Shown here piece by piece: positions 1 to 64,000 of a DNA stretch of 64,000 bases (the first letter of the stretch is position 1; every line of letters begins with the position of its first letter). The notes below the pieces were generated by a model. That model searched no databases, was not told where the DNA came from, and was given only the letters and a program-made list of their open reading frames with translations. The position numbers and the translations under genes were made by a program. This stretch comes from Orenia marismortui DSM 5156 (GTDB taxonomy: Bacteria > Bacillota > Halanaerobiia > Halobacteroidales > Halobacteroidaceae): positions 247,327 through 311,326 of the forward strand of contig NZ_KB900623.1 in NCBI RefSeq assembly GCF_000379025.1, read 5' to 3'.

Positions 1-759
1 GATGAAGTCTTAGGAGTCTATGGTGAGCAGAGTCAATATTTGCATAGTAATCACCTAGGTTCAATCACAGGTATTACTGGAATAGATGGAAGTGTGTTGG
101 GTACACAGAGCTATACACCATATGGTATGGTGAGGAATACTACAGGTAACTTCCATACTAGACTAGGCTTTATAGGTCGTGAGCATGATACTACAGGACT
201 GACTTACATAAGAGCTAGATACTATGATGCTAGTGTCGGTAGGTTTACGAGAGTGGATCCGGTGAGAGATGGATTGAATTGGTATGGGTATGCTGGTGGG
301 AATCCAGTTAATTATTATGATCCTTATGGATTATTTTCTATGTCATGTCCAATCGTACAAAGTGCTCTAGAGCGACTGGCAATGACATGGGGGACAGCTT
401 TTGCCGAACCAACTCCTATAGGAGAAGTTATAGCCATAGGTGTATCCGGTGGAATTATAGTTAAGGGTGCATGGGATATATATACTTATAATAAGGATAA
501 AAGTGGTGAGGGTGAGGATAAGAATAAAGGTTATGACCCTGATAAAGGTGCATTAGACCAACTAGGAAAAGAATTAGAACATGATTATAAAAAGAAAGGA
601 AAAGTAATTAGTAAAGAAGAGGCTGATATAATAGATGATTGGTGTGAAGAATATGATGTACCACAGCATCATGATTCTAATTATCCAAATAGTGGTGATC
701 ATTGGAAAGAAGGAAAAGATCATACTCATATAAGAAGGAGACATATTCCCTATGAATAA
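1..759 (+). CDS. Rhs/YD-repeat protein, C-terminal end with toxin tip (cut by window start)
   Basis: The frame is open from base 1, so this is the 3' end of a larger rhs gene and the ttg at 40 is not its true start. The first ~100 residues are the Rhs-associated core: RARYYDASVGRFTRVDP, then NWYGYAGGNPVNYYDPYGL. Everything after DPYGL is the variable tip, about 140 residues, expected to be the toxin released from the Rhs cage. The tip has a short hydrophobic stretch, a Lys/Glu/Asp-rich middle and a His-rich end (PQHHDS, HTHIRRRHIPYE) that could hold catalytic histidines as in predicted RNase/nuclease tips. I cannot name the toxin family with certainty. The stop overlaps the next gene by 8 bases, the usual toxin-immunity arrangement. 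Confidence 0.85.
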   Translation, partial: DEVLGVYGEQSQYLHSNHLGSITGITGIDGSVLGTQSYTPYGMVRNTTGNFHTRLGFIGREHDTTGLTYIRARYYDASVGRFTRVDPVRDGLNWYGYAGGNPVNYYDPYGLFSMSCPIVQSALERLAMTWGTAFAEPTPIGEVIAIGVSGGIIVKGAWDIYTYNKDKSGEGEDKNKGYDPDKGALDQLGKELEHDYKKKGKVISKEEADIIDDWCEEYDVPQHHDSNYPNSGDHWKEGKDHTHIRRRHIPYE

Positions 760-1375
760 AAAATTAAAATTTTATAAAAATGGCTTTATAGTTAAAAGAG
801 TAGATGGAAGTTATGGTAGAAAATTCGGTAATTATTTAGGGATAGAAGGTGATGTATGGCCATTATATAAAGATATTCAATTAATTGAACAAAGCAAATT
901 AAAATATTTATGTGATTTTATTGATGAAAATGTTTTAAAATCCTATTTTGATAATAGTAGGGTAGATGTATGTTCCAATATTCAATTTTTAAATGAATAT
1001 GTTTCTACATGTAATAAATTAGATTTTAATATAGAAATTTTATTATGTGAAACTTTAAGAAAAAAACCATATATTAATATTGAGGAGTACGTGATTGATA
1101 ATCAGTTTGAATTTTTAGGTTATGATTATGGTTATCCGGGAGATAATTATTATTCGTGTGTTTATAATGACATAGGAAGAGTGTCAGAAATGGATAATAT
1201 TAAACTAAATAAATATGGTTTATTTAATTCTGAGGAACAAGTTGTTAATTTTTATACATTAAGAGAAAGGTTAAAACAAAAAAATCCCCAAAATTTTGAA
1301 TTGGGGGAACATGATACCGATTATATTGTATATAAAATTTCTAGATATGTAGGTGATTTGCCTATTCTATTGTAA
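752..1375 (+). CDS. Probable immunity protein for the Rhs toxin tip
   Basis: This 207-residue protein was not matched to a named family. It starts with ATG inside the last codons of the toxin gene, with an AAGGAGA ribosome site about 9 bases upstream, so the two are translationally coupled. It has no signal peptide or membrane segment and is rich in Tyr, Asn and Asp, as many cytosolic immunity proteins are. A small single-domain gene directly after a variable Rhs tip is the standard place for the cognate immunity gene. The role rests on that position and size, not on a recognised fold. A long perfect hairpin follows at 1450. Confidence 0.7.
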   Translation: MNKKLKFYKNGFIVKRVDGSYGRKFGNYLGIEGDVWPLYKDIQLIEQSKLKYLCDFIDENVLKSYFDNSRVDVCSNIQFLNEYVSTCNKLDFNIEILLCETLRKKPYINIEEYVIDNQFEFLGYDYGYPGDNYYSCVYNDIGRVSEMDNIKLNKYGLFNSEEQVVNFYTLRERLKQKNPQNFELGEHDTDYIVYKISRYVGDLPILL

Positions 1376-1449
1376 AATCTAGTCAATCATTCTTTGTGTC
1401 AAATTAAAAATATAGATAATAAGGAACTAACTAAGTGAAAAAATAAAAC

Positions 1450-1497
1450 TTAAAATATAGAATCCTACTCTAATTAGAGTAGGATTCTATATTTTAA
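1450..1497. terminator. 48-base perfect palindrome, likely terminator
   Basis: Two 22-base arms (1450-1471 and 1476-1497) pair perfectly around AATT. It follows the immunity gene by 74 bases and lies 20 bases before the displaced Rhs tip resumes. There is no clean U-run after it, but the stem is very stable in this AT-rich setting. Confidence 0.65.
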
Positions 1498-1555
1498 ATC
1501 GTCTAACAGGAGTTAGTATCCAGATGGAGAAAATATATCCTATAGTTATGATGCC

Positions 1556-2716
1556 ATGGGTAATCGTACTAGAATGACTGACAGTTTAGGTACAACCAGC
1601 TATAATTATAATAAGCTAAATCAGTTAGTCTCGGCTGGTAGTATAAATTATAAATATGATGCTGAAGGAAAACTGATTCAGAAGACAGATGGAAGTGAAA
1701 CTTTTGACTATCAGTATAATGCTTATGATAGACTAGCTCAAGTAACTAAGAATAACACAGAGATTGCTAGTTATGCTTATGATCCACTGGGAAGAAGAGC
1801 AAGTGTAACAGAGAATGGTCAGGCGACAAATTATCTCTGGGATGGAGATAGCTTACTTGCTACTTATGTGAGTGGTTCAATGGATAATCTATATGCTGTA
1901 GGAAGTGGAATAGATGAAGTCTTAGGAGTCTATGGTGAGCAGAGTCAATATTTGCATAGTAATCACCTAGGTTCTATCACAGGAATAACAGGAACAGATG
2001 GAAGTGTGCTGGGTATGAGAAGTTACACTCCTTATGGAATGATGAGAAATACTACAGGAACTTTTAATACTAACTTAGGATTCATAGGAAGAAGTCAAAG
2101 TAGCACAACAGGACTTACTTACATCAGAGCTAGATACTATGATGCTAGTGTGGGTAGATTTACGCGAGTTGACCCGATTAAGGATGGATTGAATTGGTAT
2201 GGGTATAGTTATTCTAATCCTGTTATGTATGTTGATCCTTATGGATTGTGGAGTATTACAATAGAACTTTATGTTATTGTAGGAGGTGGAATAACAATTG
2301 CTCATGATGAAAATGGTAGTTATTTTGGAGGTAAGTTAGGACTAGGTTTAGGGGGAAAAGCAGGGAGTATTGATAATGAAACTCCAAGAGTGCCTGAACC
2401 GACTCCTTTAATTCAGTTAGATCCTACTAAAAGAAAAGATGCAAATGGAGACACTTTGAGCGAAATTTTTCCAGACACTTATGGAGATGATTCAGAATGT
2501 AGTTCTAAACAAGAATCTAATCTGCCAGACTTTAAATTAGGATATAGTTGGAATACAAATGGAGCATTTGGAATTGGAGGAGATTATGGAGTAGCTGGAG
2601 GGGTCTCTAATAATGGAACACAATTAGGGTTTTATACTAATAAAGGAGGGAATTTGTTTGTTGGAACTCCTGGAATTGGAGTAAATGGGTCATTTGAATT
2701 TGGATTTCAATTTTAA
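1556..2716 (+). CDS. Displaced (orphan) Rhs C-terminal cassette
   Basis: Rhs-like coding sequence resumes at 1517 (YPDGENISYSYDAMGNRT) directly after an in-frame stop, so this copy lacks the N-terminal body of an Rhs protein. The first usable ATG is at 1556 and no good ribosome site precedes it. YD-repeat motifs run to about residue 225, including RARYYDASVGRFTRVDP and YVDPYGL. Bases 1913-1972 are essentially identical to 1-60 of the window. The tip after DPYGL is different: about 155 residues, Gly-rich, with alternating hydrophobic residues like beta-hairpins, ending FEFGFQF. It is not a toxin family I recognise. The arrangement fits a silent cassette that could replace the tip of the upstream gene by recombination through the shared core. 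Confidence 0.75.
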   Translation: MGNRTRMTDSLGTTSYNYNKLNQLVSAGSINYKYDAEGKLIQKTDGSETFDYQYNAYDRLAQVTKNNTEIASYAYDPLGRRASVTENGQATNYLWDGDSLLATYVSGSMDNLYAVGSGIDEVLGVYGEQSQYLHSNHLGSITGITGTDGSVLGMRSYTPYGMMRNTTGTFNTNLGFIGRSQSSTTGLTYIRARYYDASVGRFTRVDPIKDGLNWYGYSYSNPVMYVDPYGLWSITIELYVIVGGGITIAHDENGSYFGGKLGLGLGGKAGSIDNETPRVPEPTPLIQLDPTKRKDANGDTLSEIFPDTYGDDSECSSKQESNLPDFKLGYSWNTNGAFGIGGDYGVAGGVSNNGTQLGFYTNKGGNLFVGTPGIGVNGSFEFGFQF

Positions 2717-2888
2717 ATTTCAATGCCTAGATTATTCATAAATTTAAAGGTACTAAGTTATTTTTATGGAATTAGAACAGGTTAAAAATTAAGATATAAA
2801 CTAGGTTTTAGTTCTTATAAGTAAGTTGGTAATATAATTTTTTTGAATAATCTAGGATTAGTATTAAATTTTGAAATATGGGGGGGGG

Positions 2889-3845
2889 ATGATTTTGATT
2901 TGTGATAATAAATTTAAGAGTAATTTAATTGTTCCTTTTTCAAATAGAATTATTGCTACATTAATTGATATTATTATTATTGTTGTTATTAGTTATTTCA
3001 TCCAAATAATATTTTGGGATTTGTTAATTCATTTGGGAAGTTTGAAAAAATTAGTTGGAATAGGGGTGTTTTGCAGTTATTTTGGCATTATGGATAGTTA
3101 TTTATGTAAAGGTCAAACAGTAGGGAAAATGCTTTTAAAAATAGAATTGATGGGAAAAAAAGGTGAATATATTTCTTTGAAAAAGTCTTTTTTTAGGAAT
3201 ATTATTTTTTTGTCTAATTTTATTATTTTTTTTGATATTTCTTATATTAGTTTTATAATTAATATTTTGTTCGAAAGTAGTATGATATCATTTTATTTTT
3301 TTAATAAAAGAAATAAACAATTATTACACGATTTTATTTGTCAGACGTATATAGTTTACATGTCTTCTAAAAAAGTAAAGTTAAATAATTTTAAAACTTC
3401 TAAAAACTTATTAGTGTATTCTTTAATAATTTTTATATTTATATTTGGTTTTTTAAATTTTTTACAGTTGGATGATTTCTTTTTTATTGTAAATAAAGTA
3501 AATGAATTAGATAAGATAACAGTTATTAGTAAAAAATGGAGTATAGGAAAAGGAACTAGAAATTCTGATGAATATACAGATGTTTACTTATGGGTGAATT
3601 GTATCATGGATATAGAAAGTAAAAACCAATTAGAAAAATTACAAAATGATATAGCCAAAAAAATTATTGATAGTTATTATTTAAAGAATAAAATAAATAA
3701 AGGTTATTTAGGGTTTGTTCTGTATGAAAAAGCTTGTGATTTAGGAACATCTTTTATATGGGAAAAAAAACATTTTATTAGCTTACCAATTTCAAAGTGG
3801 CAACAAAGATTGAATGGGAGTGGTAAAATTGAATCAAAAAAGTAG
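2889..3845 (+). CDS. RDD-family membrane protein
   Basis: The N-terminal half looks like an RDD domain: a first membrane helix opening SNRIIATLIDIIIIV with the Arg and Asp of the family, then GQTVGKMLLKI before further hydrophobic segments. The C-terminal ~130 residues follow another membrane helix and look extracytoplasmic or soluble. The start is uncertain: a run of G bases sits directly before ATG 2889, and TTG 2871 or TTG 2895 are alternatives. The gene lies between two Rhs tip copies and the next gene overlaps or abuts it. It may be the immunity gene of the orphan tip, but RDD proteins also have other roles, so that is only inference. Confidence 0.7.
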   Translation: MILICDNKFKSNLIVPFSNRIIATLIDIIIIVVISYFIQIIFWDLLIHLGSLKKLVGIGVFCSYFGIMDSYLCKGQTVGKMLLKIELMGKKGEYISLKKSFFRNIIFLSNFIIFFDISYISFIINILFESSMISFYFFNKRNKQLLHDFICQTYIVYMSSKKVKLNNFKTSKNLLVYSLIIFIFIFGFLNFLQLDDFFFIVNKVNELDKITVISKKWSIGKGTRNSDEYTDVYLWVNCIMDIESKNQLEKLQNDIAKKIIDSYYLKNKINKGYLGFVLYEKACDLGTSFIWEKKHFISLPISKWQQRLNGSGKIESKK

Positions 3846-4866
3846 TAATTTATGGTTTGGAATAAAAAGAATTTGGTTGATAGTTTTAATTGTTAGTTTT
3901 CTATTCCATTTTATTTTCTTTGGTAAATATGGGATATATGGATTTATTGATAGTGTGGTAGTAGGATGTATATTTAGTTTGATTTTAGTTTTGATAATTA
4001 ATTATTTTAATTGGTTTTATTTAGATGATGAAAATCAAAAAATAGTTTTTCCTTTTAACACAATAGCTTATGAAGATGTGCAGGAATTTAGAGAAGTTAA
4101 ATTTTTAAATTATTTTGCTATTCAAGTAGTTAAGAAAAATAAATTCAATCTAACAGTTCCATTTTTATTTAAATTCAATCTAGTTAGTGGGTTAAAAAAC
4201 GAAGATAAGAAAAAAATTATATCTGAACTTAGAAAAAGATTTTTTGATAAACAAATAAAGCAGAAGAGAAATAAGAAATTAATTTTAGGGGTATTATTAT
4301 TTTTTTCATTTCCTGTATTATTATATGGATATTATTTTTTTAATGCTTCTAATCTTGAAATGAAAAAGTATAGTGTTCATAAAGAGGAAGTTTTAGGAGA
4401 GGAGTATAAAACAGATAAATTTAAAATAATTATCCCTAAAGCATATAAACTAAAGAAAAAAGAAGAAGAGACTTATTATTTTCAAGGAGAAGGAGAGACA
4501 AAGTTAGTGTTAAACTCTAAAACTCAAATTTCTAATAATATATTCTATAAATTAAGGCATCCATTTAAAGTATTAATAGAAGAAATGACATTTCCTGAAA
4601 GCGAATTATATTTTGAGCCTCAATTTGGTCTTTTTCCTACAATATTAAAATCCTATTTAAATAAAGACGATATTGTTTATGAAGTAAAAAAATTATCATT
4701 TAAAACTTATATTATAAAAAGGAAAGGAAAAGAAAAAGTTTTCTTACATTTTTACTTAGTAGCACCATCCAGAACAGAAGAAGTATATATTGATATTAAA
4801 ACTGAAGTAGGGAATGAGGAAAGAGTAATTAATAAATTACTGGCTAATATAGAATTGATTGAGTAA
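3829..4866 (+). CDS. Unknown membrane protein
   Basis: No family was recognised. The TTG at 3829 is chosen because GGGAGTGG lies 5-12 bases upstream; the in-frame ATG at 3814 has no ribosome site. The protein has two membrane helices near the N-terminus, a middle basic stretch (KQIKQKRNKK), a third helix near residue 155, then about 185 residues that look extracytoplasmic. It overlaps the end of the RDD gene and is probably co-transcribed with it. Both genes are very AT-rich compared with the Rhs parts around them, which fits accessory DNA carried with a toxin tip. Confidence 0.6.
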   Translation: MNQKSSNLWFGIKRIWLIVLIVSFLFHFIFFGKYGIYGFIDSVVVGCIFSLILVLIINYFNWFYLDDENQKIVFPFNTIAYEDVQEFREVKFLNYFAIQVVKKNKFNLTVPFLFKFNLVSGLKNEDKKKIISELRKRFFDKQIKQKRNKKLILGVLLFFSFPVLLYGYYFFNASNLEMKKYSVHKEEVLGEEYKTDKFKIIIPKAYKLKKKEEETYYFQGEGETKLVLNSKTQISNNIFYKLRHPFKVLIEEMTFPESELYFEPQFGLFPTILKSYLNKDDIVYEVKKLSFKTYIIKRKGKEKVFLHFYLVAPSRTEEVYIDIKTEVGNEERVINKLLANIELIE

Positions 4867-4900
4867 ATTTAGCTGATTAATGCTATTTAGATTTTATTAC

Positions 4901-5240
4901 TTGAGTGGTTCAATGGAGAGTAGGAATTGGAATCAATGAAGTCTTAGGAGTCTATGGTGAGCAGAGTCAATATTTGCATAGTAATCATCTAGGTTCAATC
5001 ACAGGAATAACAGGAACAGATGGTACAGTACTTGGAAGTCAAAGCTATACACCATTTGGTGTGGTGAGGAATACCACAGGAAGCTTCAACACTAATCTAG
5101 GCTTCATCGGTCGAGAGCATGATGCCACAGGACTGACTTATATCAGAGCTAGATATTATGATGCTAGTGTGGGGAGATTTACGAGAGTTGACCCGATTAG
5201 AGATGGATTGAATTGGTATGGGATTTTTTCTTCTATTTAA
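4901..5240 (+). pseudogene. Truncated third Rhs core fragment
   Basis: From 4901 the DNA matches the Rhs core seen at 1 and 1913, beginning with a damaged copy of the SGSMDNLYAVGSG segment in which several codons are missing. The conserved block from EVLGVYGEQSQY through RARYYDASVGRFTRVDP is intact. The match stops at DGLNWYG, after which the frame runs into unrelated sequence and a stop. There is no DPYGL end and no tip. This is a broken cassette left by recombination and is unlikely to make a working protein. Confidence 0.8.
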
Positions 5241-5379
5241 AGCTAGTGTTTGTTATTAAATGAGTTCACTTAAATAATAAAGATATGAGTGATTTATAGA
5301 AAGTATAGATATTTAAAAAGCTATATTTAGAAAGTCTTCTACATCTTATATAAGAGAATAAATAGTCAGAGGTGGTAAG

Positions 5380-5952
5380 ATGATCTTATTTAGAAAAGAA
5401 TTAATGATTTCTCTTTTATTAATTTGTTTAGTTTTTGTTCTATTAGGTTGTACAACTATAGAAGAAGAGCTAATTACAGCGGCAAAAATTGGTGATAAAT
5501 CAAAAGTAAAACAAATGATAGAAAGAGGAGTTGATCCTAATGTTAGCAATAATGGTGGTTGGACTCCTTTAATTATGGCAGTTCAAAGAGGATATTATGA
5601 AATAGCAAGAATGTTAATAAATCATGGAGCAGATATTAATGCTATAGATAAATCTGGAAGAAGTGTTTTATTAGTAACTCAAGGTATGTATTTAGAAGTA
5701 ATAAAGTTGTTATTAAAAGCAGGAGCAGATGTTAATTCTGTAGATGAAAATGGTGTTACTATTTTAATGCATGCATCAGCAGTAGGAAATTTAGAAGTAG
5801 TAAAGATGTTAATAAAGAATGGTGCTGATGTTAATACTAGAGCAAAGAATGGATTGACTGCTTTAGAAGGTGCTCAAAAGATGTTAGAGGGAGTTAGAGA
5901 TAGGAGAATATCAAAGTGTATTGAATTATTGAAAAAGGCAGGGGCTAAGTAA
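5380..5952 (+). CDS. Ankyrin-repeat lipoprotein
   Basis: The N-terminus is a lipoprotein signal: a basic/hydrophobic stretch and the lipobox LLGC with Cys24 as the lipidated residue. Four ankyrin repeats follow, each with the TPL/A..G..E..K.LI..GAD.N pattern (GADINAIDKSG, GADVNSVDENG, GADVNTRAKNG). A GAGGTGG ribosome site precedes ATG 5380. Ankyrin proteins are known as immunity partners in bacterial polymorphic-toxin loci, and this one directly follows the broken Rhs tip. A lipidated form would protect from the extracytoplasmic side of a membrane. The immunity role is inference; the fold and lipobox are clear. Confidence 0.85.
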   Translation: MILFRKELMISLLLICLVFVLLGCTTIEEELITAAKIGDKSKVKQMIERGVDPNVSNNGGWTPLIMAVQRGYYEIARMLINHGADINAIDKSGRSVLLVTQGMYLEVIKLLLKAGADVNSVDENGVTILMHASAVGNLEVVKMLIKNGADVNTRAKNGLTALEGAQKMLEGVRDRRISKCIELLKKAGAK

Positions 5953-6042
5953 TAGTTATTGGGTGTAATCTCTTTCTAATTATTCTTTTATAGTTATATT
6001 AGGTGCCGATATTAAAGATTGTTCATCACCTATCCTAAAGAA

Positions 6043-6165
6043 GAACCATAGAAACTCAAATTTCGCGAAGGGTTATTTCTTCAAACCCGAAGAGAACCAT
6101 AGAAATTCAAATTTCGCGAAGGGTTATTTCTTCAAACCCGAAGAGAACCATAAAAATTTAAATTG
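6043..6165. repeat. 51-base tandem repeat, 2.4 copies
   Basis: Units begin at 6043, 6094 and 6145 with GAACCATA. The first two are nearly identical and the third fades after about 20 bases. Each full unit contains the palindrome TTCGCGAA and a GGGTT...AACCC hairpin. No open frame runs through it. Confidence 0.8.
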
Positions 6166-6448
6166 CAGTTGTGCTATTTATTTGAGTTCTGGTAGATCTT
6201 TTAGTAGAAGTAATCTTAAGGTGAAATATAGAAATAAAAAAATTGAAAAGTAAAATATCAGAAATAGATTAAAATAAAAAAGTTAAATTCTTATAGTTTA
6301 GAAATATAAAGCCTTTTAAGTTGAATCATAGTCTATTATGGTTATTGTTTGAATAGTTTTTAGTTTTAATTTGTTTATATTCGTTGTAAACAAGTTATTA
6401 TTTATATCTTTTTATGAAATTAGTTAGTTCAATCTATATAATTAATGC

Positions 6449-6473
6449 CAACCTGAAAGGGTTGTTTTTTTTG
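6449..6473 (+). terminator. Short hairpin with T-run
   Basis: CCAACC pairs with GGTTG across a small loop and is followed by eight T residues, the form of a factor-independent terminator reading rightward. It lies about 500 bases after the ankyrin gene and 240 before pilB, so it ends either a long 3' region or an unrecognised short RNA. Confidence 0.5.
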
Positions 6474-6714
6474 GACTAAAACTAAATTTAATAATTTATT
6501 AATTTACATGCAGGTTATTGTATCAATTTGTCGAATATAAATACTAATAATAACTAAAATTCATTAAGTTGTATCAATAACTTTAAATAATGAAAAAACA
6601 GGATTAAAAAACAATATTATTACATATTATTACATATTGTGTAATTTCATATGGTGATTTTTTATAAATAAATTGTGAAAATTTTATACTCCTAAGTTGA
6701 AGAGGAGGAGAATT

Positions 6715-8406
6715 ATGGGGTTAAAGAAGAAACGCTTAGGTGATATTTTATTAGATGAAAAGCTAATTACTGAAGAGGATTTACAGGAAGCTTTAATCGA
6801 ACAACAAAATTCTAATAAGAGGTTAGGTCAAGTATTAAAAGAACTAGGTCTAACTACAGAAGATGAAATTGCAGTAGCACTTCATCATCAATTAGGTGTT
6901 TTATTATTAGCTGAAAATGATAAGCAGAATATTAAAGAAGAGATGTTTGAATTATTAGATGAAGAAGATATTAGAGAGAAGCGGGTCTTTCCTATCAGAA
7001 AAGAGGGTAGAATTTTAATTCTGGCCATGGAGAATCCCCAGAATATTGTAGTAATAGATGAGATTGAAGATCAAACCTCTTTAGAAGTAATTCCTAGAAT
7101 TGCTACCCCTACTGAAATTGATAATTTGATTGAGACCTATTTGGGAGAACGGGGTATAGAAGAATTTATAGAAAATATTGAACAGATGGAATTTGAACAG
7201 GTTGCTGAAGAAGATGATGACTTTGATCAACAACAATTAGAAGAACAACTAGAAGATACCCCAATTATAAAGACTGTTAATAAAATAATTGCTACAGGTA
7301 TTCAATATAAGGCTAGTGATATTCATATTGAACCCTTAGATAAGGGAACCCAGGTTAGATATAGAATTGATGGGGTTTTACATAGAGAAATGACCTTTTC
7401 TCAGAATATCCATATGGCATTAGTATCTAGGATCAAAGTAATGAGTGGTTTAGATATAGCAGAAAGAAGAAAAGCTCAAGATGGAAGAATTAATGTGGAG
7501 TTTGCTCAAACAAAGGCCGACTTAAGAATATCTATTCTTCCAGCTTCATTAGGAGAGAAGGTTGTAATTCGTATCTTTGATAAGAGTAATTTAAGGTTAG
7601 ACTTTAATTATATTGGGTTTTCTAATGAAAACTTGAAAACATTTAAGAGGTTGATAAAAAAACCAAATGGCATGATCTTATTAACTGGACCAACAGGAAG
7701 TGGAAAGACAACTACCTTATATACAGCTTTAAATTACCTAAATGAAGAGACTAAGAATATCTTAACCATTGAAGATCCTGTTGAATACAAAATTGCAGGA
7801 ATTACTCAAACTCCAGTAAATCCTAAAAAAGAAATGACCTTTGCTAATGCATTAAGAGTATTTGTGCGACAAGACCCTGATATTATTATGGTTGGAGAGA
7901 TTAGAGATAAGGAGACTGCTGAAACTGCAATCAAGTCTGCTTTAACAGGACATCTAGTATTGAGTACTTTGCATACTAACAGTGCGGTAGGAGCAATTAG
8001 CCGCTTGATTAATATGGGAGTAGAACCATTTTTGATTGCTGACTCTGTTATTGGTGTAGTAGCACAGCGATTGCTTAGGAAGTTATGTGATGAATGTAAG
8101 GAGACTACCATAATTGATGAATATGAAACTCTTAGAGAATATTTGGATGAGGATTTCACTGCTTATCAAGCAGAAGGCTGTGAATTCTGCAAAGATATTG
8201 GTTATAAAGGTAGAACAGCAATTCATGAGATCTTAGAAGTTACTCCAAGTATTAAGGAAGCTATTGCTACTAGGAAGTCATCCTCTGAAATTACTAAATT
8301 AGCTAATGCTGAAGGAATGAATACTTTATTTAAAGACGGTTTCGAGAAAGTTAAAAATGGAGTCACTACTATTGATGAAATAATGAGAGTAGCTAACATA
8401 GAATGA
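6715..8406 (+). CDS. pilB: Type IV pilus assembly ATPase PilB
   Basis: PilB is the cytoplasmic hexameric ATPase that drives pilin polymerisation. The 563-residue product has the usual order: an N-terminal GspE-type domain (GDILLDEKLITEEDL), then the secretion-ATPase core with Walker A GPTGSGKTTT at residues 325-334, the Asp box (ILTIEDPVEY), Walker B/DPDIIMVGEIRD and the His box (TGHLVLSTLHTN). Near the end a four-cysteine zinc site is visible (CDEC and CEFC), typical of PilB rather than PilT. ATG 6715 is chosen over TTG 6697 because AGGAGGAG lies just before it. It is the first gene of an eleven-gene pilus operon. Confidence 0.97.
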   Translation: MGLKKKRLGDILLDEKLITEEDLQEALIEQQNSNKRLGQVLKELGLTTEDEIAVALHHQLGVLLLAENDKQNIKEEMFELLDEEDIREKRVFPIRKEGRILILAMENPQNIVVIDEIEDQTSLEVIPRIATPTEIDNLIETYLGERGIEEFIENIEQMEFEQVAEEDDDFDQQQLEEQLEDTPIIKTVNKIIATGIQYKASDIHIEPLDKGTQVRYRIDGVLHREMTFSQNIHMALVSRIKVMSGLDIAERRKAQDGRINVEFAQTKADLRISILPASLGEKVVIRIFDKSNLRLDFNYIGFSNENLKTFKRLIKKPNGMILLTGPTGSGKTTTLYTALNYLNEETKNILTIEDPVEYKIAGITQTPVNPKKEMTFANALRVFVRQDPDIIMVGEIRDKETAETAIKSALTGHLVLSTLHTNSAVGAISRLINMGVEPFLIADSVIGVVAQRLLRKLCDECKETTIIDEYETLREYLDEDFTAYQAEGCEFCKDIGYKGRTAIHEILEVTPSIKEAIATRKSSSEITKLANAEGMNTLFKDGFEKVKNGVTTIDEIMRVANIE

Positions 8407-8440
8407 TTGACTTCTTAGCTTAAGTGAAAGGAGGCGTATT

Positions 8441-9673
8441 GTGGATAAGCAATTCAAATATAAGGCTCATGATTCACAAGGAAATAATAAGTCTGGTCTA
8501 ATTAAAGCTAATAATAAACAAGAAGCAGTCCAAAAGTTGAAGAAGTTATCATTATTGCCAATAAGCGTTAAAGTAGAAAAGAGTAATTTCACTTTGAAAA
8601 AATATATCGGTAAACTAAATTCAATTGATATTATTGCTACTAAAGTTGGATATAAGGATAAATACTTATTCTGTCGACAACTATCTTCAATGCTCAGGTC
8701 TGGAATTCCGATAGTGCAAGGGCTTAATTCCTTAGCTCAGCAGGCAAAGAATCCAACTTTAAAAAAGGCTATTGAAGATATTACTATAGAAATCGAAAAA
8801 GGAAGAAGCTTATCAAATGCGTTGAAGAAATATTCATCAATTTTTTCAGGTTACTTTATTAAGTTGGTTGAGGTGGGAGAGACAGGAGGTTTCTTAGAAG
8901 AGACTTTATCTAACTTATCAGATTATTATAAGAGAGAAAATGAAAAGAAAAAAGAAATAATATCTAATATTAGTTATCCAGTTATAACTATGGGAGCTTC
9001 TATAGTAGTTCTAATCTTATTAATGGTCAAAGTGCTACCAAATTTTATAAAGACTTTTAAAAAGTTAGATGTAGAATTACCTTTACCTACTAAGATATTA
9101 TTGAATTTAAGTAATTTGATGTCAAATTATTGGTGGCTACTACTAATTACTATAATTTCTTTGATAGCAGCTATTTATTATGCTTATCAAAGTCAGAAAG
9201 GTAGAAGGTTTATTGATTCGGTCTTATTAAAGATACCTATTTTAAAATCTTTTATTACTGAGAATTCTTTGATATTATTTGCTAGAAATTTAAGCTTACT
9301 AGAAAGAAGTGGAGTTGCTTTCTTACAGAGTATGCAGATTGTTAATCAGAATATCAGTAATATTATTATTCAAGAAAGATTAGAAAGAGCTAGATTAAGA
9401 ATCAAAGATGGTATTAATATTACCTCAGCAATTAGAGAACAACAGGTTTTTCCTGATATAGCATTACAAATGATACAGACAGGTGAACAGACCGGGGAGC
9501 TTGATGATAAATTAAAAGATATAGTTGACTTTTATGAAGATGAAGTAGAAGAAAAATTCTCTAGAATGGTATCTTTATTAGAGCCAGCCTTAATTATCTT
9601 TTTAACAGTAGTAATTGGTGGAATTGTAGCTTCGGTTATTTTACCTATCTTTAAGATGTCGCAAGGTTATTAA
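8441..9673 (+). CDS. pilC: Type IV pilus inner-membrane platform protein PilC
   Basis: PilC is the inner-membrane platform on which PilB acts. The 410-residue length and two repeated GspF-type domains (starting near residues 70 and 275, each with a CRQLSSMLRSG-like or ARNLSLLERSG opening) are typical. Three or four hydrophobic segments are present, the last near the C-terminus. GTG 8441 is preceded by AAAGGAGG at good spacing. It follows pilB by 34 bases. Confidence 0.96.
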   Translation: MDKQFKYKAHDSQGNNKSGLIKANNKQEAVQKLKKLSLLPISVKVEKSNFTLKKYIGKLNSIDIIATKVGYKDKYLFCRQLSSMLRSGIPIVQGLNSLAQQAKNPTLKKAIEDITIEIEKGRSLSNALKKYSSIFSGYFIKLVEVGETGGFLEETLSNLSDYYKRENEKKKEIISNISYPVITMGASIVVLILLMVKVLPNFIKTFKKLDVELPLPTKILLNLSNLMSNYWWLLLITIISLIAAIYYAYQSQKGRRFIDSVLLKIPILKSFITENSLILFARNLSLLERSGVAFLQSMQIVNQNISNIIIQERLERARLRIKDGINITSAIREQQVFPDIALQMIQTGEQTGELDDKLKDIVDFYEDEVEEKFSRMVSLLEPALIIFLTVVIGGIVASVILPIFKMSQGY

Positions 9674-9804
9674 TAGTTAACTATTTTTTGAAAGGTGGTG
9701 GTAGTAGATCAAATCAATTGGTCAAAACCTTAAATTATAAATCACAAACATAAGTTGTTTAACAGCTTATAAATAAAATCATATTAAATAAAGGAGGAAG
9801 AAAG

Positions 9805-10251
9805 ATGAGAAGATTATTAAAGGAAGATGGATTTACTTTATTAGAGTTATTAGTTGTAATTGCAGTAATTGGTATCTTAGCTGCAATAGTAATGCCACAG
9901 GTTACTGGGGTGCAAGATGATGCACAGTTAAATAGTGCTAAGGCAAGTTTAGCAAATATCCAAACTGCTTTGGAAAAGTATAAGGTGGATAATGGAGAAT
10001 ATCCAACAGAAAGTGATGTATGGAATGATACAGATGCTGCAACTGCTGGTATAGGAGTTGATGGTGATGATTTTGTATATGAAACTAATAATCAAGATGA
10101 TTATCTAGTGTATTATGATGATACTTTTGATGCAGATGAAGATGGAACTGCAGGATATCTTTATATTGATTCTGGTTCTTCTAAGATTCAAGAGTTAGAT
10201 GATACTGATGATGATAGTGATAATGTACAAGATAATGTGCCTACTTTATAG
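9805..10251 (+). CDS. pilA: Major type IV pilin / GspG-like prepilin
   Basis: The prepilin peptide is short and basic (MRRLLKEDG), cut before FTLLELLVVIAVIGILAA, with the conserved Glu5. The mature body of about 139 residues is small and acidic. The C-terminal third is dominated by Asp (DDTDDDSDNVQD) and could bind calcium, as in GspG-type pseudopilins, or suit a salt-rich setting. It has its own strong ribosome site (AAAGGAGGA) and sits after a 131-base gap, with a stem-loop behind it. Both suggest higher expression than its neighbours, as expected for a major pilin. Confidence 0.92.
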   Translation: MRRLLKEDGFTLLELLVVIAVIGILAAIVMPQVTGVQDDAQLNSAKASLANIQTALEKYKVDNGEYPTESDVWNDTDAATAGIGVDGDDFVYETNNQDDYLVYYDDTFDADEDGTAGYLYIDSGSSKIQELDDTDDDSDNVQDNVPTL

Positions 10252-10268
10252 CATTAGGTTCAAATAAA

Positions 10269-10300
10269 TAATAATGGGTAAATATATTTGCCCATTATTA
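10269..10300 (+). terminator. Stem-loop after the major pilin gene
   Basis: A 14-base-pair stem with one G-U pair (10269-10282 with 10287-10300) follows the pilin stop. It lacks a T-run, so it is better seen as a partial terminator or an RNA-stabilising 3' hairpin that lets pilA be more abundant than the minor-pilin part of the operon. Confidence 0.6.
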
Positions 10301-10409
10301 AATTTGGAATTAGGAATAGTGATAAATTAAATTAATTTATCCTTATTAGTAGTTTCAAAGAGGAAAATATACCTTATTAATTAAGTATTTGTGAAAGTGT
10401 GGTGAGCTG

Positions 10410-10814
10410 ATGGATTATAATGATGAGAAAGGTTTTACTTTATTAGAGGTGATTCTTGCTACAGCTCTTTTAGGCATAATAGGGGTTTCTTTTAGTTCTT
10501 ACTGGTCTACTAGTACTTCGGCCTTAGAGGATATTCATTTACAACGTTTAGCTAGAGAAATAGCTTACAACTCTGTAGAGCAATTGCAAAAGGCAGGAGA
10601 TAATCTAGATGAAGATGATAATTTTGATCTTATTATATATAATAGCATCAGTAAAGAGAATGAAAATTTGAAGATTGATGGTGTTAGTTTTAGTAAAGAA
10701 GTTAGTGCTAGTGATTACCAGGATGGTGTTAAGGAGATTAATATCAAGGTTAGATATAATCAGAGTCAAGTGAATTTAAGCCTATTATTAGCTGATAAAC
10801 GGGAACTGGACTAA
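10410..10814 (+). CDS. Minor type IV prepilin (PilV/GspI-like)
   Basis: The protein of 134 residues starts MDYNDEKG and is cut before FTLLEVILATALLGIIG, with Glu5 present. The soluble part is short and acidic with a C-terminal beta-rich segment (INIKVRYNQSQVNLSLLLA). Its size and place after the major pilin match the GspI/PilV type of minor pilin that primes assembly. No close subfamily can be assigned from sequence alone. GTGGTGAG precedes ATG 10410. Confidence 0.85.
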   Translation: MDYNDEKGFTLLEVILATALLGIIGVSFSSYWSTSTSALEDIHLQRLAREIAYNSVEQLQKAGDNLDEDDNFDLIIYNSISKENENLKIDGVSFSKEVSASDYQDGVKEINIKVRYNQSQVNLSLLLADKRELD

Positions 10815-10860
10815 TCTATTTAATATAATAGAGTGAAGATATCATTTTGGGGTGATTTAT

Positions 10861-12138
10861 TTGCAATTCTTTCAAGTTGAATTGAATACTGAAAAAGGAT
10901 TTACCTTATTAGAGTTAATAATGGTAATTGGGTTGATTGGATTACTGTCTACTACCTTAGGTAGCTTGATTATTGGGCAATATGATGCTTGGGATTTTAA
11001 CCTAAATCAGACTAAACTAAATGATCATAGTGAATTGATATTAGCCCATCTAGAAAAGGATATAAGAAGAACGATTGACTTTGATGAGAATAGTTTAGAA
11101 TTTAGATTAGATGTAGATGGTGATAGTGATAGTGATATAGATAAGGTGGTTAAATATCAGTTATCTGGTCAAGAGCTTATTAAATTAACTTACTTAGGTA
11201 GTGATACTTCTAATTCAATCGATAGCAGAGAAATTATTAGCGATATAGTTACTAGTATTGACTTTAATAAAATTGATGAGCAAGAATTAAAGATAAATAT
11301 AGAATTAAGTTATGAAGGACAGAGCCGTAGTATTGACAAGGAATATTATATCAGTGACCAGATCTATTTAGAAGCTAGGAATTATAGTTTGCTTTTTGAT
11401 GGAGTTGATGATTATGTAGCTGTAGATAATTTAACTTATCAAGGTGCTGATTATTCCCAGTTAAGCATTATTGCTAAGGTCAAAACTACTGACAGTAATG
11501 GAGTGATTTATAGCTTTGATAAGGATAATTATTTTAGCTTAGCAGTGGATAATGGTAGACTAAAATTTAATTATACTAAATGGGAAGAACATATCTTTTA
11601 TGATAGATTAGAGCAAGAAGCTATAATTAGTCAAAGAAATATTAATGATGGTCAAGAACATATAATAGCAGTCTCTTTTATTAATGGAGTTACCCGAATT
11701 TATATAGATGGAGTATTAGATGAAGAGAATATAGATGACTCCTTAGGTGGTTTCCTGGGCTGGTTTGATGATTTATTGGGAGGAATAATTAGTGAGCTGT
11801 TAGCATTAGATTTTAATTTAGGAAGTGGAGAATTAAGGTATGGGTTTCTTGGGGCAAGCTCCCAAGCTGATAGTTTTAATGGAGATAAAGCTAATGGAGA
11901 CTTTTTCTCTGGTAATATCTATTGGTTGCAACATTGGGATAAAGCTTTGACTAAACAGCAGATTAAGCTTTATTCTGGTATAAAGATAGATAGTGATACT
12001 TATATACAAGAAGATAGAAGCTTATCAGGACAAGAGGATGGTCTACTAGTGTATTATCCAATTAGAATCAATGACTCTATTTTGTATGATTTTGCTAATG
12101 ATAATAATGGTATAGTCTATGGAGGTCACTTTGAATAA
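10861..12138 (+). CDS. Minor prepilin (PilW/GspJ-like) fused to a LamG-like domain
   Basis: The N-terminus carries a prepilin signal cut at EKG/FTLLELIMVIGLIG, with Glu5. The next ~150 residues resemble a PilW/GspJ body. From about residue 175 a second domain begins at YSLLFDGVDDYVAVDN and continues with SIIAKVKT, HIIAVSFINGVTRIYIDGVL and IYWLQHWDKALT, the signature of a LamG/concanavalin-like jellyroll. Such domains bind sugars or proteins. TTG 10861 is preferred to GTG 10852 because GGGGTG sits 6 bases before it. The domain would be displayed at or near the pilus tip. Confidence 0.88.
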   Translation: MQFFQVELNTEKGFTLLELIMVIGLIGLLSTTLGSLIIGQYDAWDFNLNQTKLNDHSELILAHLEKDIRRTIDFDENSLEFRLDVDGDSDSDIDKVVKYQLSGQELIKLTYLGSDTSNSIDSREIISDIVTSIDFNKIDEQELKINIELSYEGQSRSIDKEYYISDQIYLEARNYSLLFDGVDDYVAVDNLTYQGADYSQLSIIAKVKTTDSNGVIYSFDKDNYFSLAVDNGRLKFNYTKWEEHIFYDRLEQEAIISQRNINDGQEHIIAVSFINGVTRIYIDGVLDEENIDDSLGGFLGWFDDLLGGIISELLALDFNLGSGELRYGFLGASSQADSFNGDKANGDFFSGNIYWLQHWDKALTKQQIKLYSGIKIDSDTYIQEDRSLSGQEDGLLVYYPIRINDSILYDFANDNNGIVYGGHFE

Positions 12139-12214
12139 TTGCATTTGATTAAGAATCTGTAAATATTGAGAGAGAATTTATCTTTACTATTTATTATTAA
12201 GTGGTGGTGATTAA

Positions 12215-13723
12215 ATGGGGCTTCAAAATTTTAAGGAAGAAGAGGGCTCGGTACTAATATTAATATTGATACTGATGTCAGTAGGGATAATTTTAATTAC
12301 TACTATGAATAATATTATCTATAATACAAGTAATCGTGTTGTTGAAGAAAATGAAAGAGATCAAGCTATACTTTTGGCAGAATCTGCTCTTGAAGTAGGA
12401 ATTAGAGAGGTGCAAAATAAGACTATTAAACTAGGTAAGGGATCTTGGTTAAGCTTAAATCATGGTGAAGGAGAATACAAAATTGATACTAAGCTTGCTG
12501 AAGGTGATTACCTAATTATTAGAGGTAGTGGTAAAATTAATGATAGGGTTAAGAGATTAATGATTAAAAGAAAGTTGAAGAAGAAAGAGATTGAGTATGA
12601 AGATTTTAGTTTTATAGAATATTTTGATGGTGTTGATGATGTTGAGGTTGTTGATGCTAATCAGATTAATTTGAGTAATGCAGCAACTATAGAGGCTTTT
12701 GTAAAGCCAGATAGTAATCTGAAATTACCTGCTATTATTTTGAGTAAGGATGGAGCTTATAATTTAGGAGTTAATTCTAATGGAGAGATATTTGTAGAGG
12801 TTTATACTACTCAAAATGCTAGAAATGCTAAGACTATAACTTTTGATACAGATATAAATCAATATGATGACTGGATACACATAGCCTTTACTTATGATGA
12901 TAATAGGAATAAAGAGCAAGCTCAGCTCTATATTAATGGTGAAGAGATAGCTTCAGCAGGTAATAGTATTAAAGGTAATTTAGTAAGTAATAACAATGAC
13001 CTAATTATAGGTGCTTGTGAAGCTACTGAATATAGTAATTATAATCAATGGCAGGGTGAGATCAAAAATATTAGAGTTTGGGATATTGCCCAAAGTAATT
13101 CTGATCTTGCAGAGAATGCCAATAAAAATATAACCGAAGAGAATACAGCAGGCGTAATTTATACCTATCCGAAGAATCAGTGGTCCATAGTTAATGGCGA
13201 TAGTAATTCTGCAGAGATAAACCTTGTAAATAACTCTACTGCAGCAGGAGGTACAGTCTTAGAAATAAAAAATCAAGGATTATACTTTAAAGATATTAAC
13301 TTAGCCTATGATGCCGATAAAATATATAGGGTAGAAGTTAGAATAAGACAAGCTGAAGATGCGAATAATGATAAGCAGAAATTTTCTATAGGTATGGAAG
13401 GATTAGATGATAGTACTAATCTTGTTAATATTAAGGGCTTTGACAGCCATGAAGGTCAGTATTATATGGTTTTAGAGAATAGTGAATTGACTGAAAGTGA
13501 TGGATGGAAAAGATTTGTAGGGTATTTTAGCGGTCGGTCTTTAGATGAAGATTATATTAATAGTACTGTTGAGAATAATCCTAGATCAGCTTCTTTATTA
13601 AGACCAATGCCTTTACATTCAGAAGTAGATTATATTCGTCCAGTATTCATTGTTAATCAAGATAATGGCAATGGTACAGCCCAAATTGATTATATCAAAA
13701 TTGAAGAACTATTAGTTAATTAG
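12215..13723 (+). CDS. PilX/GspK-like minor prepilin fused to a LamG-like domain
   Basis: The N-terminus EEEG/SVLILILILMSVGIILITTMNN matches the PilX/GspK type: cleavage after Gly, no Glu5. A conserved body segment follows (ESALEVGIREVQNK). From about residue 135 the protein has a LamG-like jellyroll (EYFDGVDDVEVVDANQ, ATIEAFVKP, WIHIAFTYDD, AQLYINGEEIA, IKNIRVWDIAQS). The last ~190 residues form another beta-rich region. At 502 residues it is far longer than ordinary PilX. It is the second LamG-bearing minor pilin in a row, so the tip complex would present two such domains. Confidence 0.87.
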   Translation: MGLQNFKEEEGSVLILILILMSVGIILITTMNNIIYNTSNRVVEENERDQAILLAESALEVGIREVQNKTIKLGKGSWLSLNHGEGEYKIDTKLAEGDYLIIRGSGKINDRVKRLMIKRKLKKKEIEYEDFSFIEYFDGVDDVEVVDANQINLSNAATIEAFVKPDSNLKLPAIILSKDGAYNLGVNSNGEIFVEVYTTQNARNAKTITFDTDINQYDDWIHIAFTYDDNRNKEQAQLYINGEEIASAGNSIKGNLVSNNNDLIIGACEATEYSNYNQWQGEIKNIRVWDIAQSNSDLAENANKNITEENTAGVIYTYPKNQWSIVNGDSNSAEINLVNNSTAAGGTVLEIKNQGLYFKDINLAYDADKIYRVEVRIRQAEDANNDKQKFSIGMEGLDDSTNLVNIKGFDSHEGQYYMVLENSELTESDGWKRFVGYFSGRSLDEDYINSTVENNPRSASLLRPMPLHSEVDYIRPVFIVNQDNGNGTAQIDYIKIEELLVN

Positions 13724-13767
13724 AGTCTTGGTTTATAAAGTATAGATCAATGATGGAGGTGGGTTAA

Positions 13768-14625
13768 TTGTTTTCACTCTTTGCTGCTAAAGGACAATTA
13801 GGTATAGATTTTGGAGATTCTATAAAAATAGCAGAGTTTAAAGACGATCACTTTAAGACAGCTGTTTATGATAAATTATCTAAAGAAGATTTAAAGGAAT
13901 TCTCAGCCCAAAAAGTTATCACTGCAATTGGTAGTGATGATGTTAAAGTTAAATTTATTCCTTTGGCTACTAAATTGAATGATTCAGAGCTAAAAGAGAT
14001 GCTAAGTCTACAATTTGAAGCTGATGATTTAGTAATACAGTATGATATAGTTGACTATCTTGATAAAAAATATGTAATAGGCTTAGCGGTAAATAAGGAT
14101 ATAGTTCAGTCAAAATTTGATCAAATTAGAGATTTGAAATTAAAGGCCAAAGTTATTGAAACAGAGTTCCATGCTAATTTAAGATTTTTATATTATCAAT
14201 ATCCAGACTTAAAAGATACGGTATCCCTTGTTGATATAGGTAGAGAGAAGACTGATCTAATAATTGCTCAACAAGGAGAACTGCTTTTCTTTAGAAAGGT
14301 AGATTTTGCTGGAAGACAGATTACTGAAAGGTTGGCAAAGATTAATCGAATTAGCTTTGCAGAAGCAGAAAAATATAAAAAAAGTGGTGTTGATAAAGAA
14401 GAACTAAAGATAATATTAGAAGAATTAAGAAGTCAAATCTACAGTTCTATTGATTATTTTCAATCTGAATATAAGGGTAGAGTATCTAAGATATTTCTAA
14501 CAGGTGGCGGAAGTAACTTTAAAGGACTCAAAAATTACTTGGAAGATCAATTAGGGATAGAAGTAGAAAGTATAGAAGATAGCCTTTTTTCTTTAGCTAA
14601 GGGCTTGGCCTTAAGAGAACTATAA
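13768..14625 (+). CDS. pilM: Type IV pilus assembly protein PilM
   Basis: PilM is an actin-like cytoplasmic protein that binds the N-terminal tail of PilN. The product begins with the phosphate-1 type motif QLGIDFGDSIKIAEF and has SLVDIGREKTDLII and FLTGGGSNFKGLKNYL, the later nucleotide-binding motifs of the actin fold. It is 285 residues, shorter than the usual ~350, mainly in the middle. TTG 13768 is preceded by GGAGGTGGG. It opens the M-N-O-P-Q part of the operon. Confidence 0.93.
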   Translation: MFSLFAAKGQLGIDFGDSIKIAEFKDDHFKTAVYDKLSKEDLKEFSAQKVITAIGSDDVKVKFIPLATKLNDSELKEMLSLQFEADDLVIQYDIVDYLDKKYVIGLAVNKDIVQSKFDQIRDLKLKAKVIETEFHANLRFLYYQYPDLKDTVSLVDIGREKTDLIIAQQGELLFFRKVDFAGRQITERLAKINRISFAEAEKYKKSGVDKEELKIILEELRSQIYSSIDYFQSEYKGRVSKIFLTGGGSNFKGLKNYLEDQLGIEVESIEDSLFSLAKGLALREL

Positions 14626-14667
14626 AGATAACTTTAGATAAGTAGCATTTAATAAAGGAGGGATGAG

Positions 14668-15192
14668 ATGATAAATTTTTTAACTGATGAATTCTTTATT
14701 ATCGAGAGAAGAAATAATATTATGTTTATAATAGCTTTATTTGTTTTGGTGATAATTACTTTTATAAGTATTAAAACCATAGACCTTTATTTAGAAGTAA
14801 AATATTTAGATAATAGAGAAAAGGTAGTCAATCAGAGAATAGCAGAATTAGATCAAAAACTTGCTAAAGTAAATGATTTAAAAACAAAAACAGCTGAAAT
14901 AGAAAAAAGGTTGTTGGAAAGAGAAGAGATGACTAAGAATACTATTTCTATTAAAAGAATATTTGAAGAATTAAGTCTGCTATCTACTCCACAGTTATAT
15001 TTTGAAAAATTGAGACTTGAAGGTGATAGATTAGATGTTTGGGGAATTGTTGGTGATATAGATTATCTATCTCTGCTTAATAGAAAGTTATATGGTTCTG
15101 ACTTACTTGATGAATTTTACTTGGATGAAATTAATAAAGGTGATAATCGGGTTCGGTTTAGGATAAAAGGCAAGTTGCAGAAAGGAGATTGA
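14668..15192 (+). CDS. pilN: Type IV pilus assembly protein PilN
   Basis: PilN has a short cytoplasmic N-terminus (MINFLTDEFFIIERRNN) that PilM would grip, one membrane helix (IMFIIALFVLVIITFISI), a coiled-coil of about 60 residues and a small ferredoxin-like C-terminal domain. This matches the 174-residue length. The N-terminus lacks the common INLLP motif, though NFL is a partial match. AAGGAGGGATGAG precedes the ATG. The stop TGA overlaps the ribosome region of pilO. Confidence 0.88.
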   Translation: MINFLTDEFFIIERRNNIMFIIALFVLVIITFISIKTIDLYLEVKYLDNREKVVNQRIAELDQKLAKVNDLKTKTAEIEKRLLEREEMTKNTISIKRIFEELSLLSTPQLYFEKLRLEGDRLDVWGIVGDIDYLSLLNRKLYGSDLLDEFYLDEINKGDNRVRFRIKGKLQKGD

Positions 15193-15194
15193 TT

Positions 15195-15683
15195 ATGCTT
15201 AAGAAGATAATTTTAGTTCTCATAGCTATTATTCTTTTAATATTTATATCTTATCGCTATGTCTATCATCCTTTAGAAGTTAAAGAGAAGAAGAAAGCCT
15301 CTCAACTTGCTCAAAGAATAAGAGTTCTTGATAATAAAAAAGCCGAATTACTAAATTTAAATGATACTGAAATAAAATATCAAAAGTTATTAGAGAAACT
15401 AAGAGCAAGGAATAATAATAGATTATTAAAGATAAATGATCTTAATAATTTTATAATTACTCTAAATCGTTCTAATCTAGTAGATAATATAGATTTTGAT
15501 CTCAAAGCTAATACTAAGTTGTTGATTAAATTCAAGTTAGCAGGAAGCTTTAAAGATATATATAAATATTTCAAAAGTATTAAATATATCTATAATACAG
15601 AAGAATTAGAAATTAATAAAGATAAAGAAAGTATAAATTTAACTGCTAATCTCGTTTTTCCTATGGAAAGGAATGATGACTAG
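15195..15683 (+). CDS. pilO: Type IV pilus assembly protein PilO
   Basis: The 162-residue product has one N-terminal membrane helix (IILVLIAIILLIFISYRYVY), a coiled coil and a ferredoxin-like end, the PilO layout. ATG 15195 is preferred over TTG 15189 because AAAGGAG lies at the right distance. PilO pairs with PilN in the periplasm to align the inner-membrane platform with the secretin. It lies 2 bases after the pilN stop. Confidence 0.85.
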   Translation: MLKKIILVLIAIILLIFISYRYVYHPLEVKEKKKASQLAQRIRVLDNKKAELLNLNDTEIKYQKLLEKLRARNNNRLLKINDLNNFIITLNRSNLVDNIDFDLKANTKLLIKFKLAGSFKDIYKYFKSIKYIYNTEELEINKDKESINLTANLVFPMERNDD

Positions 15684-16178
15684 GTGAGGAGATTAATAAT
15701 TTTAGTACTAAGTATTTTATTAGTGATTAGTTTTTACTTGTATTATCACAATCAGTGGAAGCTAAGAGATGAAGACTTGAATCACTTTAAAGAAGTTTTG
15801 GCTAAAGAAATTATTGTACCAGCAGAAAAAAGAACTGAGAAAAAGAATGATATTGAGAAAAAAGATGAAGATATACAAATTAAATCTCCATTTAACTCTA
15901 ATCTAAAGCTAGAGAAAAGAGATGATTTTCATCAAAGATCTTCACAGGATTCGATAAAACTTGGTGAAGGAAGATTAGAGATTAAGAAACCACCTTTTAG
16001 ATTAAAGGGAATATTAAAAGTTGCCAATAAAGAATTGATTAATATAGAATTTGAGAGAGAAAATCATAGGCTAAAGCTTGGAGATAGACTAGATGGATTT
16101 ACATTAATTGAAGTATTAAAGGGAGAAGTTACTTTTAAGAAAGAAGATAGATCTTTCAAATTTAAACTTGCTGAGTAA
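15684..16178 (+). CDS. PilP/GspC-like periplasmic linker protein
   Basis: The GTG start directly abuts the pilO stop. The protein of 164 residues has one N-terminal membrane helix, a charged linker of ~70 residues rich in Lys, Glu and Asp, and a C-terminal domain (PPFRLKGILKVANKELINIEFE...LKLGDRLDGFTLIEVLKGEVTF). That last part has the pattern of the HR domain of PilP and GspC, which contacts the secretin N-domains. Its place between pilO and pilQ is exactly where pilP lies. There is no lipobox, so it resembles GspC anchoring more than a PilP lipoprotein. Confidence 0.8.
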   Translation: MRRLIILVLSILLVISFYLYYHNQWKLRDEDLNHFKEVLAKEIIVPAEKRTEKKNDIEKKDEDIQIKSPFNSNLKLEKRDDFHQRSSQDSIKLGEGRLEIKKPPFRLKGILKVANKELINIEFERENHRLKLGDRLDGFTLIEVLKGEVTFKKEDRSFKFKLAE

Positions 16179-16194
16179 GGAGGGGATTTAAATT
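16177..16194 (+). promoter_or_regulatory. Ribosome site setting an ATT start for pilQ
   Basis: AAGGAGG at 16177-16183 is a full Shine-Dalgarno. The in-frame codon at ideal spacing (8 bases) is ATT at 16192. The preceding in-frame codon is a stop (16189), and the next ATG/GTG/TTG is TTG 16222, inside the signal peptide. Confidence 0.75.
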
Positions 16195-17748
16195 AATAAA
16201 ATTAAGAAGACTGAACTCATATTGTTATTGATATTTACTGTATTTATATTTAATTCTACAGTATATTCTTTTTCTGATATAGATGGTCTTAATATCAATT
16301 TTAAGGATATGGAATTAACAGAAGCCTTTAGAACTCTTGCAGAAATGACTGAGATCAATATAGCCACTGATAGTGCTATCCAGGGTAAGACTACACTTTA
16401 TTTAGATGATGTATCTTTAATAGAAGCATTAGATGTCTTAACGAAGACTAATAATTTAGGATATAAAATTATAAATAATACAGTTTTTATAGCACCTAAT
16501 ACAAAGATGCAAGAAATTTTTGAAAATAAAAAAACTAAAATTTATAAATTAAAGAATGCTAATCCAGAAAGAATTAAAGCTAATATTGATCACCTGATCT
16601 CTGATGGTATTATTAAAATAAATGAGCGGACTAATAGCTTAATAATTACAACTTATGAAAGTAATTTTTCAGCCATAGAGCAGGCAATATCTAGTTTAGA
16701 TTATTCTAAGAAACAGGTTTCTTTGCAGGTTAGATTTGAAGAGATATCCCACAGTGGCTTAGAGGATTTGGGTGTTAAATGGGAACTAGATAATGATGGA
16801 GTAGGAACTACTAGAGATTTAGCAAATGATTCTTTTAAGATAGGTAATTTAAATTTTGGTTATCAGCTTTCTTTGGGAGCTTTAGAAAGTTCTGGGGTTG
16901 CTAATGTATTGGCTAATCCAAAGATAACTACCGTTGAAGGAGAAGAGGCATATATTAATATTGGTGATGAAATACCGATAGTACAGGTTACAGAGGAAGA
17001 AGATAGTGATGGCAATACTCAGACTTCAAAGGAAGTAGAATTTAAAAATATAGGGATAAATTTAAAGATTACTCCCAAAATTACAGATGATAAGAAGGTA
17101 TTTATCAAATTAGAACCAGAAATAACTAATTTCATTGATTGGATAGAGGTTGAAGGAACTAAATATCCTGAGACTCGGGTTAAAAAAGTTTCAACAAAGG
17201 TTGAAGTAAGGAGTGGAGAAACTATTGCAATTGGAGGGTTGATTGAAGAGACTGAATATGAAGATATAGCCAAGTTACCATTGTTAGGTGATGTACCTAT
17301 TTTAGGCAAACTCTTTCAAAGAAAGACAACAGAAACAGAGAAAAGGGAATTGGTTATTTTTATTACTCCTCAAATCATAGAGGATGGAGTAGGAGGTTTT
17401 TCTTCAGGGAAAAAAAGAGAGATAATACCTTTTTCCTATCAGTTAGAAAGAGATCAAAGCTATTTAGAATTGGCAAATTTATTTAATCTCTTTATAGATA
17501 ATATACGAGAATATAATCCTAAAATAGCTAAGAATAATTTATCAGCAGGACAAATAGTAGAGATACCTATTCCTAAAAAGCGTTATTACTTAGTCCAGAA
17601 AGGTGATACAATAGAATCTATAACTAAAAAATATAAGATTAAAGCTGATATTATTAAGCGAATAAATAAGATTGAAGATTTAAGGGATCATTTAGGAGAA
17701 CATATCATTCTTCCAATTGATGTTAAAATAGAGGATGATTCTAGTTAA
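16192..17748 (+). CDS. pilQ: Type IV pilus secretin PilQ with C-terminal LysM-like segments, probable AUU start
   Basis: PilQ forms the outer-membrane channel for the pilus. From ATT 16192 the 518-residue product begins MNKIKKTELILLLIFTVFIF, a normal signal peptide; starting at TTG 16222 would remove its charged end. Next come a secretin N0/STN-type domain (LNINFKDMELTEAFRTLAE), a NolW-type N1 domain (KIYKLKNANPERIKANI) and the secretin channel (VANVLANPKITTVEGEEAYINIGDEIPI, GETIAIGGLIEE). The last ~95 residues, after the secretin end (RELVIFITPQII), contain one clear LysM-like motif (YYLVQKGDTIESITKKYKI) and a weaker one before it. LysM binds peptidoglycan, so this tail could anchor the channel. 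A strong terminator follows. Confidence 0.9.
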   Translation: MNKIKKTELILLLIFTVFIFNSTVYSFSDIDGLNINFKDMELTEAFRTLAEMTEINIATDSAIQGKTTLYLDDVSLIEALDVLTKTNNLGYKIINNTVFIAPNTKMQEIFENKKTKIYKLKNANPERIKANIDHLISDGIIKINERTNSLIITTYESNFSAIEQAISSLDYSKKQVSLQVRFEEISHSGLEDLGVKWELDNDGVGTTRDLANDSFKIGNLNFGYQLSLGALESSGVANVLANPKITTVEGEEAYINIGDEIPIVQVTEEEDSDGNTQTSKEVEFKNIGINLKITPKITDDKKVFIKLEPEITNFIDWIEVEGTKYPETRVKKVSTKVEVRSGETIAIGGLIEETEYEDIAKLPLLGDVPILGKLFQRKTTETEKRELVIFITPQIIEDGVGGFSSGKKREIIPFSYQLERDQSYLELANLFNLFIDNIREYNPKIAKNNLSAGQIVEIPIPKKRYYLVQKGDTIESITKKYKIKADIIKRINKIEDLRDHLGEHIILPIDVKIEDDSS

Positions 17749-17769
17749 GCTAGAAATCAAAGCTATGTT

Positions 17770-17816
17770 AAAAGGATATTAGTGAGCATTGCAATTCTCA
17801 CTAATATCCTTTTTTA
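17770..17816 (+). terminator. Terminator of the pilus operon
   Basis: A 17-base-pair perfect stem (17770-17786 with 17797-17813) with a 10-base loop is followed by T-rich sequence. It ends the pilB-pilQ operon. Confidence 0.9.
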
Positions 17817-17975
17817 TTTTTCGATCAGAATTAAGATGAGAATATTCTTTAACTACTTAGGGATGGAAGTTTTGATTTCTTTTTTTTATCATCTAGATAT
17901 GTTATAATAACATTTGATAGAATAAGCACTAATTGTTGAATCTTAATAAAGATAAGTATTTAAAGGAGAGAAAAA

Positions 17976-20609
17976 ATGGAGATAATAATTAGTCACCAGC
18001 GCACGGATTTTGATGGATTAGCTTCTATGGTAGCAGTTCAGAAGTTATATCCTCAAGCGATTATGGTTTTCTCAGGTAAAGTAACTAATAATGTAAAAAA
18101 ATTTATGGCTTTATATAAGGATAGAATTACCATAAAACACTCTAGAGATATAGATAAAGCAAAGGTTGATAGGGTTATTATGGTAGATACTAGAGTTGCC
18201 TCTCGAGTAGGTAGTTTTTCTAATTTAGTACAGAAAGATGAAATAGATGTTTTAATTTATGATCATCATCTAGATAGGAATAAAAATTTAGAGAATGCTC
18301 GGGAAATTGTTAAGAGTGTAGGGGCAACAACTACATTATTAGTTAATGAATTAAAGCAGAAATCTATAGAAATAACTTCTTTTGAGGCTACTTTGTTTGC
18401 GTTGGGAATTTATGAAGATACTGGCTGTTTAGTTTATAAAAGTACCACTTCTGCTGATGCTAAAGCAGTAGCTTATTTATTAGAACAAGGTGCTAATTTG
18501 GAGATAGTAGAAGAGTATATTGAATATTCTTTAGATAGAAAACAGCACCAGTTATTTAATAAATTATTAGATTCCCTACATCAAATTAGCGTTAAAGGTT
18601 TTAAAATTGATGTCTTTCAGTCTGAAACTGAGGAATATATACCTGATATTTCTTTATTAGCCCATAAACTCAATGAATTACATAATGCCGATGCTTTATT
18701 TGTCTTGGTCAAATATGATCATAAGATATTAATTATAGGCCGTAGTAATAATGATAGTATTAATATAGCAGAGATTCTAAAGTATTATGGTGGAGGTGGC
18801 CATGATAGAGCAGCTTCTGCCACATTAAAGGTCAAAGAAGATAAATCCTTAATGGACTATCAAGAAGAATTAATTTGTACAATTAATGAAAAGGTAACGC
18901 CTGCCATCTTGGTAGAAGATATTATGTCTACACCGGTTAAAACAGTTACTCCAGATGTTAGTATGGGAGAAGCTGATGAGATAATGCTAAGAAGTGGCTA
19001 TTCTGGTTTGATAGTACTAGATAATGAAGAAATAAAAGGAATAATTTCAAGAAGAGATATAGACAAAGTCAGAAAGCATGGATTATTGCATGCACCTGTA
19101 AAGGGTTATATGTCAAGTAATATAGTTAGTATTAATGCTAAATCATCTCTAAAAGAGGTACAAGATACAATTGTGGATCATGATATTGGACGATTACCTG
19201 TTGTAGATGAGCAAGGAGAATTGGTTGGGATTGTTAGTCGGAGTGATCTTTTAAAACTCTTTTATGGTAAAGATGATTATTTAAAGAATAAACAGAATTT
19301 ATATGGTAGAAGTTTAGTTCAGGTGCAAGAAAAGAGATATGATATTACAGATAAACTTAACTTAGTTGACCAAGAAATAATTACTTTGCTTAAAGAAGCG
19401 GGAAATTTAGCAGATCAGATGGAGATTAAGCTCTATATAGTTGGTGGCTTTCCTAGAGATCTATTACTAGAGAGAGTAAATTTAGATTTAGATTTAGTAG
19501 TAGAGGGTGATGGTGTAGAATTTGCACGGAGATTTGCCCAAAAATTAAAGGGAGAGCTTGATATATACCATGAATTTGGAACTGCTGTACTTTCATTAGA
19601 GAACAATCTAAAAGTTGATATAGCAAGTACTAGAGTAGAGTATTATTCCAAAGTTGCTAGCTTGCCAGAAGTAGAGTCTGGATCAATTCAACAGGATCTA
19701 TTTAGAAGAGATTTTTCTATTAATGCCTTAGCTATTCAATTAAATAGCTCATCTTTTGGGCAATTAGTCGATTATTTTAATGGAAAAAATGATTTAGAAG
19801 CAGGAATTATAAGATTATTACATAACTTTAGTCTATATGATGATCCGACTAGGATCTTTAGAGGTTTGAGGTTTGCAAGTCGTTATGGCTTTAAATTTGA
19901 ACTTAGAACTAAAGAGTTAATTAGACAAGCAGTTGATTTAGATGTAATAGAAAAGCTAAGCAATAATAGGTTATTTAATAAATTAGAGCTGGGATTAAAG
20001 GACAGATATCCTATTAAATTTATCAATTTATTACAAGAAGAGAATATCTTAAATTATATTTCTGAAAATATTAGCTGGGATGAAAGTAAAGAATCTTTAG
20101 CTAATAATATAAAGAAAGTATTAAGATGGTTAGATGAGTTAAAGGTATCCTTTAACTTTGATGAATGGATATTATATTTAATGGTCTTAATTTTAGGATT
20201 GGAAGAAGAGGATGTTAAAGAATTTAATAAGCGTTTTAATTTAAAGAATAATATATCTTATCGATTACTTAATACCTTAGAGGTTGATAATATCATTACT
20301 AAGTTAGATAAAGTTGAATCCAATAGTGAGATTTATTATCTATTAGAAGGATTAGCTATTGAGGATATAGTATTAATCTTAATCAAAGACTTTTCTTTAA
20401 GAGAGAAAGTTAGACTATATTTAGAAGAGTTGAGGTGGATAGATATTAAAATCTCTGGAGATGATATTATTGAGTTTGGTATTCAACCTGGTCCTTTATT
20501 TACAGAAATTTTAAAGGCGATTAAGAAGGCGAAATTAGATGATAAGATTAATAGTTATGAAGAAGAGAAGAAATTTTTAGAGAACTATATAGCAGAAAGG
20601 AATGGCTAA
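17976..20609 (+). CDS. tRNA CCA-end nucleotidyltransferase with DHH and CBS domains
   Basis: The 877-residue protein has three parts. Residues 1-310 are a DHH/DHHA1 phosphoesterase (ISHQRTDFDGLAS, YDHHLD, GGGGHDRAAS). Two CBS domains follow (about 315-430; VEDIMSTPVKTVTPDVSMGEA and VKGYMSSNIVSINAKSSL). The C-terminal half is a class II nucleotidyltransferase (LYIVGGFPRDLLLERVNLDLD, RRDFSINALAI, DDPTRIFRGLRFASR). It adds A or CCA to tRNA 3' ends; in some lineages proteins of this design are the A-adding partner. It opens a gene run about 230 bases after the pilus terminator. AAAGGAGAG precedes the ATG. Confidence 0.93.
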   Translation: MEIIISHQRTDFDGLASMVAVQKLYPQAIMVFSGKVTNNVKKFMALYKDRITIKHSRDIDKAKVDRVIMVDTRVASRVGSFSNLVQKDEIDVLIYDHHLDRNKNLENAREIVKSVGATTTLLVNELKQKSIEITSFEATLFALGIYEDTGCLVYKSTTSADAKAVAYLLEQGANLEIVEEYIEYSLDRKQHQLFNKLLDSLHQISVKGFKIDVFQSETEEYIPDISLLAHKLNELHNADALFVLVKYDHKILIIGRSNNDSINIAEILKYYGGGGHDRAASATLKVKEDKSLMDYQEELICTINEKVTPAILVEDIMSTPVKTVTPDVSMGEADEIMLRSGYSGLIVLDNEEIKGIISRRDIDKVRKHGLLHAPVKGYMSSNIVSINAKSSLKEVQDTIVDHDIGRLPVVDEQGELVGIVSRSDLLKLFYGKDDYLKNKQNLYGRSLVQVQEKRYDITDKLNLVDQEIITLLKEAGNLADQMEIKLYIVGGFPRDLLLERVNLDLDLVVEGDGVEFARRFAQKLKGELDIYHEFGTAVLSLENNLKVDIASTRVEYYSKVASLPEVESGSIQQDLFRRDFSINALAIQLNSSSFGQLVDYFNGKNDLEAGIIRLLHNFSLYDDPTRIFRGLRFASRYGFKFELRTKELIRQAVDLDVIEKLSNNRLFNKLELGLKDRYPIKFINLLQEENILNYISENISWDESKESLANNIKKVLRWLDELKVSFNFDEWILYLMVLILGLEEEDVKEFNKRFNLKNNISYRLLNTLEVDNIITKLDKVESNSEIYYLLEGLAIEDIVLILIKDFSLREKVRLYLEELRWIDIKISGDDIIEFGIQPGPLFTEILKAIKKAKLDDKINSYEEEKKFLENYIAERNG

Positions 20610-20610
20610 T

Positions 20611-21234
20611 ATGAATAAAATAGCAGAGCTTGCTTTGCTAATTCCTATATTATTATTATCTTTGTCAATGCATGAATTTGCTCATGGTAAGATGGCAGAT
20701 CTATTAGGTGATCCAACACCTAAAATGACTGGAAGGTTGACCTTAAATCCTATGGCTCACCTAAGTCTAATGGGAACTTTAGTTTTATTAATTACAAGAA
20801 GGTTTGGTTGGGCCAAACCTGTACAGGTTAACCCTAGATATTTTAAAGATCAACGGAAAGGTATGATGTTAGTAGGCTTATCAGGCCCTTTAGCTAATGT
20901 TTTATTAGCTATTGTATTTGCATTGATCTTTAAATTTGCTGCTGGATATTTATTTCAAATTGCTAATCCATATATAATTCGTTATTTGTTTTTAATAGCT
21001 ATCTCTATAAATTTAGGTTTGGCAATTTTTAATTTAATTCCTGTACCTCCTTTAGATGGATCAAAGATACTAGAGGGAATATTACCAGCTAGTATGGATC
21101 ATATTATTCGTAATTTAGAAGCTTATGGTCCCTTTTTCTTATTATTTTTTGCTTTTAGTGGATTTTTGGGCTCGATCTTGGGACCAATTATTATGATTGT
21201 ACGTAATTTATTATTTAATATTGTTGGTATATAA
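20611..21234 (+). CDS. Site-2 protease family (M50B) membrane metalloprotease
   Basis: The protein has four to five membrane segments. The zinc-binding HEFAH motif lies in the first part (SMHEFAHGKMADLLGDPTPK) and the third ligand in NLIPVPPLDGSKIL. This small M50B form, about 207 residues, is widespread in Firmicutes. Its substrate is not known. ATG 20611 is preferred to ATG 20602 because AAAGG ends at 20600, giving a 10-base spacing. The gene begins one base after the stop of the tRNA nucleotidyltransferase. Confidence 0.92.
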   Translation: MNKIAELALLIPILLLSLSMHEFAHGKMADLLGDPTPKMTGRLTLNPMAHLSLMGTLVLLITRRFGWAKPVQVNPRYFKDQRKGMMLVGLSGPLANVLLAIVFALIFKFAAGYLFQIANPYIIRYLFLIAISINLGLAIFNLIPVPPLDGSKILEGILPASMDHIIRNLEAYGPFFLLFFAFSGFLGSILGPIIMIVRNLLFNIVGI

Positions 21235-21284
21235 GTGATAAATTTATATAAATTTAATTAATTTTTGAAAATGTAGGGGGAATT

Positions 21285-22280
21285 ATGATGGAAAAGAAAG
21301 GTACTATTTTAAGTGGGATGCGTCCTACTGGTAAGTTACATTTAGGACATTTAATAGGTGTTCTAGATAATTGGAATAAGCTACAAGATGAATATAACTG
21401 TATCTTTGAGGTTGCCGATTGGCATGCTTTAACAACTAAGTATGATCAAACTGAAGGGTTACAGACAAATATAAGAGAGCAAGTAATTGATTGGATTAGT
21501 GCAGGAATTGATCCAGATAAGAGTATTATTTTTGTTCAATCACATGTTCCAGAGATTGCAGAATTACACCTGTTATTATCGATGATTGTGTCTGTATCTC
21601 GTTTAGAAAGAAATCCGACCTATAAAGAGCAGGTTCAAGAATTAGGAGTAAAGGATTCAATTCCTTTTGGACTATTAGAATATCCAGTTTTGCAAGCTGC
21701 TGATATTTTAGCTTTTAAAGGAACAGCTGTTCCAGTTGGCGAAGATCAATTGCCACATATTGAAATTACTCGAGAGATTGCTAGGAGGTTTAATTACTTA
21801 TATGATGAGGTCTTTGTTGAGCCAGAGGCTAAACTAGGTAAGGTTACTAAGTTATTAGGCTTAGATGGTCGCAAGATGAGTAAGAGTTATGGTAATGCTA
21901 TTTATCTTTCTGATAAAAAAGAAGAGATTGAAGGAAAGGTTAAAAGTATGGTAACTGATCCTCAAAGAATTCGGTTAAAGGATCCAGGAAATCCTGAGGT
22001 TTGTTCTGTATATTCTTATCATAAGATCTTTAGCAAAGGTAGAGTTGATGAGGTTGCTAAAGGATGTAAGAATGCTAGTTTAGGATGTATGGATTGTAAG
22101 GCTATATTAACTGAATCTATTGTTGATTATATGACTGATATTCATCAAAGAAGAGCTGAATTAGAAGAAAATCCTGAACTAGTAGATCAGATTTTAGCCG
22201 ATGGAGCTCAAAAGGCTCGTAAGATAGCTAAAGAAACATTAGAAGAGGTACGTAGTGCAATGAATTTGAAGTGGGAATAA
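21285..22280 (+). CDS. trpS: Tryptophanyl-tRNA synthetase
   Basis: TrpRS charges tRNA-Trp. The class I signatures are visible: a HIGH-like TGKLHLGHL near the N-terminus and KMSKS (RKMSKSYGNA) near residue 205. At 331 residues the length is standard. Four cysteines at 240, 261, 268 and 271 form C-x20-C-x6-C-x2-C, close to the iron-sulfur site reported for Thermotoga TrpRS. No T-box leader fits in the 50 bases upstream, so it is not controlled in that way. The gene sits in the S2P-trpS-scpA run. Confidence 0.97.
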   Translation: MMEKKGTILSGMRPTGKLHLGHLIGVLDNWNKLQDEYNCIFEVADWHALTTKYDQTEGLQTNIREQVIDWISAGIDPDKSIIFVQSHVPEIAELHLLLSMIVSVSRLERNPTYKEQVQELGVKDSIPFGLLEYPVLQAADILAFKGTAVPVGEDQLPHIEITREIARRFNYLYDEVFVEPEAKLGKVTKLLGLDGRKMSKSYGNAIYLSDKKEEIEGKVKSMVTDPQRIRLKDPGNPEVCSVYSYHKIFSKGRVDEVAKGCKNASLGCMDCKAILTESIVDYMTDIHQRRAELEENPELVDQILADGAQKARKIAKETLEEVRSAMNLKWE

Positions 22281-22350
22281 GAACTTAGATTTTGGTGTTA
22301 ATAAATCACCTGATATCTAACTCTTAAGACCTAATTTGAGGAGTGAGAGT

Positions 22351-23139
22351 ATGGGCTATGAAGTAAAGATAGATGCTTTTCAAGGTCCCATTGATCTGTT
22401 GATGCATCTATTGAAGAAGAATAAAGTGGAAATTTATGATATACCAATTTCAAAGATTACAAAACAGTATTTGGAATATATAGCTAACATGAAAAAGCTA
22501 GATTTAGATGTAGCAAGTGAATTTTTAGTAATGGCAGCACAGTTAATGGAGATTAAGGCCCAGACCTTATTACCTAAAAAGAAGAGTGATGATGAAGAAG
22601 AAGAGATTGATCCTCGCCAGGAGTTAGTAGAAAAACTGTTAGAATACAAAAAATATAAGCAATTAGCTTTTGAATTAAAAGAATTTGAGCATGAAAAACG
22701 TCAGTCTTATACTCGTAATGTGGCCCCTTTATTAGTAGATTTAGAATTTGAAAAATCAAATCCTTTAGAGGGAGTTAGTGTTGATAAATTTATCTCTGCT
22801 TTTCATAAAGCTATCAAAAGAGGGAAGAAAAAGCAAGAAAAGATAAATGAAGATGATAAAAGTAAGAAAAAGCTTAATCAATTACAAGAAGAAGAGCTTA
22901 CAATCAAAGAACAGCAAGGTTATATTATGCAGAGATTAATTTTAAGTAAGGGTCAAATGAACTTTATGAACTTATTCTCTAATATTATTTCAAGATTAGA
23001 AATAGTAGTTACTTTTATGGCTCTATTAGAGTTGATCAAAATAAATGAAGTGAAAATTAAGCAAGATGATAATTTCGATGAGATTATAATCTATTCGGTA
23101 TCTAGGTCTAGCGATAAATCTACAGATACAATAAAATAG
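22351..23139 (+). CDS. scpA: Segregation and condensation protein ScpA
   Basis: ScpA is the kleisin that bridges the two heads of the SMC dimer. The protein opens with the family motif YEVKIDAFQGPIDLLMHLLKKNKVEIYDIPI, continues ITKQYLEYIANMKKLDLDVASEFLVMAAQLMEIKAQTLLP (quoted in part here as family features), has a charged middle and ends in a winged helix (EIVVTFMALLELIKINEVKIKQ). GAGGAG lies before ATG 22351; the upstream TTG 22336 has no site. scpB follows at 35 bases and smc itself lies 5 kb on. Confidence 0.96.
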   Translation: MGYEVKIDAFQGPIDLLMHLLKKNKVEIYDIPISKITKQYLEYIANMKKLDLDVASEFLVMAAQLMEIKAQTLLPKKKSDDEEEEIDPRQELVEKLLEYKKYKQLAFELKEFEHEKRQSYTRNVAPLLVDLEFEKSNPLEGVSVDKFISAFHKAIKRGKKKQEKINEDDKSKKKLNQLQEEELTIKEQQGYIMQRLILSKGQMNFMNLFSNIISRLEIVVTFMALLELIKINEVKIKQDDNFDEIIIYSVSRSSDKSTDTIK

Positions 23140-23173
23140 CTATATCTCATTTTATGATGTGAGGTGATGATAA

Positions 23174-23731
23174 ATGCTAAGTGAAGTAGAGATCAAAGCT
23201 GCTATTGAAGCATTATTATTTATGGCAACAGATCCTTTGAAGATGAAGGAGATAAAAAAAGTACTAGAAGTTGATAAAAGAAAGATAAAGCAAGCAATAG
23301 ACTTAATTAGACAAGAGTATTCTAGAAATGATAAGGGTATAGAGTTGATTCAAATTAACAAAGGATATCAGTTACAGACTAAAGCTAATTATCAATCTTT
23401 TGTAAAAGAGTTACATAAACCTGAAATGAATAATAAATTAAGTCAAGCAGCTTTAGAGACCTTAGCAATTATTGCGTATAAGCAACCGGTTACTCGTGCT
23501 GAAATTGAAGATATTAGAGGTGTTAATGTAGAAAAAGCTCTAAAAACTATACAGAAAAGAGGTTTAATAGCTGAAGTAGGTAGAAAAGATACCATAGGAA
23601 ATCCAATTATTTATGGGACTACTGTTGACTTTTTGCAGTATATGGGTCTTGAGAGTTTAGATGAATTACCTCCAGCTCAAGAGTTTACAGAGCTAAATGA
23701 AGATGAGATTCCAGAAGAATTATCAGAATAA
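23174..23731 (+). CDS. scpB: Segregation and condensation protein ScpB
   Basis: ScpB dimerises and binds the middle of ScpA. The 185-residue product has two winged-helix domains: EVEIKAAIEALLFMATDPLKMKEI at the start and ALETLAIIAYKQPVTRAEIE, a strongly conserved motif, in the second. The acidic tail (ELNEDEIPEELSE) is typical. GAGGTGATG precedes the ATG. A terminator hairpin starts right after the stop. Confidence 0.96.
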   Translation: MLSEVEIKAAIEALLFMATDPLKMKEIKKVLEVDKRKIKQAIDLIRQEYSRNDKGIELIQINKGYQLQTKANYQSFVKELHKPEMNNKLSQAALETLAIIAYKQPVTRAEIEDIRGVNVEKALKTIQKRGLIAEVGRKDTIGNPIIYGTTVDFLQYMGLESLDELPPAQEFTELNEDEIPEELSE

Positions 23732-23778
23732 AAAATAAAGAAGCTCAAGTGTTTAAACACTTGAGCTTCTTTATTTTT
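23732..23778. terminator. Long perfect hairpin after scpB
   Basis: A 46-base perfect palindrome (23732-23777) is followed by T residues. It ends the trpS-scpA-scpB unit. Confidence 0.9.
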
Positions 23779-23885
23779 TGTCGCTACTTAATTATGATTT
23801 ATTATTACCTTACTATCTATCTGAAATGTAAGCTTTTAAGGTATACTATTACAATCATCGGGGAAGATAATAACTATAAGTTAGA

Positions 23886-23903
23886 AAGGGGGTTTGCATC
23901 ATT
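23886..23903 (+). promoter_or_regulatory. Ribosome site setting an ATT (or ATC) start for the DUF2953 gene
   Basis: AAGGGGGT (23886-23893) pairs with the anti-Shine-Dalgarno through one G-U. ATT at 23901 lies 8 bases on, the same spacing as for pilQ. There is no ATG, GTG or TTG between the upstream in-frame stop (23877) and TTG 23946. Confidence 0.65.
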
Positions 23904-24542
23904 CTATTAATTTTAATCCTCTTAATAGTAATAAGTTTATTATTTTTGCCAATAAAATTAAAGGTTAAGCTTTATGCTGAACAGACAAAGGGTGATTTGA
24001 TTTTTAAGCTAAGAATAACTTTTTTTAAGTATAAATTAGAATTGCCTTTTTTACATATAGATCAAAAGTTTTCTATAAGTTCTTTATTTCTACAGGCAGA
24101 ATTAGAAAGAAAGTTAGGTAAAGATATAAAGATAAAAGAAGATTTAGAAGGAGGAGAGAAGAATTACGAAGATTTAAATAACATAGTTCTTTTTTTTAAG
24201 GAGATAAAACAGGGATTAAGTAATACAGAAGATATTCTTTCTATTATTGATAGGTGTGAATATTTTTCCTGGAAAACTAACTTTGGATTTGCTAATCCAG
24301 CTTATACAGGGGTTATTACGGGTTTTTTATGGTCTATAAAAGGAGTTATAATATCGATAATAGAGAATAACTTGAAATTTAAATCTAGACCTTTTTTTGA
24401 GGTTAATCCTGAGTTTGATTATCCGATACCTTTTAAGACTAAATTTGAAGGTATATTTGTATTTAAACTAGGCAATATTATGTTTATAGGCCTTAAAGTT
24501 AGTTTTATTCAACTAAAAAGGAGGTTAAAAATAAATGGCTGA
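23901..24542 (+). CDS. DUF2953 family protein, probable AUU start
   Basis: Starting at ATT 23901 the protein begins with a hydrophobic segment (ILLILILLIVISLLFLPIKLKV), then KLYAEQTKGDLIFKLRITFFKYKLEL. This is the usual pattern of DUF2953: one N-terminal membrane helix followed by a beta-rich domain with YxG...I.GFLW and NPEFDYP motifs. A start at TTG 23946 would remove the helix. The length is about 213 residues. In spore formers this family commonly sits directly before ytfJ/gerW, as here, and overlaps it by 8 bases. A role at the spore or forespore membrane is inference. Confidence 0.82.
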   Translation: MLLILILLIVISLLFLPIKLKVKLYAEQTKGDLIFKLRITFFKYKLELPFLHIDQKFSISSLFLQAELERKLGKDIKIKEDLEGGEKNYEDLNNIVLFFKEIKQGLSNTEDILSIIDRCEYFSWKTNFGFANPAYTGVITGFLWSIKGVIISIIENNLKFKSRPFFEVNPEFDYPIPFKTKFEGIFVFKLGNIMFIGLKVSFIQLKRRLKING

Positions 24543-24975
24543 CCATCCAATTGAAACACTAATGTCTACGGCAATGGAGAATATTAAGAACATGGTAGAT
24601 GTAAATACAATCGTAGGGGATCCAGTAGAGACAAAGGATGGAAGTGTTATAATTCCTGTTTCCAAAGTTAATTTTGGTTTTGGAGCTGGTGGGGCTGAAT
24701 ATTTATTAAAAGAAGAATCTAATAAAGACAAAGAAGATAACAAGTCAAAAGGACCTAGTTTTGGTGGTGGTAGTGGGGCTGGTATAATGTTGCAACCTAT
24801 TGCTTTTTTAGTAGTAGCAGAGGGGCAAATTAGATTGTTACCAGTTAACAATAATGCTATAGTGGAGCGGTTAATAAATCTTGCTCCTGAACTATTAGAA
24901 CAATTGAAAGGTTTTAATAAACAAAAAAATAAAGTAAAGAAACAAGAAGAACAAAATGAGGATATTACATTATAA
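24535..24975 (+). CDS. ytfJ: Spore protein YtfJ / GerW family
   Basis: The 146-residue protein opens HPIETLMSTAMENIKNMVDVNTIVGDPVET, then IIPVSKVNFGFGAGGAEY and a Gly-rich FGGGSGAGIMLQPIAFLVV, all signatures of the YtfJ/GerW sporulation family. The family is expressed in the forespore and affects germination in Bacillus. The C-terminal tail is Lys/Glu-rich. AAAAGGAGG precedes the ATG. Its presence supports a spore-forming organism. Confidence 0.93.
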   Translation: MADHPIETLMSTAMENIKNMVDVNTIVGDPVETKDGSVIIPVSKVNFGFGAGGAEYLLKEESNKDKEDNKSKGPSFGGGSGAGIMLQPIAFLVVAEGQIRLLPVNNNAIVERLINLAPELLEQLKGFNKQKNKVKKQEEQNEDITL

Positions 24976-25033
24976 ATTTCAAGTGGAGGGAGACCTTCAC
25001 TTTTCCTTTGATATTATGGAGGTGAAGTTAGCG

Positions 25034-26146
25034 ATGAAACGTTATTTAATTTTTTTGACTTTCTTCTTATTTTTATTAAATAATCAAATAGCTTTAGCTG
25101 CTCCTCATGTAACAGCTCAAGCAGCAATTTTAATTGATAAAGAGACAGGGCAGATATTATACCAGAAGAATATCCATCAAAGGCGTGCGCCTGCTAGTAC
25201 TACCAAAATAATGACAGGAATTTTGGCTATTGAAAATGGAAATTTATCAGACCGGGTTACTGCTAGTACTAAGGCTGCTTATGAAGGTGGATCTTCAATA
25301 TATTTAAGTCCAAATGAAAGGTTAACTTTAAGAGAGTTAGTTTATGGATTATTGATTAAGTCTGGTAATGATGCAGCAGTAGCAATTGCTGAGTATATAG
25401 GTGGAAGTGTAGAGAATTTTGCTAAGATGATGAATAATAAAGCAAGAGAAGTGGGAGCTTTAGATACTGTTTTTAAAAATCCGAATGGATTACCAAAGGA
25501 AGGACATTTGACAACTGCTTATGATTTAGCGCAAATTGCTCGTTATGCTTTACATAATAAATTTTTTGCCCAAGTAGTATCAACCCCGAAGAAAAGGATA
25601 TCATGGCCAGGACATAGTTGGGATCGAATTTTAAATAATACTAACAAATTATTAACAAGGTCAGATATAGTTGATGGGGTTAAGACCGGATATACTCGTG
25701 CTGCTGGAAGGTGTTTAGTGGCTTCAGCTACTAAAGATAATAACCAATTAATTAGTGTAGTCTTAAAAAGCGCTGATATTTGGACTGACTCTTTAACTTT
25801 ATTAAATTATGGTTTTAATAACTACAAAAAGATTCAAGTAATAGATAAAGGTGAATTAGTTCATAAATTAGATATTAATAAAGAAGAGTTGGGATTAATA
25901 GCAGCAAAGGAATTTAATTATGTACTAAGTAAAGGTAGTAGCATTAAAATAAAAAAAGTAATTGATATTAAGAAAGATATTAGTCTTCCAATAATAAAAG
26001 GAGAACAATTGGGAAAATTATCTATATACAATGAAGATAATGAATTGCTTGATAGAATAGACTTGATTTCAGATGAATTTGTTGGAGATTCATCTATAAA
26101 TAAATTTTGGAAGATGATAGCCTCAAAAATTCAGATTTATTTTTAA
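25034..26146 (+). CDS. dacF: D-alanyl-D-alanine carboxypeptidase, DacF-like
   Basis: This is a penicillin-binding carboxypeptidase (family S11) that trims peptidoglycan stem peptides outside the membrane. The signal peptide ends at QIALAA. The active-site motifs are S55-T-T-K58, SGNDAAVA (SxN) and KTGYTRAAGRC (KTG). The C-terminal ~90 residues are a beta domain ending in an amphipathic helix for membrane attachment. ATG 25034 is chosen with GGAGGTGAAG upstream; longer starts overlap ytfJ and lack a signal peptide. The neighbourhood (ytfJ, spoVS) points to a role in spore cortex, as for DacF. Confidence 0.93.
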   Translation: MKRYLIFLTFFLFLLNNQIALAAPHVTAQAAILIDKETGQILYQKNIHQRRAPASTTKIMTGILAIENGNLSDRVTASTKAAYEGGSSIYLSPNERLTLRELVYGLLIKSGNDAAVAIAEYIGGSVENFAKMMNNKAREVGALDTVFKNPNGLPKEGHLTTAYDLAQIARYALHNKFFAQVVSTPKKRISWPGHSWDRILNNTNKLLTRSDIVDGVKTGYTRAAGRCLVASATKDNNQLISVVLKSADIWTDSLTLLNYGFNNYKKIQVIDKGELVHKLDINKEELGLIAAKEFNYVLSKGSSIKIKKVIDIKKDISLPIIKGEQLGKLSIYNEDNELLDRIDLISDEFVGDSSINKFWKMIASKIQIYF

Positions 26147-26225
26147 CAAGGAAATCTAATAGATTCTATAGAATAAAGTTAATTAATACAATAAAAGAAA
26201 GTAAAATTATTTGAGGTGATAGTTA

Positions 26226-26957
26226 ATGGAAAGATTACAAAAGGTAATGGCAAAGGCAGGAGTAGCATCAAGAAGAAAGAGTGAGGAAATAATTAAAGCA
26301 GGGAGGGTTAAGGTTAATGATAAGATTGTAACTGAACTAGGGACTAAGGTTGATCCTAGCAAAGATAATATAGAAGTTGATGGTGAAGCAATAACTAAGG
26401 AAAAATTAGTTTATATATTATTGAATAAACCGAAAAATTATATTACAACTGTTGATGACCCTAAAGGTAGACAGACAGTATTAGATATAATAAATATCAA
26501 GCAAAGAATTTATCCAGTCGGTAGATTAGATTATGATACAGAAGGATTATTATTATTAACTAATGATGGCAAAGTAGCCTATGGATTAACTCATCCAAGC
26601 CATCAAGTAAGTAAAAAATACTTAGCAACTGTTCAAGGAGTTCCAAATGATGCTAAATTAAAGGCTTTAGAAAGAGGTATTCAATTATCAGATGGTTGGA
26701 CAGCTCCAGCTAAAGCTGAGTTGGTTGTAGAATTTAATGATAAGTCTATTGTATCTTTGGAAATTCATGAAGGTAGAAAGCATCAAGTAAAAAGAATGTG
26801 TAAATCAGTTGGGCATCCTGTTTTAGAGCTTAAGAGAATTAAGATGGGACCTTTAGAATTAGATGAGGACTTAAAAGTAGGTACCTATAGATTTTTAAAT
26901 AAAGCTGAAATTAATAAACTTAAGAAGATTGCAAAACAGGTCAAAGAAAATGGCTAA
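26226..26957 (+). CDS. rluB: Pseudouridine synthase, RluB type
   Basis: RluB makes pseudouridine 2605 in 23S rRNA. The protein starts with an S4 RNA-binding domain (MERLQKVMAKAGVASRRKSEEII) and then the RsuA/RluB catalytic domain, with the active-site loop VGRLDYDTEGLLLLTNDG and IHEGRKHQVKRMCKSVGHPV. At 243 residues it is standard. GAGGTGATAG precedes ATG. The last codons overlap the next gene by 8 bases. Confidence 0.95.
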   Translation: MERLQKVMAKAGVASRRKSEEIIKAGRVKVNDKIVTELGTKVDPSKDNIEVDGEAITKEKLVYILLNKPKNYITTVDDPKGRQTVLDIINIKQRIYPVGRLDYDTEGLLLLTNDGKVAYGLTHPSHQVSKKYLATVQGVPNDAKLKALERGIQLSDGWTAPAKAELVVEFNDKSIVSLEIHEGRKHQVKRMCKSVGHPVLELKRIKMGPLELDEDLKVGTYRFLNKAEINKLKKIAKQVKENG

Positions 26958-27963
26958 GGATAATTATATAATTCCTATTTTTGTACCTCATTTAGGATGC
27001 CCCCATGATTGTGTGTTCTGTAATCAAAGGGAAATTACAGGAGTTAGAACTAGGTTAAGCCAAGATGAAGTTATACATAAAATCGATTCTTATTTATCTA
27101 CAATACCTAAAACAGCCAAAAAGATAGAGGTTGCCTTTTATGGTGGTAGTTTTACAGGGGTTGATCCTAAGTATCAGATAGAACTGTTATCTGTTGCAAA
27201 AGAGAGATTAGTTCAGGGGAGAATTAACGGAATTAGGTTGTCTACTAGACCTGATTATATAAATAATCAAATTTTACTAAGGCTAAAAAAATATGGTGTA
27301 ACTGCTATAGAATTAGGGGCTCAATCTTTAAAAGATGAAGTTTTAAAAGCGTCAACTAGAGGTCATAGTCGAAGTGATGTGATAAAGGCTGTTAATTTAA
27401 TTAGAAAATATGACTTTAAATTAGGCTTGCAAATCATGCCTGGTCTGCCTGCTAGTAATTTAGAGTCAGATATAGCAACAGCTAAAGAAATAATTAACTT
27501 GAATCCGGATTTTGTTCGAATATATCCTACGTTAGTCATCAAAGGTACCGAATTAGCTGAGTTATACAAGGCTAAGAAATATACTCCCTTAAGCTTAGAA
27601 GATGCTGTAGAGATCAGTTCATTATTATTACAATATTTTAAAGAGGCAGGTATAAAAGTAATTAGGATTGGATTACAACCTTCAGAAGGGGTAAATAATG
27701 AACAAGTAGTTGCTGGTCCGTTCCATTCTTCTTTTAGACAATTAGTTGAATCTAGATTATTATTAAAAAAAATTGAAGAAAAGATAAAGGTAGACAAAAT
27801 TAATAGATTAGTATTAGTAGTTAATTCTAAAGATATGTCAAATATTAGAGGTCAAAAAAATAGCAATATTAACTATTTATATGATAAGTATAATTTAGAA
27901 GAAATAGATATAAATATAAATGATAATTTGGCAAGGGGAAGCCTGACTATAAATATTGAATAA
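26950..27963 (+). CDS. Radical SAM protein (Elp3-like)
   Basis: The iron-sulfur motif C17-x3-C21-x2-C24 lies in HLGCPHDCVFCNQ. Further conserved parts are EVAFYGGSFTGVD, GIRLSTRPDYI, ELGAQSLKDEVL and QIMPGLPA, which place it in the Elp3/COG1243-type radical SAM group. It has no acetyltransferase domain, so it is not a full Elp3; its substrate is unknown. ATG 26950 overlaps rluB by 8 bases, so the pair is translationally coupled. The same pairing of a radical SAM gene ahead of smc is common in clostridia. Confidence 0.88.
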   Translation: MAKDNYIIPIFVPHLGCPHDCVFCNQREITGVRTRLSQDEVIHKIDSYLSTIPKTAKKIEVAFYGGSFTGVDPKYQIELLSVAKERLVQGRINGIRLSTRPDYINNQILLRLKKYGVTAIELGAQSLKDEVLKASTRGHSRSDVIKAVNLIRKYDFKLGLQIMPGLPASNLESDIATAKEIINLNPDFVRIYPTLVIKGTELAELYKAKKYTPLSLEDAVEISSLLLQYFKEAGIKVIRIGLQPSEGVNNEQVVAGPFHSSFRQLVESRLLLKKIEEKIKVDKINRLVLVVNSKDMSNIRGQKNSNINYLYDKYNLEEIDININDNLARGSLTINIE

Positions 27964-28055
27964 AAATAATTTTAAATTTATGCATATTATAGCAGTTGAT
28001 TTATTATATATTAATATAAGAAATACTTAATATGGAAATTAGGGGAGGAAGTAAT

Positions 28056-28316
28056 ATGGAAATGTTAAAAGTATCATCAAAATCAAAGCCAAAATCTGTG
28101 GCTGGAGCTTTAGCTGCTGTAATAAGAGAAGATGGCAGAGCTGAATTACAAGGTGTTGGTGCTGGAGCTATAAATCAGGCTGTAAAAGCTATTGCTATTG
28201 TAAGAGGTTTTATAGCACCAAATGGTGTGGATTTAGTAGCGATTCCTGCATTTTCTGAGATTGAGATTGATGGTCAAGAAAGAACGGCTATTAAATTTAT
28301 TGTTGAGCCAAGATAG
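28056..28316 (+). CDS. spoVS: Stage V sporulation protein S
   Basis: The 86-residue product is nearly all conserved: MEMLKVSSKSKPKSVAGALA, then VGAGAINQAVKAIAIARG-like sequence and FIVEPR at the end. SpoVS is a small Alba-like protein affecting septation and coat stages in sporulation. GGGGAGGA lies before ATG 28056; ATG 28032 has no site. It is probably monocistronic, with a hairpin terminator 29 bases after the stop. Confidence 0.96.
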   Translation: MEMLKVSSKSKPKSVAGALAAVIREDGRAELQGVGAGAINQAVKAIAIVRGFIAPNGVDLVAIPAFSEIEIDGQERTAIKFIVEPR

Positions 28317-28344
28317 GAAATAAAATAATATAAAGAGTTCTTAT

Positions 28345-28376
28345 AAACCTACCTGCATTTGCAGGTAGGTTTTATT
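28345..28376 (+). terminator. Terminator after spoVS
   Basis: A 12-base-pair perfect stem (28345-28356 with 28361-28372) with a 4-base loop, followed by TTATTG. Confidence 0.88.
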
Positions 28377-28530
28377 GTCTTATTTATTTTTTCTTCTATT
28401 TATGTTAAAATAAAGTTTAGACTTGTTATAAAATCGTAAATTTATGATTAAATTTTGAATATAAGATAATTATTTATAAATTTTTATAACAGTTATCTTT
28501 GACAACTCTTTTAGGGGAAGGATGAGTGTT

Positions 28531-31500
28531 ATGTTTCTTAAAAATATAACAATAAAAGGGTTTAAATCCTTTGCTAACAAGGTAAAGGTAGACTTTGAAC
28601 CTGCAATTACAGGTGTGATTGGGCCTAATGGTAGTGGTAAAAGTAATATCTCAGATGCGATTAGATGGGTTTTAGGGGAGCAAAGTGCTAAAACTCTAAG
28701 AGGAGCTAAGATGGAAGATGTTATTTTTGCTGGTAGTAGTAAGAGAAGGGCTTTGGGGATTGCTGAAGTTACATTAACTTTAGATAATCGAGATGGTTCT
28801 TTACCAATTGAGTATAAGGAAGTAACTGTTGGCCGAAGAGTTAGCAGAAGTGGTGAGAGTGATTATTTAATAAATAATAATCAGTGCCGATTAAAGGATA
28901 TTAAAGAGTTATTTATGGATACAGGTGTTGGAAAAGATGCATACTCTATTATTGGACAAGGTAAAGTAGAAACTATTTTAAGCGAAAATTCCACAGATAG
29001 AAGAGAGCTTTTTGAAGAAGCAGCAGGTATTAGTAAGCATAAAAGTCGTAAGGAAGAAGCTGAGAAGAAGTTAGACAGTACTGAACAGAAATTACAAAGA
29101 ATTGAAGATATTGTTAGGGAGATAGAAAGACAGGTTGGGCCTTTAGAGAAGGAATCGAAAAAAGCTGAAGAATATATCGAATATAAATCAGAGTTAAAAG
29201 AGATAGAAGTTAATCTTCTAAGTAATAAATATATGAAATTAGAAGAGCAACTAGATCAAGATATTGCTAATAAGCAAAGGCTATCTTATCAGCTTACAGA
29301 ATCTAAGGCTGCCGTTAATGAATATGACTTAAGAATTGATAAAGAGAAAGAAAGCTTAGAAGAGTTATCAGTCTCTTCTGATAGACAGAAGGATAAGATT
29401 TTTGAAGCTAAAAGTAATGTGGAGAGAATAGAAAACAAGTTAGAATTAGCTAGACAACAAAAGAGTAATCTTTTAGACCAAGGAAAAAGGTTAAGAGATG
29501 AAATTGTTAAGCTAGAAGATAAAATAGAATTTTTTAGAGAAGAAATCAATAATAAGGATGAGAAAAGAAGAAATTTGCTAGAGACTATCAATGAACAGTC
29601 TCTATTGCTAGATGAAAAAGAAGAAGAATTATCTAGTATAAGTATTAAATTGGAAGAAAAATTAAATATAAAGAAAGAATTTCAAGATAATCAATTAAAT
29701 CAGATTAATAAGATTAATAAGGAAAAACATGAATTAGAAACAGCAAATAGAGAGATTGAAAGGCATAAAAAAGAAATTGCAAAATTAGAAGATAGTAAAA
29801 GGGATTTAAAAGTAGAACTTGATGAAATTCAACGGGAAAAAAAATTAAAAGAAGAGAAGCTAACAGAGATAAAGTTGAATTTACAAGAAAATAAAGAGAA
29901 GGCTGAAGAAGAGAAGCTAAGTAATAATAAGTTACAACAGGAATTGAATAATTTAAGAGATGAGTATGATGATTTTAAAGATAGGGTTAAATCTAAAGAA
30001 TCTAGATTAAAAGTTTTAGAAGGAATGGAAGAAAATTATCAAGGATACTATAGGGGCGTTAAAAACTTATTAAAATATGTTAAAGAAAGCAATCAACTAC
30101 AAGGAGTATGTGGTGTATTGGCTGAATTAATCGATACCCCTAAGGATTATGAAACAGCAATTGAAGTTGCTTTAGGCAGTGCTTTACAGAATATTGTTGT
30201 AGAAGATGATAGAGTAGGGAAAAAGGCTATCTCTTATTTGAAGAAGAACAGGGGAGGAAGAGCAACTTTTTTACCTCTTAATTTAGTATCTTCTAGATAT
30301 TTAAATAGTAGAGAAAAAGATGCTTTAGATATTAATGGAGCTATTGGAGTTGCAAGAGATTTAGTTAGTTTTAGTGATAAATATAAATCAGTTGTTGATA
30401 ATCTTCTTGGTAGAGTGATTATTGCTAAGGATATAGATGCAGCAGTTAAGATTTCTAAAGCAGCAGATAAAAGAGTAAAAGTGGTAAGTTTAGATGGGGA
30501 TGTAGTAAACCCTGGTGGTTCGATGACTGGTGGTAGTCGTAATCAGAATAATAATATATTAGGACGTTCGCGTGAGATTGAGGATTTATCTAAAGAAGTT
30601 AAAGAGCTTAATATTAAGCTATCCAGGTTAGAGAAAAAAGGTATTGAAAAGAAAGAAAATTTAGTAAAATCAGAAGATTCTTTAACAGGGTTAAATAAGA
30701 GAATACATAGTTTAGAAATAGAAGCAACAAATTATTCTAAGGATTATCAGCAAGTAAGTAGAGATTTGATAAGGTTAAAAGATGAAATCAATAATAGAGA
30801 TAATGAATTAGAAGAACTTAAGGTAAGTATATCTAGTTTAAGAGATAAGATTAAGGTATTGACTCGATCCTTAGATAATTTAACAGATGATGATTCTAAT
30901 ATCAAGGATGTAATTTTTAAGGTGGAAGAAGATATTAAATCTTTAGAAAGTAAAAAAGAAGGGTTATCTAAAGAAATTACAGATTTAAAAGTTAGAATTG
31001 CTTCATTGAAGCAAGAAAAAGAGAATATAAGCGAGGAGATTAATTCTAAAGAAAAATCAATTACAGATGCTGAAAATGAAATTAAAAATAAAGAAGAAGA
31101 GATAACTCGTTTCAAGCAAAAGGTTGATAGTCTAGATTCTAAGCAAGATGAATTGCTTAAGGAAAAAGAAGAGATGAGCCAAAAGGTTATTAAACTAAAA
31201 GAAGATCTAGATAATTTTAGAACAGAATCGAAAAAGATTAAGGCTAAGATTGATGAATATCAGAAAGAATCTAAAGATATTAGAAGCAAGTATGAGAAGG
31301 TACAAGAAGAATATAATAAAATTAAAGTAGATTTAGCACAGTTACAAGTTAAATTAGAGAATATTGAAAATAGATTGCAAGAAGAATATGAGTTGGAGGT
31401 ATATGAAATTACCTCTGAGGTTGAAGAAATTAAAGATTATGATAAAGCAGAGAAGACCATAACTAAGCTTAAAAGGTCAATGAAAAGATTAGAACCAGTA

Positions 31501-32103
31501 AATTTAGGTGCTATTGAAGAATATGAAACTTTAAGTCAACGATTTAACTTCTTAAAAGAGCAGCATCAAGATTTAGTCGAATCTAAAGAATCTTTGGAAG
31601 AGGTAATTGGAGAAATTGAAGAAGAGATGAAAGAAAAGTTTATAAATACTTTTAAGCAAGTTAAAGTAGAGTTTGAAAAGATCTTTACTGATTTATTTGA
31701 AGGTGGACAAGCTGAGTTAAACTTAGAAGATGAGGAAGATTTATTAACTACAGGAATAGAAATCAATGCTCAACCGCCAGGGAAGAAGTTACAAAAGTTA
31801 TCATTGATGTCTGGTGGAGAAAAAGCATTAACAGCAACAGCTTTAATCTTTTCATTACTGAAGGTTAATCCTAGTCCATTTTATGTATTAGATGAGCTTG
31901 ATGCACCATTAGATGATGCTAATGTTAATAGATTTGCAGAATACTTAAGAAGGCTTTCAGAGATGGCTCAATTTATTGTGATAACTCATAGAAAAGGAAC
32001 TATGGCAGCAGTTAATGCTTTATATGGTGTTACAATGCAAGAGTCTGGAGTATCTCAATTAGTATCTCTAAATATGGAGGAATTAGAGGAATATGAGGAA
32101 TAA
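28531..32103 (+). CDS. smc: Chromosome segregation ATPase SMC
   Basis: SMC folds and resolves the chromosome with ScpA and ScpB, both encoded 5 kb upstream. The protein of 1190 residues starts MFLKNITIKGFKSFANKVKV, with Walker A GPNGSGKSN at 31-39. Two long coiled coils flank a hinge (about residues 505-680, with GVCGVLAELI and GGSMTGGSR). The C-terminal head has the ABC signature LSLMSGGEKALTATAL and Walker B FYVLDELDAPLDD. ATG 28531 is preferred over ATG 28522, which lies against the GGGGAAGG site. Confidence 0.97.
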   Translation: MFLKNITIKGFKSFANKVKVDFEPAITGVIGPNGSGKSNISDAIRWVLGEQSAKTLRGAKMEDVIFAGSSKRRALGIAEVTLTLDNRDGSLPIEYKEVTVGRRVSRSGESDYLINNNQCRLKDIKELFMDTGVGKDAYSIIGQGKVETILSENSTDRRELFEEAAGISKHKSRKEEAEKKLDSTEQKLQRIEDIVREIERQVGPLEKESKKAEEYIEYKSELKEIEVNLLSNKYMKLEEQLDQDIANKQRLSYQLTESKAAVNEYDLRIDKEKESLEELSVSSDRQKDKIFEAKSNVERIENKLELARQQKSNLLDQGKRLRDEIVKLEDKIEFFREEINNKDEKRRNLLETINEQSLLLDEKEEELSSISIKLEEKLNIKKEFQDNQLNQINKINKEKHELETANREIERHKKEIAKLEDSKRDLKVELDEIQREKKLKEEKLTEIKLNLQENKEKAEEEKLSNNKLQQELNNLRDEYDDFKDRVKSKESRLKVLEGMEENYQGYYRGVKNLLKYVKESNQLQGVCGVLAELIDTPKDYETAIEVALGSALQNIVVEDDRVGKKAISYLKKNRGGRATFLPLNLVSSRYLNSREKDALDINGAIGVARDLVSFSDKYKSVVDNLLGRVIIAKDIDAAVKISKAADKRVKVVSLDGDVVNPGGSMTGGSRNQNNNILGRSREIEDLSKEVKELNIKLSRLEKKGIEKKENLVKSEDSLTGLNKRIHSLEIEATNYSKDYQQVSRDLIRLKDEINNRDNELEELKVSISSLRDKIKVLTRSLDNLTDDDSNIKDVIFKVEEDIKSLESKKEGLSKEITDLKVRIASLKQEKENISEEINSKEKSITDAENEIKNKEEEITRFKQKVDSLDSKQDELLKEKEEMSQKVIKLKEDLDNFRTESKKIKAKIDEYQKESKDIRSKYEKVQEEYNKIKVDLAQLQVKLENIENRLQEEYELEVYEITSEVEEIKDYDKAEKTITKLKRSMKRLEPVNLGAIEEYETLSQRFNFLKEQHQDLVESKESLEEVIGEIEEEMKEKFINTFKQVKVEFEKIFTDLFEGGQAELNLEDEEDLLTTGIEINAQPPGKKLQKLSLMSGGEKALTATALIFSLLKVNPSPFYVLDELDAPLDDANVNRFAEYLRRLSEMAQFIVITHRKGTMAAVNALYGVTMQESGVSQLVSLNMEELEEYEE

Positions 32104-32303
32104 TTAATTTATTAAAATTAATTGAGATTTATGGTTAAAAATCTTTATCATATCTTATAGAAATCATAAATTTGATCTTATAATTATATCTGTAGTTTGA
32201 AGCTGTTAGCTTTAAATATTGATTATTAGATAGATAGTATAAGACTTGAAGTTGCATATAGAATTTAATAAAGAGGAAAAATATCCTTTAAAGGAGGTAT
32301 AGT

Positions 32304-33437
32304 ATGAAAGTAAGAGGAATAGCAAAATTTATAGTAGATAGATTAGTAGATAGAAGTAATCATTTAAGTCAAGGAAGATCAGCAGGAGCAATAGGCTTTA
32401 TTAATCAAGAAGGATATGTTGATGCTTTAACTGAAATAGTAAATGGAGGAATATCTGGTTTGCCTTATAGACAGATGCTAGCCAAAGTGGCTAAGACTGA
32501 AGGTGAATCTTTGCTTGAGTCTATTAACCAGCTTCCTGAAAATGCTGTAATTATTACTACTAACCCAGGGAAAACTGGTATTATTGTAGGTACAGGAGGA
32601 TTAGATATTTTTAATATCCCTCTAATTAGTATTGGGGTTAAGATGGGAGAATGTGCAGGAGTAGGTATTATATATCCAAAGAAAGAATATTTTGATTTGT
32701 CCACTGAGTCTGAAGATATTCAATTACATAGATTAACAGCTAAAACTATGGAGGAAGAACGGGAAATTTTACGAGAGTCTTTTAATTTACAACTAAATTA
32801 TTTGGATATTTGTAAAGAGTTAAAGCAGATAGATATACCAGAGCAAAAGTTTGACTTAACTAAAATTAATGAAGATGATTGGCAAGTACCAGCTATTGAA
32901 GTGAATTCTATTGATAAAGAATTTGCTGAAAGATTGGTTGCTAAATCTACAGAAGTGGAACAAGGTAGAGAAGTAGCAGCAATTGGAGAAATCATAGATG
33001 GACATATTGTCCAAAAAGGAGAAATTGTTATTGGGGGGATGGGGTATGTACCTTCTCGAATGTTAGCTTCTAGTTATACTGATATTTCTGGACTTTCTTT
33101 AAAAGAAGCTTATACTAAAGTGATTCCCAACAATATTGCAATAGTGCATACTCACCCTGGAGGAACTGGAGTAATGCATATGGGTGATGCTATGGCAGGA
33201 CCAGGAACTTGGGGAAGACCTGTAATAGCTATCGGCCATGATAAAGATGGAGCTATTAAAGGAGCTACAGTGATTGAACTATTACCTAAGGTAGCTGATT
33301 TAGCTGACGAATATGAAGAAGTAGGTCAGAAATATTATGCAGCTGAAACGCCTGAAGAAGAAGCAGAAATTAGAAAGAGACGTTTTGGAATTGCTCAAGA
33401 ATATACAGACTTATGTAAACCGTTAGAATTGAAATAG
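32304..33437 (+). CDS. Unknown protein with tandem MPN/JAMM-like domains
   Basis: The function is not known. The two halves resemble each other: AIGFINQEG...[16 protein letters not shown]...[17 protein letters not shown] in the first, AIGEIIDGH...[15 protein letters not shown]...[19 protein letters not shown] in the second. The second has H282-T-H284-P-G and D295, the same spacing as the JAMM zinc motif HxHP-x7-S-x2-D of Rpn11-type proteases, except that the usual Ser is His292. In the first half the histidines are replaced (T85-T-N87-P). A linker of ~90 residues rich in Glu lies between them. It lies between smc and ftsY with AAAGGAGG before ATG, and ftsY follows at 17 bases, so the two are probably one transcript. 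There is no signal peptide; it should be cytoplasmic. Confidence 0.7.
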
Positions 33438-33453
33438 ATAGGGGGAAAGATTA

Positions 33454-34527
33454 ATGTTAAAAAAGATCTTTGGTTTTGCTAAAAAAAATAAGAAAAAAGA
33501 AGAAATAGAAGGGGTTGAAGAAACTACTACAGCCAATGAAATGGTAGAGGAAGATGAAGTAAAAGAAGATGTAATAGATAAAGAAATTGAAAAAGAAGAA
33601 AAAGTAGGCTTCTTCTCCAGGCTAAAGAAAGGGTTAACTAAGACTAGAGAAGGATTTGTAGCTCAAGTTGAAAATCTTTTTAGTAAATTTTCTACTATTA
33701 ATGATGAATTATATGAGGAATTAGAAGAGATTCTTATTCAAGCAGATGTAGGAGTACATACTACAATGAAGTTAGTAGATAACCTGAGAGGTAAGGCTAA
33801 GGAAGAAAAGATTAAAGAACTAAAGGAATTGACTAAATTATTCCAAGATCAATTAACTGAAATTCTGACTAAAGGTACTAAAGAGGAAGATAATGATCAG
33901 CCTACTATATTAATGGTTGTGGGAGTAAATGGAGCTGGAAAGACAACAACTATCGGTAAGATTGCGCAAAGAACTAAAGAAGCAGGTATGGAAGTTCTGT
34001 TAGGTGCTGGAGATACCTTTAGAGCTGCTGCAATTGATCAATTAAAGGTTTGGTCTTCTAGGGTGGGGGTTGACATCATTGCCCACCAAGAGGGATCAGA
34101 TGCTGCTGCTGTAGCTTATGATGCGGTACAGGCTGCTAAATCAAGAGAAGTAGATCTATTAATTGTAGATACTGCTGGTAGATTACATACCCAATCTAAT
34201 TTGATGGAAGAGTTAAAAAAGGTTAAAAGAGTAATTAAGCGTGAAGCAGATAATATGGCTGTTGAAGTATTATTGGTATTAGATGCTACAACGGGTCAAA
34301 ATGCAATTTCTCAAGCTAAATTATTCAATGATGCCGTTGATGTAGATGGTATAGTTCTAACCAAATTAGATGGTACAGCCAAGGGTGGTGTAGTAGTAGC
34401 AATTAAAGAAGAGCTAGGTATTCCAATTAAGTTAATTGGTGTTGGTGAGTCTGCAGAAGATTTACAGGATTTTGAGCCAGAATCATTTATTGAAGCCTTA
34501 TTTGAAGGTGGATTTGAAGAAGAGTAG
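33454..34527 (+). CDS. ftsY: Signal recognition particle receptor FtsY
   Basis: FtsY docks SRP-bound ribosomes at the membrane. The 357-residue protein has an acidic N-terminal region (about residues 15-50, many Glu), an N domain, then the GTPase with GVNGAGKTTTIGK, GAGDTFRAAAIDQL, IVDTAGRLHTQSNLM, TKLDGTAKGG and GVGESAEDLQDFEPESF at the end. All motifs are intact. AGGGGGA precedes the ATG. A GC-rich hairpin follows. Confidence 0.97.
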   Translation: MLKKIFGFAKKNKKKEEIEGVEETTTANEMVEEDEVKEDVIDKEIEKEEKVGFFSRLKKGLTKTREGFVAQVENLFSKFSTINDELYEELEEILIQADVGVHTTMKLVDNLRGKAKEEKIKELKELTKLFQDQLTEILTKGTKEEDNDQPTILMVVGVNGAGKTTTIGKIAQRTKEAGMEVLLGAGDTFRAAAIDQLKVWSSRVGVDIIAHQEGSDAAAVAYDAVQAAKSREVDLLIVDTAGRLHTQSNLMEELKKVKRVIKREADNMAVEVLLVLDATTGQNAISQAKLFNDAVDVDGIVLTKLDGTAKGGVVVAIKEELGIPIKLIGVGESAEDLQDFEPESFIEALFEGGFEEE

Positions 34528-34532
34528 TTAAT

Positions 34533-34558
34533 TTAGGGTCGGCGATTGCCGGCCTTAA
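34533..34558 (+). terminator. Hairpin after ftsY
   Basis: An 11-base-pair stem with two G-U pairs (34533-34543 with 34548-34558) and a GATT loop sits 5 bases after the stop. It lacks a T-run but is markedly GC-rich for this region. Confidence 0.7.
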
Positions 34559-34780
34559 ATTTATACCTAAATTTCTTAAAAATTATAAATTTAATTTTAA
34601 AATTTTATAGAGGCTTAGTGTTTATATTTCAAATTAAATCTCAGGTTAATTAGGACATGGTATTTTTTAGTAACTGTTAAGTTTAGTCTATATAAGGTTT
34701 CATAATCTGGATATTATATGATTTTTAAGTTGGACTTAGTAAACTCTAAAAGATAATTTTATTAAAATACTAAGATATTA

Positions 34781-34809
34781 TTGACAATCCTATAATTGTG
34801 TGGTATATT
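34781..34809 (+). promoter_or_regulatory. Sigma-A type promoter for ylxM-ffh
   Basis: TTGACA (34781-34786) and TATATT (34804-34809) are 17 bases apart, the consensus spacing. Transcription would begin near 34816, leaving a ~40-base leader before ylxM. Confidence 0.8.
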
Positions 34810-34856
34810 ATCATCTGTAAAGTGAAATCCCTTAACAGTGAATGAAGGTGATTTTT

Positions 34857-35225
34857 TTGTTAAGCATAGATAAGGTAGTTAGAGTTGGAAAGTTATTTAG
34901 TTTTTATTCTAGTCTTTTGACAGAAAGGCAGCAGGAGTTTGTTAGATTATATTATCATCATGATCTATCATTAGGTGAAATTGCTGAACAACAAGGGATT
35001 AGCCGTCAGGCTGTTTATGACAACTTAAAGCGTTCTGAAGAAGCATTAGAAGAGTATGAAAGCAAATTGAATTTAGTCAAATATTACGATAATATGAAAG
35101 ATGAATTAGATAGATTAAAGGATTTGTTAGATAATATTGAAGCTGAACTAAAAGATAAAGAGTCAAAAGAGTTAAAAGGTATTTTATCTAGATTACAAGC
35201 CTACCAAGAGGGGGAATTGATGTGA
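34857..35225 (+). CDS. ylxM: YlxM family SRP-associated helix-turn-helix protein
   Basis: The protein matches the YlxM family: VGKLFSFYSSLLTERQQEFV, LSLGEIAEQQGISRQAVYDNLKRSEEALEEYE. It has a sigma-70 region 4-like helix-turn-helix and a C-terminal coiled coil. YlxM is encoded with ffh in Firmicutes and is thought to help SRP assembly. TTG 34857 is chosen because GAAGGTG lies 6-8 bases before it; the ATG at 34842 has none. The stop overlaps the ffh start by 4 bases. Confidence 0.92.
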   Translation: MLSIDKVVRVGKLFSFYSSLLTERQQEFVRLYYHHDLSLGEIAEQQGISRQAVYDNLKRSEEALEEYESKLNLVKYYDNMKDELDRLKDLLDNIEAELKDKESKELKGILSRLQAYQEGELM

Positions 35226-36568
35226 TCTTTGAAGGATTAGCCGATAAGTTACAAAATGCTTTTGATAAACTAAAAGGAAAAGGTAAGTTATCAGAAAAGG
35301 ATGTAAAAACTGCATTAAGAGAAGTAAAATTGGCTTTATTAGAAGCAGATGTAAATTTTAAAGTTGTAAAGAAATTTGTTAAAAAGATAGAAGAAAGAGC
35401 TGTGGGGCATGAAGTACTAGATAGCTTAACTCCTGCTCAGCAAGTAATTAAGGTAGTTAATGAAGAATTGACTGATCTGATGGGGGGTAGTCAAAGTAAA
35501 ATTACTTTTGCTTCTAACCCACCAACAGTTATTATGATGGCTGGTTTACAAGGGGCAGGTAAAACTACTACTGTTGGTAAGTTAGCCAAACTTTTGAAAA
35601 AACAAGGGAAAAATCCTTTATTAGTAGCTGGTGATATTTATAGACCGGCAGCTATTAAGCAACTACAGGTCTTAGGTGAAAGGGTAGATCAACCAGTATT
35701 CAGCATGGGAGATAAGCAAGATCCTGTCGATATTGCTAAAGCTGCTATCAGTAATGCTGAATCTAATGGCCATGATGTAGTAATTATAGATACTGCTGGA
35801 CGATTGCATATAGATGAAGAGTTAATGGATGAATTAAAAAATGTTAAAAAGGCAGTAAAACCTCATGAAATATTACTTGTTGTTGATTCTATGACTGGGC
35901 AAGATGCTGTAAATGTAGCACAAAGCTTTGATGAAGCTTTAGGAATTGATGGAGTTGTTTTAACAAAATTAGATGGTGATGCTCGTGGTGGTGCTGCATT
36001 ATCTATTAGCTCAGTAACTGGTAAAGCAATTAAATTTGGAGGTTTTGGAGAGAAGTTAGATGATTTAAAACCTTTCCATCCAGATCGAATGGCTTCTAGA
36101 ATTTTAGGGATGGGAGATGTTTTAACTTTAATTGAGAAAGCTGAAGAGCAATTTGATGCTAAGAAGGCTAAAGAGCTTGAAGAAAAATTAAGAAAACAAG
36201 AGTTTACTTTTGAGGATTTTTTAGATCAAATGAATCAAGTAAGAAATATGGGACCTTTAGATGAACTATTAGGCATGATCCCTGGTGTAGGTAAACAACT
36301 TAAGGGATTGAAGATGGATGAAGGTGAATTAGATAAAATTGAAGCAATTATTAATTCAATGACTATTGATGAACGTCGTCATCCAGAGATTATTAATGGA
36401 AGTAGACGGCGTAGAATTGCCGATGGAAGTGGAACCACTGTTCAAGATATAAATCGTTTGTTAAAGCAATTTAAACAGACCAGAAAGATGATGAAACAGA
36501 TGGGGGATATGACGAAAGGATTAGGTGGCGGTGGATTAAAAGGCAAATTTAAGCTACCTTTTATGTAA
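35222..36568 (+). CDS. ffh: Signal recognition particle protein Ffh
   Basis: Ffh binds signal sequences and the SRP RNA. The 448-residue protein has the N domain (FEGLADKLQNAFDKLKGKG), the GTPase (GLQGAGKTTTVGK, GDIYRPAAIKQL, IDTAGRLHIDEELMDEL, TKLDGDARGGAALS) and the Met-rich M domain, with the RNA-binding helix ERRHPEIINGSRRRRIADGSG. The GTG start overlaps ylxM (ATGTGA type overlap), so translation is coupled. Confidence 0.97.
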   Translation: MIFEGLADKLQNAFDKLKGKGKLSEKDVKTALREVKLALLEADVNFKVVKKFVKKIEERAVGHEVLDSLTPAQQVIKVVNEELTDLMGGSQSKITFASNPPTVIMMAGLQGAGKTTTVGKLAKLLKKQGKNPLLVAGDIYRPAAIKQLQVLGERVDQPVFSMGDKQDPVDIAKAAISNAESNGHDVVIIDTAGRLHIDEELMDELKNVKKAVKPHEILLVVDSMTGQDAVNVAQSFDEALGIDGVVLTKLDGDARGGAALSISSVTGKAIKFGGFGEKLDDLKPFHPDRMASRILGMGDVLTLIEKAEEQFDAKKAKELEEKLRKQEFTFEDFLDQMNQVRNMGPLDELLGMIPGVGKQLKGLKMDEGELDKIEAIINSMTIDERRHPEIINGSRRRRIADGSGTTVQDINRLLKQFKQTRKMMKQMGDMTKGLGGGGLKGKFKLPFM

Positions 36569-36660
36569 AATAGTTTTGAGTTACTAGTTATTGTTAAATA
36601 GTAATTAGTAAATTAAATATATTAAATTATAAATTATTACTCACAAGGAGGTGAAAGTTA

Positions 36661-36927
36661 ATGGCAGTAAAAATTAGATTAAGAAGAATGGGATCTAAAA
36701 GAAATCCTTTTTATAGATTAGTTGTTGCTGATTCTCGTAAGCCTAGAGATGGAAGATTTATTGAAGAACTTGGATATTACAATCCTACAACTGATCCAGA
36801 AACAGTTAAACTAGATGAAGAGTCTGCATTAAAATGGTTAAGCAATGGAGCACAACCTTCTAATACTGTTAGAAATATCTTGAGTCGTCAAGGAATTATG
36901 AAAAAGTTTGATGAAATGAAGAAATAA
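36661..36927 (+). CDS. rpsP: 30S ribosomal protein S16
   Basis: The 88-residue protein begins [26 protein letters not shown] and has [18 protein letters not shown] and [14 protein letters not shown], all S16 signatures. AAGGAGGTGAAAG precedes the ATG. It starts the conserved rpsP-khpA-rimM-trmD-rplS set. Confidence 0.98.
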
Positions 36928-36958
36928 GGGTGTTAAGCTAAAATTGGAGGTGCTCCCT

Positions 36959-37189
36959 TTGAAGAAGGTATTGGAAACAATTGCGAAGAATATTGTGGAC
37001 AATCCTAAGGAAGTTAGAGTAAAAGAAAAAGAAGATGGTCAGGCTGTAATTTTAGAGTTAAGTGTTGCTGATGAAGATATGGGTAAGGTCATTGGCAAAA
37101 GAGGAAGAGTTGCTAAAGCTATTAGAACCATAATAACAGCTTCAGCAATTAAGGCTAACAAAAAGGTTACAGTAGAAATTGTAGATTGA
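36959..37189 (+). CDS. khpA: KH-domain RNA-binding protein KhpA (YlqC)
   Basis: This 76-residue protein is a single KH domain with the loop GKVIGKRGRVAKAIRT (GxxG) and the ending ITASAIKANKKVTVEIVD. TTG 36959 is chosen with GGAGGTG 8 bases upstream. KhpA pairs with KhpB to bind RNA in many Firmicutes. It is followed at once by a terminator, which separates it from rimM. Confidence 0.95.
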   Translation: MKKVLETIAKNIVDNPKEVRVKEKEDGQAVILELSVADEDMGKVIGKRGRVAKAIRTIITASAIKANKKVTVEIVD

Positions 37190-37196
37190 TTATTAT

Positions 37197-37228
37197 AAAA
37201 AGGCTAGAGTTTTAACTCTAGCCTTTTA
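37197..37228 (+). terminator. Terminator between khpA and rimM
   Basis: A 14-base-pair perfect stem (37197-37210 with 37214-37227) with a TTA loop, followed by a short T-run. Confidence 0.88.
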
Positions 37229-37272
37229 CTAATTTATAGTCTGTAGGGGTATAATAAAGAGAGGTGAAAATT

Positions 37273-37779
37273 ATGACATCAGATATGATTATCATTGGGG
37301 AGATAATTCGTCATCAAGGAAATAAAGGTGAAGTTAGGGTTAAACCACTAACTGACTTTTTAGAGAGGTTTGAGCAATTAGACAGTGTTTATTTAATTAA
37401 GAACGGAGATAAAAAAGAGGTCTATATAGAAGATGTATGGTATCATAAACAATTTATTATCTTAAAATTTGAAGGCTTTGATGAGATTGGACAAGCTATT
37501 GACCATAAAGGTTACTTGATTCAAATAGCAGAAGAAGATAAAGTAGAGTTATCCGCAGATAATTATTATGTTGAAGATGTAATAGGGCTTGAAGTTTATA
37601 CTGATAAAGGTGAATATTTAGGGATTGTTAATGAAATTTTAGAGACAGGTGCAAATGATGTATATATAGTTAAGGATGAGGAAACAGAGTTATTGTTACC
37701 AGCTATAAAAGATGTTATATTAGATATTGATCTATCGACTGAAAGAATGAAGGTTAAACTATTACCAGGATTAAGGTAA
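37273..37779 (+). CDS. rimM: 16S rRNA processing protein RimM
   Basis: RimM helps mature the 3' domain of the 30S subunit. The protein has the N-terminal barrel motif IIIGEIIRHQGNKGEVRVKPLTDF and the C-terminal PRC-barrel (VEDVIGLEVYTDKGEYLGIVNEIL, NDVYIVKD, LLLPAIKDVILDID). ATG 37273 has GAGAGGTG before it; GTG 37264 lies inside that site. trmD follows after 9 bases. Confidence 0.95.
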   Translation: MTSDMIIIGEIIRHQGNKGEVRVKPLTDFLERFEQLDSVYLIKNGDKKEVYIEDVWYHKQFIILKFEGFDEIGQAIDHKGYLIQIAEEDKVELSADNYYVEDVIGLEVYTDKGEYLGIVNEILETGANDVYIVKDEETELLLPAIKDVILDIDLSTERMKVKLLPGLR

Positions 37780-37788
37780 GGTGATAAG

Positions 37789-38532
37789 ATGAAATTTGAT
37801 ATATTAACTCTATTCCCTGAGATGTTTTCTAGTGTATTAAATTCTAGCATTTTGAATAAAGCTCAGGAAAAAGATTTAATTGATATAAATACAATAAATA
37901 TACGTGATTACACAACTGATAAACATAATCAAGCTGATGATTATCCTTATGGTGGAGGGGCTGGAATGGTAATGAAAGCAGAACCTATCTTTAGAGCAGT
38001 TGATGATTTAAAGCTAGCTTCTAGAGATATACCAGTTATTTTTCTAACTCCACAAGGTGATACCTTTAATCAAGATATGGCTAAAGAATTTGCTGAAGAG
38101 AAAGAACTAATCTTATTATGTGGTCATTATGAGGGAGTAGACCAACGGGTTAGAGATGAATTAGTTACTTATGAAGTTTCTATTGGAGATTATGTCTTAA
38201 CAGGTGGTGAGTTACCTGCTATGATCTTAGTTGATGCTATATCTCGTATGATTCCTGGAGTTTTAGGTAGCCAAGAATCAGCTATTCAAGATTCTTTTTA
38301 TGGTGATGTCCTAGATTATCCCCAATATACAAGGCCACAGGAATATAAAGGGCTAAAGGTTCCTTCAGTATTATTAAGTGGAGACCATGCTAAAGTTGAC
38401 CGCTGGAGAAGAAAGAAGGCCCTAAAGAAGACTTTATTCAAAAGACCGGATTTATTAGCTAATGCATCTTTATCAAAAGATGATAAGCTATTGTTAGCAG
38501 AGATTAAAGAAGAGATAAATGAGGAGGGATAA
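37789..38532 (+). CDS. trmD: tRNA (guanine-N1)-methyltransferase TrmD
   Basis: TrmD methylates G37 of tRNA. The product has [33 protein letters not shown], the knot motif [15 protein letters not shown] and [20 protein letters not shown]. The length, 247 residues, is normal. GGTGATAAG precedes the ATG. Confidence 0.97.
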
Positions 38533-38533
38533 G

Positions 38534-39109
38534 ATGGGAGAACCTAAATTTTATTTAGCCTTAGTACATAACCCAGTATATAATAAACGGATGGAGGTCA
38601 TTACCACTACAGTAACTAATTTTGACTTGCATGATATTGCTCGTTCTAGTAGAACATATAATGTAAAGAAATACTATATTGTTAATCATTTAAAGTCACA
38701 ACAAGATTTAGTCAATAAAATGAGAGAATATTGGTCAGGTGATTTTGGATCAGAGTATAATCCAGATAGAAAAGAGGCTTTTAGTGTAATTGATGTAAAG
38801 TCTGAATTAGAGGATGTAATAGAAGATATTAAAGAAATTGAGGGTGAAGATCCAGTTTTAGTAACTACAGATGCTAGAATTTATCCTAATACTATTACTT
38901 ATAAAGATTTGCGTGAGAAGATACATACTGAAGATAGACCTTATCTTGTCTTATTAGGTACAGGTTGGGGATTGACTAAAGAAGTTATGACTTCTACAGA
39001 ATATATTTTAGAACCAATCTATGGAGCAGGGGATTATAATCACCTTTCTGTAAGAAGTGCTGCTGCTATTATTTTAGATAGATTGCTAGGAGAGAGCTGG
39101 TTTGAATAG
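38534..39109 (+). CDS. SPOUT-type RNA methyltransferase (TM1570-like)
   Basis: This 191-residue protein belongs to the family found after trmD in clostridia and Thermotoga. Motifs are FYLALVHNPVYNKRMEVITT, RTYNVKKYYIVNHL and PYLVLLGTGWGLTKEVM, followed by the knot-like end IYGAGDYNHLSVRSAAAIILDRLLGE. The RNA target has not been established as far as I know. ATG 38534 has GAGGAGGGA before it; the ATG at 38519 overlaps trmD and has no site. Confidence 0.9.
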   Translation: MGEPKFYLALVHNPVYNKRMEVITTTVTNFDLHDIARSSRTYNVKKYYIVNHLKSQQDLVNKMREYWSGDFGSEYNPDRKEAFSVIDVKSELEDVIEDIKEIEGEDPVLVTTDARIYPNTITYKDLREKIHTEDRPYLVLLGTGWGLTKEVMTSTEYILEPIYGAGDYNHLSVRSAAAIILDRLLGESWFE

Positions 39110-39153
39110 TATTAAGTACTTATAATTTATTTAAATTTAATTTAATGATCCTC

Positions 39154-39182
39154 TTGTAATCTATATGATATTATGCTATAAT
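39154..39182 (+). promoter_or_regulatory. Promoter for rplS
   Basis: TTGTAA (39154-39159) and TATAAT (39177-39182) are 17 bases apart. Transcription would start near 39189, at the beginning of the leader. Confidence 0.8.
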
Positions 39183-39189
39183 ATTTCAG

Positions 39190-39255
39190 TGTGACAACAG
39201 GCGGTCCTCTGGCCTTAAGTGGTTTAAGAACGTCTTGAGAGAGGGGGCAAGACTA
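39190..39255 (+). ncRNA. Probable ribosomal protein L19 leader RNA
   Basis: A short GC-rich leader lies between the promoter and rplS, with paired segments GGTCCTCTGGCC and GTGGTTTAAGAAC before the ribosome site GAGGGGG. Its size and place are those of the autogenous L19 leader known in Firmicutes, in which L19 represses its own mRNA. The match to the family is from memory of its form, not from a model search. Confidence 0.6.
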
Positions 39256-39600
39256 ATGAATATTATTGATGCTATAGAAAAAGAGCAATTAAAAAATGAT
39301 ATTCCTGAATTTAACTCTGGTGATACTCTTAGAGTTCACGTAAAAGTTCAGGAAGGTGGAAAAGAAAGAATCCAGATTTTCGAAGGTATCGTTATCAAGA
39401 GAAAAGGTGGAGGTATCAAAGAAACTTTCACTATTAGAAAGATATCCTTTGGAGTTGGAGTTGAACGTATTTTCCCATTGCATTCTCCAAAGATCGATAA
39501 GATTGAAGTTAAGAGACGTGGAGATGTAAATAGAGCTAAATTATATTACCTAAGAGAACGTAGAGGTAAGGCTGCTCAAGTAAAAGAAAAGAGATTTTAA
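39256..39600 (+). CDS. rplS: 50S ribosomal protein L19
   Basis: The 114-residue protein starts [25 protein letters not shown] and has [19 protein letters not shown] and [18 protein letters not shown], standard L19. ATG 39256 follows GAGGGGGCAAGACTA. It is transcribed from its own promoter and leader and ends at a hairpin terminator. Confidence 0.98.
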
Positions 39601-39620
39601 TTAATAACTTAAATTACAGC

Positions 39621-39650
39621 AGGGACTGGCTATTAGCCTGTCCCTTTTTA
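39621..39650 (+). terminator. Terminator after rplS
   Basis: AGGGAC pairs with GTCCCT, with a further GGC/GCC inside the stem, and five T residues follow. Confidence 0.88.
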
Positions 39651-39892
39651 CATACATGGATTATTCTTATAGAATAATAAATTATTTTTAGTAAAGAATA
39701 TATTATATTTAGCTTTTATGTAGATTGCTTATTTGCTGTTCTTTGTTAGTTTATTCTCTAGGGTCTTGGGATTTTGTGTGATCGATAAGTATATAAAAAC
39801 TATCATACTTATTTTCTTTGCTAATGGATAGTAGTTAGTAGCTGATAATTATTAGCTATCAGCTAATTCCTAAGTATAGGAGTGTTGTTAAA
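39651..39892. other. Intergenic DNA with a TAGCTGATA hairpin
   Basis: No gene was seen. Near 39840-39872 the TAGCTGATA...TATCAGCTA inverted repeat forms a small hairpin in front of lepB. Similar TAGCTA-rich hairpins occur at 43146 and 58450. Confidence 0.55.
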
Positions 39893-40393
39893 ATGTTAAA
39901 AGAGTACTTACAATCTATTTTGATTGCCTTAGTAATTTCTTTTTTAATTATTACTTTTGTTGCACAAGCTTTCTATATACCCTCAGGATCTATGAGACCA
40001 ACATTAAAGCCTGGAGATAGGATATTTGCTAATAAGTTTATCTATAGATTCAGGGAACCTCAGAGGCAAGAGATAATTGTCTTCAAATATCCAGTAGATC
40101 CTAGCAGAAGATTTATTAAAAGGCTGATAGGATTACCAGGAGATAGAGTTAAAATAATAGAAGGAAGAGTTTATGTTAATGGTAAAGCTTTAGAAGAGGA
40201 CTATACATTAGAAAAAAGTTATAGTGATTTTCCTGAGGTTAAAGTACCAGAAAATCATTATTTTATGTTAGGAGATAATCGAAATAATAGTGAAGATAGT
40301 AGGTTTTGGGGATTTGTTCCTAGAGAAAATATAGTAGGAAAGGCCTTTGTGATTTTTTGGCCATTAAATAGGATAGGACTAATTAAGGGGTGA
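39893..40393 (+). CDS. lepB: Signal peptidase I
   Basis: SPase I removes signal peptides outside the membrane. The 166-residue form has one N-terminal membrane helix, the catalytic Ser33 in IPSGSMRPTL and the Lys76 general base in RRFIKRLIGLPGD, then GDNRNNSEDSRFWG. This is the short Gram-positive (SipS-like) type even though the cell seems to have an outer membrane. The ribosome site is weak (AGGAGTG). rbgA begins 5 bases on. Confidence 0.96.
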   Translation: MLKEYLQSILIALVISFLIITFVAQAFYIPSGSMRPTLKPGDRIFANKFIYRFREPQRQEIIVFKYPVDPSRRFIKRLIGLPGDRVKIIEGRVYVNGKALEEDYTLEKSYSDFPEVKVPENHYFMLGDNRNNSEDSRFWGFVPRENIVGKAFVIFWPLNRIGLIKG

Positions 40394-40398
40394 TATAA

Positions 40399-41259
40399 AT
40401 GTCAATACAATGGTATCCAGGACATATGGTAAAAGCAAAAAGAAAAGTTGAAGAGAAATTAAAGTTAATTGATGTTGTAATTGAACTTTTAGATGCAAGA
40501 ATTCCTGTAAGTAGTAGAAACCCTGATATAGATAATCTTTTGGAAGGACAAAAGAGAATTATAGTTCTTAACAAGATAGACTTAGCAGAACCACAGCAGA
40601 CTAAAAAGTGGTTAAATTATTTTTCTAAAATTGCACCTACCTTAGCTGTTAATTCTTTAACTGGCAAAGGGGTAAATAAGATTTTAAAGTTAGCTAAGGA
40701 ATTGATGGCTGATGATTTATCAGCTATGAAAGAAAAAGGGAGAATGGAAAGAGATATTAGGATGATGATTGTTGGTATACCTAATGTAGGAAAATCACAA
40801 TTGATAAATCAATTAAGTAATAAAAGTAGTGCACGTACAGGTAATAGACCAGGTGTAACTAGAGGAGAACAATGGGTTAAATTAAGAAAAGGTTTTGAAT
40901 TATTAGATACCCCAGGGATTTTGTGGCCTAAATTTGAAGATGAAGAGGTGGGCTTTAAATTGGCTATTGCAGGAGCAATTAGGGAAATTATCTTTGATAG
41001 TGAACTGCTTGCTTATAAGATTGTTGAAATTTTACAAGAAGTTGCTCCAGAGAAATTAGAGGAAAGGTTTAATTTGGATTATTTGAATTCAGATACATAT
41101 GAATTAGTGGCTGATATTGGTCGGAGAAGAGGTTGTTTGCAATCAGGAGGTAGAATTGATCGAGAGAGGGTATCAGATATAATTATTAGAGAATTTAGAG
41201 AAGGAAAATTTGGAAGGTTAACATTAGAAGTTATGCCTAAAGATTGGGGGAGTAATTAA
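40399..41259 (+). CDS. rbgA: Ribosome biogenesis GTPase RbgA (YlqF)
   Basis: RbgA is needed for late assembly of the 50S subunit. The circularly permuted GTPase has G4 NKIDLA (residues ~54) ahead of G1 GIPNVGKSQLINQL (~131) and G3 DTPGILWP. It starts IQWYPGHMVKAKRKVEEKL, the family hallmark, and has a C-terminal helical domain. GGGGTGATA precedes the ATG. It overlaps rnhB by one base. Confidence 0.97.
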   Translation: MSIQWYPGHMVKAKRKVEEKLKLIDVVIELLDARIPVSSRNPDIDNLLEGQKRIIVLNKIDLAEPQQTKKWLNYFSKIAPTLAVNSLTGKGVNKILKLAKELMADDLSAMKEKGRMERDIRMMIVGIPNVGKSQLINQLSNKSSARTGNRPGVTRGEQWVKLRKGFELLDTPGILWPKFEDEEVGFKLAIAGAIREIIFDSELLAYKIVEILQEVAPEKLEERFNLDYLNSDTYELVADIGRRRGCLQSGGRIDRERVSDIIIREFREGKFGRLTLEVMPKDWGSN

Positions 41260-42041
41260 TGGATCTATCTGATTTAACTATCAAAGAGATAAAAAAGAAA
41301 GTGAAATCTTTAGAGGTGGTTTCAGAGGATTTAATTGAAAAATTAGCTCTAGATTCAAGAAAAGGTGTGCAAAGATTAGCCCAACAGATCTTGCGCAAAC
41401 AGAAGAAAGAACTAGAGGCTAGAAATAAATTTAGAAGAATGAGTGTACATGAAAATCGTTTGAGAGAACAGGGTTATAAAGTACTTGGTGGAATCGATGA
41501 AGCAGGGAGAGGGCCTTTAGCAGGACCTGTGGTAGCTTCGGTTGTAATTTTGCCAGAAGAGATATACATAAGTGGCCTTGATGATTCTAAAAAATTATCA
41601 GAGAAGAAAAGAGAAGAATTGTTTGATATAATCCAAAATCAAGCTATAGATATAGGTGTTGGAATTGTTCATAACAAGCGGATAGATGAAATAAATATTT
41701 TGCAGGCTACATATCAAGCAATGAGAGAAGCCATTAATAATTTAGACGTTAGTCCAGAATTTTTGTTGGTAGATGCAGAAACTATTCCAAATATAAGCAC
41801 TCCTCAAGCAGCAATTGTAGAAGGAGATAGTCATAGTATTTCTATAGCAGCAGCATCGATTATTGCAAAAGTTACTAGGGATAGGATGTTATTAGATTAT
41901 CATAAGCAGTATCCAGAATTTAATTTTGCTAGCCATAAGGGTTATGGAACTCAAGAACATATTCAAGCTCTTCGAGAACATGGACCGACTGAAATTCATC
42001 GTACTTCTTTTAAGATTGTTAATGAATTAATAGGTGGGTGA
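41259..42041 (+). CDS. rnhB: Ribonuclease HII
   Basis: RNase HII cuts the RNA strand at ribonucleotides in DNA. The core is GIDEAGRGPLAGPVVASVVIL with the catalytic Asp-Glu, DDSKKLSEKKRE, LVDAE, EGDSHSISIAAASIIAKVTRD and YGTQEHIQAL. An N-terminal extension of ~70 residues is the substrate-binding helical domain seen in Bacillus RNase HII. The start overlaps rbgA by one base (TAATG). Confidence 0.97.
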   Translation: MDLSDLTIKEIKKKVKSLEVVSEDLIEKLALDSRKGVQRLAQQILRKQKKELEARNKFRRMSVHENRLREQGYKVLGGIDEAGRGPLAGPVVASVVILPEEIYISGLDDSKKLSEKKREELFDIIQNQAIDIGVGIVHNKRIDEINILQATYQAMREAINNLDVSPEFLLVDAETIPNISTPQAAIVEGDSHSISIAAASIIAKVTRDRMLLDYHKQYPEFNFASHKGYGTQEHIQALREHGPTEIHRTSFKIVNELIGG

Positions 42042-42048
42042 TAGTAGA

Positions 42049-42276
42049 ATGATTAAAGCAGGAGATATATTAGAGGGAACTGTACTTGAAGTTAAGGAGA
42101 AGAGTGTCATTCTTAAATTTGGTACTAAGGCTATTGAAGCCAGCTCTAAGACAGATCTCAAAGTGGGAGAGAAGATTAAGGTAAAGATACAGGGATGGCA
42201 TAAAGGAAGACTTCTATTAAAAGTTTTAGATAAACCTAGTATTATGCCATCGAATTCAATAGATTTAAGAGTTTAG
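42049..42276 (+). CDS. Small protein, possible OB/S1-like fold
   Basis: The 75-residue product was not matched to a named family. The alternating pattern GDILEGTVLEVKEKSVILKFG...VGEKIKVKIQGWHKGRLLLKVL resembles a five-strand OB or S1-type barrel, which would fit RNA or peptide binding. GGTGGGTGA, partly inside the rnhB end, lies before ATG 42049, so it is likely the last gene of the lepB-rbgA-rnhB unit. Confidence 0.6.
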   Translation: MIKAGDILEGTVLEVKEKSVILKFGTKAIEASSKTDLKVGEKIKVKIQGWHKGRLLLKVLDKPSIMPSNSIDLRV

Positions 42277-42293
42277 TATAAAGGAAATTACTA

Positions 42294-42593
42294 TTATAAT
42301 ATTACAAGTTGATTTAAATACTCATAGAAGTCATCTCTTTTTTCTTTACTTTCAAATAGAAATAATTCATTTTTACCATAAGCTTCATGACCGATAAGTA
42401 GGCTAATTGTTACATCTAATCCCCAGTATTCTCCTTGAAGTTCTTCTATGAGTTCTTTAGGAGCTAATTTATCCAATTTAATTGAAGAATCTTTTTTGGT
42501 CATTAGGCTTAATAATTCTGTGAAATTTAATAAGATATTACTATACTCTAAATTTTTTTCGATATACTCTTCTATTTGAATATTCTTTTGCAT
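42294..42593 (-). CDS. Unknown small protein
   Basis: The 99-residue product is not recognised. It is acidic and appears helical (EEYIEKNLEYSNILLNFTELLSLM), with no membrane or signal segment. The ATG at 42593 (minus strand) has AAGGAAG 6-12 bases before it. It converges on the small OB-like gene with only 17 bases between them. The reading frame and ribosome site make it likely to be real, but the evidence is modest. Confidence 0.55.
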   Translation of the reverse strand: MQKNIQIEEYIEKNLEYSNILLNFTELLSLMTKKDSSIKLDKLAPKELIEELQGEYWGLDVTISLLIGHEAYGKNELFLFESKEKRDDFYEYLNQLVIL

Positions 42594-42743
42594 ATAATTC
42601 ACTTCCTTATTTTAGATTATAGAATGACTTTTAAGATTAGTCTAGAATAATTATAACATAGATGTACACAATAATTGAAGCATTATAATGTATTAATTAG
42701 ATAAGTGATTATATTTTAATTTTATAATAAAAGGTCAAAGATT

Positions 42744-42775
42744 AAAAAGCCCCAGCAAGTTAACTTGCTGGGGCT
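42744..42775 (-). terminator. Minus-strand terminator with no gene in front of it
   Basis: A 14-base-pair perfect stem (42748-42761 with 42762-42775) is followed by a T-run only when read leftward. Its transcript must start to the right, where no protein gene lies on the minus strand. Confidence 0.75.
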
Positions 42776-43101
42776 ATCTATATTAAAAGGTAACCTTAAA
42801 GATTACCTTTACTCTTATTATATGCAGAAAGATTAAAATCAGTACTTTATTTAAAGAAAGATTATGTTATTGTTGCCTATTAAATACAGTTACTTTGCTG
42901 TAAAAATTAATTTGCATATTAAAGATTCTAAGGTATAAGGTTAAACTAGAACTATATATATAAGCTGAACTAATAATTTTCATAAAAATATAAATAAAAA
43001 ACTTGTTTTTCTAGAAATTTAACTAATCTATACGAAGAATTTAAGAAAATTAAATTATATATAGAACATAAGAAAGAATTTAAATTTACTTAGAAAGAAG
43101 T

Positions 43102-43235
43102 TGAACCCCAAACTTTTTTGGATGCTAATTAAGTTCTGACCTTATTTATTAGCTAGTAGCCGTTAGCTAATAGCTAAAATACCTGCGTAAATCATCCAAG
43201 AGTTTCCACATTCATTCCTCTCTGGGGTTGAACAG
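43102..43235. ncRNA. Candidate structured RNA or palindromic element
   Basis: Nested pairing is visible. GTTGAACCCCA (43102-43112) pairs with TGGGGTTGAAC (43225-43235) with one mismatch, and AAACTTTTTTGGATG pairs with CATCCAAGAGTTT inside it. A TTAGCTA hairpin forms the tip. A stretch of ~17 bases on the right arm is unpaired. Strand and identity are unknown. I could not match it to 6S RNA, tmRNA or RNase P RNA. Confidence 0.45.
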
Positions 43236-43495
43236 ATAACTCCCCGCAAGACTTTAATTCTTAAAAGATTAGTAGAATTTAAATTTTAGGTATATAATAT
43301 GAAATTTTTATTAATTGATATATAAATTAATTTTTCAGTCCTTTATTCGTGTTAATTCGTGGCTAAAAATTATTTTAGTAATTAATTATGTTTTAATGAA
43401 ATTCTTTAATTCAATTTATATAGATTGCTATGTGAATAATGTATAATTCTATCAATACTGGTTAGTATATCTTATAATTGGGTAGGTGGTCTTAT

Positions 43496-43849
43496 ATGAA
43501 TACAAGAAGAATAGGAAGAAGAGGCGAGAAGTTAGCTAAAGATTTTTTAGTTAAGAAAGGCTATAAAATAGTAGAAGAAAATTTCTGGTGCCGTTATGGA
43601 GAAATAGATTTAATAGCAAAAAAAGAAGCTTACTTAGTATTTATAGAGGTAAAGCTAAGTAATATTGCATCTTATTTTACCCCTCAAGAAAAGGTTGATT
43701 ATAAAAAGCAATTAAAATTAAAAAAAGTAGCTAGTTATTATTTAAGTCTTCACCAAATTGATAGTGATTTTCGTTTTGATGTAGTAGCTATCTCGGCTTA
43801 TAGGGGTAAGGAAGAGATAGAGTTATTTAAAAATGCGTTTTATTGTTAG
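43496..43849 (+). CDS. yraN: YraN family protein (UPF0102)
   Basis: This is a small endonuclease-like fold protein. It begins MNTRRIGRRGEKLAKDFLVKKGYKIVEENFWCRYGEIDLIAKK and has LVFIEVKLS, which together give the conserved E, D, ExK pattern of restriction-endonuclease-like proteins. Its function is not established. ATG 43496 has GGTAGGTGG upstream. comM follows after 10 bases, a pairing usual in Firmicutes. Confidence 0.94.
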   Translation: MNTRRIGRRGEKLAKDFLVKKGYKIVEENFWCRYGEIDLIAKKEAYLVFIEVKLSNIASYFTPQEKVDYKKQLKLKKVASYYLSLHQIDSDFRFDVVAISAYRGKEEIELFKNAFYC

Positions 43850-43859
43850 GAGGAATGGA

Positions 43860-45392
43860 ATGTTAGCAAAAGCCATAAGTAATGCAGTATTAGGAATAGA
43901 TGGTTATTCAGTGGAGGTAGAGGTTGATTTAGCAAAGGGTTTGCCTGCTTTTACTATAGTAGGGCTACCAGATGTGGCTGTTAAAGAGGCTAAAGAAAGG
44001 GTACGTTCTGCCATTAAAAATACTGGATATCCTTTTCCTATTAAGAGGATTACTGTGAATTTAGCTCCTGCTAATATTAAGAAGGAAGGTGCAGCCTTTG
44101 ATTTGCCAATTGCTATTGCAATTTTAGCTGCTTCAGATTTAATTTATAATAAGAGATTAAAAGATTATGCTTTAATTGGAGAATTATCTTTAGATGGTAA
44201 GATTAGAAGTGTAAAAGGAATCTTATCTATGGCATTGGCTGCCAAAGCAGATGGTAAAAAGGGAATTATTCTACCGAAGCATAATGCCCAAGAAGCTTCG
44301 GTTGTAGAAGGTCTAAAGGTTATAGCAGTTAAAGATTTACAAGAAGTTATTGATTATTTAAATGGAAATTTAGAGATTGATACCATTAGCTATGATTATC
44401 AAGCTTTAAATAATGAAGAATATAAGGTTGACTTTTCTGATGTCAAAGGACAAGAGGCTGCCAAAAGAGCTCTTGAGGTTGCAGCAGCAGGTGGTCATAA
44501 CTTAATTATGATTGGTCCACCTGGTTCAGGAAAGACTATGCTAGCTAAAAGATTACCTACTATTTTACCAACTTTAATCAAGAGAGAAGCTATTGAGGTT
44601 ACTAAAATTTTTAGTATAATCGGTAGATTACCCCAGGGAAAATCTTTGATTACTAGTCGTCCCTTTCGTAGCCCTCATCATACTACTTCGGATGTTGGTT
44701 TGATTGGAGGTGGAAGAATTCCAAAACCTGGGGAAGTAAGCTTAGCCCATAATGGTGTTTTATTCTTAGATGAGCTTCCTGAGTTTAAGAAGCATGTCTT
44801 AGAGGTCTTACGCCAACCCTTAGAAGAAGCTAAGGTCACTATTTCTAGAGCGTTGACTACTTTAGAATATCCTGCAAAATTTATGATGATTGCAGCTATG
44901 AATCCTTGCCCTTGTGGTTATTATGGAGATTCTAAACAAGAATGCAGATGTACTCCCAAGAAAATTAATCGTTATTTAAATAAAATTTCTGGGCCATTAT
45001 TAGATAGAATAGATATTCATTTAGAGGTACCACGCTTGGAAGTGGAGGAATTGACCAATTATGAAAAGGGTGAGAGATCTGTAACTATCAAAAAGAGGGT
45101 AGAGAAGGCAAGGAAAATTCAATTAGACAGATTTAAATCGGAAAGGATTAATTGTAATGTAGAAATGAATAGTGCTATGGTAGAGAAATACTGTATTATG
45201 AATAAAGCTTCTATTAATCTGTTAGAAAAGGCAATTACTAGATTGAATTTAAGTGCTAGAGCCTATGATCGAGTACTTAAATTAGCTAGAACTATAGCTG
45301 ATTTGGCAGAAGAAGAGATAATATCTTCTAAACATATAGCAGAAGCAATACAGTATCGGAGTTTGGACAGAAAATATGTTAGTGGAGTCTAA
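43860..45392 (+). CDS. comM: Mg-chelatase-like AAA ATPase ComM/YifB
   Basis: ComM is a DNA helicase that aids branch migration in natural transformation. The N-terminal domain is LonS5-like (VLGIDGYSVEVEVDLAKGLPAFTIVGLPDVAVKEA, in pieces), then Walker A GPPGSGKTMLAKRLP, Walker B GVLFLDELPEF and a four-Cys zinc knuckle (NPCPCGYYGDSKQECRC). It has 510 residues. AGGAGGAATGGA precedes ATG 43860. Together with dprA elsewhere in the window it suggests DNA uptake capacity, possibly through the type IV pilus. Confidence 0.95.
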   Translation: MLAKAISNAVLGIDGYSVEVEVDLAKGLPAFTIVGLPDVAVKEAKERVRSAIKNTGYPFPIKRITVNLAPANIKKEGAAFDLPIAIAILAASDLIYNKRLKDYALIGELSLDGKIRSVKGILSMALAAKADGKKGIILPKHNAQEASVVEGLKVIAVKDLQEVIDYLNGNLEIDTISYDYQALNNEEYKVDFSDVKGQEAAKRALEVAAAGGHNLIMIGPPGSGKTMLAKRLPTILPTLIKREAIEVTKIFSIIGRLPQGKSLITSRPFRSPHHTTSDVGLIGGGRIPKPGEVSLAHNGVLFLDELPEFKKHVLEVLRQPLEEAKVTISRALTTLEYPAKFMMIAAMNPCPCGYYGDSKQECRCTPKKINRYLNKISGPLLDRIDIHLEVPRLEVEELTNYEKGERSVTIKKRVEKARKIQLDRFKSERINCNVEMNSAMVEKYCIMNKASINLLEKAITRLNLSARAYDRVLKLARTIADLAEEEIISSKHIAEAIQYRSLDRKYVSGV

Positions 45393-45474
45393 ATGTTAAT
45401 TTTAACGGTTGTAAATGAAACTAAGAATATGTTAAGTTATTAATTTAAAAGTAGCTAAAGGATTTAGAATAAAT

Positions 45475-45522
45475 TTAAGAGACTAGATTAGATAGCTTAA
45501 GCTATCTAATCTAGTCTCTTAA
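45475..45522. terminator. 48-base perfect palindrome between convergent genes
   Basis: Two 24-base arms (45475-45498 and 45499-45522) are fully complementary. It lies between comM and the minus-strand membrane gene, whose stop codon is inside its right arm, so it can serve both strands. Confidence 0.85.
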
Positions 45523-46178
45523 GTATTAATCACATATCTAATAGTAAAATAAATAAGGATAGTTAAAATAATCACTAGTCCATAAATAAACTGTTTTTTT
45601 CTAATCTTTTCATAGAACATTCCTAGAAATATAGTTACTTCTAAAGCTACAATATGTCTAATAAAGTCAGTCACAGTTAAGGTTTTATCATTAAATAGTA
45701 TTTTATAACTAAAAAAATCATAGTTTAAGAGTATTAAGATTAAGGTCAAAGAGAATAAGCTACCAGAGAATATATTTTTGCTTAAGCTTATTTTTGGATT
45801 CTTTAATTCCTTTTTAGATAATAAGGTCTTCTTAAAGGCATTTAGTGTAGTTAAGAACAATATATTAATTGAGTAGATAGGTAGAGTAGTAATTAAAGCA
45901 AGAATTACAAGTTTAACTGGTTTATCAAGCAATAGGCTCGAGAAGTCTTTAGTATATAATTCTAGAATTAATGCTCCTGTAAAAAGCATAGCCGCTATTA
46001 AGAATATAAAAGAAGTAATTCTTTTACTATATGATGAAGCAGTATTAAAATAAGATGATATCTTCTTATTTGATAATTTGGTTTTATCAATTTCTTTATT
46101 TTCATTTTGTTCTTTTATTTTGTCTTGATTCCTTATTTTTGATTCGTTATTGTTTTTAGAGTTTTTATCAATATTCAA
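45519..46178 (-). CDS. Unknown membrane protein
   Basis: The 219-residue product was not matched to a family. The first ~50 residues are hydrophilic and rich in Asn, Lys and Glu, like a disordered cytoplasmic tail. Four or five membrane helices follow (FLIAAMLFTGALILELY, VILALITTLPIYSINILFL, FSLTLILILLNY, ALEVTIFLGMF, IYGLVIILTILIYFTI). The TTG start has AAGGTGGGGTG upstream on the minus strand. It appears to be monocistronic. Confidence 0.7.
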   Translation of the reverse strand: MNIDKNSKNNNESKIRNQDKIKEQNENKEIDKTKLSNKKISSYFNTASSYSKRITSFIFLIAAMLFTGALILELYTKDFSSLLLDKPVKLVILALITTLPIYSINILFLTTLNAFKKTLLSKKELKNPKISLSKNIFSGSLFSLTLILILLNYDFFSYKILFNDKTLTVTDFIRHIVALEVTIFLGMFYEKIRKKQFIYGLVIILTILIYFTIRYVINT

Positions 46179-46333
46179 ATTTCACCCCACCTTACTTTTT
46201 ACTTGTTTTTTATCATCTAATTTAATAGTTTAATTCATCTAATAAATAATATTTTCTTTTAATTCTAATCTAATTAATGTTACTATAAAACAATTATAAA
46301 AGTTTTTATACTGCAAAAAGCTATAATATATAT

Positions 46334-46501
46334 TTAATTATTAATACTCATATATTCTAATATTTTCTGATCTAGTGTTTGGCTTATTTCTTGAACTTTA
46401 TTACTAAGCAAATTTCCATTTTCTTCAGTAATCATTATATTCATGTGATTTCTAAGACAATTTATTTGACTTTTTAATAAACTTATATAACTTGTATTCA
46501 A
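46334..46501 (-). CDS. Spo0E-like aspartyl-phosphatase
   Basis: This 55-residue protein has the Spo0E pattern: a first helix INCLRNHMN and a second with VQEISQTLDQKILEYM, in which SQxLD is the family signature. Such proteins dephosphorylate Spo0A and hold back sporulation. TTG 46501 (minus strand) has AAAGGGGTG upstream; longer starts add an unrelated hydrophobic stretch and have no site. It stands alone in an AT-rich region. Confidence 0.85.
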   Translation of the reverse strand: MNTSYISLLKSQINCLRNHMNIMITEENGNLLSNKVQEISQTLDQKILEYMSINN

Positions 46502-46834
46502 ATTATCACCCCTTTTTATCACAGAGTTAATAATACCATAAATTATATATAATGGCAATGATAATCTTAACATAAATTTAAAGTTTTATTAACAAAGAAT
46601 AATGATAAATATGGTATTATTTAATAGAGCAAAAGCTAATATGAAATTAAGGATAAATTATTATGCTAAACTAAATTATGATTCAATTCTTCCCAATAAT
46701 AACAAAGAAGTACTGATCATCAGTACTTCTTTGTTATTATTGCTGTAATTAAGAAATAGTAACTTTATGAAGGTACTGATCTAATTTGATAGAATATTAT
46801 AAGAAAGTATAAAATAGATGGGGGAGAGTTTGCT
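46502..46834. other. Divergent intergenic region
   Basis: Between the minus-strand Spo0E-like gene and the plus-strand HAD gene there are AT-rich promoter-like sequences and a 47-base perfect hairpin (46695-46741). No convincing gene was seen. Confidence 0.5.
46695..46741. terminator. 47-base near-perfect palindrome in a divergent region
   Basis: Two 23-base arms (46695-46717 and 46719-46741) pair perfectly around one C. It lies between two divergent genes, where no terminator is expected. Confidence 0.55.
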
Positions 46835-46837
46835 ATT
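46820..46837 (+). promoter_or_regulatory. Ribosome site setting an ATT start for the HAD gene
   Basis: GGGGGAGAG (46820-46828) lies before an in-frame ATT at 46835. No ATG, GTG or TTG is in frame between the upstream stop (46790) and ATG 46988, which is after the catalytic motif. Confidence 0.7.
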
Positions 46838-47560
46838 AATATTCAAAACCAAAACACAGCTTTATTTGATTTAGATGGTACATTATTAAGGATTGATTTT
46901 GAAGAATTTCTTAAAAATTATTTTAAGGCTTTAACAGCAGAGTTTCATGATTTATTAAGAGATTCTGATAAATTTATTAAGATACTGATGAAATCAACTG
47001 AAGAGATGATAAAAAATGATGGTAGAAGGACTAATCAAGAAGTCTTTATGGATTCTTTCTTTTCTTTATTAGATGTTCAAAATACAGAATTGGTGAGTTC
47101 TAGAATTGAGTATTTTTATAAGAATAAGTTTTCTTTGCTTGGAGAGGGATTTAGTGAAAATAAAGATGCTATAAAAATAATAAAAAAATTAAAGAAAGCA
47201 GGTTATAGATTGGCTATAACGACTAATCCACTTTTCCCAAAAACAGCAGTTTTAGAAAGGATCAAATGGGTTGGATTGAAGGTAAAGGATTTTGAATTAA
47301 TAACTTCTTATGAAAATATGCATTATGCTAAACCCAATTTAAAGTATTATCAAGAGGTAATAAATAAAATGAAAGTTAAAGCAGATCAATGTATTATGGT
47401 AGGTAATGACTTACAAGAAGATATGATTGCTGGTCAATTAGGTGTAAAGACTTTCTTGATTGATGATTATTTGATTGATAGAAAAGATGGTAGTAGTATT
47501 AAAGTTGATTGGCGAGGGTCTTTAAAGGAATTTAGAGATATTATTGAAAGGATAGATTAA
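46835..47560 (+). CDS. HAD-family phosphatase, probable AUU start
   Basis: The protein belongs to the HAD hydrolases. Motif I, ALFDLDGTLL with D12 and D14, is encoded at 46865-46894 and is essential, yet it lies before the first ATG of the frame (46988). An upstream ATT at 46835 with a ribosome site at the right distance resolves this and gives 241 residues. Later motifs are LAITTNPLFP (motif II, Thr), KPNLKYYQEV (motif III, Lys) and MVGNDLQEDMIAG (motif IV, Asp). The substrate is not known. A hairpin terminator follows. Confidence 0.85.
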   Translation: MNIQNQNTALFDLDGTLLRIDFEEFLKNYFKALTAEFHDLLRDSDKFIKILMKSTEEMIKNDGRRTNQEVFMDSFFSLLDVQNTELVSSRIEYFYKNKFSLLGEGFSENKDAIKIIKKLKKAGYRLAITTNPLFPKTAVLERIKWVGLKVKDFELITSYENMHYAKPNLKYYQEVINKMKVKADQCIMVGNDLQEDMIAGQLGVKTFLIDDYLIDRKDGSSIKVDWRGSLKEFRDIIERID

Positions 47561-47588
47561 TATAATTTAATAGAGAATATTTCTACTT

Positions 47589-47626
47589 TAAAAGTGACTA
47601 ATAATTATTAGTCACTTTTAATTTTG
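47589..47626 (+). terminator. Terminator after the HAD gene
   Basis: A 32-base perfect palindrome (47589-47620) is followed by ATTTT. Confidence 0.85.
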
Positions 47627-47730
47627 CTTATATAAATTTATCAAAAAGAAACAAAAAGATAATTATGGTATTTAAAGCATATTAAGCAATGTAATAGTTG
47701 AAAATAAAGCTAAATTATGCTAATATTATA

Positions 47731-47746
47731 GTTGCAACAACAACTA
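47731..47746. promoter_or_regulatory. Possible MarR operator
   Basis: AGTTG and CAACT form an inverted repeat with a 6-base spacer just downstream of a TAATATTAT sequence that could be the -10, and about 15 bases before the marR ATG. The position fits autoregulation. The coordinates are approximate. Confidence 0.4.
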
Positions 47747-47760
47747 ATCAAGGAGGGAAT

Positions 47761-48192
47761 ATGGAAATCAATAAACCTATTGGTAAATGGATTTTGAGTC
47801 TACATAAACATAATAAAAAATATATTTCGCAAAATTTAAAAAAATATAATCTTAATCGTAATGAATCAAGTATATTGATATATTTATATAATAATGGTGA
47901 TGGAATTAATCAAGAAGAATTAGCTTGGGAGATGGGGGTTGATAAGTCTACAATTTCTAGAGCGATAAAGGAACTTATAAAGAATAATTTTATTAGCAAA
48001 AGACGTTCTTTAGATGATGGAAGAGTCTTTTTGATATATTTAACTGAGAGATCTATGAGTGTAAAACAAGAAATTAAAGATGCTTATTACAATTGGTTTT
48101 CTTTAATCATGGAGGGAATTTCAAAAGAAGAAATAAATATAATTTTGAAAAATTTAGAGATGATTTTTAATAAAATAAAACATTTAGAATAA
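47761..48192 (+). CDS. MarR-family transcriptional regulator
   Basis: The 143-residue protein has the MarR winged-helix layout: NLNRNESSILIYLYNNGDGINQEELAWEMGVDKSTISRAIKELI, followed by the wing RRSLDDGRVFLIYLTERSM (both quoted only in part). AAGGAGG lies before ATG 47761; longer starts would cover the promoter. It is the first gene of a unit with an exporter and two envelope proteins, so it probably controls that unit in response to a small hydrophobic ligand. The ligand is not known. Confidence 0.92.
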   Translation: MEINKPIGKWILSLHKHNKKYISQNLKKYNLNRNESSILIYLYNNGDGINQEELAWEMGVDKSTISRAIKELIKNNFISKRRSLDDGRVFLIYLTERSMSVKQEIKDAYYNWFSLIMEGISKEEINIILKNLEMIFNKIKHLE

Positions 48193-48227
48193 GTTATAAG
48201 CAAATAAGTATACAAGGAGGAGATAAG

Positions 48228-50972
48228 ATGGGAAAAATTTTTAATCATTCTAAGCTGATTATTATAATTATCTTTATTATAACAGCTTTTTTTGCTTTTC
48301 AACTACCTAAGATTAAGATAAATAATGAAGTTGATATATTTTTGCCTGAGAATCATCCATCTAGGATTGCTAAAGATAAAATGGAAGATATCTATGGGAG
48401 TTCAGAAGCGATGGTAATAGCTATAAATGTCAAAAAAGGAACTATATTAGATAAGAAGAATATTACTATGATTCAAAATTTAACTGAAGAATTAGAGGAT
48501 ATTGAAAATGTTGATGAGGTTACATCTTTGACTAATGCAGATTATATAGATGGTACTGCTGAAGGAATGGAAGTTTCTCCACTTGCAGAAGCCCCTCAAC
48601 AGACAGATAGTGAGCTATTAGATATCAAAAGAAAATTAATTTCTTGGAATCTTTATAAAGGTAATCTTTATAATGAAGATTTCAAAGCTAGCCAAATAAT
48701 GATCAAATTAAAGCCAGATATTGAAATAACGGCTAAAGAGAAGATATATTTTGATGTGAAAGAAATATTGAAGGGATATGAAAGAGAAAATATAGATTTT
48801 TATTTAGCAGGAAGTCCAGCAGTTACAGTATTGATGGGTAATAATATGGAGGGAGATTTAGCTAGGCTAATTCCTTTTGTTATTTTAGTAGTACTTATCT
48901 CATTATACTTATCTTTCAAAAATGTGAGTGGGGTAGTCTTACCTACTATGACAGTAGTTATTAGTACTATCTGGGCTTTAGGTATAATGGCGATGTTAGG
49001 AATTAATTTAACTATGGTTTCTACAGTTATTCCAGTATTATTAGTTGCAGTTGGCAGTGCTTATGGAATACATATTATTAGTCATTATTATGACGAAATT
49101 AAAGCCAATATGAATGAAGATTTTAATGAAGAAGTTCACCATAAGATAGTTCTATATACTGTAAAGAAAGTTGGGAAAGCGGTAGTCTTAGCTGGGATAA
49201 CAACAATAGTAGGATTTGGCTCTTTAGCAACTAGTAGTATAATGCCAATTAAGAATTTTGGTATATTTACAGCTGTAGGAGTAGCAACAGCTTTAGTGGT
49301 TGCAATTTTATTAATACCTGCTATATTGATAGTTAGACATAAGAAAGTAAAATATAATAATAGTAGAGATGAAGAAGGTACATTAACTAAAATTTTAATA
49401 GCTTTATATCATTACTTTTCTGAAAAGAGAGTTAGAATATTGGTATTAACCTTTGTTACTATTATTATTTCTGTTATGGGAACATCTAAGATAGTAATTG
49501 ATAATATTCTAGTAGAGATGTTTAAAGAAAAGACTGAAATTAGGCAAGCTGATAAGTTTGCTAATAACAATCTAAATGGTACAAATGTACTTAATGTTCT
49601 TATTAAAGGAAGAGAAGAAGGTAGTTTGACCAATCCCGAAATATTAAAAGAAATGGACGAATTGGGAGTTTATTTAAAGCATAATTTTAATGAAGTTGGT
49701 AAAGTGACTTCTTTTGCAGATTTTATCAAAAGAATGAATAAAGTAATGAATTATCCGCAAGAAGAGCTGGTCTCTAAAGATCAAGCTGAAGTAAGTAACT
49801 TTGGTAAAGAAACTACATCTAGTTTTGGTGAGGAAACAACCTCTGATTTTGAAAAAGAGACTACAAGTAATTTTGGTGAAGAAACTACATCTAGTTTTGG
49901 TCAAGAGACAACTAGTGATTTTGGAGAGGAAACTACTTCTAGCTTTGGCCAAGAAGATAACTCTTCACAAGCAACTAAAGTTCGACAATTAGAGATAAAA
50001 GAACCTTCAAAGCAGGAGATCTCTGAAAGAGATTTAGTAGTATTACTTAATCAGGCTATTATTAAAGCTAAGAGATTAAACTTAACAGCAGAAGAATTAG
50101 TAGAACTAGTAAATAAAGAATTAAATTATAAAGGTGAAGCATATAATGAAATACCTTATGATCCAAGTAAATACCCTGTTGAAAAAAGAGAGGGATTGAA
50201 AAACTTAATTTCACAATACCTATTATTGTATTCGGGAAGCTTAGATGATTTAATTAATGATCAGTTAGAACCATCTAAAGCTAGAATGATGATTCAAATG
50301 AAGACGGCAAGTAATATTACAACCAAAAAAGTTAAGAAAGCTATAATAGACTATGCAAGTAGAAATTTTCCTGAAGGTTATGAAGTTAGCATTGCTGGGA
50401 CAGCTGATATGTCTTTAGCAGTTAATAATTTAATAGTCTCTAGTCAAATTAAAAGCATATTACTTTCTTTAATTGTGGTATTTATTATAGTTGCAATCTC
50501 ATATAGATCTTTGATTGCTGGTATTTTTGGTATAGTACCTCTATCGATTTCATTATTAATTAATTTTGGTTTGATGGGATTTTTAGGAATAAAATTGGAT
50601 ATTGGAACAGCTATGGTAGCGTCAATTGCTATAGGAATTGGTGTTGATTATACAATCCATTTCTTATCAACTTATAATCATGAAAGAATAAAAACTGACA
50701 ATTTAGAAGTAGTAACTAAGAAGACCCTTCTTAGTTCAGGAAAAGCTATAATTTTTAATGCTGTTTCAGTAGCTGCAGGATTTGCTGTTTTACTATTTTC
50801 TAACTTTAACCCGTTAGTAAATCTTGGTTTATTGGTAAGTATTACAATGGTTACATCTTCGGTAGCATCAATGACTGTTTTACCTGTTTTATTAAATATA
50901 TTTAAACCTAAATTCATTAGTAATAAAGGTATGATAGATGAAGGTAATGATTCTTTAGTAATAAATCAATAA
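48228..50972 (+). CDS. MMPL/RND-superfamily exporter
   Basis: The 914-residue protein has the two-fold RND layout: one N-terminal membrane helix, a periplasmic loop (IKINNEVDIFLPENHPSRIA...), five helices, then the same again. GIGVDYTIHFLSTY in the second half and AVGSAYGIHIISHYYDE in the first are the family's sterol-sensing-like motifs. The second periplasmic loop holds seven imperfect 8-residue repeats (residues 523-578). Relatives move lipids or other hydrophobic molecules. AAGGAGGAG precedes the ATG. The gene sits between marR and a LolA-like gene in what looks like one transcript. Confidence 0.92.
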   Translation: MGKIFNHSKLIIIIIFIITAFFAFQLPKIKINNEVDIFLPENHPSRIAKDKMEDIYGSSEAMVIAINVKKGTILDKKNITMIQNLTEELEDIENVDEVTSLTNADYIDGTAEGMEVSPLAEAPQQTDSELLDIKRKLISWNLYKGNLYNEDFKASQIMIKLKPDIEITAKEKIYFDVKEILKGYERENIDFYLAGSPAVTVLMGNNMEGDLARLIPFVILVVLISLYLSFKNVSGVVLPTMTVVISTIWALGIMAMLGINLTMVSTVIPVLLVAVGSAYGIHIISHYYDEIKANMNEDFNEEVHHKIVLYTVKKVGKAVVLAGITTIVGFGSLATSSIMPIKNFGIFTAVGVATALVVAILLIPAILIVRHKKVKYNNSRDEEGTLTKILIALYHYFSEKRVRILVLTFVTIIISVMGTSKIVIDNILVEMFKEKTEIRQADKFANNNLNGTNVLNVLIKGREEGSLTNPEILKEMDELGVYLKHNFNEVGKVTSFADFIKRMNKVMNYPQEELVSKDQAEVSNFGKETTSSFGEETTSDFEKETTSNFGEETTSSFGQETTSDFGEETTSSFGQEDNSSQATKVRQLEIKEPSKQEISERDLVVLLNQAIIKAKRLNLTAEELVELVNKELNYKGEAYNEIPYDPSKYPVEKREGLKNLISQYLLLYSGSLDDLINDQLEPSKARMMIQMKTASNITTKKVKKAIIDYASRNFPEGYEVSIAGTADMSLAVNNLIVSSQIKSILLSLIVVFIIVAISYRSLIAGIFGIVPLSISLLINFGLMGFLGIKLDIGTAMVASIAIGIGVDYTIHFLSTYNHERIKTDNLEVVTKKTLLSSGKAIIFNAVSVAAGFAVLLFSNFNPLVNLGLLVSITMVTSSVASMTVLPVLLNIFKPKFISNKGMIDEGNDSLVINQ
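49794..49961 (+). repeat. Seven 24-base repeats inside the exporter gene
   Basis: The units encode [S][NSD]F[GE][KEQ]ETT, for example SSFGEETT and SDFGEETT. They are in frame, with synonymous changes between units, so selection on the protein is likely. They lie in the second periplasmic loop. Confidence 0.93.
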
Positions 50973-50994
50973 GATAATTAGGAGGGATATAGTT

Positions 50995-51801
50995 ATGAAA
51001 AAGATAATAACTTTATTGACTTTAATTATAGTTTTGTTAGTTGGTGCTAATGCTTTTGCTATTTCTGGTAAAGAGGTAATGCAAAGTGCAAAGGATAGAG
51101 ATACCGGAAATACAATGCATGCTTTAATGGGAATGGATTTAGTAGATGATAATGGAGAAGTAAAACCTAGAACAATAGAAGTATGGGGTATCACTTATAA
51201 TCAAGAAAAAGACTTATCAAAGTCAATAATGGAATTTAAGTCTCCAGCTTCAGTTAAAGAAACTAGATTTTTGCAAGTTGAAAATGATGATCGTGATGAT
51301 GATAAATGGATTTATTTGCCCGCGTTAGGTAGGGTAAGAAGGATTTCATCTTCAGAAGGCGACAGCTCTTTTATGGGATCTGATTTTACTTATGATGATA
51401 TGGAAACTAGAGAAGTAGAAGAAGATAAACATAAGTTGTTGAGGGTAGAAAAGTTAGGAAAATATGAATGTTATGTAATAGAGTCGATTCCAAAGGATTT
51501 AGAAGATGCACAATATGCCAAAAGAATTTCTTGGGTAACAAAAGATCACTATATTCCAGTGAAGGTTGAGATGTATAGTAAGAAGACTGGAAAAGTACAA
51601 AAGTTGTTAACAGTAAAACAAAATATAGGTAAGATTAATGGCATTTGGACAATATTTAATACTACAATGAAAGATTTAGAAAGTGGTTACTCTACAAAAC
51701 TATATATCAAAAGAAGTAGTTCAGGTGCACCATATATTGAGTATAATAAAAGGATAAATCCATCTAGGTTTACACAAAGGTTCTTAAAGATGGGAAGATA
51801 A
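50995..51801 (+). CDS. LolA-like outer-membrane lipoprotein-sorting protein
   Basis: The 268-residue protein has a signal peptide ending NAFA, no lipobox, and a body typical of the LolA-like family linked to RND exporters: EVWGITYNQEKDLSKSIMEF, KWIYLPALGRVRRISSSE, SFMGSDFTYDDM, YECYVIESIPKD and KRISWVTKDHYIPVKVEMY. It is a periplasmic half-barrel that could carry lipid between the exporter and the outer membrane. AGGAGGGATATAG precedes the ATG. It is followed by a hairpin and then the barrel gene. Confidence 0.9.
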   Translation: MKKIITLLTLIIVLLVGANAFAISGKEVMQSAKDRDTGNTMHALMGMDLVDDNGEVKPRTIEVWGITYNQEKDLSKSIMEFKSPASVKETRFLQVENDDRDDDKWIYLPALGRVRRISSSEGDSSFMGSDFTYDDMETREVEEDKHKLLRVEKLGKYECYVIESIPKDLEDAQYAKRISWVTKDHYIPVKVEMYSKKTGKVQKLLTVKQNIGKINGIWTIFNTTMKDLESGYSTKLYIKRSSSGAPYIEYNKRINPSRFTQRFLKMGR

Positions 51802-51812
51802 ATAATGAAATT

Positions 51813-51843
51813 AAGGGCGAACGTAAATTTGTTCGCCTTTATT
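51813..51843 (+). terminator. Hairpin between the LolA-like and barrel genes
   Basis: A 10-base-pair perfect stem (51813-51822 with 51831-51840) is followed by a few T residues. It may lower barrel-gene expression, or the barrel gene may have its own promoter. Confidence 0.7.
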
Positions 51844-51864
51844 TAAGCTAATAAAGGAGGTAAA

Positions 51865-53262
51865 ATGCTAATGAGAAAATTAAAAGTGTTTTTAATTACC
51901 TTAATATTGATAAATATTCTATTTACTGTAGATGTATTAGCAGCTGAGAGTGCTTTTGAAGAGAACAGTTCTTTTAATGAAGATACTTCTTTCAATGATA
52001 GTAGCTTTACTTCTTCTTTTGAAGAACCTTCTTCAGCACTTAGCTTTGAAGGAGAATTAGAGTCAAAAAGCAGATCATTCTTAGAGAACTCTGAAATTGA
52101 ATCAAATACAATATTAGATTTAGATTTAATATATGAAAAGGAAAATTCTGAAATGAAAGCTAGTATAAATTTTGATGAAGATGATATCGAGTTAGAAGAA
52201 GGATTTATTAGATTATATTATGATAATTATGATCTAGAAATTGGAAAGATGAAGGTAGTCTGGGGTAAAGGAGATAAGTTACATGTAGTAGATAACTTAA
52301 ATGGTGAAGATTTAACTGATTTTATTAATCCAGAGTATTTAGAGCGTCAGATAGGTCAAGAGATGGCTAAGTTGAATTATTATATTGGAACTGCTAAGTT
52401 AGAAGCAGTATATACTCCAGAATTTACTCCAAATAAGTTAGCTACTGAAGGGAATTGGATTACAAGTGAAGTTAATCAAATTAAAAATTTGAAGTCAAGC
52501 TTTATTGACCATTTTGGTTTGGCATCAGCAGCTATATTAGAAGATGAAATAATGAATTCAAAATCAACTAAATTTGAGGATGGTCAGTTTGCATTAAGAT
52601 ATACTAATTCTAAAGATGGTTATGATTATGGGTTCTCTTTCTATCGAGGTAAAATTAAGAATCCTAGTATGGATCAAAGGTCATTAGTAAAGTTAAAGCA
52701 AGGGGGTTATGATAACTCTCAAATTTTCCTAAATGACTTAGATCTGCATTATGATGATGTAACAGTCTTTGGAGCAGAATTCAGTTCTGTTTTAGCAGGT
52801 ATTAATTCTCGAGCAGAGTTTGCTTACTATTTAACTGAAGATACTACTGGAGATGATCCTTTAGTTCATAATAATAAGTTGGCCTGGATAATAGGTGGAG
52901 ATAGAGATTTACCATTGCATAATATGAATTTAAATCTACAGATAAAGAGTGAATTTATTCTAGATAAGGAGAATGTTGAAGATAAAGAATATGATGTAGA
53001 TTATGCTGATGATTATTTTACTAATATGTTAGTTTTAAAAGTTTCAGATAAGTTTAAGAATGAAACTGTTTTACCAGAGCTTTCTCTAATTTATAATCTA
53101 GAAAGTGCAGATTATATCTTGGATAATGAAGTTGAATTAAAGCTAAAAGATGATACTAGTATTAAATTTAATTATAAGTTATTTGGTGGAGATGATAATG
53201 AAACCTTTGGTCAGTTTAAGAATAATGACTATCTATCTATAACAGCAAATTATCAATTTTAA
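51865..53262 (+). CDS. Outer-membrane beta-barrel protein with Ser-x-Phe-rich N-terminus
   Basis: The protein of ~465 residues has a signal peptide (cut near VLAA/ES) and ends YLSITANYQF, where the terminal Phe is the usual sign of an outer-membrane barrel. The body alternates polar and hydrophobic residues in barrel-like strands (EEGFIRLYYDNYDLEIGKMKVVWGKGD, in part) and resembles the DUF1302-type barrels found beside RND exporters. Residues 29-64 carry repeated S-[SA]-F-[NET] motifs like those in the exporter. The start could be ATG 51865 or ATG 51871; AAAGGAGG lies between 4 and 10 bases away. Confidence 0.8.
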   Translation: MLMRKLKVFLITLILINILFTVDVLAAESAFEENSSFNEDTSFNDSSFTSSFEEPSSALSFEGELESKSRSFLENSEIESNTILDLDLIYEKENSEMKASINFDEDDIELEEGFIRLYYDNYDLEIGKMKVVWGKGDKLHVVDNLNGEDLTDFINPEYLERQIGQEMAKLNYYIGTAKLEAVYTPEFTPNKLATEGNWITSEVNQIKNLKSSFIDHFGLASAAILEDEIMNSKSTKFEDGQFALRYTNSKDGYDYGFSFYRGKIKNPSMDQRSLVKLKQGGYDNSQIFLNDLDLHYDDVTVFGAEFSSVLAGINSRAEFAYYLTEDTTGDDPLVHNNKLAWIIGGDRDLPLHNMNLNLQIKSEFILDKENVEDKEYDVDYADDYFTNMLVLKVSDKFKNETVLPELSLIYNLESADYILDNEVELKLKDDTSIKFNYKLFGGDDNETFGQFKNNDYLSITANYQF

Positions 53263-53274
53263 TATCTTTAATTT

Positions 53275-53300
53275 AATCCCTGTCATTGACAGGGATTTTA
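53275..53300 (+). terminator. Terminator after the barrel gene
   Basis: AATCCCTGTCA and TGACAGGGATT form a perfect stem with a tight loop, then TTTA. Confidence 0.75.
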
Positions 53301-53408
53301 AGTATTAAATAATATATTAAGTTATTTAGTCAGCACTTTATTAGACATAATATCTAAAATATCTTATAATAGGTATATAATCTATTTTATGTAATCAGGG
53401 GGATGGCA

Positions 53409-55247
53409 ATGAAAAAAGTCAAAGCTTTAATTATGATAAATTTATTATTTCTTAATCTTTATTTATATAGTTTGCCAGCATACTCTAATCCTCTTATTAC
53501 TCAGGTTAGAAAAGATGGTGAAATATATCTTGTAGAAGATTACTATAGATTTAAGAATATAGAGGGTTCAACAGTTGGATTGGCTCTTACTGGTGGTGGT
53601 GCTAAAGGTTTATTTAATATAGGGGTAATTAAAGCTTTAGAAGAGGAAAAAATTCCAATTGATATTATAGTAGGTACTAGTATGGGATCTATTATTGCTA
53701 CTATGTATGGAAGTGGATTATCAATTGAGCAGATAGAAGATATAGTAACCCAAGTTCCTTTTTCCAAAATGTTTGATTTTAATCTAGCTAGCAATGAATC
53801 AATTTTGAATACAGTAAAGGTAAATAAATTTGTAGAAAAAGTAGTAAATAGTAAGAGACTAGATCAATTTCCTATTCCAACAGCTTTGTTAAGTATTGAA
53901 TTAACTAGTGGGAATAAATATCTTACTACGACAGGTAGAATATCTGAGGTTCTTCAAGGTTCTTATGCTATTCCTTATTATTTTCCTATACAAAGGGTGA
54001 AAGGGAAAGTTTTTGCTGATCCTGGGATTGTAGAAAATAGTCCTGCTAAGGCAGCTAGTGTTTTAGATGCAGATTTTGTAATTGCAACTACATATAAAGG
54101 TGAAATAAGTGATAATAATTATGATACTCCAGGGGAAATTGCTGCTAGATACATGAAATTGGTTCAAGAAAGTAATACTTCTAAGATCTTGAGTAAATAT
54201 TCTGATATAGCAATTGAAAGTGATGTAGTAGATTATTCTTTTATGGATTTTAGTAAGGCAGATAAATTAATCAACATTGGATATAGGACTACTAAAAGAA
54301 TGATTCCAGAAATTAAAGAAAAGTTAGAAGCTAAGAATATTAAATTACGAAATTATAAAAAAAGAGAAAAGATTGATTTGAATCAGGAGATTAAAGATTT
54401 AAAGTATGATAGGATGTTAATAGAAGAATTAAGTTATAATCCTATATGTTATTATGGACAGGATTATTCTTTCTTTAAACATGATTTAATTAGATCATCT
54501 TTATATAAATTTCAATATGGTATGAATCTTGATAAGAATCATTTTAATTTAACAGTACTATCTACTGCTGAAGATAATAAAGATGATGTAGAGTTAAAAT
54601 TAAGGTTTAGAAAGTTAAGTAAAGATATTGATTTGATTACAAAATATAAGTTGAATGAAGACAAAGATGATGATTTTATGGCAGGATTAAGATATTATGG
54701 TGATGACTATATTTTAGGAATAGGCCGAGGAATTATTAATGATCAAAATTTTAATTATTTAAAGAGTAAATATAAGGTGGGGATTTCTTCTTTTCTACTA
54801 GAAGGAGAGAGTGATATATTATATCCTTTCAAAGATGAAGAGCTTAAAATCTTGATCTCTCAAACAGGTGAGTACAAATTAAATGATAATTGGATTTTAC
54901 AACCTAAACTAGTATTCAATAATACAAATATTATGGAATCACCAATAATCTATCGAGGTGAAAGTCCTAATGATTTTGTTAAATTGCAGTTATCTTTAAA
55001 TTTTACTTATAATCATACATTTATTAATATCATAGATTTTATGCGTATTTTTAGGTTAACCGATATCCAGGCATATTTATTTAGTGATTATCAAAAAGAT
55101 GATAGCTCATCAATAGCCCTTGGAATAGGTAGTAAAGCTGATTTTAAATTATTAGGGCTTAAACCATTAGATTTAGAGGTTTATGGAGGCTATGATAAAG
55201 AAGTAAAAGATATTAAATTTGGGATGAATATTTGTTATGATTTTTAA
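53409..55247 (+). CDS. Patatin-like phospholipase fused to an outer-membrane barrel
   Basis: A signal peptide (cut near PAYS) is followed by a patatin domain. It has the oxyanion loop G62-GGAKG, the nucleophile elbow G89-T-S91-M-G93 and the catalytic D204 in FADPG (usually DGG or DGA). Residues from ~345 to 612 are beta-rich and end in IKFGMNICYDF, as outer-membrane barrels do. This patatin-plus-barrel design is that of PlpD-type (type Vd) autotransporters, although I could not see a clear POTRA domain. ATG 53409 is preferred because AGGGGG lies 6 bases before it. A terminator lies right behind, shared with degV. Confidence 0.88.
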   Translation: MKKVKALIMINLLFLNLYLYSLPAYSNPLITQVRKDGEIYLVEDYYRFKNIEGSTVGLALTGGGAKGLFNIGVIKALEEEKIPIDIIVGTSMGSIIATMYGSGLSIEQIEDIVTQVPFSKMFDFNLASNESILNTVKVNKFVEKVVNSKRLDQFPIPTALLSIELTSGNKYLTTTGRISEVLQGSYAIPYYFPIQRVKGKVFADPGIVENSPAKAASVLDADFVIATTYKGEISDNNYDTPGEIAARYMKLVQESNTSKILSKYSDIAIESDVVDYSFMDFSKADKLINIGYRTTKRMIPEIKEKLEAKNIKLRNYKKREKIDLNQEIKDLKYDRMLIEELSYNPICYYGQDYSFFKHDLIRSSLYKFQYGMNLDKNHFNLTVLSTAEDNKDDVELKLRFRKLSKDIDLITKYKLNEDKDDDFMAGLRYYGDDYILGIGRGIINDQNFNYLKSKYKVGISSFLLEGESDILYPFKDEELKILISQTGEYKLNDNWILQPKLVFNNTNIMESPIIYRGESPNDFVKLQLSLNFTYNHTFINIIDFMRIFRLTDIQAYLFSDYQKDDSSSIALGIGSKADFKLLGLKPLDLEVYGGYDKEVKDIKFGMNICYDF

Positions 55248-55277
55248 AAAAGAGGGTTAAATTTAACCCTTTTTTTA
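55246..55277. terminator. Bidirectional terminator between patatin and degV
   Basis: AAAAAAGAGGGTTAAA and TTTAACCCTTTTTTT form a perfect stem with A-rich and T-rich flanks, which suits termination from both sides. Confidence 0.9.
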
Positions 55278-56105
55278 AAAGGAGATTATAATGCCTCCAT
55301 CATTTGCATATACACTACTAAGTCCACCAGTTTCAACAATAATAATATCTTTAAAGTTATATTTTTTTAGAACTTCTTCTTTAAATCTTTCTGCTTTTTC
55401 TAAACAATTACAATGAGCTATACCTAAAATTTTCTCTTCTAATTTATCATTGTGTTTGCCTATAACATTGACTAATTTTTTAAATGCTCTTTTAGATCCT
55501 CTAGCCTTATCAACTAACTTTATTTCTCCATTTTCGTCTCCCATTATAGGCTTGATAGATAGAAAAGATGCTAGTTTACCTTTTACTTTATTCATTCTGC
55601 CAGCTTTGATTAGATTATCTAATGATTCAAGTAGAAAGAAAGTTTTCATTTCTTTGATATATTTATTTGTCTTTTCTATTATTTTGCTACGAGTGTTATT
55701 TTGAGCTAGTTCCTGGATTTTTAAACTGACCAAAGTTTCTCCAATAGAAGCACTTAAAGAATCAAACACATGTATAAATTTTTCTTTCTTATCTTCTAAA
55801 AACATATTTTTAGCTAAAATAGCATTGTTGTAGGTGCTACTTAATTTTGAGCTTAAAGTGATCACAAATACATTTTCGTCTCCTTCATAAGCTTCCATAA
55901 ATAAGTTTGGAGAAGGGCTTGCTGTTTTTGGTGGGTTATCATTTTCTTTCATTATATTTAGTAGTTGTTTAACGTTAAATGATTCATTATCTTGATATTC
56001 ATTTTCTCCAATATTTATGGTTAAAGGAACTAATTTAATATTTAATTTCTTCTGTAATTCGGGATTTAGGTCACAACCACTGTCTGCTACAATTTTTATA
56101 TTCAT
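55275..56105 (-). CDS. DegV family fatty-acid-binding protein
   Basis: DegV/FakB proteins hold a fatty acid for phosphorylation by FakA. The product begins MNIKIVADSGCDLNPELQKKL and has VPLTINIGENEYQD, TASPSPNLFMEAYEG and VFVITLSSKLSSTYNNA, which are the two domain signatures. It is 276 residues. ATG 56105 on the minus strand has AAAAGGAG upstream. It lies next to a patatin phospholipase that would release fatty acids, so a link in lipid recycling is possible but not shown. Confidence 0.94.
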   Translation of the reverse strand: MNIKIVADSGCDLNPELQKKLNIKLVPLTINIGENEYQDNESFNVKQLLNIMKENDNPPKTASPSPNLFMEAYEGDENVFVITLSSKLSSTYNNAILAKNMFLEDKKEKFIHVFDSLSASIGETLVSLKIQELAQNNTRSKIIEKTNKYIKEMKTFFLLESLDNLIKAGRMNKVKGKLASFLSIKPIMGDENGEIKLVDKARGSKRAFKKLVNVIGKHNDKLEEKILGIAHCNCLEKAERFKEEVLKKYNFKDIIIVETGGLSSVYANDGGIIISF

Positions 56106-56543
56106 TAGACTACTCCTTTTCATAAGTTGTTGTTTTGATAGTTAATTATTTTATGATAGTAAAATACTAATATTGATTTATAGTAATGATATGTCAATTA
56201 TACATTAAATCAGGCTAATATATCAACTTATGAATCTAAATCCTAAAATAATTATCTGTTAATTAAATAAAAGTATAGTAGGGGATAATTAATTCATTTA
56301 AACTTTAGCCTAGATAATAATGCTAAAAGATAGTAATAATTGGTCAGTCTTTAGTCTTTTAATATTTATCACAATAAGAGCTATTATACTAAAATATATT
56401 TATAATTGATAATTTGACTTAAAATAAAAGGAAAATAAAAGGTTTTATTGTATTTAGTGAAAGGGTACAGAAGAAATTGTAGTTATATTTTTTAGTTAGT
56501 GATAGGAGTTATTGATATAGTAGAAATTAACCAAGGAGGAAAC
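56106..56543. other. 438-base intergenic region
   Basis: AT-rich DNA between the minus-strand degV and the next plus-strand gene. It must contain divergent promoters, but none is clear enough to call. No gene or repeat was seen. Confidence 0.5.
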
Positions 56544-57077
56544 ATGCCAATGAATAGATCAGAGAAGATTAATATAATATTCCCAAATGGAGAAATTATA
56601 AAGTGTCATGATTTAATTGCTTTAACTCGTAGCTATAAATTTGAAGAAGAGTTTGAACATTTCGTTATAGGTGATTGGAGTTTAGAAGAAATTATTGATA
56701 ACAAATTACTTTTAACTCAGATTCTAAATAATCAAATTAAAGATAGATTATCTAATAAAGATGAAATTTTATTTAAAAATATTTTAGATAAACAAGAAAA
56801 AATTAAAAAGAAGGTTAAAGCTGAATTATCTAATGAAGAAAGAGAATTGTATGATGAATTATTTCCAGAGAACAAATTAATTTTATCTTCTCAGGATCCT
56901 GAAAAATTTAGTGAAGATGATTTAATAGATTTCTTTGAAGACGTCTTATATAATTTAGATTCTGAAGAATATAATAATGATCTAGACATAACTGATGCTA
57001 ATATTGAAAAGGAATCTGAACAATCTAATGTTATCAGTCTGGACAAATATCGTAATAATAAGACTTGTTTAGATTAA
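56544..57077 (+). CDS. Unknown acidic protein
   Basis: The 177-residue product was not matched to a family. It is highly charged and Glu/Asp-rich, with likely coiled or helical parts (KNILDKQEKIKKKVKAEL) and an ending SNVISLDKYRNNK. The LDKYR ending is seen in several clostridial proteins of unknown function. AAGGAGG lies before ATG 56544; an upstream GTG in frame has no site. It precedes dprA, but a terminator separates them. Confidence 0.7.
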   Translation: MPMNRSEKINIIFPNGEIIKCHDLIALTRSYKFEEEFEHFVIGDWSLEEIIDNKLLLTQILNNQIKDRLSNKDEILFKNILDKQEKIKKKVKAELSNEERELYDELFPENKLILSSQDPEKFSEDDLIDFFEDVLYNLDSEEYNNDLDITDANIEKESEQSNVISLDKYRNNKTCLD

Positions 57078-57095
57078 ACAAGTCTTATTATTATT
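57054..57095 (+). terminator. Terminator overlapping the end of the previous gene
   Basis: A 17-base-pair stem (57054-57070 with 57076-57092) starts inside the last codons of the gene ending at 57077. Confidence 0.82.
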
Positions 57096-57215
57096 TATAT
57101 AAATAAGAAATTATTTTTTTTACTGCTAAAAGTAGTAATCTTTATATACATAAATCTATAATATAATGGAATAATAACCTACTGTTTAATCTTAAACAGC
57201 TAGGAGGTAGATATT

Positions 57216-58379
57216 GTGGAAGAGAAACTTTATTGGATCTGGGCAAGTGGAATAAAAGGTTTGGGACCTAGAAAGTTAAAAAGATTATTAGATTATTTTA
57301 TTGATGCAAAAGGTATTTGGAAAGCAGATATAGAACAAATTACTAATGTGGATAGTATTGGTCCAGTTTTAGGGCGAAGAATTATTAATTCTAAAAAGTA
57401 TTTTAATTTTAAAAAAGAATATAAGAAAATAAAAAAATTTGGAGTTAGAGTTGTAACTTTAGGAGATAAATGTTATCCTAAATTATTAAAGGAGATCTAT
57501 GATTCTCCTCCTGTCTTATATTATAAAGGTGATTTATCTGCACTAAACATTAAACCAACTATAGCTGTTGTTGGTTCTAGAAAATGTACAACTTATGGTG
57601 AGTTAATAGCTGAAAAATTAAGTAATAGATTAGCAAGTATGGGAATATCAATTATTAGTGGCATGGCTCGAGGAATAGATACATTTGCTCATCAAGGAGC
57701 TTTAGAGTCTGGAACAACTTGTGCTATTTTAGGTTCAGGTATTGATATTGTATATCCACCTGAAAATAATAATTTAATGAAAGAAATAATTAATAATGGT
57801 GCTGTACTAACTCCTTTTCCTATGGGGACTAGACCTTATGGAAGGAATTTTCCTCGAAGAAATAGGATAATTAGTGGGCTTTCTTTGGGGACAGTTGTAG
57901 TAGAAGCAACTAAAAAGAGTGGTTCATTGATTACTGCTGAATTTGCACTAGAACAGGGGAGAGAGGTCTTTGCTATTCCAGGTGATATAACTAGGAAACA
58001 AAGTATGGGAAGTAATAAATTAATTAAATCAGGGGCAAAACTAGTTCAGAATATAGATGATATTTTAGAAGAAATTAATTTTTCTAGCTTATTACGGACT
58101 GATATAGATCTAGATAGCTCTAATAATGACTTTAAAAATAAGAAATCAAATAATAATTTGTTAGATGAGAATATAATAAATAAAAATAATATTATAAAAA
58201 AATTGACTCCAGAACAAAAGAAAGTATATCAGAGATTGTCATATAGCCCAAAACAATTTGAATATTTATTAAATGTTATAAATTTGAATTCAGCAGAATT
58301 GAATACAGTATTATTGGAGTTAGAATTGGAAGAGCTAATAGAACAATTACCAGGTAAAAGGTTTAGATTAGCTACATAG
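57216..58379 (+). CDS. dprA: DNA processing protein DprA
   Basis: DprA loads RecA on incoming single-stranded DNA in transformation. The 387-residue protein has an N-terminal helix-hairpin region, a Rossmann core (AVVGSRKCTTYGELIAEKL, SGMARGIDTFAHQGAL, GSGIDIVYPPENNNL, FPRRNRIISGLSLGTVVVEA) and a C-terminal winged helix. GTG 57216 has AGGAGG upstream. With comM and the type IV pilus genes, it makes natural transformation plausible. Confidence 0.96.
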   Translation: MEEKLYWIWASGIKGLGPRKLKRLLDYFIDAKGIWKADIEQITNVDSIGPVLGRRIINSKKYFNFKKEYKKIKKFGVRVVTLGDKCYPKLLKEIYDSPPVLYYKGDLSALNIKPTIAVVGSRKCTTYGELIAEKLSNRLASMGISIISGMARGIDTFAHQGALESGTTCAILGSGIDIVYPPENNNLMKEIINNGAVLTPFPMGTRPYGRNFPRRNRIISGLSLGTVVVEATKKSGSLITAEFALEQGREVFAIPGDITRKQSMGSNKLIKSGAKLVQNIDDILEEINFSSLLRTDIDLDSSNNDFKNKKSNNNLLDENIINKNNIIKKLTPEQKKVYQRLSYSPKQFEYLLNVINLNSAELNTVLLELELEELIEQLPGKRFRLAT

Positions 58380-58631
58380 ATAAAGTTTTTATAATATAGT
58401 CATCCGACTTTAGGTTGAAATCTAAATTTGTCTCTATAGATAATGCGAAACTCAAGTAACTAGTGACCAGTAACCAGTAAATAAGTTAACTAGTCACTCG
58501 TTACTGTTGCTTTATATCCATTAAGTTTCACTTTGAATTTGGATATCTATATTTATACTTTATAAAATATAATTAAAATTTTTGCACTTATTTAGAGTTT
58601 ATTATGCAGCAGGTTTTTGATTAGGAGATAG
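58380..58631. other. Intergenic DNA with a CTAGT inverted repeat
   Basis: The segment 58453-58508 contains GTAACTAGTGACC and GTTAACTAGTCAC copies in inverted order with spacer repeats of CAGTAA. No gene was seen. It lies between dprA and the smg leader. Confidence 0.55.
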
Positions 58632-58671
58632 AAAGGAGGCAGTATGGTTTTTTCTTTACCATACATAGAAG
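58632..58671 (+). promoter_or_regulatory. Ribosome site held near smg by a hairpin, with a possible leader ORF
   Basis: AAAGGAGG at 58632-58639 is 32 bases before the smg ATG, too far to act directly. GTATGGT and ACCATAC (58642-58664) pair as a hairpin between them, which brings the site to normal distance. The same site also precedes ATG 58644, a 15-codon frame overlapping the smg start. Confidence 0.5.
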
Positions 58672-59166
58672 ATGAATCAGAATATATTTGAGATAATTAG
58701 TCAGCTAGTAAAAAGATTGCTACATGATGGAGAAATTATACAAGATGAGGAGAAATTAATAAATTCTTTAAGAGAAGAAGGGTATAACTTAGATGATATT
58801 AGTCAAGCTTTTGAATTTATATTTTCTTCTTCGGAAATAATAGATTTACCAGAAAATAAAAGTAATAAAACAAATAATAAAAGATTTAAAAATAGAGTAT
58901 TAGATTTTAGAGAAAAATCAAAATTTGACATAGAAGTGCAAGGGATTATTATGAAATTGAATGTTTTAAATTTACTAAGAGATGGAGAATTGGAGAAAGT
59001 AATAACAAGGTGTTTAGTAGGTAGTAATAAAGTTATTGATATTTCAGATTTATGGAAAGTATTAAAAGAGGTAGTTAATAATGAATTAAGGTTAGCTATA
59101 ATTTCTAATGAGATAAAAGAGTTTAAGGATAATGATATTAAATTAGATAATAACTATATTAATTAG
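58672..59166 (+). CDS. smg: Smg family protein (DUF494)
   Basis: The 164-residue protein resembles Smg: IFEIISQLVKRLLHDGEIIQDEEKLINSLREEGYNLDDISQAFEFI at the start, and FDIEVQGIIMKLNVLNLLRDGELEKVI plus DLWKVLKEVV later (given only in pieces). The family is unknown in function. It lies between dprA and topA, the same order as smf-smg-topA-like genes in proteobacteria, which supports the call. The middle (residues ~60-80) is Lys/Asn-rich and disordered-looking. Confidence 0.78.
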   Translation: MNQNIFEIISQLVKRLLHDGEIIQDEEKLINSLREEGYNLDDISQAFEFIFSSSEIIDLPENKSNKTNNKRFKNRVLDFREKSKFDIEVQGIIMKLNVLNLLRDGELEKVITRCLVGSNKVIDISDLWKVLKEVVNNELRLAIISNEIKEFKDNDIKLDNNYIN

Positions 59167-59187
59167 TATAAAATTGGAGGTGATAAA

Positions 59188-61278
59188 ATGCCTAGAAAAA
59201 AGAAGAAAAAGAAGAAGTTGGTTATTGTAGAGTCTCCGGCTAAAGCAAAAACTATTAGTAAATTTCTAGGTAAAGGATTTGAGGTAGCTGCATCTATGGG
59301 ACATGTAATTGATTTACCTAAAAGTCAATTGGGAGTAGATGTTAATGAGGACTTCAAACCTAAGTATATAACAATCAGAGGAAAAGGAAAAACTTTACAA
59401 AATTTAAAGAAGAAAGCTAAGAAAAGTGAAGGTGTGTTATTGGCGACAGACCCTGACCGTGAAGGGGAAGCAATTTCGTGGCATTTAGCACATGCATTAA
59501 AAATAGATGAAGATAGTGAGTGTAGAATTGAATTTAATGAAATTACAAAGACAGCAATAAAGAATGCATTAGATGAAGTTCGTTCTATAGATAAAGATAG
59601 AGTAAATGCACAACAGGCTAGGAGGATTTTAGATCGTTTAGTAGGTTATAAGTTAAGTCCTCTATTATGGTATAAAGTAAGAAAGGGGCTGAGTGCTGGA
59701 AGAGTACAATCGGTGGCAGTAAAGATTATATGTGATCGTGAGGAAGAGATTGAAGCCTTTAACCCAGAAGAATATTGGACAATAGATACTAAAGTAAAGG
59801 GAGAAAGTAAGCAGGAATTTTCGGCAAAATTGCATAGAATTAATGGTGAAAAATTTAGAATAGCCAATAAAAAGGAATCAGATAAAATAGTTAAAGCTCT
59901 AGAAGAGGAAAACTTAAAAATAGCTAAAATCAAAGAAAGCAAAAGAAGAAGGTATCCTTCTGCTCCTTTTACAACTAGTACCTTGCAACAACAGGCTTCT
60001 ACCAAGATTAATTTTAGTACAAAAAAGACAATGTATTTAGCACAACAATTATATGAAGGTTTAGATTTAGGTGCTGATGGAACAGTAGGTTTAATTACTT
60101 ATATGAGAACAGATTCAACCAGGATTTCTAAAGAAGCAAAAGGTAATTTGAGAAAATATATAAAGGATAATTTAGGAGAAAAATATTTATCTAAAAAGCC
60201 TAAAAATTATCAAGCTAAATCTGGTGCACAGGATGCTCATGAGGCAATAAGGCCTACTTCAGTGTTTAGAACGCCTGATAAGATTAAAGGTTACTTAAAT
60301 AAGGAACAATATAAATTGTATAAATTAATTTGGGAGCGGTTTGTTGCTAGTCAAATGAGTCCTGCTTTATATAAGACATTAACTGTTGATATAAAAGGTG
60401 GAGATTATTGGTTAAGGTCTAAAGGGTCTATAGAATTATTTCCTGGCTTCTTAAAGGTAGATAGCACAAAACAAAGTACTAAAGATGAACTTCTTCCAGA
60501 GCTAAAAGAAGGAGAGAATATAAGTTTAAACAAAGTAATTCCAGAACAACATTTTACTAAACCTCCGGCTCGATATACAGAGGCAAAATTAGTTAAGACT
60601 TTAGAAAAGAAAGGTATTGGAAGGCCGAGTACTTATGCTACAATTGTAGCTACTATTCAAAATCGTGGTTATGTTGAGAGAGAAGGCAGTCAATTTAAAC
60701 CAACAGAATTAGGAACTGTGGTTAATGGTTTATTGTCTAAGCATTTTCCAAAAGTCACAGATATAGAGTTTACAGCTCAGTTAGAAGATGATTTAGACAG
60801 AATTGAATCTGGGGAGGTTGACTGGGTTCAGTTGCTAAAAGATCTCTATTTTCCTTTTGAAGAAAGATTAGAAGAAGCTCGTGAAAATATGGAAAATGTT
60901 ACTTTAGAAGATGAAGTTACAGATGAAATATGTGAAAAGTGTGGTAGTAATATGGTTATCAAGCATGGTAGGTATGGGAAGTTTTTAGCTTGCCCTGAGT
61001 ACCCAGAATGTAAAAATACCAAGCCGTTTTTAAATAAGATAGGGGTTAAGTGTCCTGAATGTGAGACTGGTGATGTGGTAAAACGAAAAAGCAAGAAGAA
61101 GAGAACTTTTTATGGATGTAGCAATTATCCAGAATGTGAATTTATGACTTGGAATAAACCTGTGAATGAGAAATGCCCTAAATGTGGAAATAAATTTTTA
61201 GTAGAAAAGAATAGTAAAGGACAAAAGAAGATTTATTGTATAAATAAAGAATGCGATTATGAGAGAAATAAAGAATAA
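59188..61278 (+). CDS. topA: DNA topoisomerase I
   Basis: TopA relaxes negative supercoils. The protein of 696 residues has the Toprim motif LVIVESPAKAKTISKFLG, DPDREGEAISWHL, the active-site Tyr in ITYMRTDSTRIS and GIGRPSTYATIVATIQNRGYV. Three C-terminal four-Cys zinc domains follow (CEKCGSN...CPEYPEC, CPECETG...CSNYPEC, CPKCGNK...CINKEC). GGAGGTGATAAA precedes the ATG, and the first residues are a run of Lys and Arg. Confidence 0.98.
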   Translation: MPRKKKKKKKLVIVESPAKAKTISKFLGKGFEVAASMGHVIDLPKSQLGVDVNEDFKPKYITIRGKGKTLQNLKKKAKKSEGVLLATDPDREGEAISWHLAHALKIDEDSECRIEFNEITKTAIKNALDEVRSIDKDRVNAQQARRILDRLVGYKLSPLLWYKVRKGLSAGRVQSVAVKIICDREEEIEAFNPEEYWTIDTKVKGESKQEFSAKLHRINGEKFRIANKKESDKIVKALEEENLKIAKIKESKRRRYPSAPFTTSTLQQQASTKINFSTKKTMYLAQQLYEGLDLGADGTVGLITYMRTDSTRISKEAKGNLRKYIKDNLGEKYLSKKPKNYQAKSGAQDAHEAIRPTSVFRTPDKIKGYLNKEQYKLYKLIWERFVASQMSPALYKTLTVDIKGGDYWLRSKGSIELFPGFLKVDSTKQSTKDELLPELKEGENISLNKVIPEQHFTKPPARYTEAKLVKTLEKKGIGRPSTYATIVATIQNRGYVEREGSQFKPTELGTVVNGLLSKHFPKVTDIEFTAQLEDDLDRIESGEVDWVQLLKDLYFPFEERLEEARENMENVTLEDEVTDEICEKCGSNMVIKHGRYGKFLACPEYPECKNTKPFLNKIGVKCPECETGDVVKRKSKKKRTFYGCSNYPECEFMTWNKPVNEKCPKCGNKFLVEKNSKGQKKIYCINKECDYERNKE

Positions 61279-61361
61279 ATATTATATATAGGTATAAAAA
61301 TTATTTTGTTTGGCTAAGTCGTTGGTTTCAATTATTATTTTAGTAGGGTAGGTGAACTAAT

Positions 61362-61889
61362 ATGTTTGAGGCAACTACTGTAATAGCAATGAAACGTGAA
61401 GATAAGGTTGCTATTGCTGGTGATGGTCAAGTTACGATGCAGCATACTGTAATGAAACATGGTGCTAAAAAGATTAGAAGAATTTATAATGGGAATGTAT
61501 TAGCTGGGTTTGCAGGAGCAGCGGCTGATGCTTTCACTTTATTTGAAAAGTTTGAAGGAAAATTAGAAGAGTTTCATGGTAATTTACAAAGAGCAGCAGT
61601 AGAGTTAGCTAAAGAATGGAGAACAGACAAAATGTTAAGGAAATTGGAAGCATTATTAATTGTTGCTGATAAAGAATCATTATTGGTCATTTCAGGAACA
61701 GGTGATGTTATTGAGCCAGATGATGGGGTTACTGCCATTGGTTCAGGAGGTTCTTATGCTTTAGCTGCTGCAAGAGCTTTAATAGAATATTCTGATTTGA
61801 CAGCTGCAGAGATAGTTGAGAAATCCTTGGAGATAGCAGCTGATATTTGTATTTATACTAATAAGAATATTAGTGTAGAAGAAATATAG
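61362..61889 (+). CDS. hslV: ATP-dependent protease subunit HslV (ClpQ)
   Basis: HslV is the proteolytic dodecamer of the HslUV protease. The product begins [26 protein letters not shown], with Thr5 expected as the new N-terminal nucleophile after removal of MFEA. Further motifs are [46 protein letters not shown] and [14 protein letters not shown]. It is 175 residues. hslU follows after 14 bases. Confidence 0.97.
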
Positions 61890-61903
61890 GAGGAGGCTGA
61901 AAA

Positions 61904-63289
61904 ATGGAAGAATTAACTCCAAAAGAGATAGTTAAAAGATTAGATAAATATATTATTGGTCAAAATGAAGCTAAGAAATCAGTAGCTGTTGCAATTAGAA
62001 ATAGATATAGAAGAAAAAAGTTACCTTTAGATCTAAAAGATGAAGTTGTCCCCAAAAATATCTTGATGATAGGGTCTACAGGTGTTGGTAAAACAGAGAT
62101 AGCTAGAAGATTAGCTAAATTAGTCAAAGCTCCTTTTATTAAAATTGAGGTTACTAAATTTACTGAGGTTGGTTATGTTGGGCGTGATGTAGAATCTATG
62201 GTTAGAGATTTGCTTGAGATATCCATTAGAATGATTAAAAATGAGAAGATTGAAAAAGTTGAAGATAAAGCTAGTAGTTTGGCAGAAGAAAGAATACTAG
62301 ATTTATTATTGCCAAGACCTAAAAGTAAAAATAAAAACCCCTTTGGTGCGTTATTTGCTGATGATGATAGAGAAGATTCTATATTAGATGTTGAGAGAGA
62401 GGAAAGATTTGAAAATCAAAGAGAAAAGTTACGAGAACGATTAAGATTAGGTGATTTAGATGATAGAATGGTAGAAATAGAAGTAGAAGATAATCCATCC
62501 CAGATGGTTGAAATCTTTTCGGGAACTGGTGTGGAAGAGATGGGAGTTAATTTCCAAGATATCTTTGGTGGAATGTTTCCTGGTAAGAAGAAAAAAAGAA
62601 GAGTTAGTATTGAAGAGGCTAAATCTATAATTAAAGAACAGGAAGCTCAAAAACTAATTGATATGGATGAAGTAAGTAGAGAAGCTATACAAAGGGTTGA
62701 AGAAGCAGGAATAATATTTTTAGATGAAATTGATAAAATAGCTGGTAAGAATTCTTCATCTGCTCCAGATGTCTCTCGTGGTGGAGTACAAAGAGATATA
62801 TTACCTATTGTAGAAGGTTCAACGATAATGACTAAATATGGGCCAGTAAAGACAGACCATATTTTATTTATTGCTGCGGGTGCTTTTCATGTTGCTAGTC
62901 CTACAGATTTAGTGCCAGAATTACAAGGTAGATTTCCTATTAGAGTAGAATTAAGTAGTTTGTCTAAAGAAGATTTTAAAGAGATATTAATTAAGCCAGA
63001 GAATGCACTGATAAAACAATATAAAGCCTTATTGGAAACAGAAGGTATAGAGATTGATTTTACAGAAGAATCAATTGATGAATTAGCAGATATCGCCTTT
63101 AGAGTAAATGAACAGACAGAAAACATAGGAGCAAGAAGATTACATACTATTATCGAGAAATTACTAGAAGAAATTTCATTTATAGCACCTGAGATAGAAG
63201 ATAAAGAGGTAATTATTGATAGAGAATATGTAAAAGACAAATTAGATAATATTGTACAAAATAAAGATTTAAGCAAATATATACTATAA
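61904..63289 (+). CDS. hslU: ATP-dependent protease ATPase subunit HslU (ClpY)
   Basis: HslU unfolds substrates for HslV. The 461-residue protein has [24 protein letters not shown], Walker [17 protein letters not shown], an intermediate (I) domain from about residue 110 to 240, Walker [13 protein letters not shown] and the C-terminal end NKDLSKYIL that docks into HslV. GGAGGAGG lies before the ATG. codY lies 80 bases on. Confidence 0.98.
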
Positions 63290-63368
63290 TATTTGAAATA
63301 AAAATATAATTTGTGTATAATTTGAGTAACTCCATAGTAAAATGCTTGATGATTGAGGGGGAAAGTAT

Positions 63369-64000
63369 ATGGAAGAATTACTAAATAAGACCCGTAAGAT
63401 AAATAGATTAATTCAACGTTCTGCTGGACATCCTGTGAATTATGATGAAATGTCTCAAGTCTTAAGTGAAACTATAGAAGCTAACATTTATATTGTTAAT
63501 GAAAGAGGAAAGTTGTTAGGCTATACTTTGGTTGATGCTTTTGAATGTGATCTAATGTTTGAAGAAGTTATTAGTTCTGAGGAGTTCCCTAAAAGCTATA
63601 ATGATTGGTTATTAGGTATTTATCATACTAGATCTAATTATGAACAAAAAGAAGGTTTATGTGTATTTAAGGATCATGAAGATTGTATTTTTAAGCATAA
63701 GCTAACTACTGTAGTTCCTATTAATGGTGGTGGCGAAAGACTAGGAACGTTAATTGCAGCTAGGTTTGGCCAAGAGTTTGGTTCTAGTGATTTATTATTA
63801 GCTGAGTATGGAGCAACTGTAGTTGGTATGGAGATTTTGAGATTAAGAAGTGAAAAGATGGAAGAGGAAACAAGGAAAGAAGCGGCTGTTGATATTGCCT
63901 TAGAGACGCTTTCTTATTCTGAATTAGAAGCTGTTGAACATATTTTTGAAGAATTAGATGGTACAGAAGGTCTATTAGTGGCTAGTAAAATTGCTGATAG
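63369..64000 (+). CDS. codY: GTP-sensing transcriptional repressor CodY (cut by window end)
   Basis: CodY represses starvation genes when GTP and branched-chain amino acids are high. The visible 210 residues begin MEELLNKTRKINRLIQRSAG and have the GAF-domain part PVNYDEMSQVLSETIEANIYIV and LGYTLVDAFECDLMFEE, then GTLIAARFGQEF and the linker region up to ALETLSYSELEAVEHIFEEL. The winged-helix DNA-binding part starts there and continues past the window. GAGGGGGAAAG precedes the ATG. The gene order hslV-hslU-codY is as in Bacillus. Confidence 0.97.
   Translation, partial: MEELLNKTRKINRLIQRSAGHPVNYDEMSQVLSETIEANIYIVNERGKLLGYTLVDAFECDLMFEEVISSEEFPKSYNDWLLGIYHTRSNYEQKEGLCVFKDHEDCIFKHKLTTVVPINGGGERLGTLIAARFGQEFGSSDLLLAEYGATVVGMEILRLRSEKMEEETRKEAAVDIALETLSYSELEAVEHIFEELDGTEGLLVASKIAD

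Follow-up and report, generated by a model that had tools for sequence, protein, structure and literature searches.

Predicted tandem MPN domains, one with a JAMM-type motif and one without, in a protein encoded between smc and ftsY in Orenia marismortui

We describe a 377-residue protein, here named TMPN (tandem MPN protein), which is the product of a tandem duplication and whose two halves are both predicted to adopt the MPN fold. The C-terminal half carries putative metal-ligand and glutamate residues at the spacing of a JAMM site, with histidine in place of the customary serine, while the N-terminal half lacks the site residues. On balance, and with moderate confidence, we read TMPN as a two-domain MPN protein in which the C domain would act as a zinc hydrolase and the N domain as its inactive in-chain partner.

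Results

The TMPN gene and its surroundings

The window, that is, the whole analyzed stretch of 64,000 nucleotides, contains the following features (window coordinates; residue numbers are those of TMPN):

28522..32103, + strand: smc, conserved neighbor upstream of TMPN
32293..32297, + strand: ribosome-binding site GGAGG of TMPN, read from the sequence
32304..33437, + strand: TMPN, 377 aa, defined by open reading frame, homologues and AlphaFold2 model
32304..32837, + strand: predicted N-terminal degenerate MPN domain, residues 1-178 (structural match to AMSH-LP/Sst2 JAMM domains; site positions variable or gapped)
32469-32471, + strand: R56, N-half counterpart of R252 (also 51/51)
32838..32888, + strand: variable linker, residues 179-195 (column entropy)
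32889..33434, + strand: predicted C-terminal MPN+ (JAMM-motif) domain, residues 196-377 (match to Pf JAMM1, 5lda; invariant motif)
32970..32972, + strand: E223, putative general base, residue 2 of strand 222-231 (51/51; DSSP)
33057..33059, + strand: R252 of GGxGxxPSR (51/51)
33147..33155, + strand: H282-T-H284, putative Zn ligands ending strand 278-285 (51/51; DSSP)
33177..33179, + strand: H292, where the JAMM serine would sit (51/51)
33186..33188, + strand: D295, putative Zn ligand in helix 293-298 (51/51; DSSP)
33454..34527, + strand: ftsY, conserved neighbor downstream of TMPN after a 16-nt gap

The start codon is ATG, with AAAGGAGG on its 5' side. TMPN has its own ribosome-binding site, and no terminator-like site was found on the + strand in the 16-nt gap between TMPN and ftsY; judged from this arrangement, co-transcription of the two genes is plausible. 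The boundary between the halves is marked by a rise in mean column entropy to about 2.9 bits at residues 176-195, versus 1.4 bits in the N half and 1.1 bits in the C half. A spoVS-like gene (28032-28316) adjoins smc on its 5' side, a position it also occupies in several related loci.

The two halves arose by tandem duplication

The sequence-only reading had proposed that the two halves of the protein align with each other, and this is borne out by all comparisons made here. Residues 1-195 and 196-377 share 60 identities over 179 aligned positions (34%; BLASTP E 3e-26), and their Smith-Waterman score of 216 lies far above that of 1000 shuffles (mean 32, sd 5.6, maximum 65; z=33). The family profiles of the N and C halves match each other with a profile-profile E of 1.7e-31. 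When the C-half profile was run across the phylum sample of 398 genomes, two adjacent matches in one frame were obtained in all 41 positive genomes, and no single-domain relative was seen. TMPN is the product of a tandem duplication.

Profile libraries do not recognize TMPN

Searches against the Pfam, NCBIfam, PADLOC and PHROGs profiles gave nothing above chance, and no match was found among PDB sequences. Prok-JAB (PF14464) and other Pfam or NCBIfam families yielded only sub-threshold, unrelated matches. One of these, a match of N-half residues 57-102 to a KH domain (Pfam KH_2, E 0.005), was rejected, since its 17 bits fall short of the cut-off of 22 and the model shows MPN at this place. In pairwise hhalign comparisons, the C half scored weakly against RadC (E 3e-4, probability 38%, a single comparison) and negligibly against Prok-JAB (E 0.024, probability 2%), with Prok-JAB versus RadC serving as positive control (E 1e-4, a value that the RadC comparison approaches); TMPN shows neither the RadC signature HNHPSGDPxPSxxD nor a match to the RadC profile. 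As the profile libraries miss TMPN, its assignment to the MPN superfamily rests on predicted structure and motif. A mobile or phage origin was considered and rejected: there was no match in the phage and plasmid collections, no relative on a viral contig and nothing of note in PADLOC or PHROGs. A literature search turned up no description of the family, an absence that is not proof of novelty.

Both halves are predicted to adopt the MPN fold

AlphaFold2, run without templates on an alignment of nine sequences (the window protein plus those of eight loci), gave a model of TMPN with pLDDT 87.6 and pTM 0.86, the latter value saying only that domain placement is confidently predicted. In a structural comparison of the model by VIA-align, the C half (198-377) matched Pyrococcus JAMM1 (5lda) with Z 10.1 at 3.3 A over 126 residues, and the N half (1-183/185) matched AMSH-LP, STAMBP and Sst2 with Z 8.9 to 8.1. 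Every one of the fifty listed entries was either an MPN/JAMM chain or Prp8's MPN-like domain, with Z = 8.0 still at rank 50; according to VIA-align's own note, models that have no clear match typically reach a best Z of 7-8 and a Z of 4-5 at rank 50. Foldseek against the PDB returned Pyrococcus JAMM1, DrBRCC36, proteasomal Rpn11 and CfBRCC36 as first matches, the best ones to Pf JAMM1 having probabilities of 0.97-0.99 and a modest best E of 2e-3 (probability 0.99). A prediction for the N half by itself, made with no alignment, was too poor to use (pLDDT 36). Neither half thus came out with a fold unrelated to MPN: within one AlphaFold2 model both are predicted to be MPN domains, and the structural matches agree with this assignment.

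A JAMM-type motif is invariant in the C half and lost from the N half

The JAMM family motif is ExnHxHx7Sx2D, in which the serine has an oxyanion-stabilizing role (PMC9313428, where the roles of the motif Glu and Ser are given). The C half of TMPN reads H282-T-H284-P-G...H292..D295, corresponding to HxHx7[S->H]x2D, exactly as the sequence-only reading had claimed, and in 51 distinct homologues, whose identity to the window protein is about 50-89%, E223, H282, T283, H284, P285, G286, G289, M291, H292 and D295 never vary. The HxHP...D pattern is therefore conserved in every homologue examined. E223, which the earlier reading did not name, occupies the position expected of the JAMM glutamate; in the model, helix 205-217 precedes strand 222-231, of which E223 is the second residue. 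The ligand and glutamate part of an MPN+/JAMM site is accordingly present at canonical spacing in 51/51 sequences, while the conserved serine is replaced by histidine in all 51, as had also been read from the single sequence.

At the corresponding place (residues 85-89) the N half reads TTNPG, confirming that this copy is devoid of the histidines. Across the 51 homologues the equivalent of the glutamate is S, N, P, A or others, that of H282 is T, S, V or others, that of H284 is R, N, D or S and that of D295 is V, T, I or E, with the Ser/His position gapped. Scaffold positions are nonetheless common to both halves (GR, GG, R56/R252, T86/T283, PG and the glycines 92/289 and 111/311), indicating that the loss of the site from the N half is specific rather than a sign of general decay. 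With a predicted MPN fold and none of the JAMM residues, the N half would classify as MPN-.

Distribution, gene order and selection

Relatives of TMPN were found in 28 of the 59 genomes of the class, in all 10 genomes of another class and in 41 of the 398 genomes sampled across the phylum, the carriers including Orenia metallireducens, Halonatronum, Halanaerobacter, Frackibacter, Fuchsiella, a Halothermothrix MAG and Carboxydocella thermautotrophica. Nearly all main-copy loci have smc upstream and ftsY downstream. Exceptions are two paralogue loci (L029, L030), two loci truncated by contig ends and the Carboxydocella locus (L036), where ftsY lies downstream and smc was not detected. In TMPN-negative genomes with both neighbors readable, smc stands directly beside ftsY, a clean absence. 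Pairwise distances of TMPN correlate with those of ftsY (0.84, reached in 0 of 2000 permutations), and the mean distance is slightly larger for TMPN (0.44 vs 0.38), that is, TMPN evolves slightly faster. Tracking ftsY at an only slightly higher rate suggests that TMPN is old and mostly vertically inherited, with losses. In both halves dN was 0.02-0.09 and dS mostly 0.3-1.5, with dS near saturation in some pairs. Purifying selection is similar on the two halves, and the low dN relative to dS in both argues that the N half is maintained.

Diverged second copies, with about 48-51% identity to the window protein and located outside the smc-ftsY interval, occur in two Orenia genomes and in Halonatronum (L029, L030, L091-L093). 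Both Orenia second-copy loci have the same predicted secreted protein of 457-467 aa upstream; no clue to function emerged from the paralogue neighborhoods of Orenia and Halonatronum.

Discussion

The two-domain reading of TMPN can be phrased as a mechanism. Within the C domain (196-377), H282, H284 and D295 most likely coordinate one Zn2+, with E223 activating the metal-bound water and H292 standing in for the oxyanion-stabilizing serine; the domain would most likely hydrolyze a peptide or isopeptide bond in some housekeeping protein. Its N-terminal counterpart, having lost the metal site but kept the scaffold under selection, would probably be a fixed in-chain partner that, by analogy to the MPN- subunits which assist MPN+ subunits in eukaryotes, stabilizes the C domain, gates it or recruits substrate for it. 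The replacement of serine by histidine renders the putative activity less certain and is our main reason for caution: H292 could stabilize the oxyanion, bind metal or mark a different reaction, and its presence in all members could mean that peptidase activity is altered or absent.

The main rival takes up exactly this point and holds that the C-half zinc serves stability or sensing in a non-hydrolytic protein, an interaction platform perhaps for FtsY/SRP or SMC. The serine-to-histidine exchange in every member and the strict smc-TMPN-ftsY order speak for such a scaffold, as does the fact that many MPN proteins serve as scaffolds (PMC9313428). A purely structural zinc site, on the other hand, has no need of E223, which is invariant (51/51) while its N-half counterpart drifts; moreover, paralogues away from smc-ftsY retain HTHP...H..D, and some genomes possess smc and ftsY but no TMPN. 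Taken together, we consider a scaffold function possible, if rather unlikely.

Processing of a ThiS/MoaD-type sulfur carrier, with TMPN removing a C-terminal extension as known prokaryotic JAB proteins do, appears improbable. A role of this kind is known for JAMM/JAB proteins encoded beside ThiS/E1 genes (PMC1779556), and the same genome encodes a ThiS-like protein ending in GGGANV, with a tail beyond the glycines. Yet an E1-like gene and a canonical Prok-JAB gene distinct from TMPN are found close to this gene, and the Prok-JAB product could supply the activity; in none of the loci examined was TMPN linked to genes of this type. The ThiS-like protein itself (...FMGGGANV, a three-residue tail) is encoded outside the window at G000:C4:277075-278421 (L059, L124), near the E1-like and Prok-JAB genes.

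That TMPN is a sporulation-specific Firmicutes protein is unlikely. Within the class it does tend to co-occur with SpoIVA (both in 20 genomes, TMPN only in 8, SpoIVA only in 7, neither in 24), but this association is confounded by shared ancestry. Against such a role stand the eight TMPN-positive genomes without SpoIVA, seven of one family (f8, G033-G039) plus G009, in which the gene is kept in the absence of this sporulation gene, and across the phylum sample SpoIVA is present in 336 of 398 genomes versus 41 of 398 for TMPN. Finally, an accidental resemblance of motif and fold in an unrelated alpha/beta duplication, to which the lack of a sequence-profile match to JAB/MPN would lend itself, is the least credible explanation and, as far as the model can be relied on, largely refuted, since motif spacing, invariance, secondary-structure placement and the structural match of both halves to one superfamily agree independently.

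An MPN+/MPN- pair in one chain, as the sequence-only reading had envisaged, hence remains the best reading, given a C-half motif found in 51/51 homologues and an N half that is MPN-like in the model and free of site residues. The proteasome lid, the COP9 signalosome, eIF3 and BRCC36 complexes are characterized by the pairing of an active with an inactive MPN subunit. Like TMPN, Rpn11/Rpn8, CSN5/CSN6 and BRCC36/Abraxas (KIAA0157) combine an MPN domain of intact motif with a motif-less one, and chains of these complexes are among the structural matches; the eukaryotic pairs, however, are separate subunits of large complexes, whereas TMPN carries both domains in one bacterial chain. The likeness to Rpn11/Rpn8 is one of arrangement, seen in the motif status and predicted fold of each half. 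Because the similarity between the two halves (E 1.7e-31) far exceeds that of either half to JAB or RadC, the pair most likely originated by duplication within this bacterial family, and comparison at the sequence level suggests that it probably arose independently of the eukaryotic pairs, with convergent arrangement rather than shared descent.

Archaeal JAMM1 (Pyrococcus furiosus, 5lda/5ld9), the closest structural match to the predicted C half, and AfJAMM (1oi0) have the MPN fold, the HxHx7[S/H]x2D pattern and the upstream glutamate in common with TMPN. Unlike TMPN, they are single-domain proteins with serine rather than histidine and are not known to carry a degenerate partner in the chain. 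An organization of the eukaryotic Rpn11-Rpn8 type is not known in archaea, according to work on CsRpn11 (PMC6043591). Prok-JAB (PF14464) and RadC are likewise bacterial proteins with MPN/JAMM motifs, the C half being weakly RadC-like by profile; TMPN, however, is missed by the Pfam models, and the Prok-JAB of the same genome sits near ThiS/E1 genes. The catalytic domains of AMSH, AMSH-LP and Sst2, which the predicted N half resembles most closely (Z 8.9-8.1), are catalytically intact, whereas the N half of TMPN has none of the site residues.

As far as the model permits, TMPN would thus represent a new family of MPN proteins in which an MPN- and an MPN+ domain are fused and histidine takes the place of serine. 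A bolder proposal, which we offer tentatively, is that of a so far unrecognized bacterial metallohydrolase family in which an MPN+/MPN- partnership evolved independently within one chain, with a His-for-Ser site and a housekeeping substrate, be it an SRP or SMC protein or an undiscovered conjugate. If true, TMPN would be a covalently fused, ancient bacterial MPN pair that is invisible to profile libraries. Being small and soluble, such a system would lend itself to asking what an inactive MPN domain does for an active one and whether histidine can replace the catalytic serine, and a housekeeping-operon gene that so far lacks annotation would gain a testable prediction.
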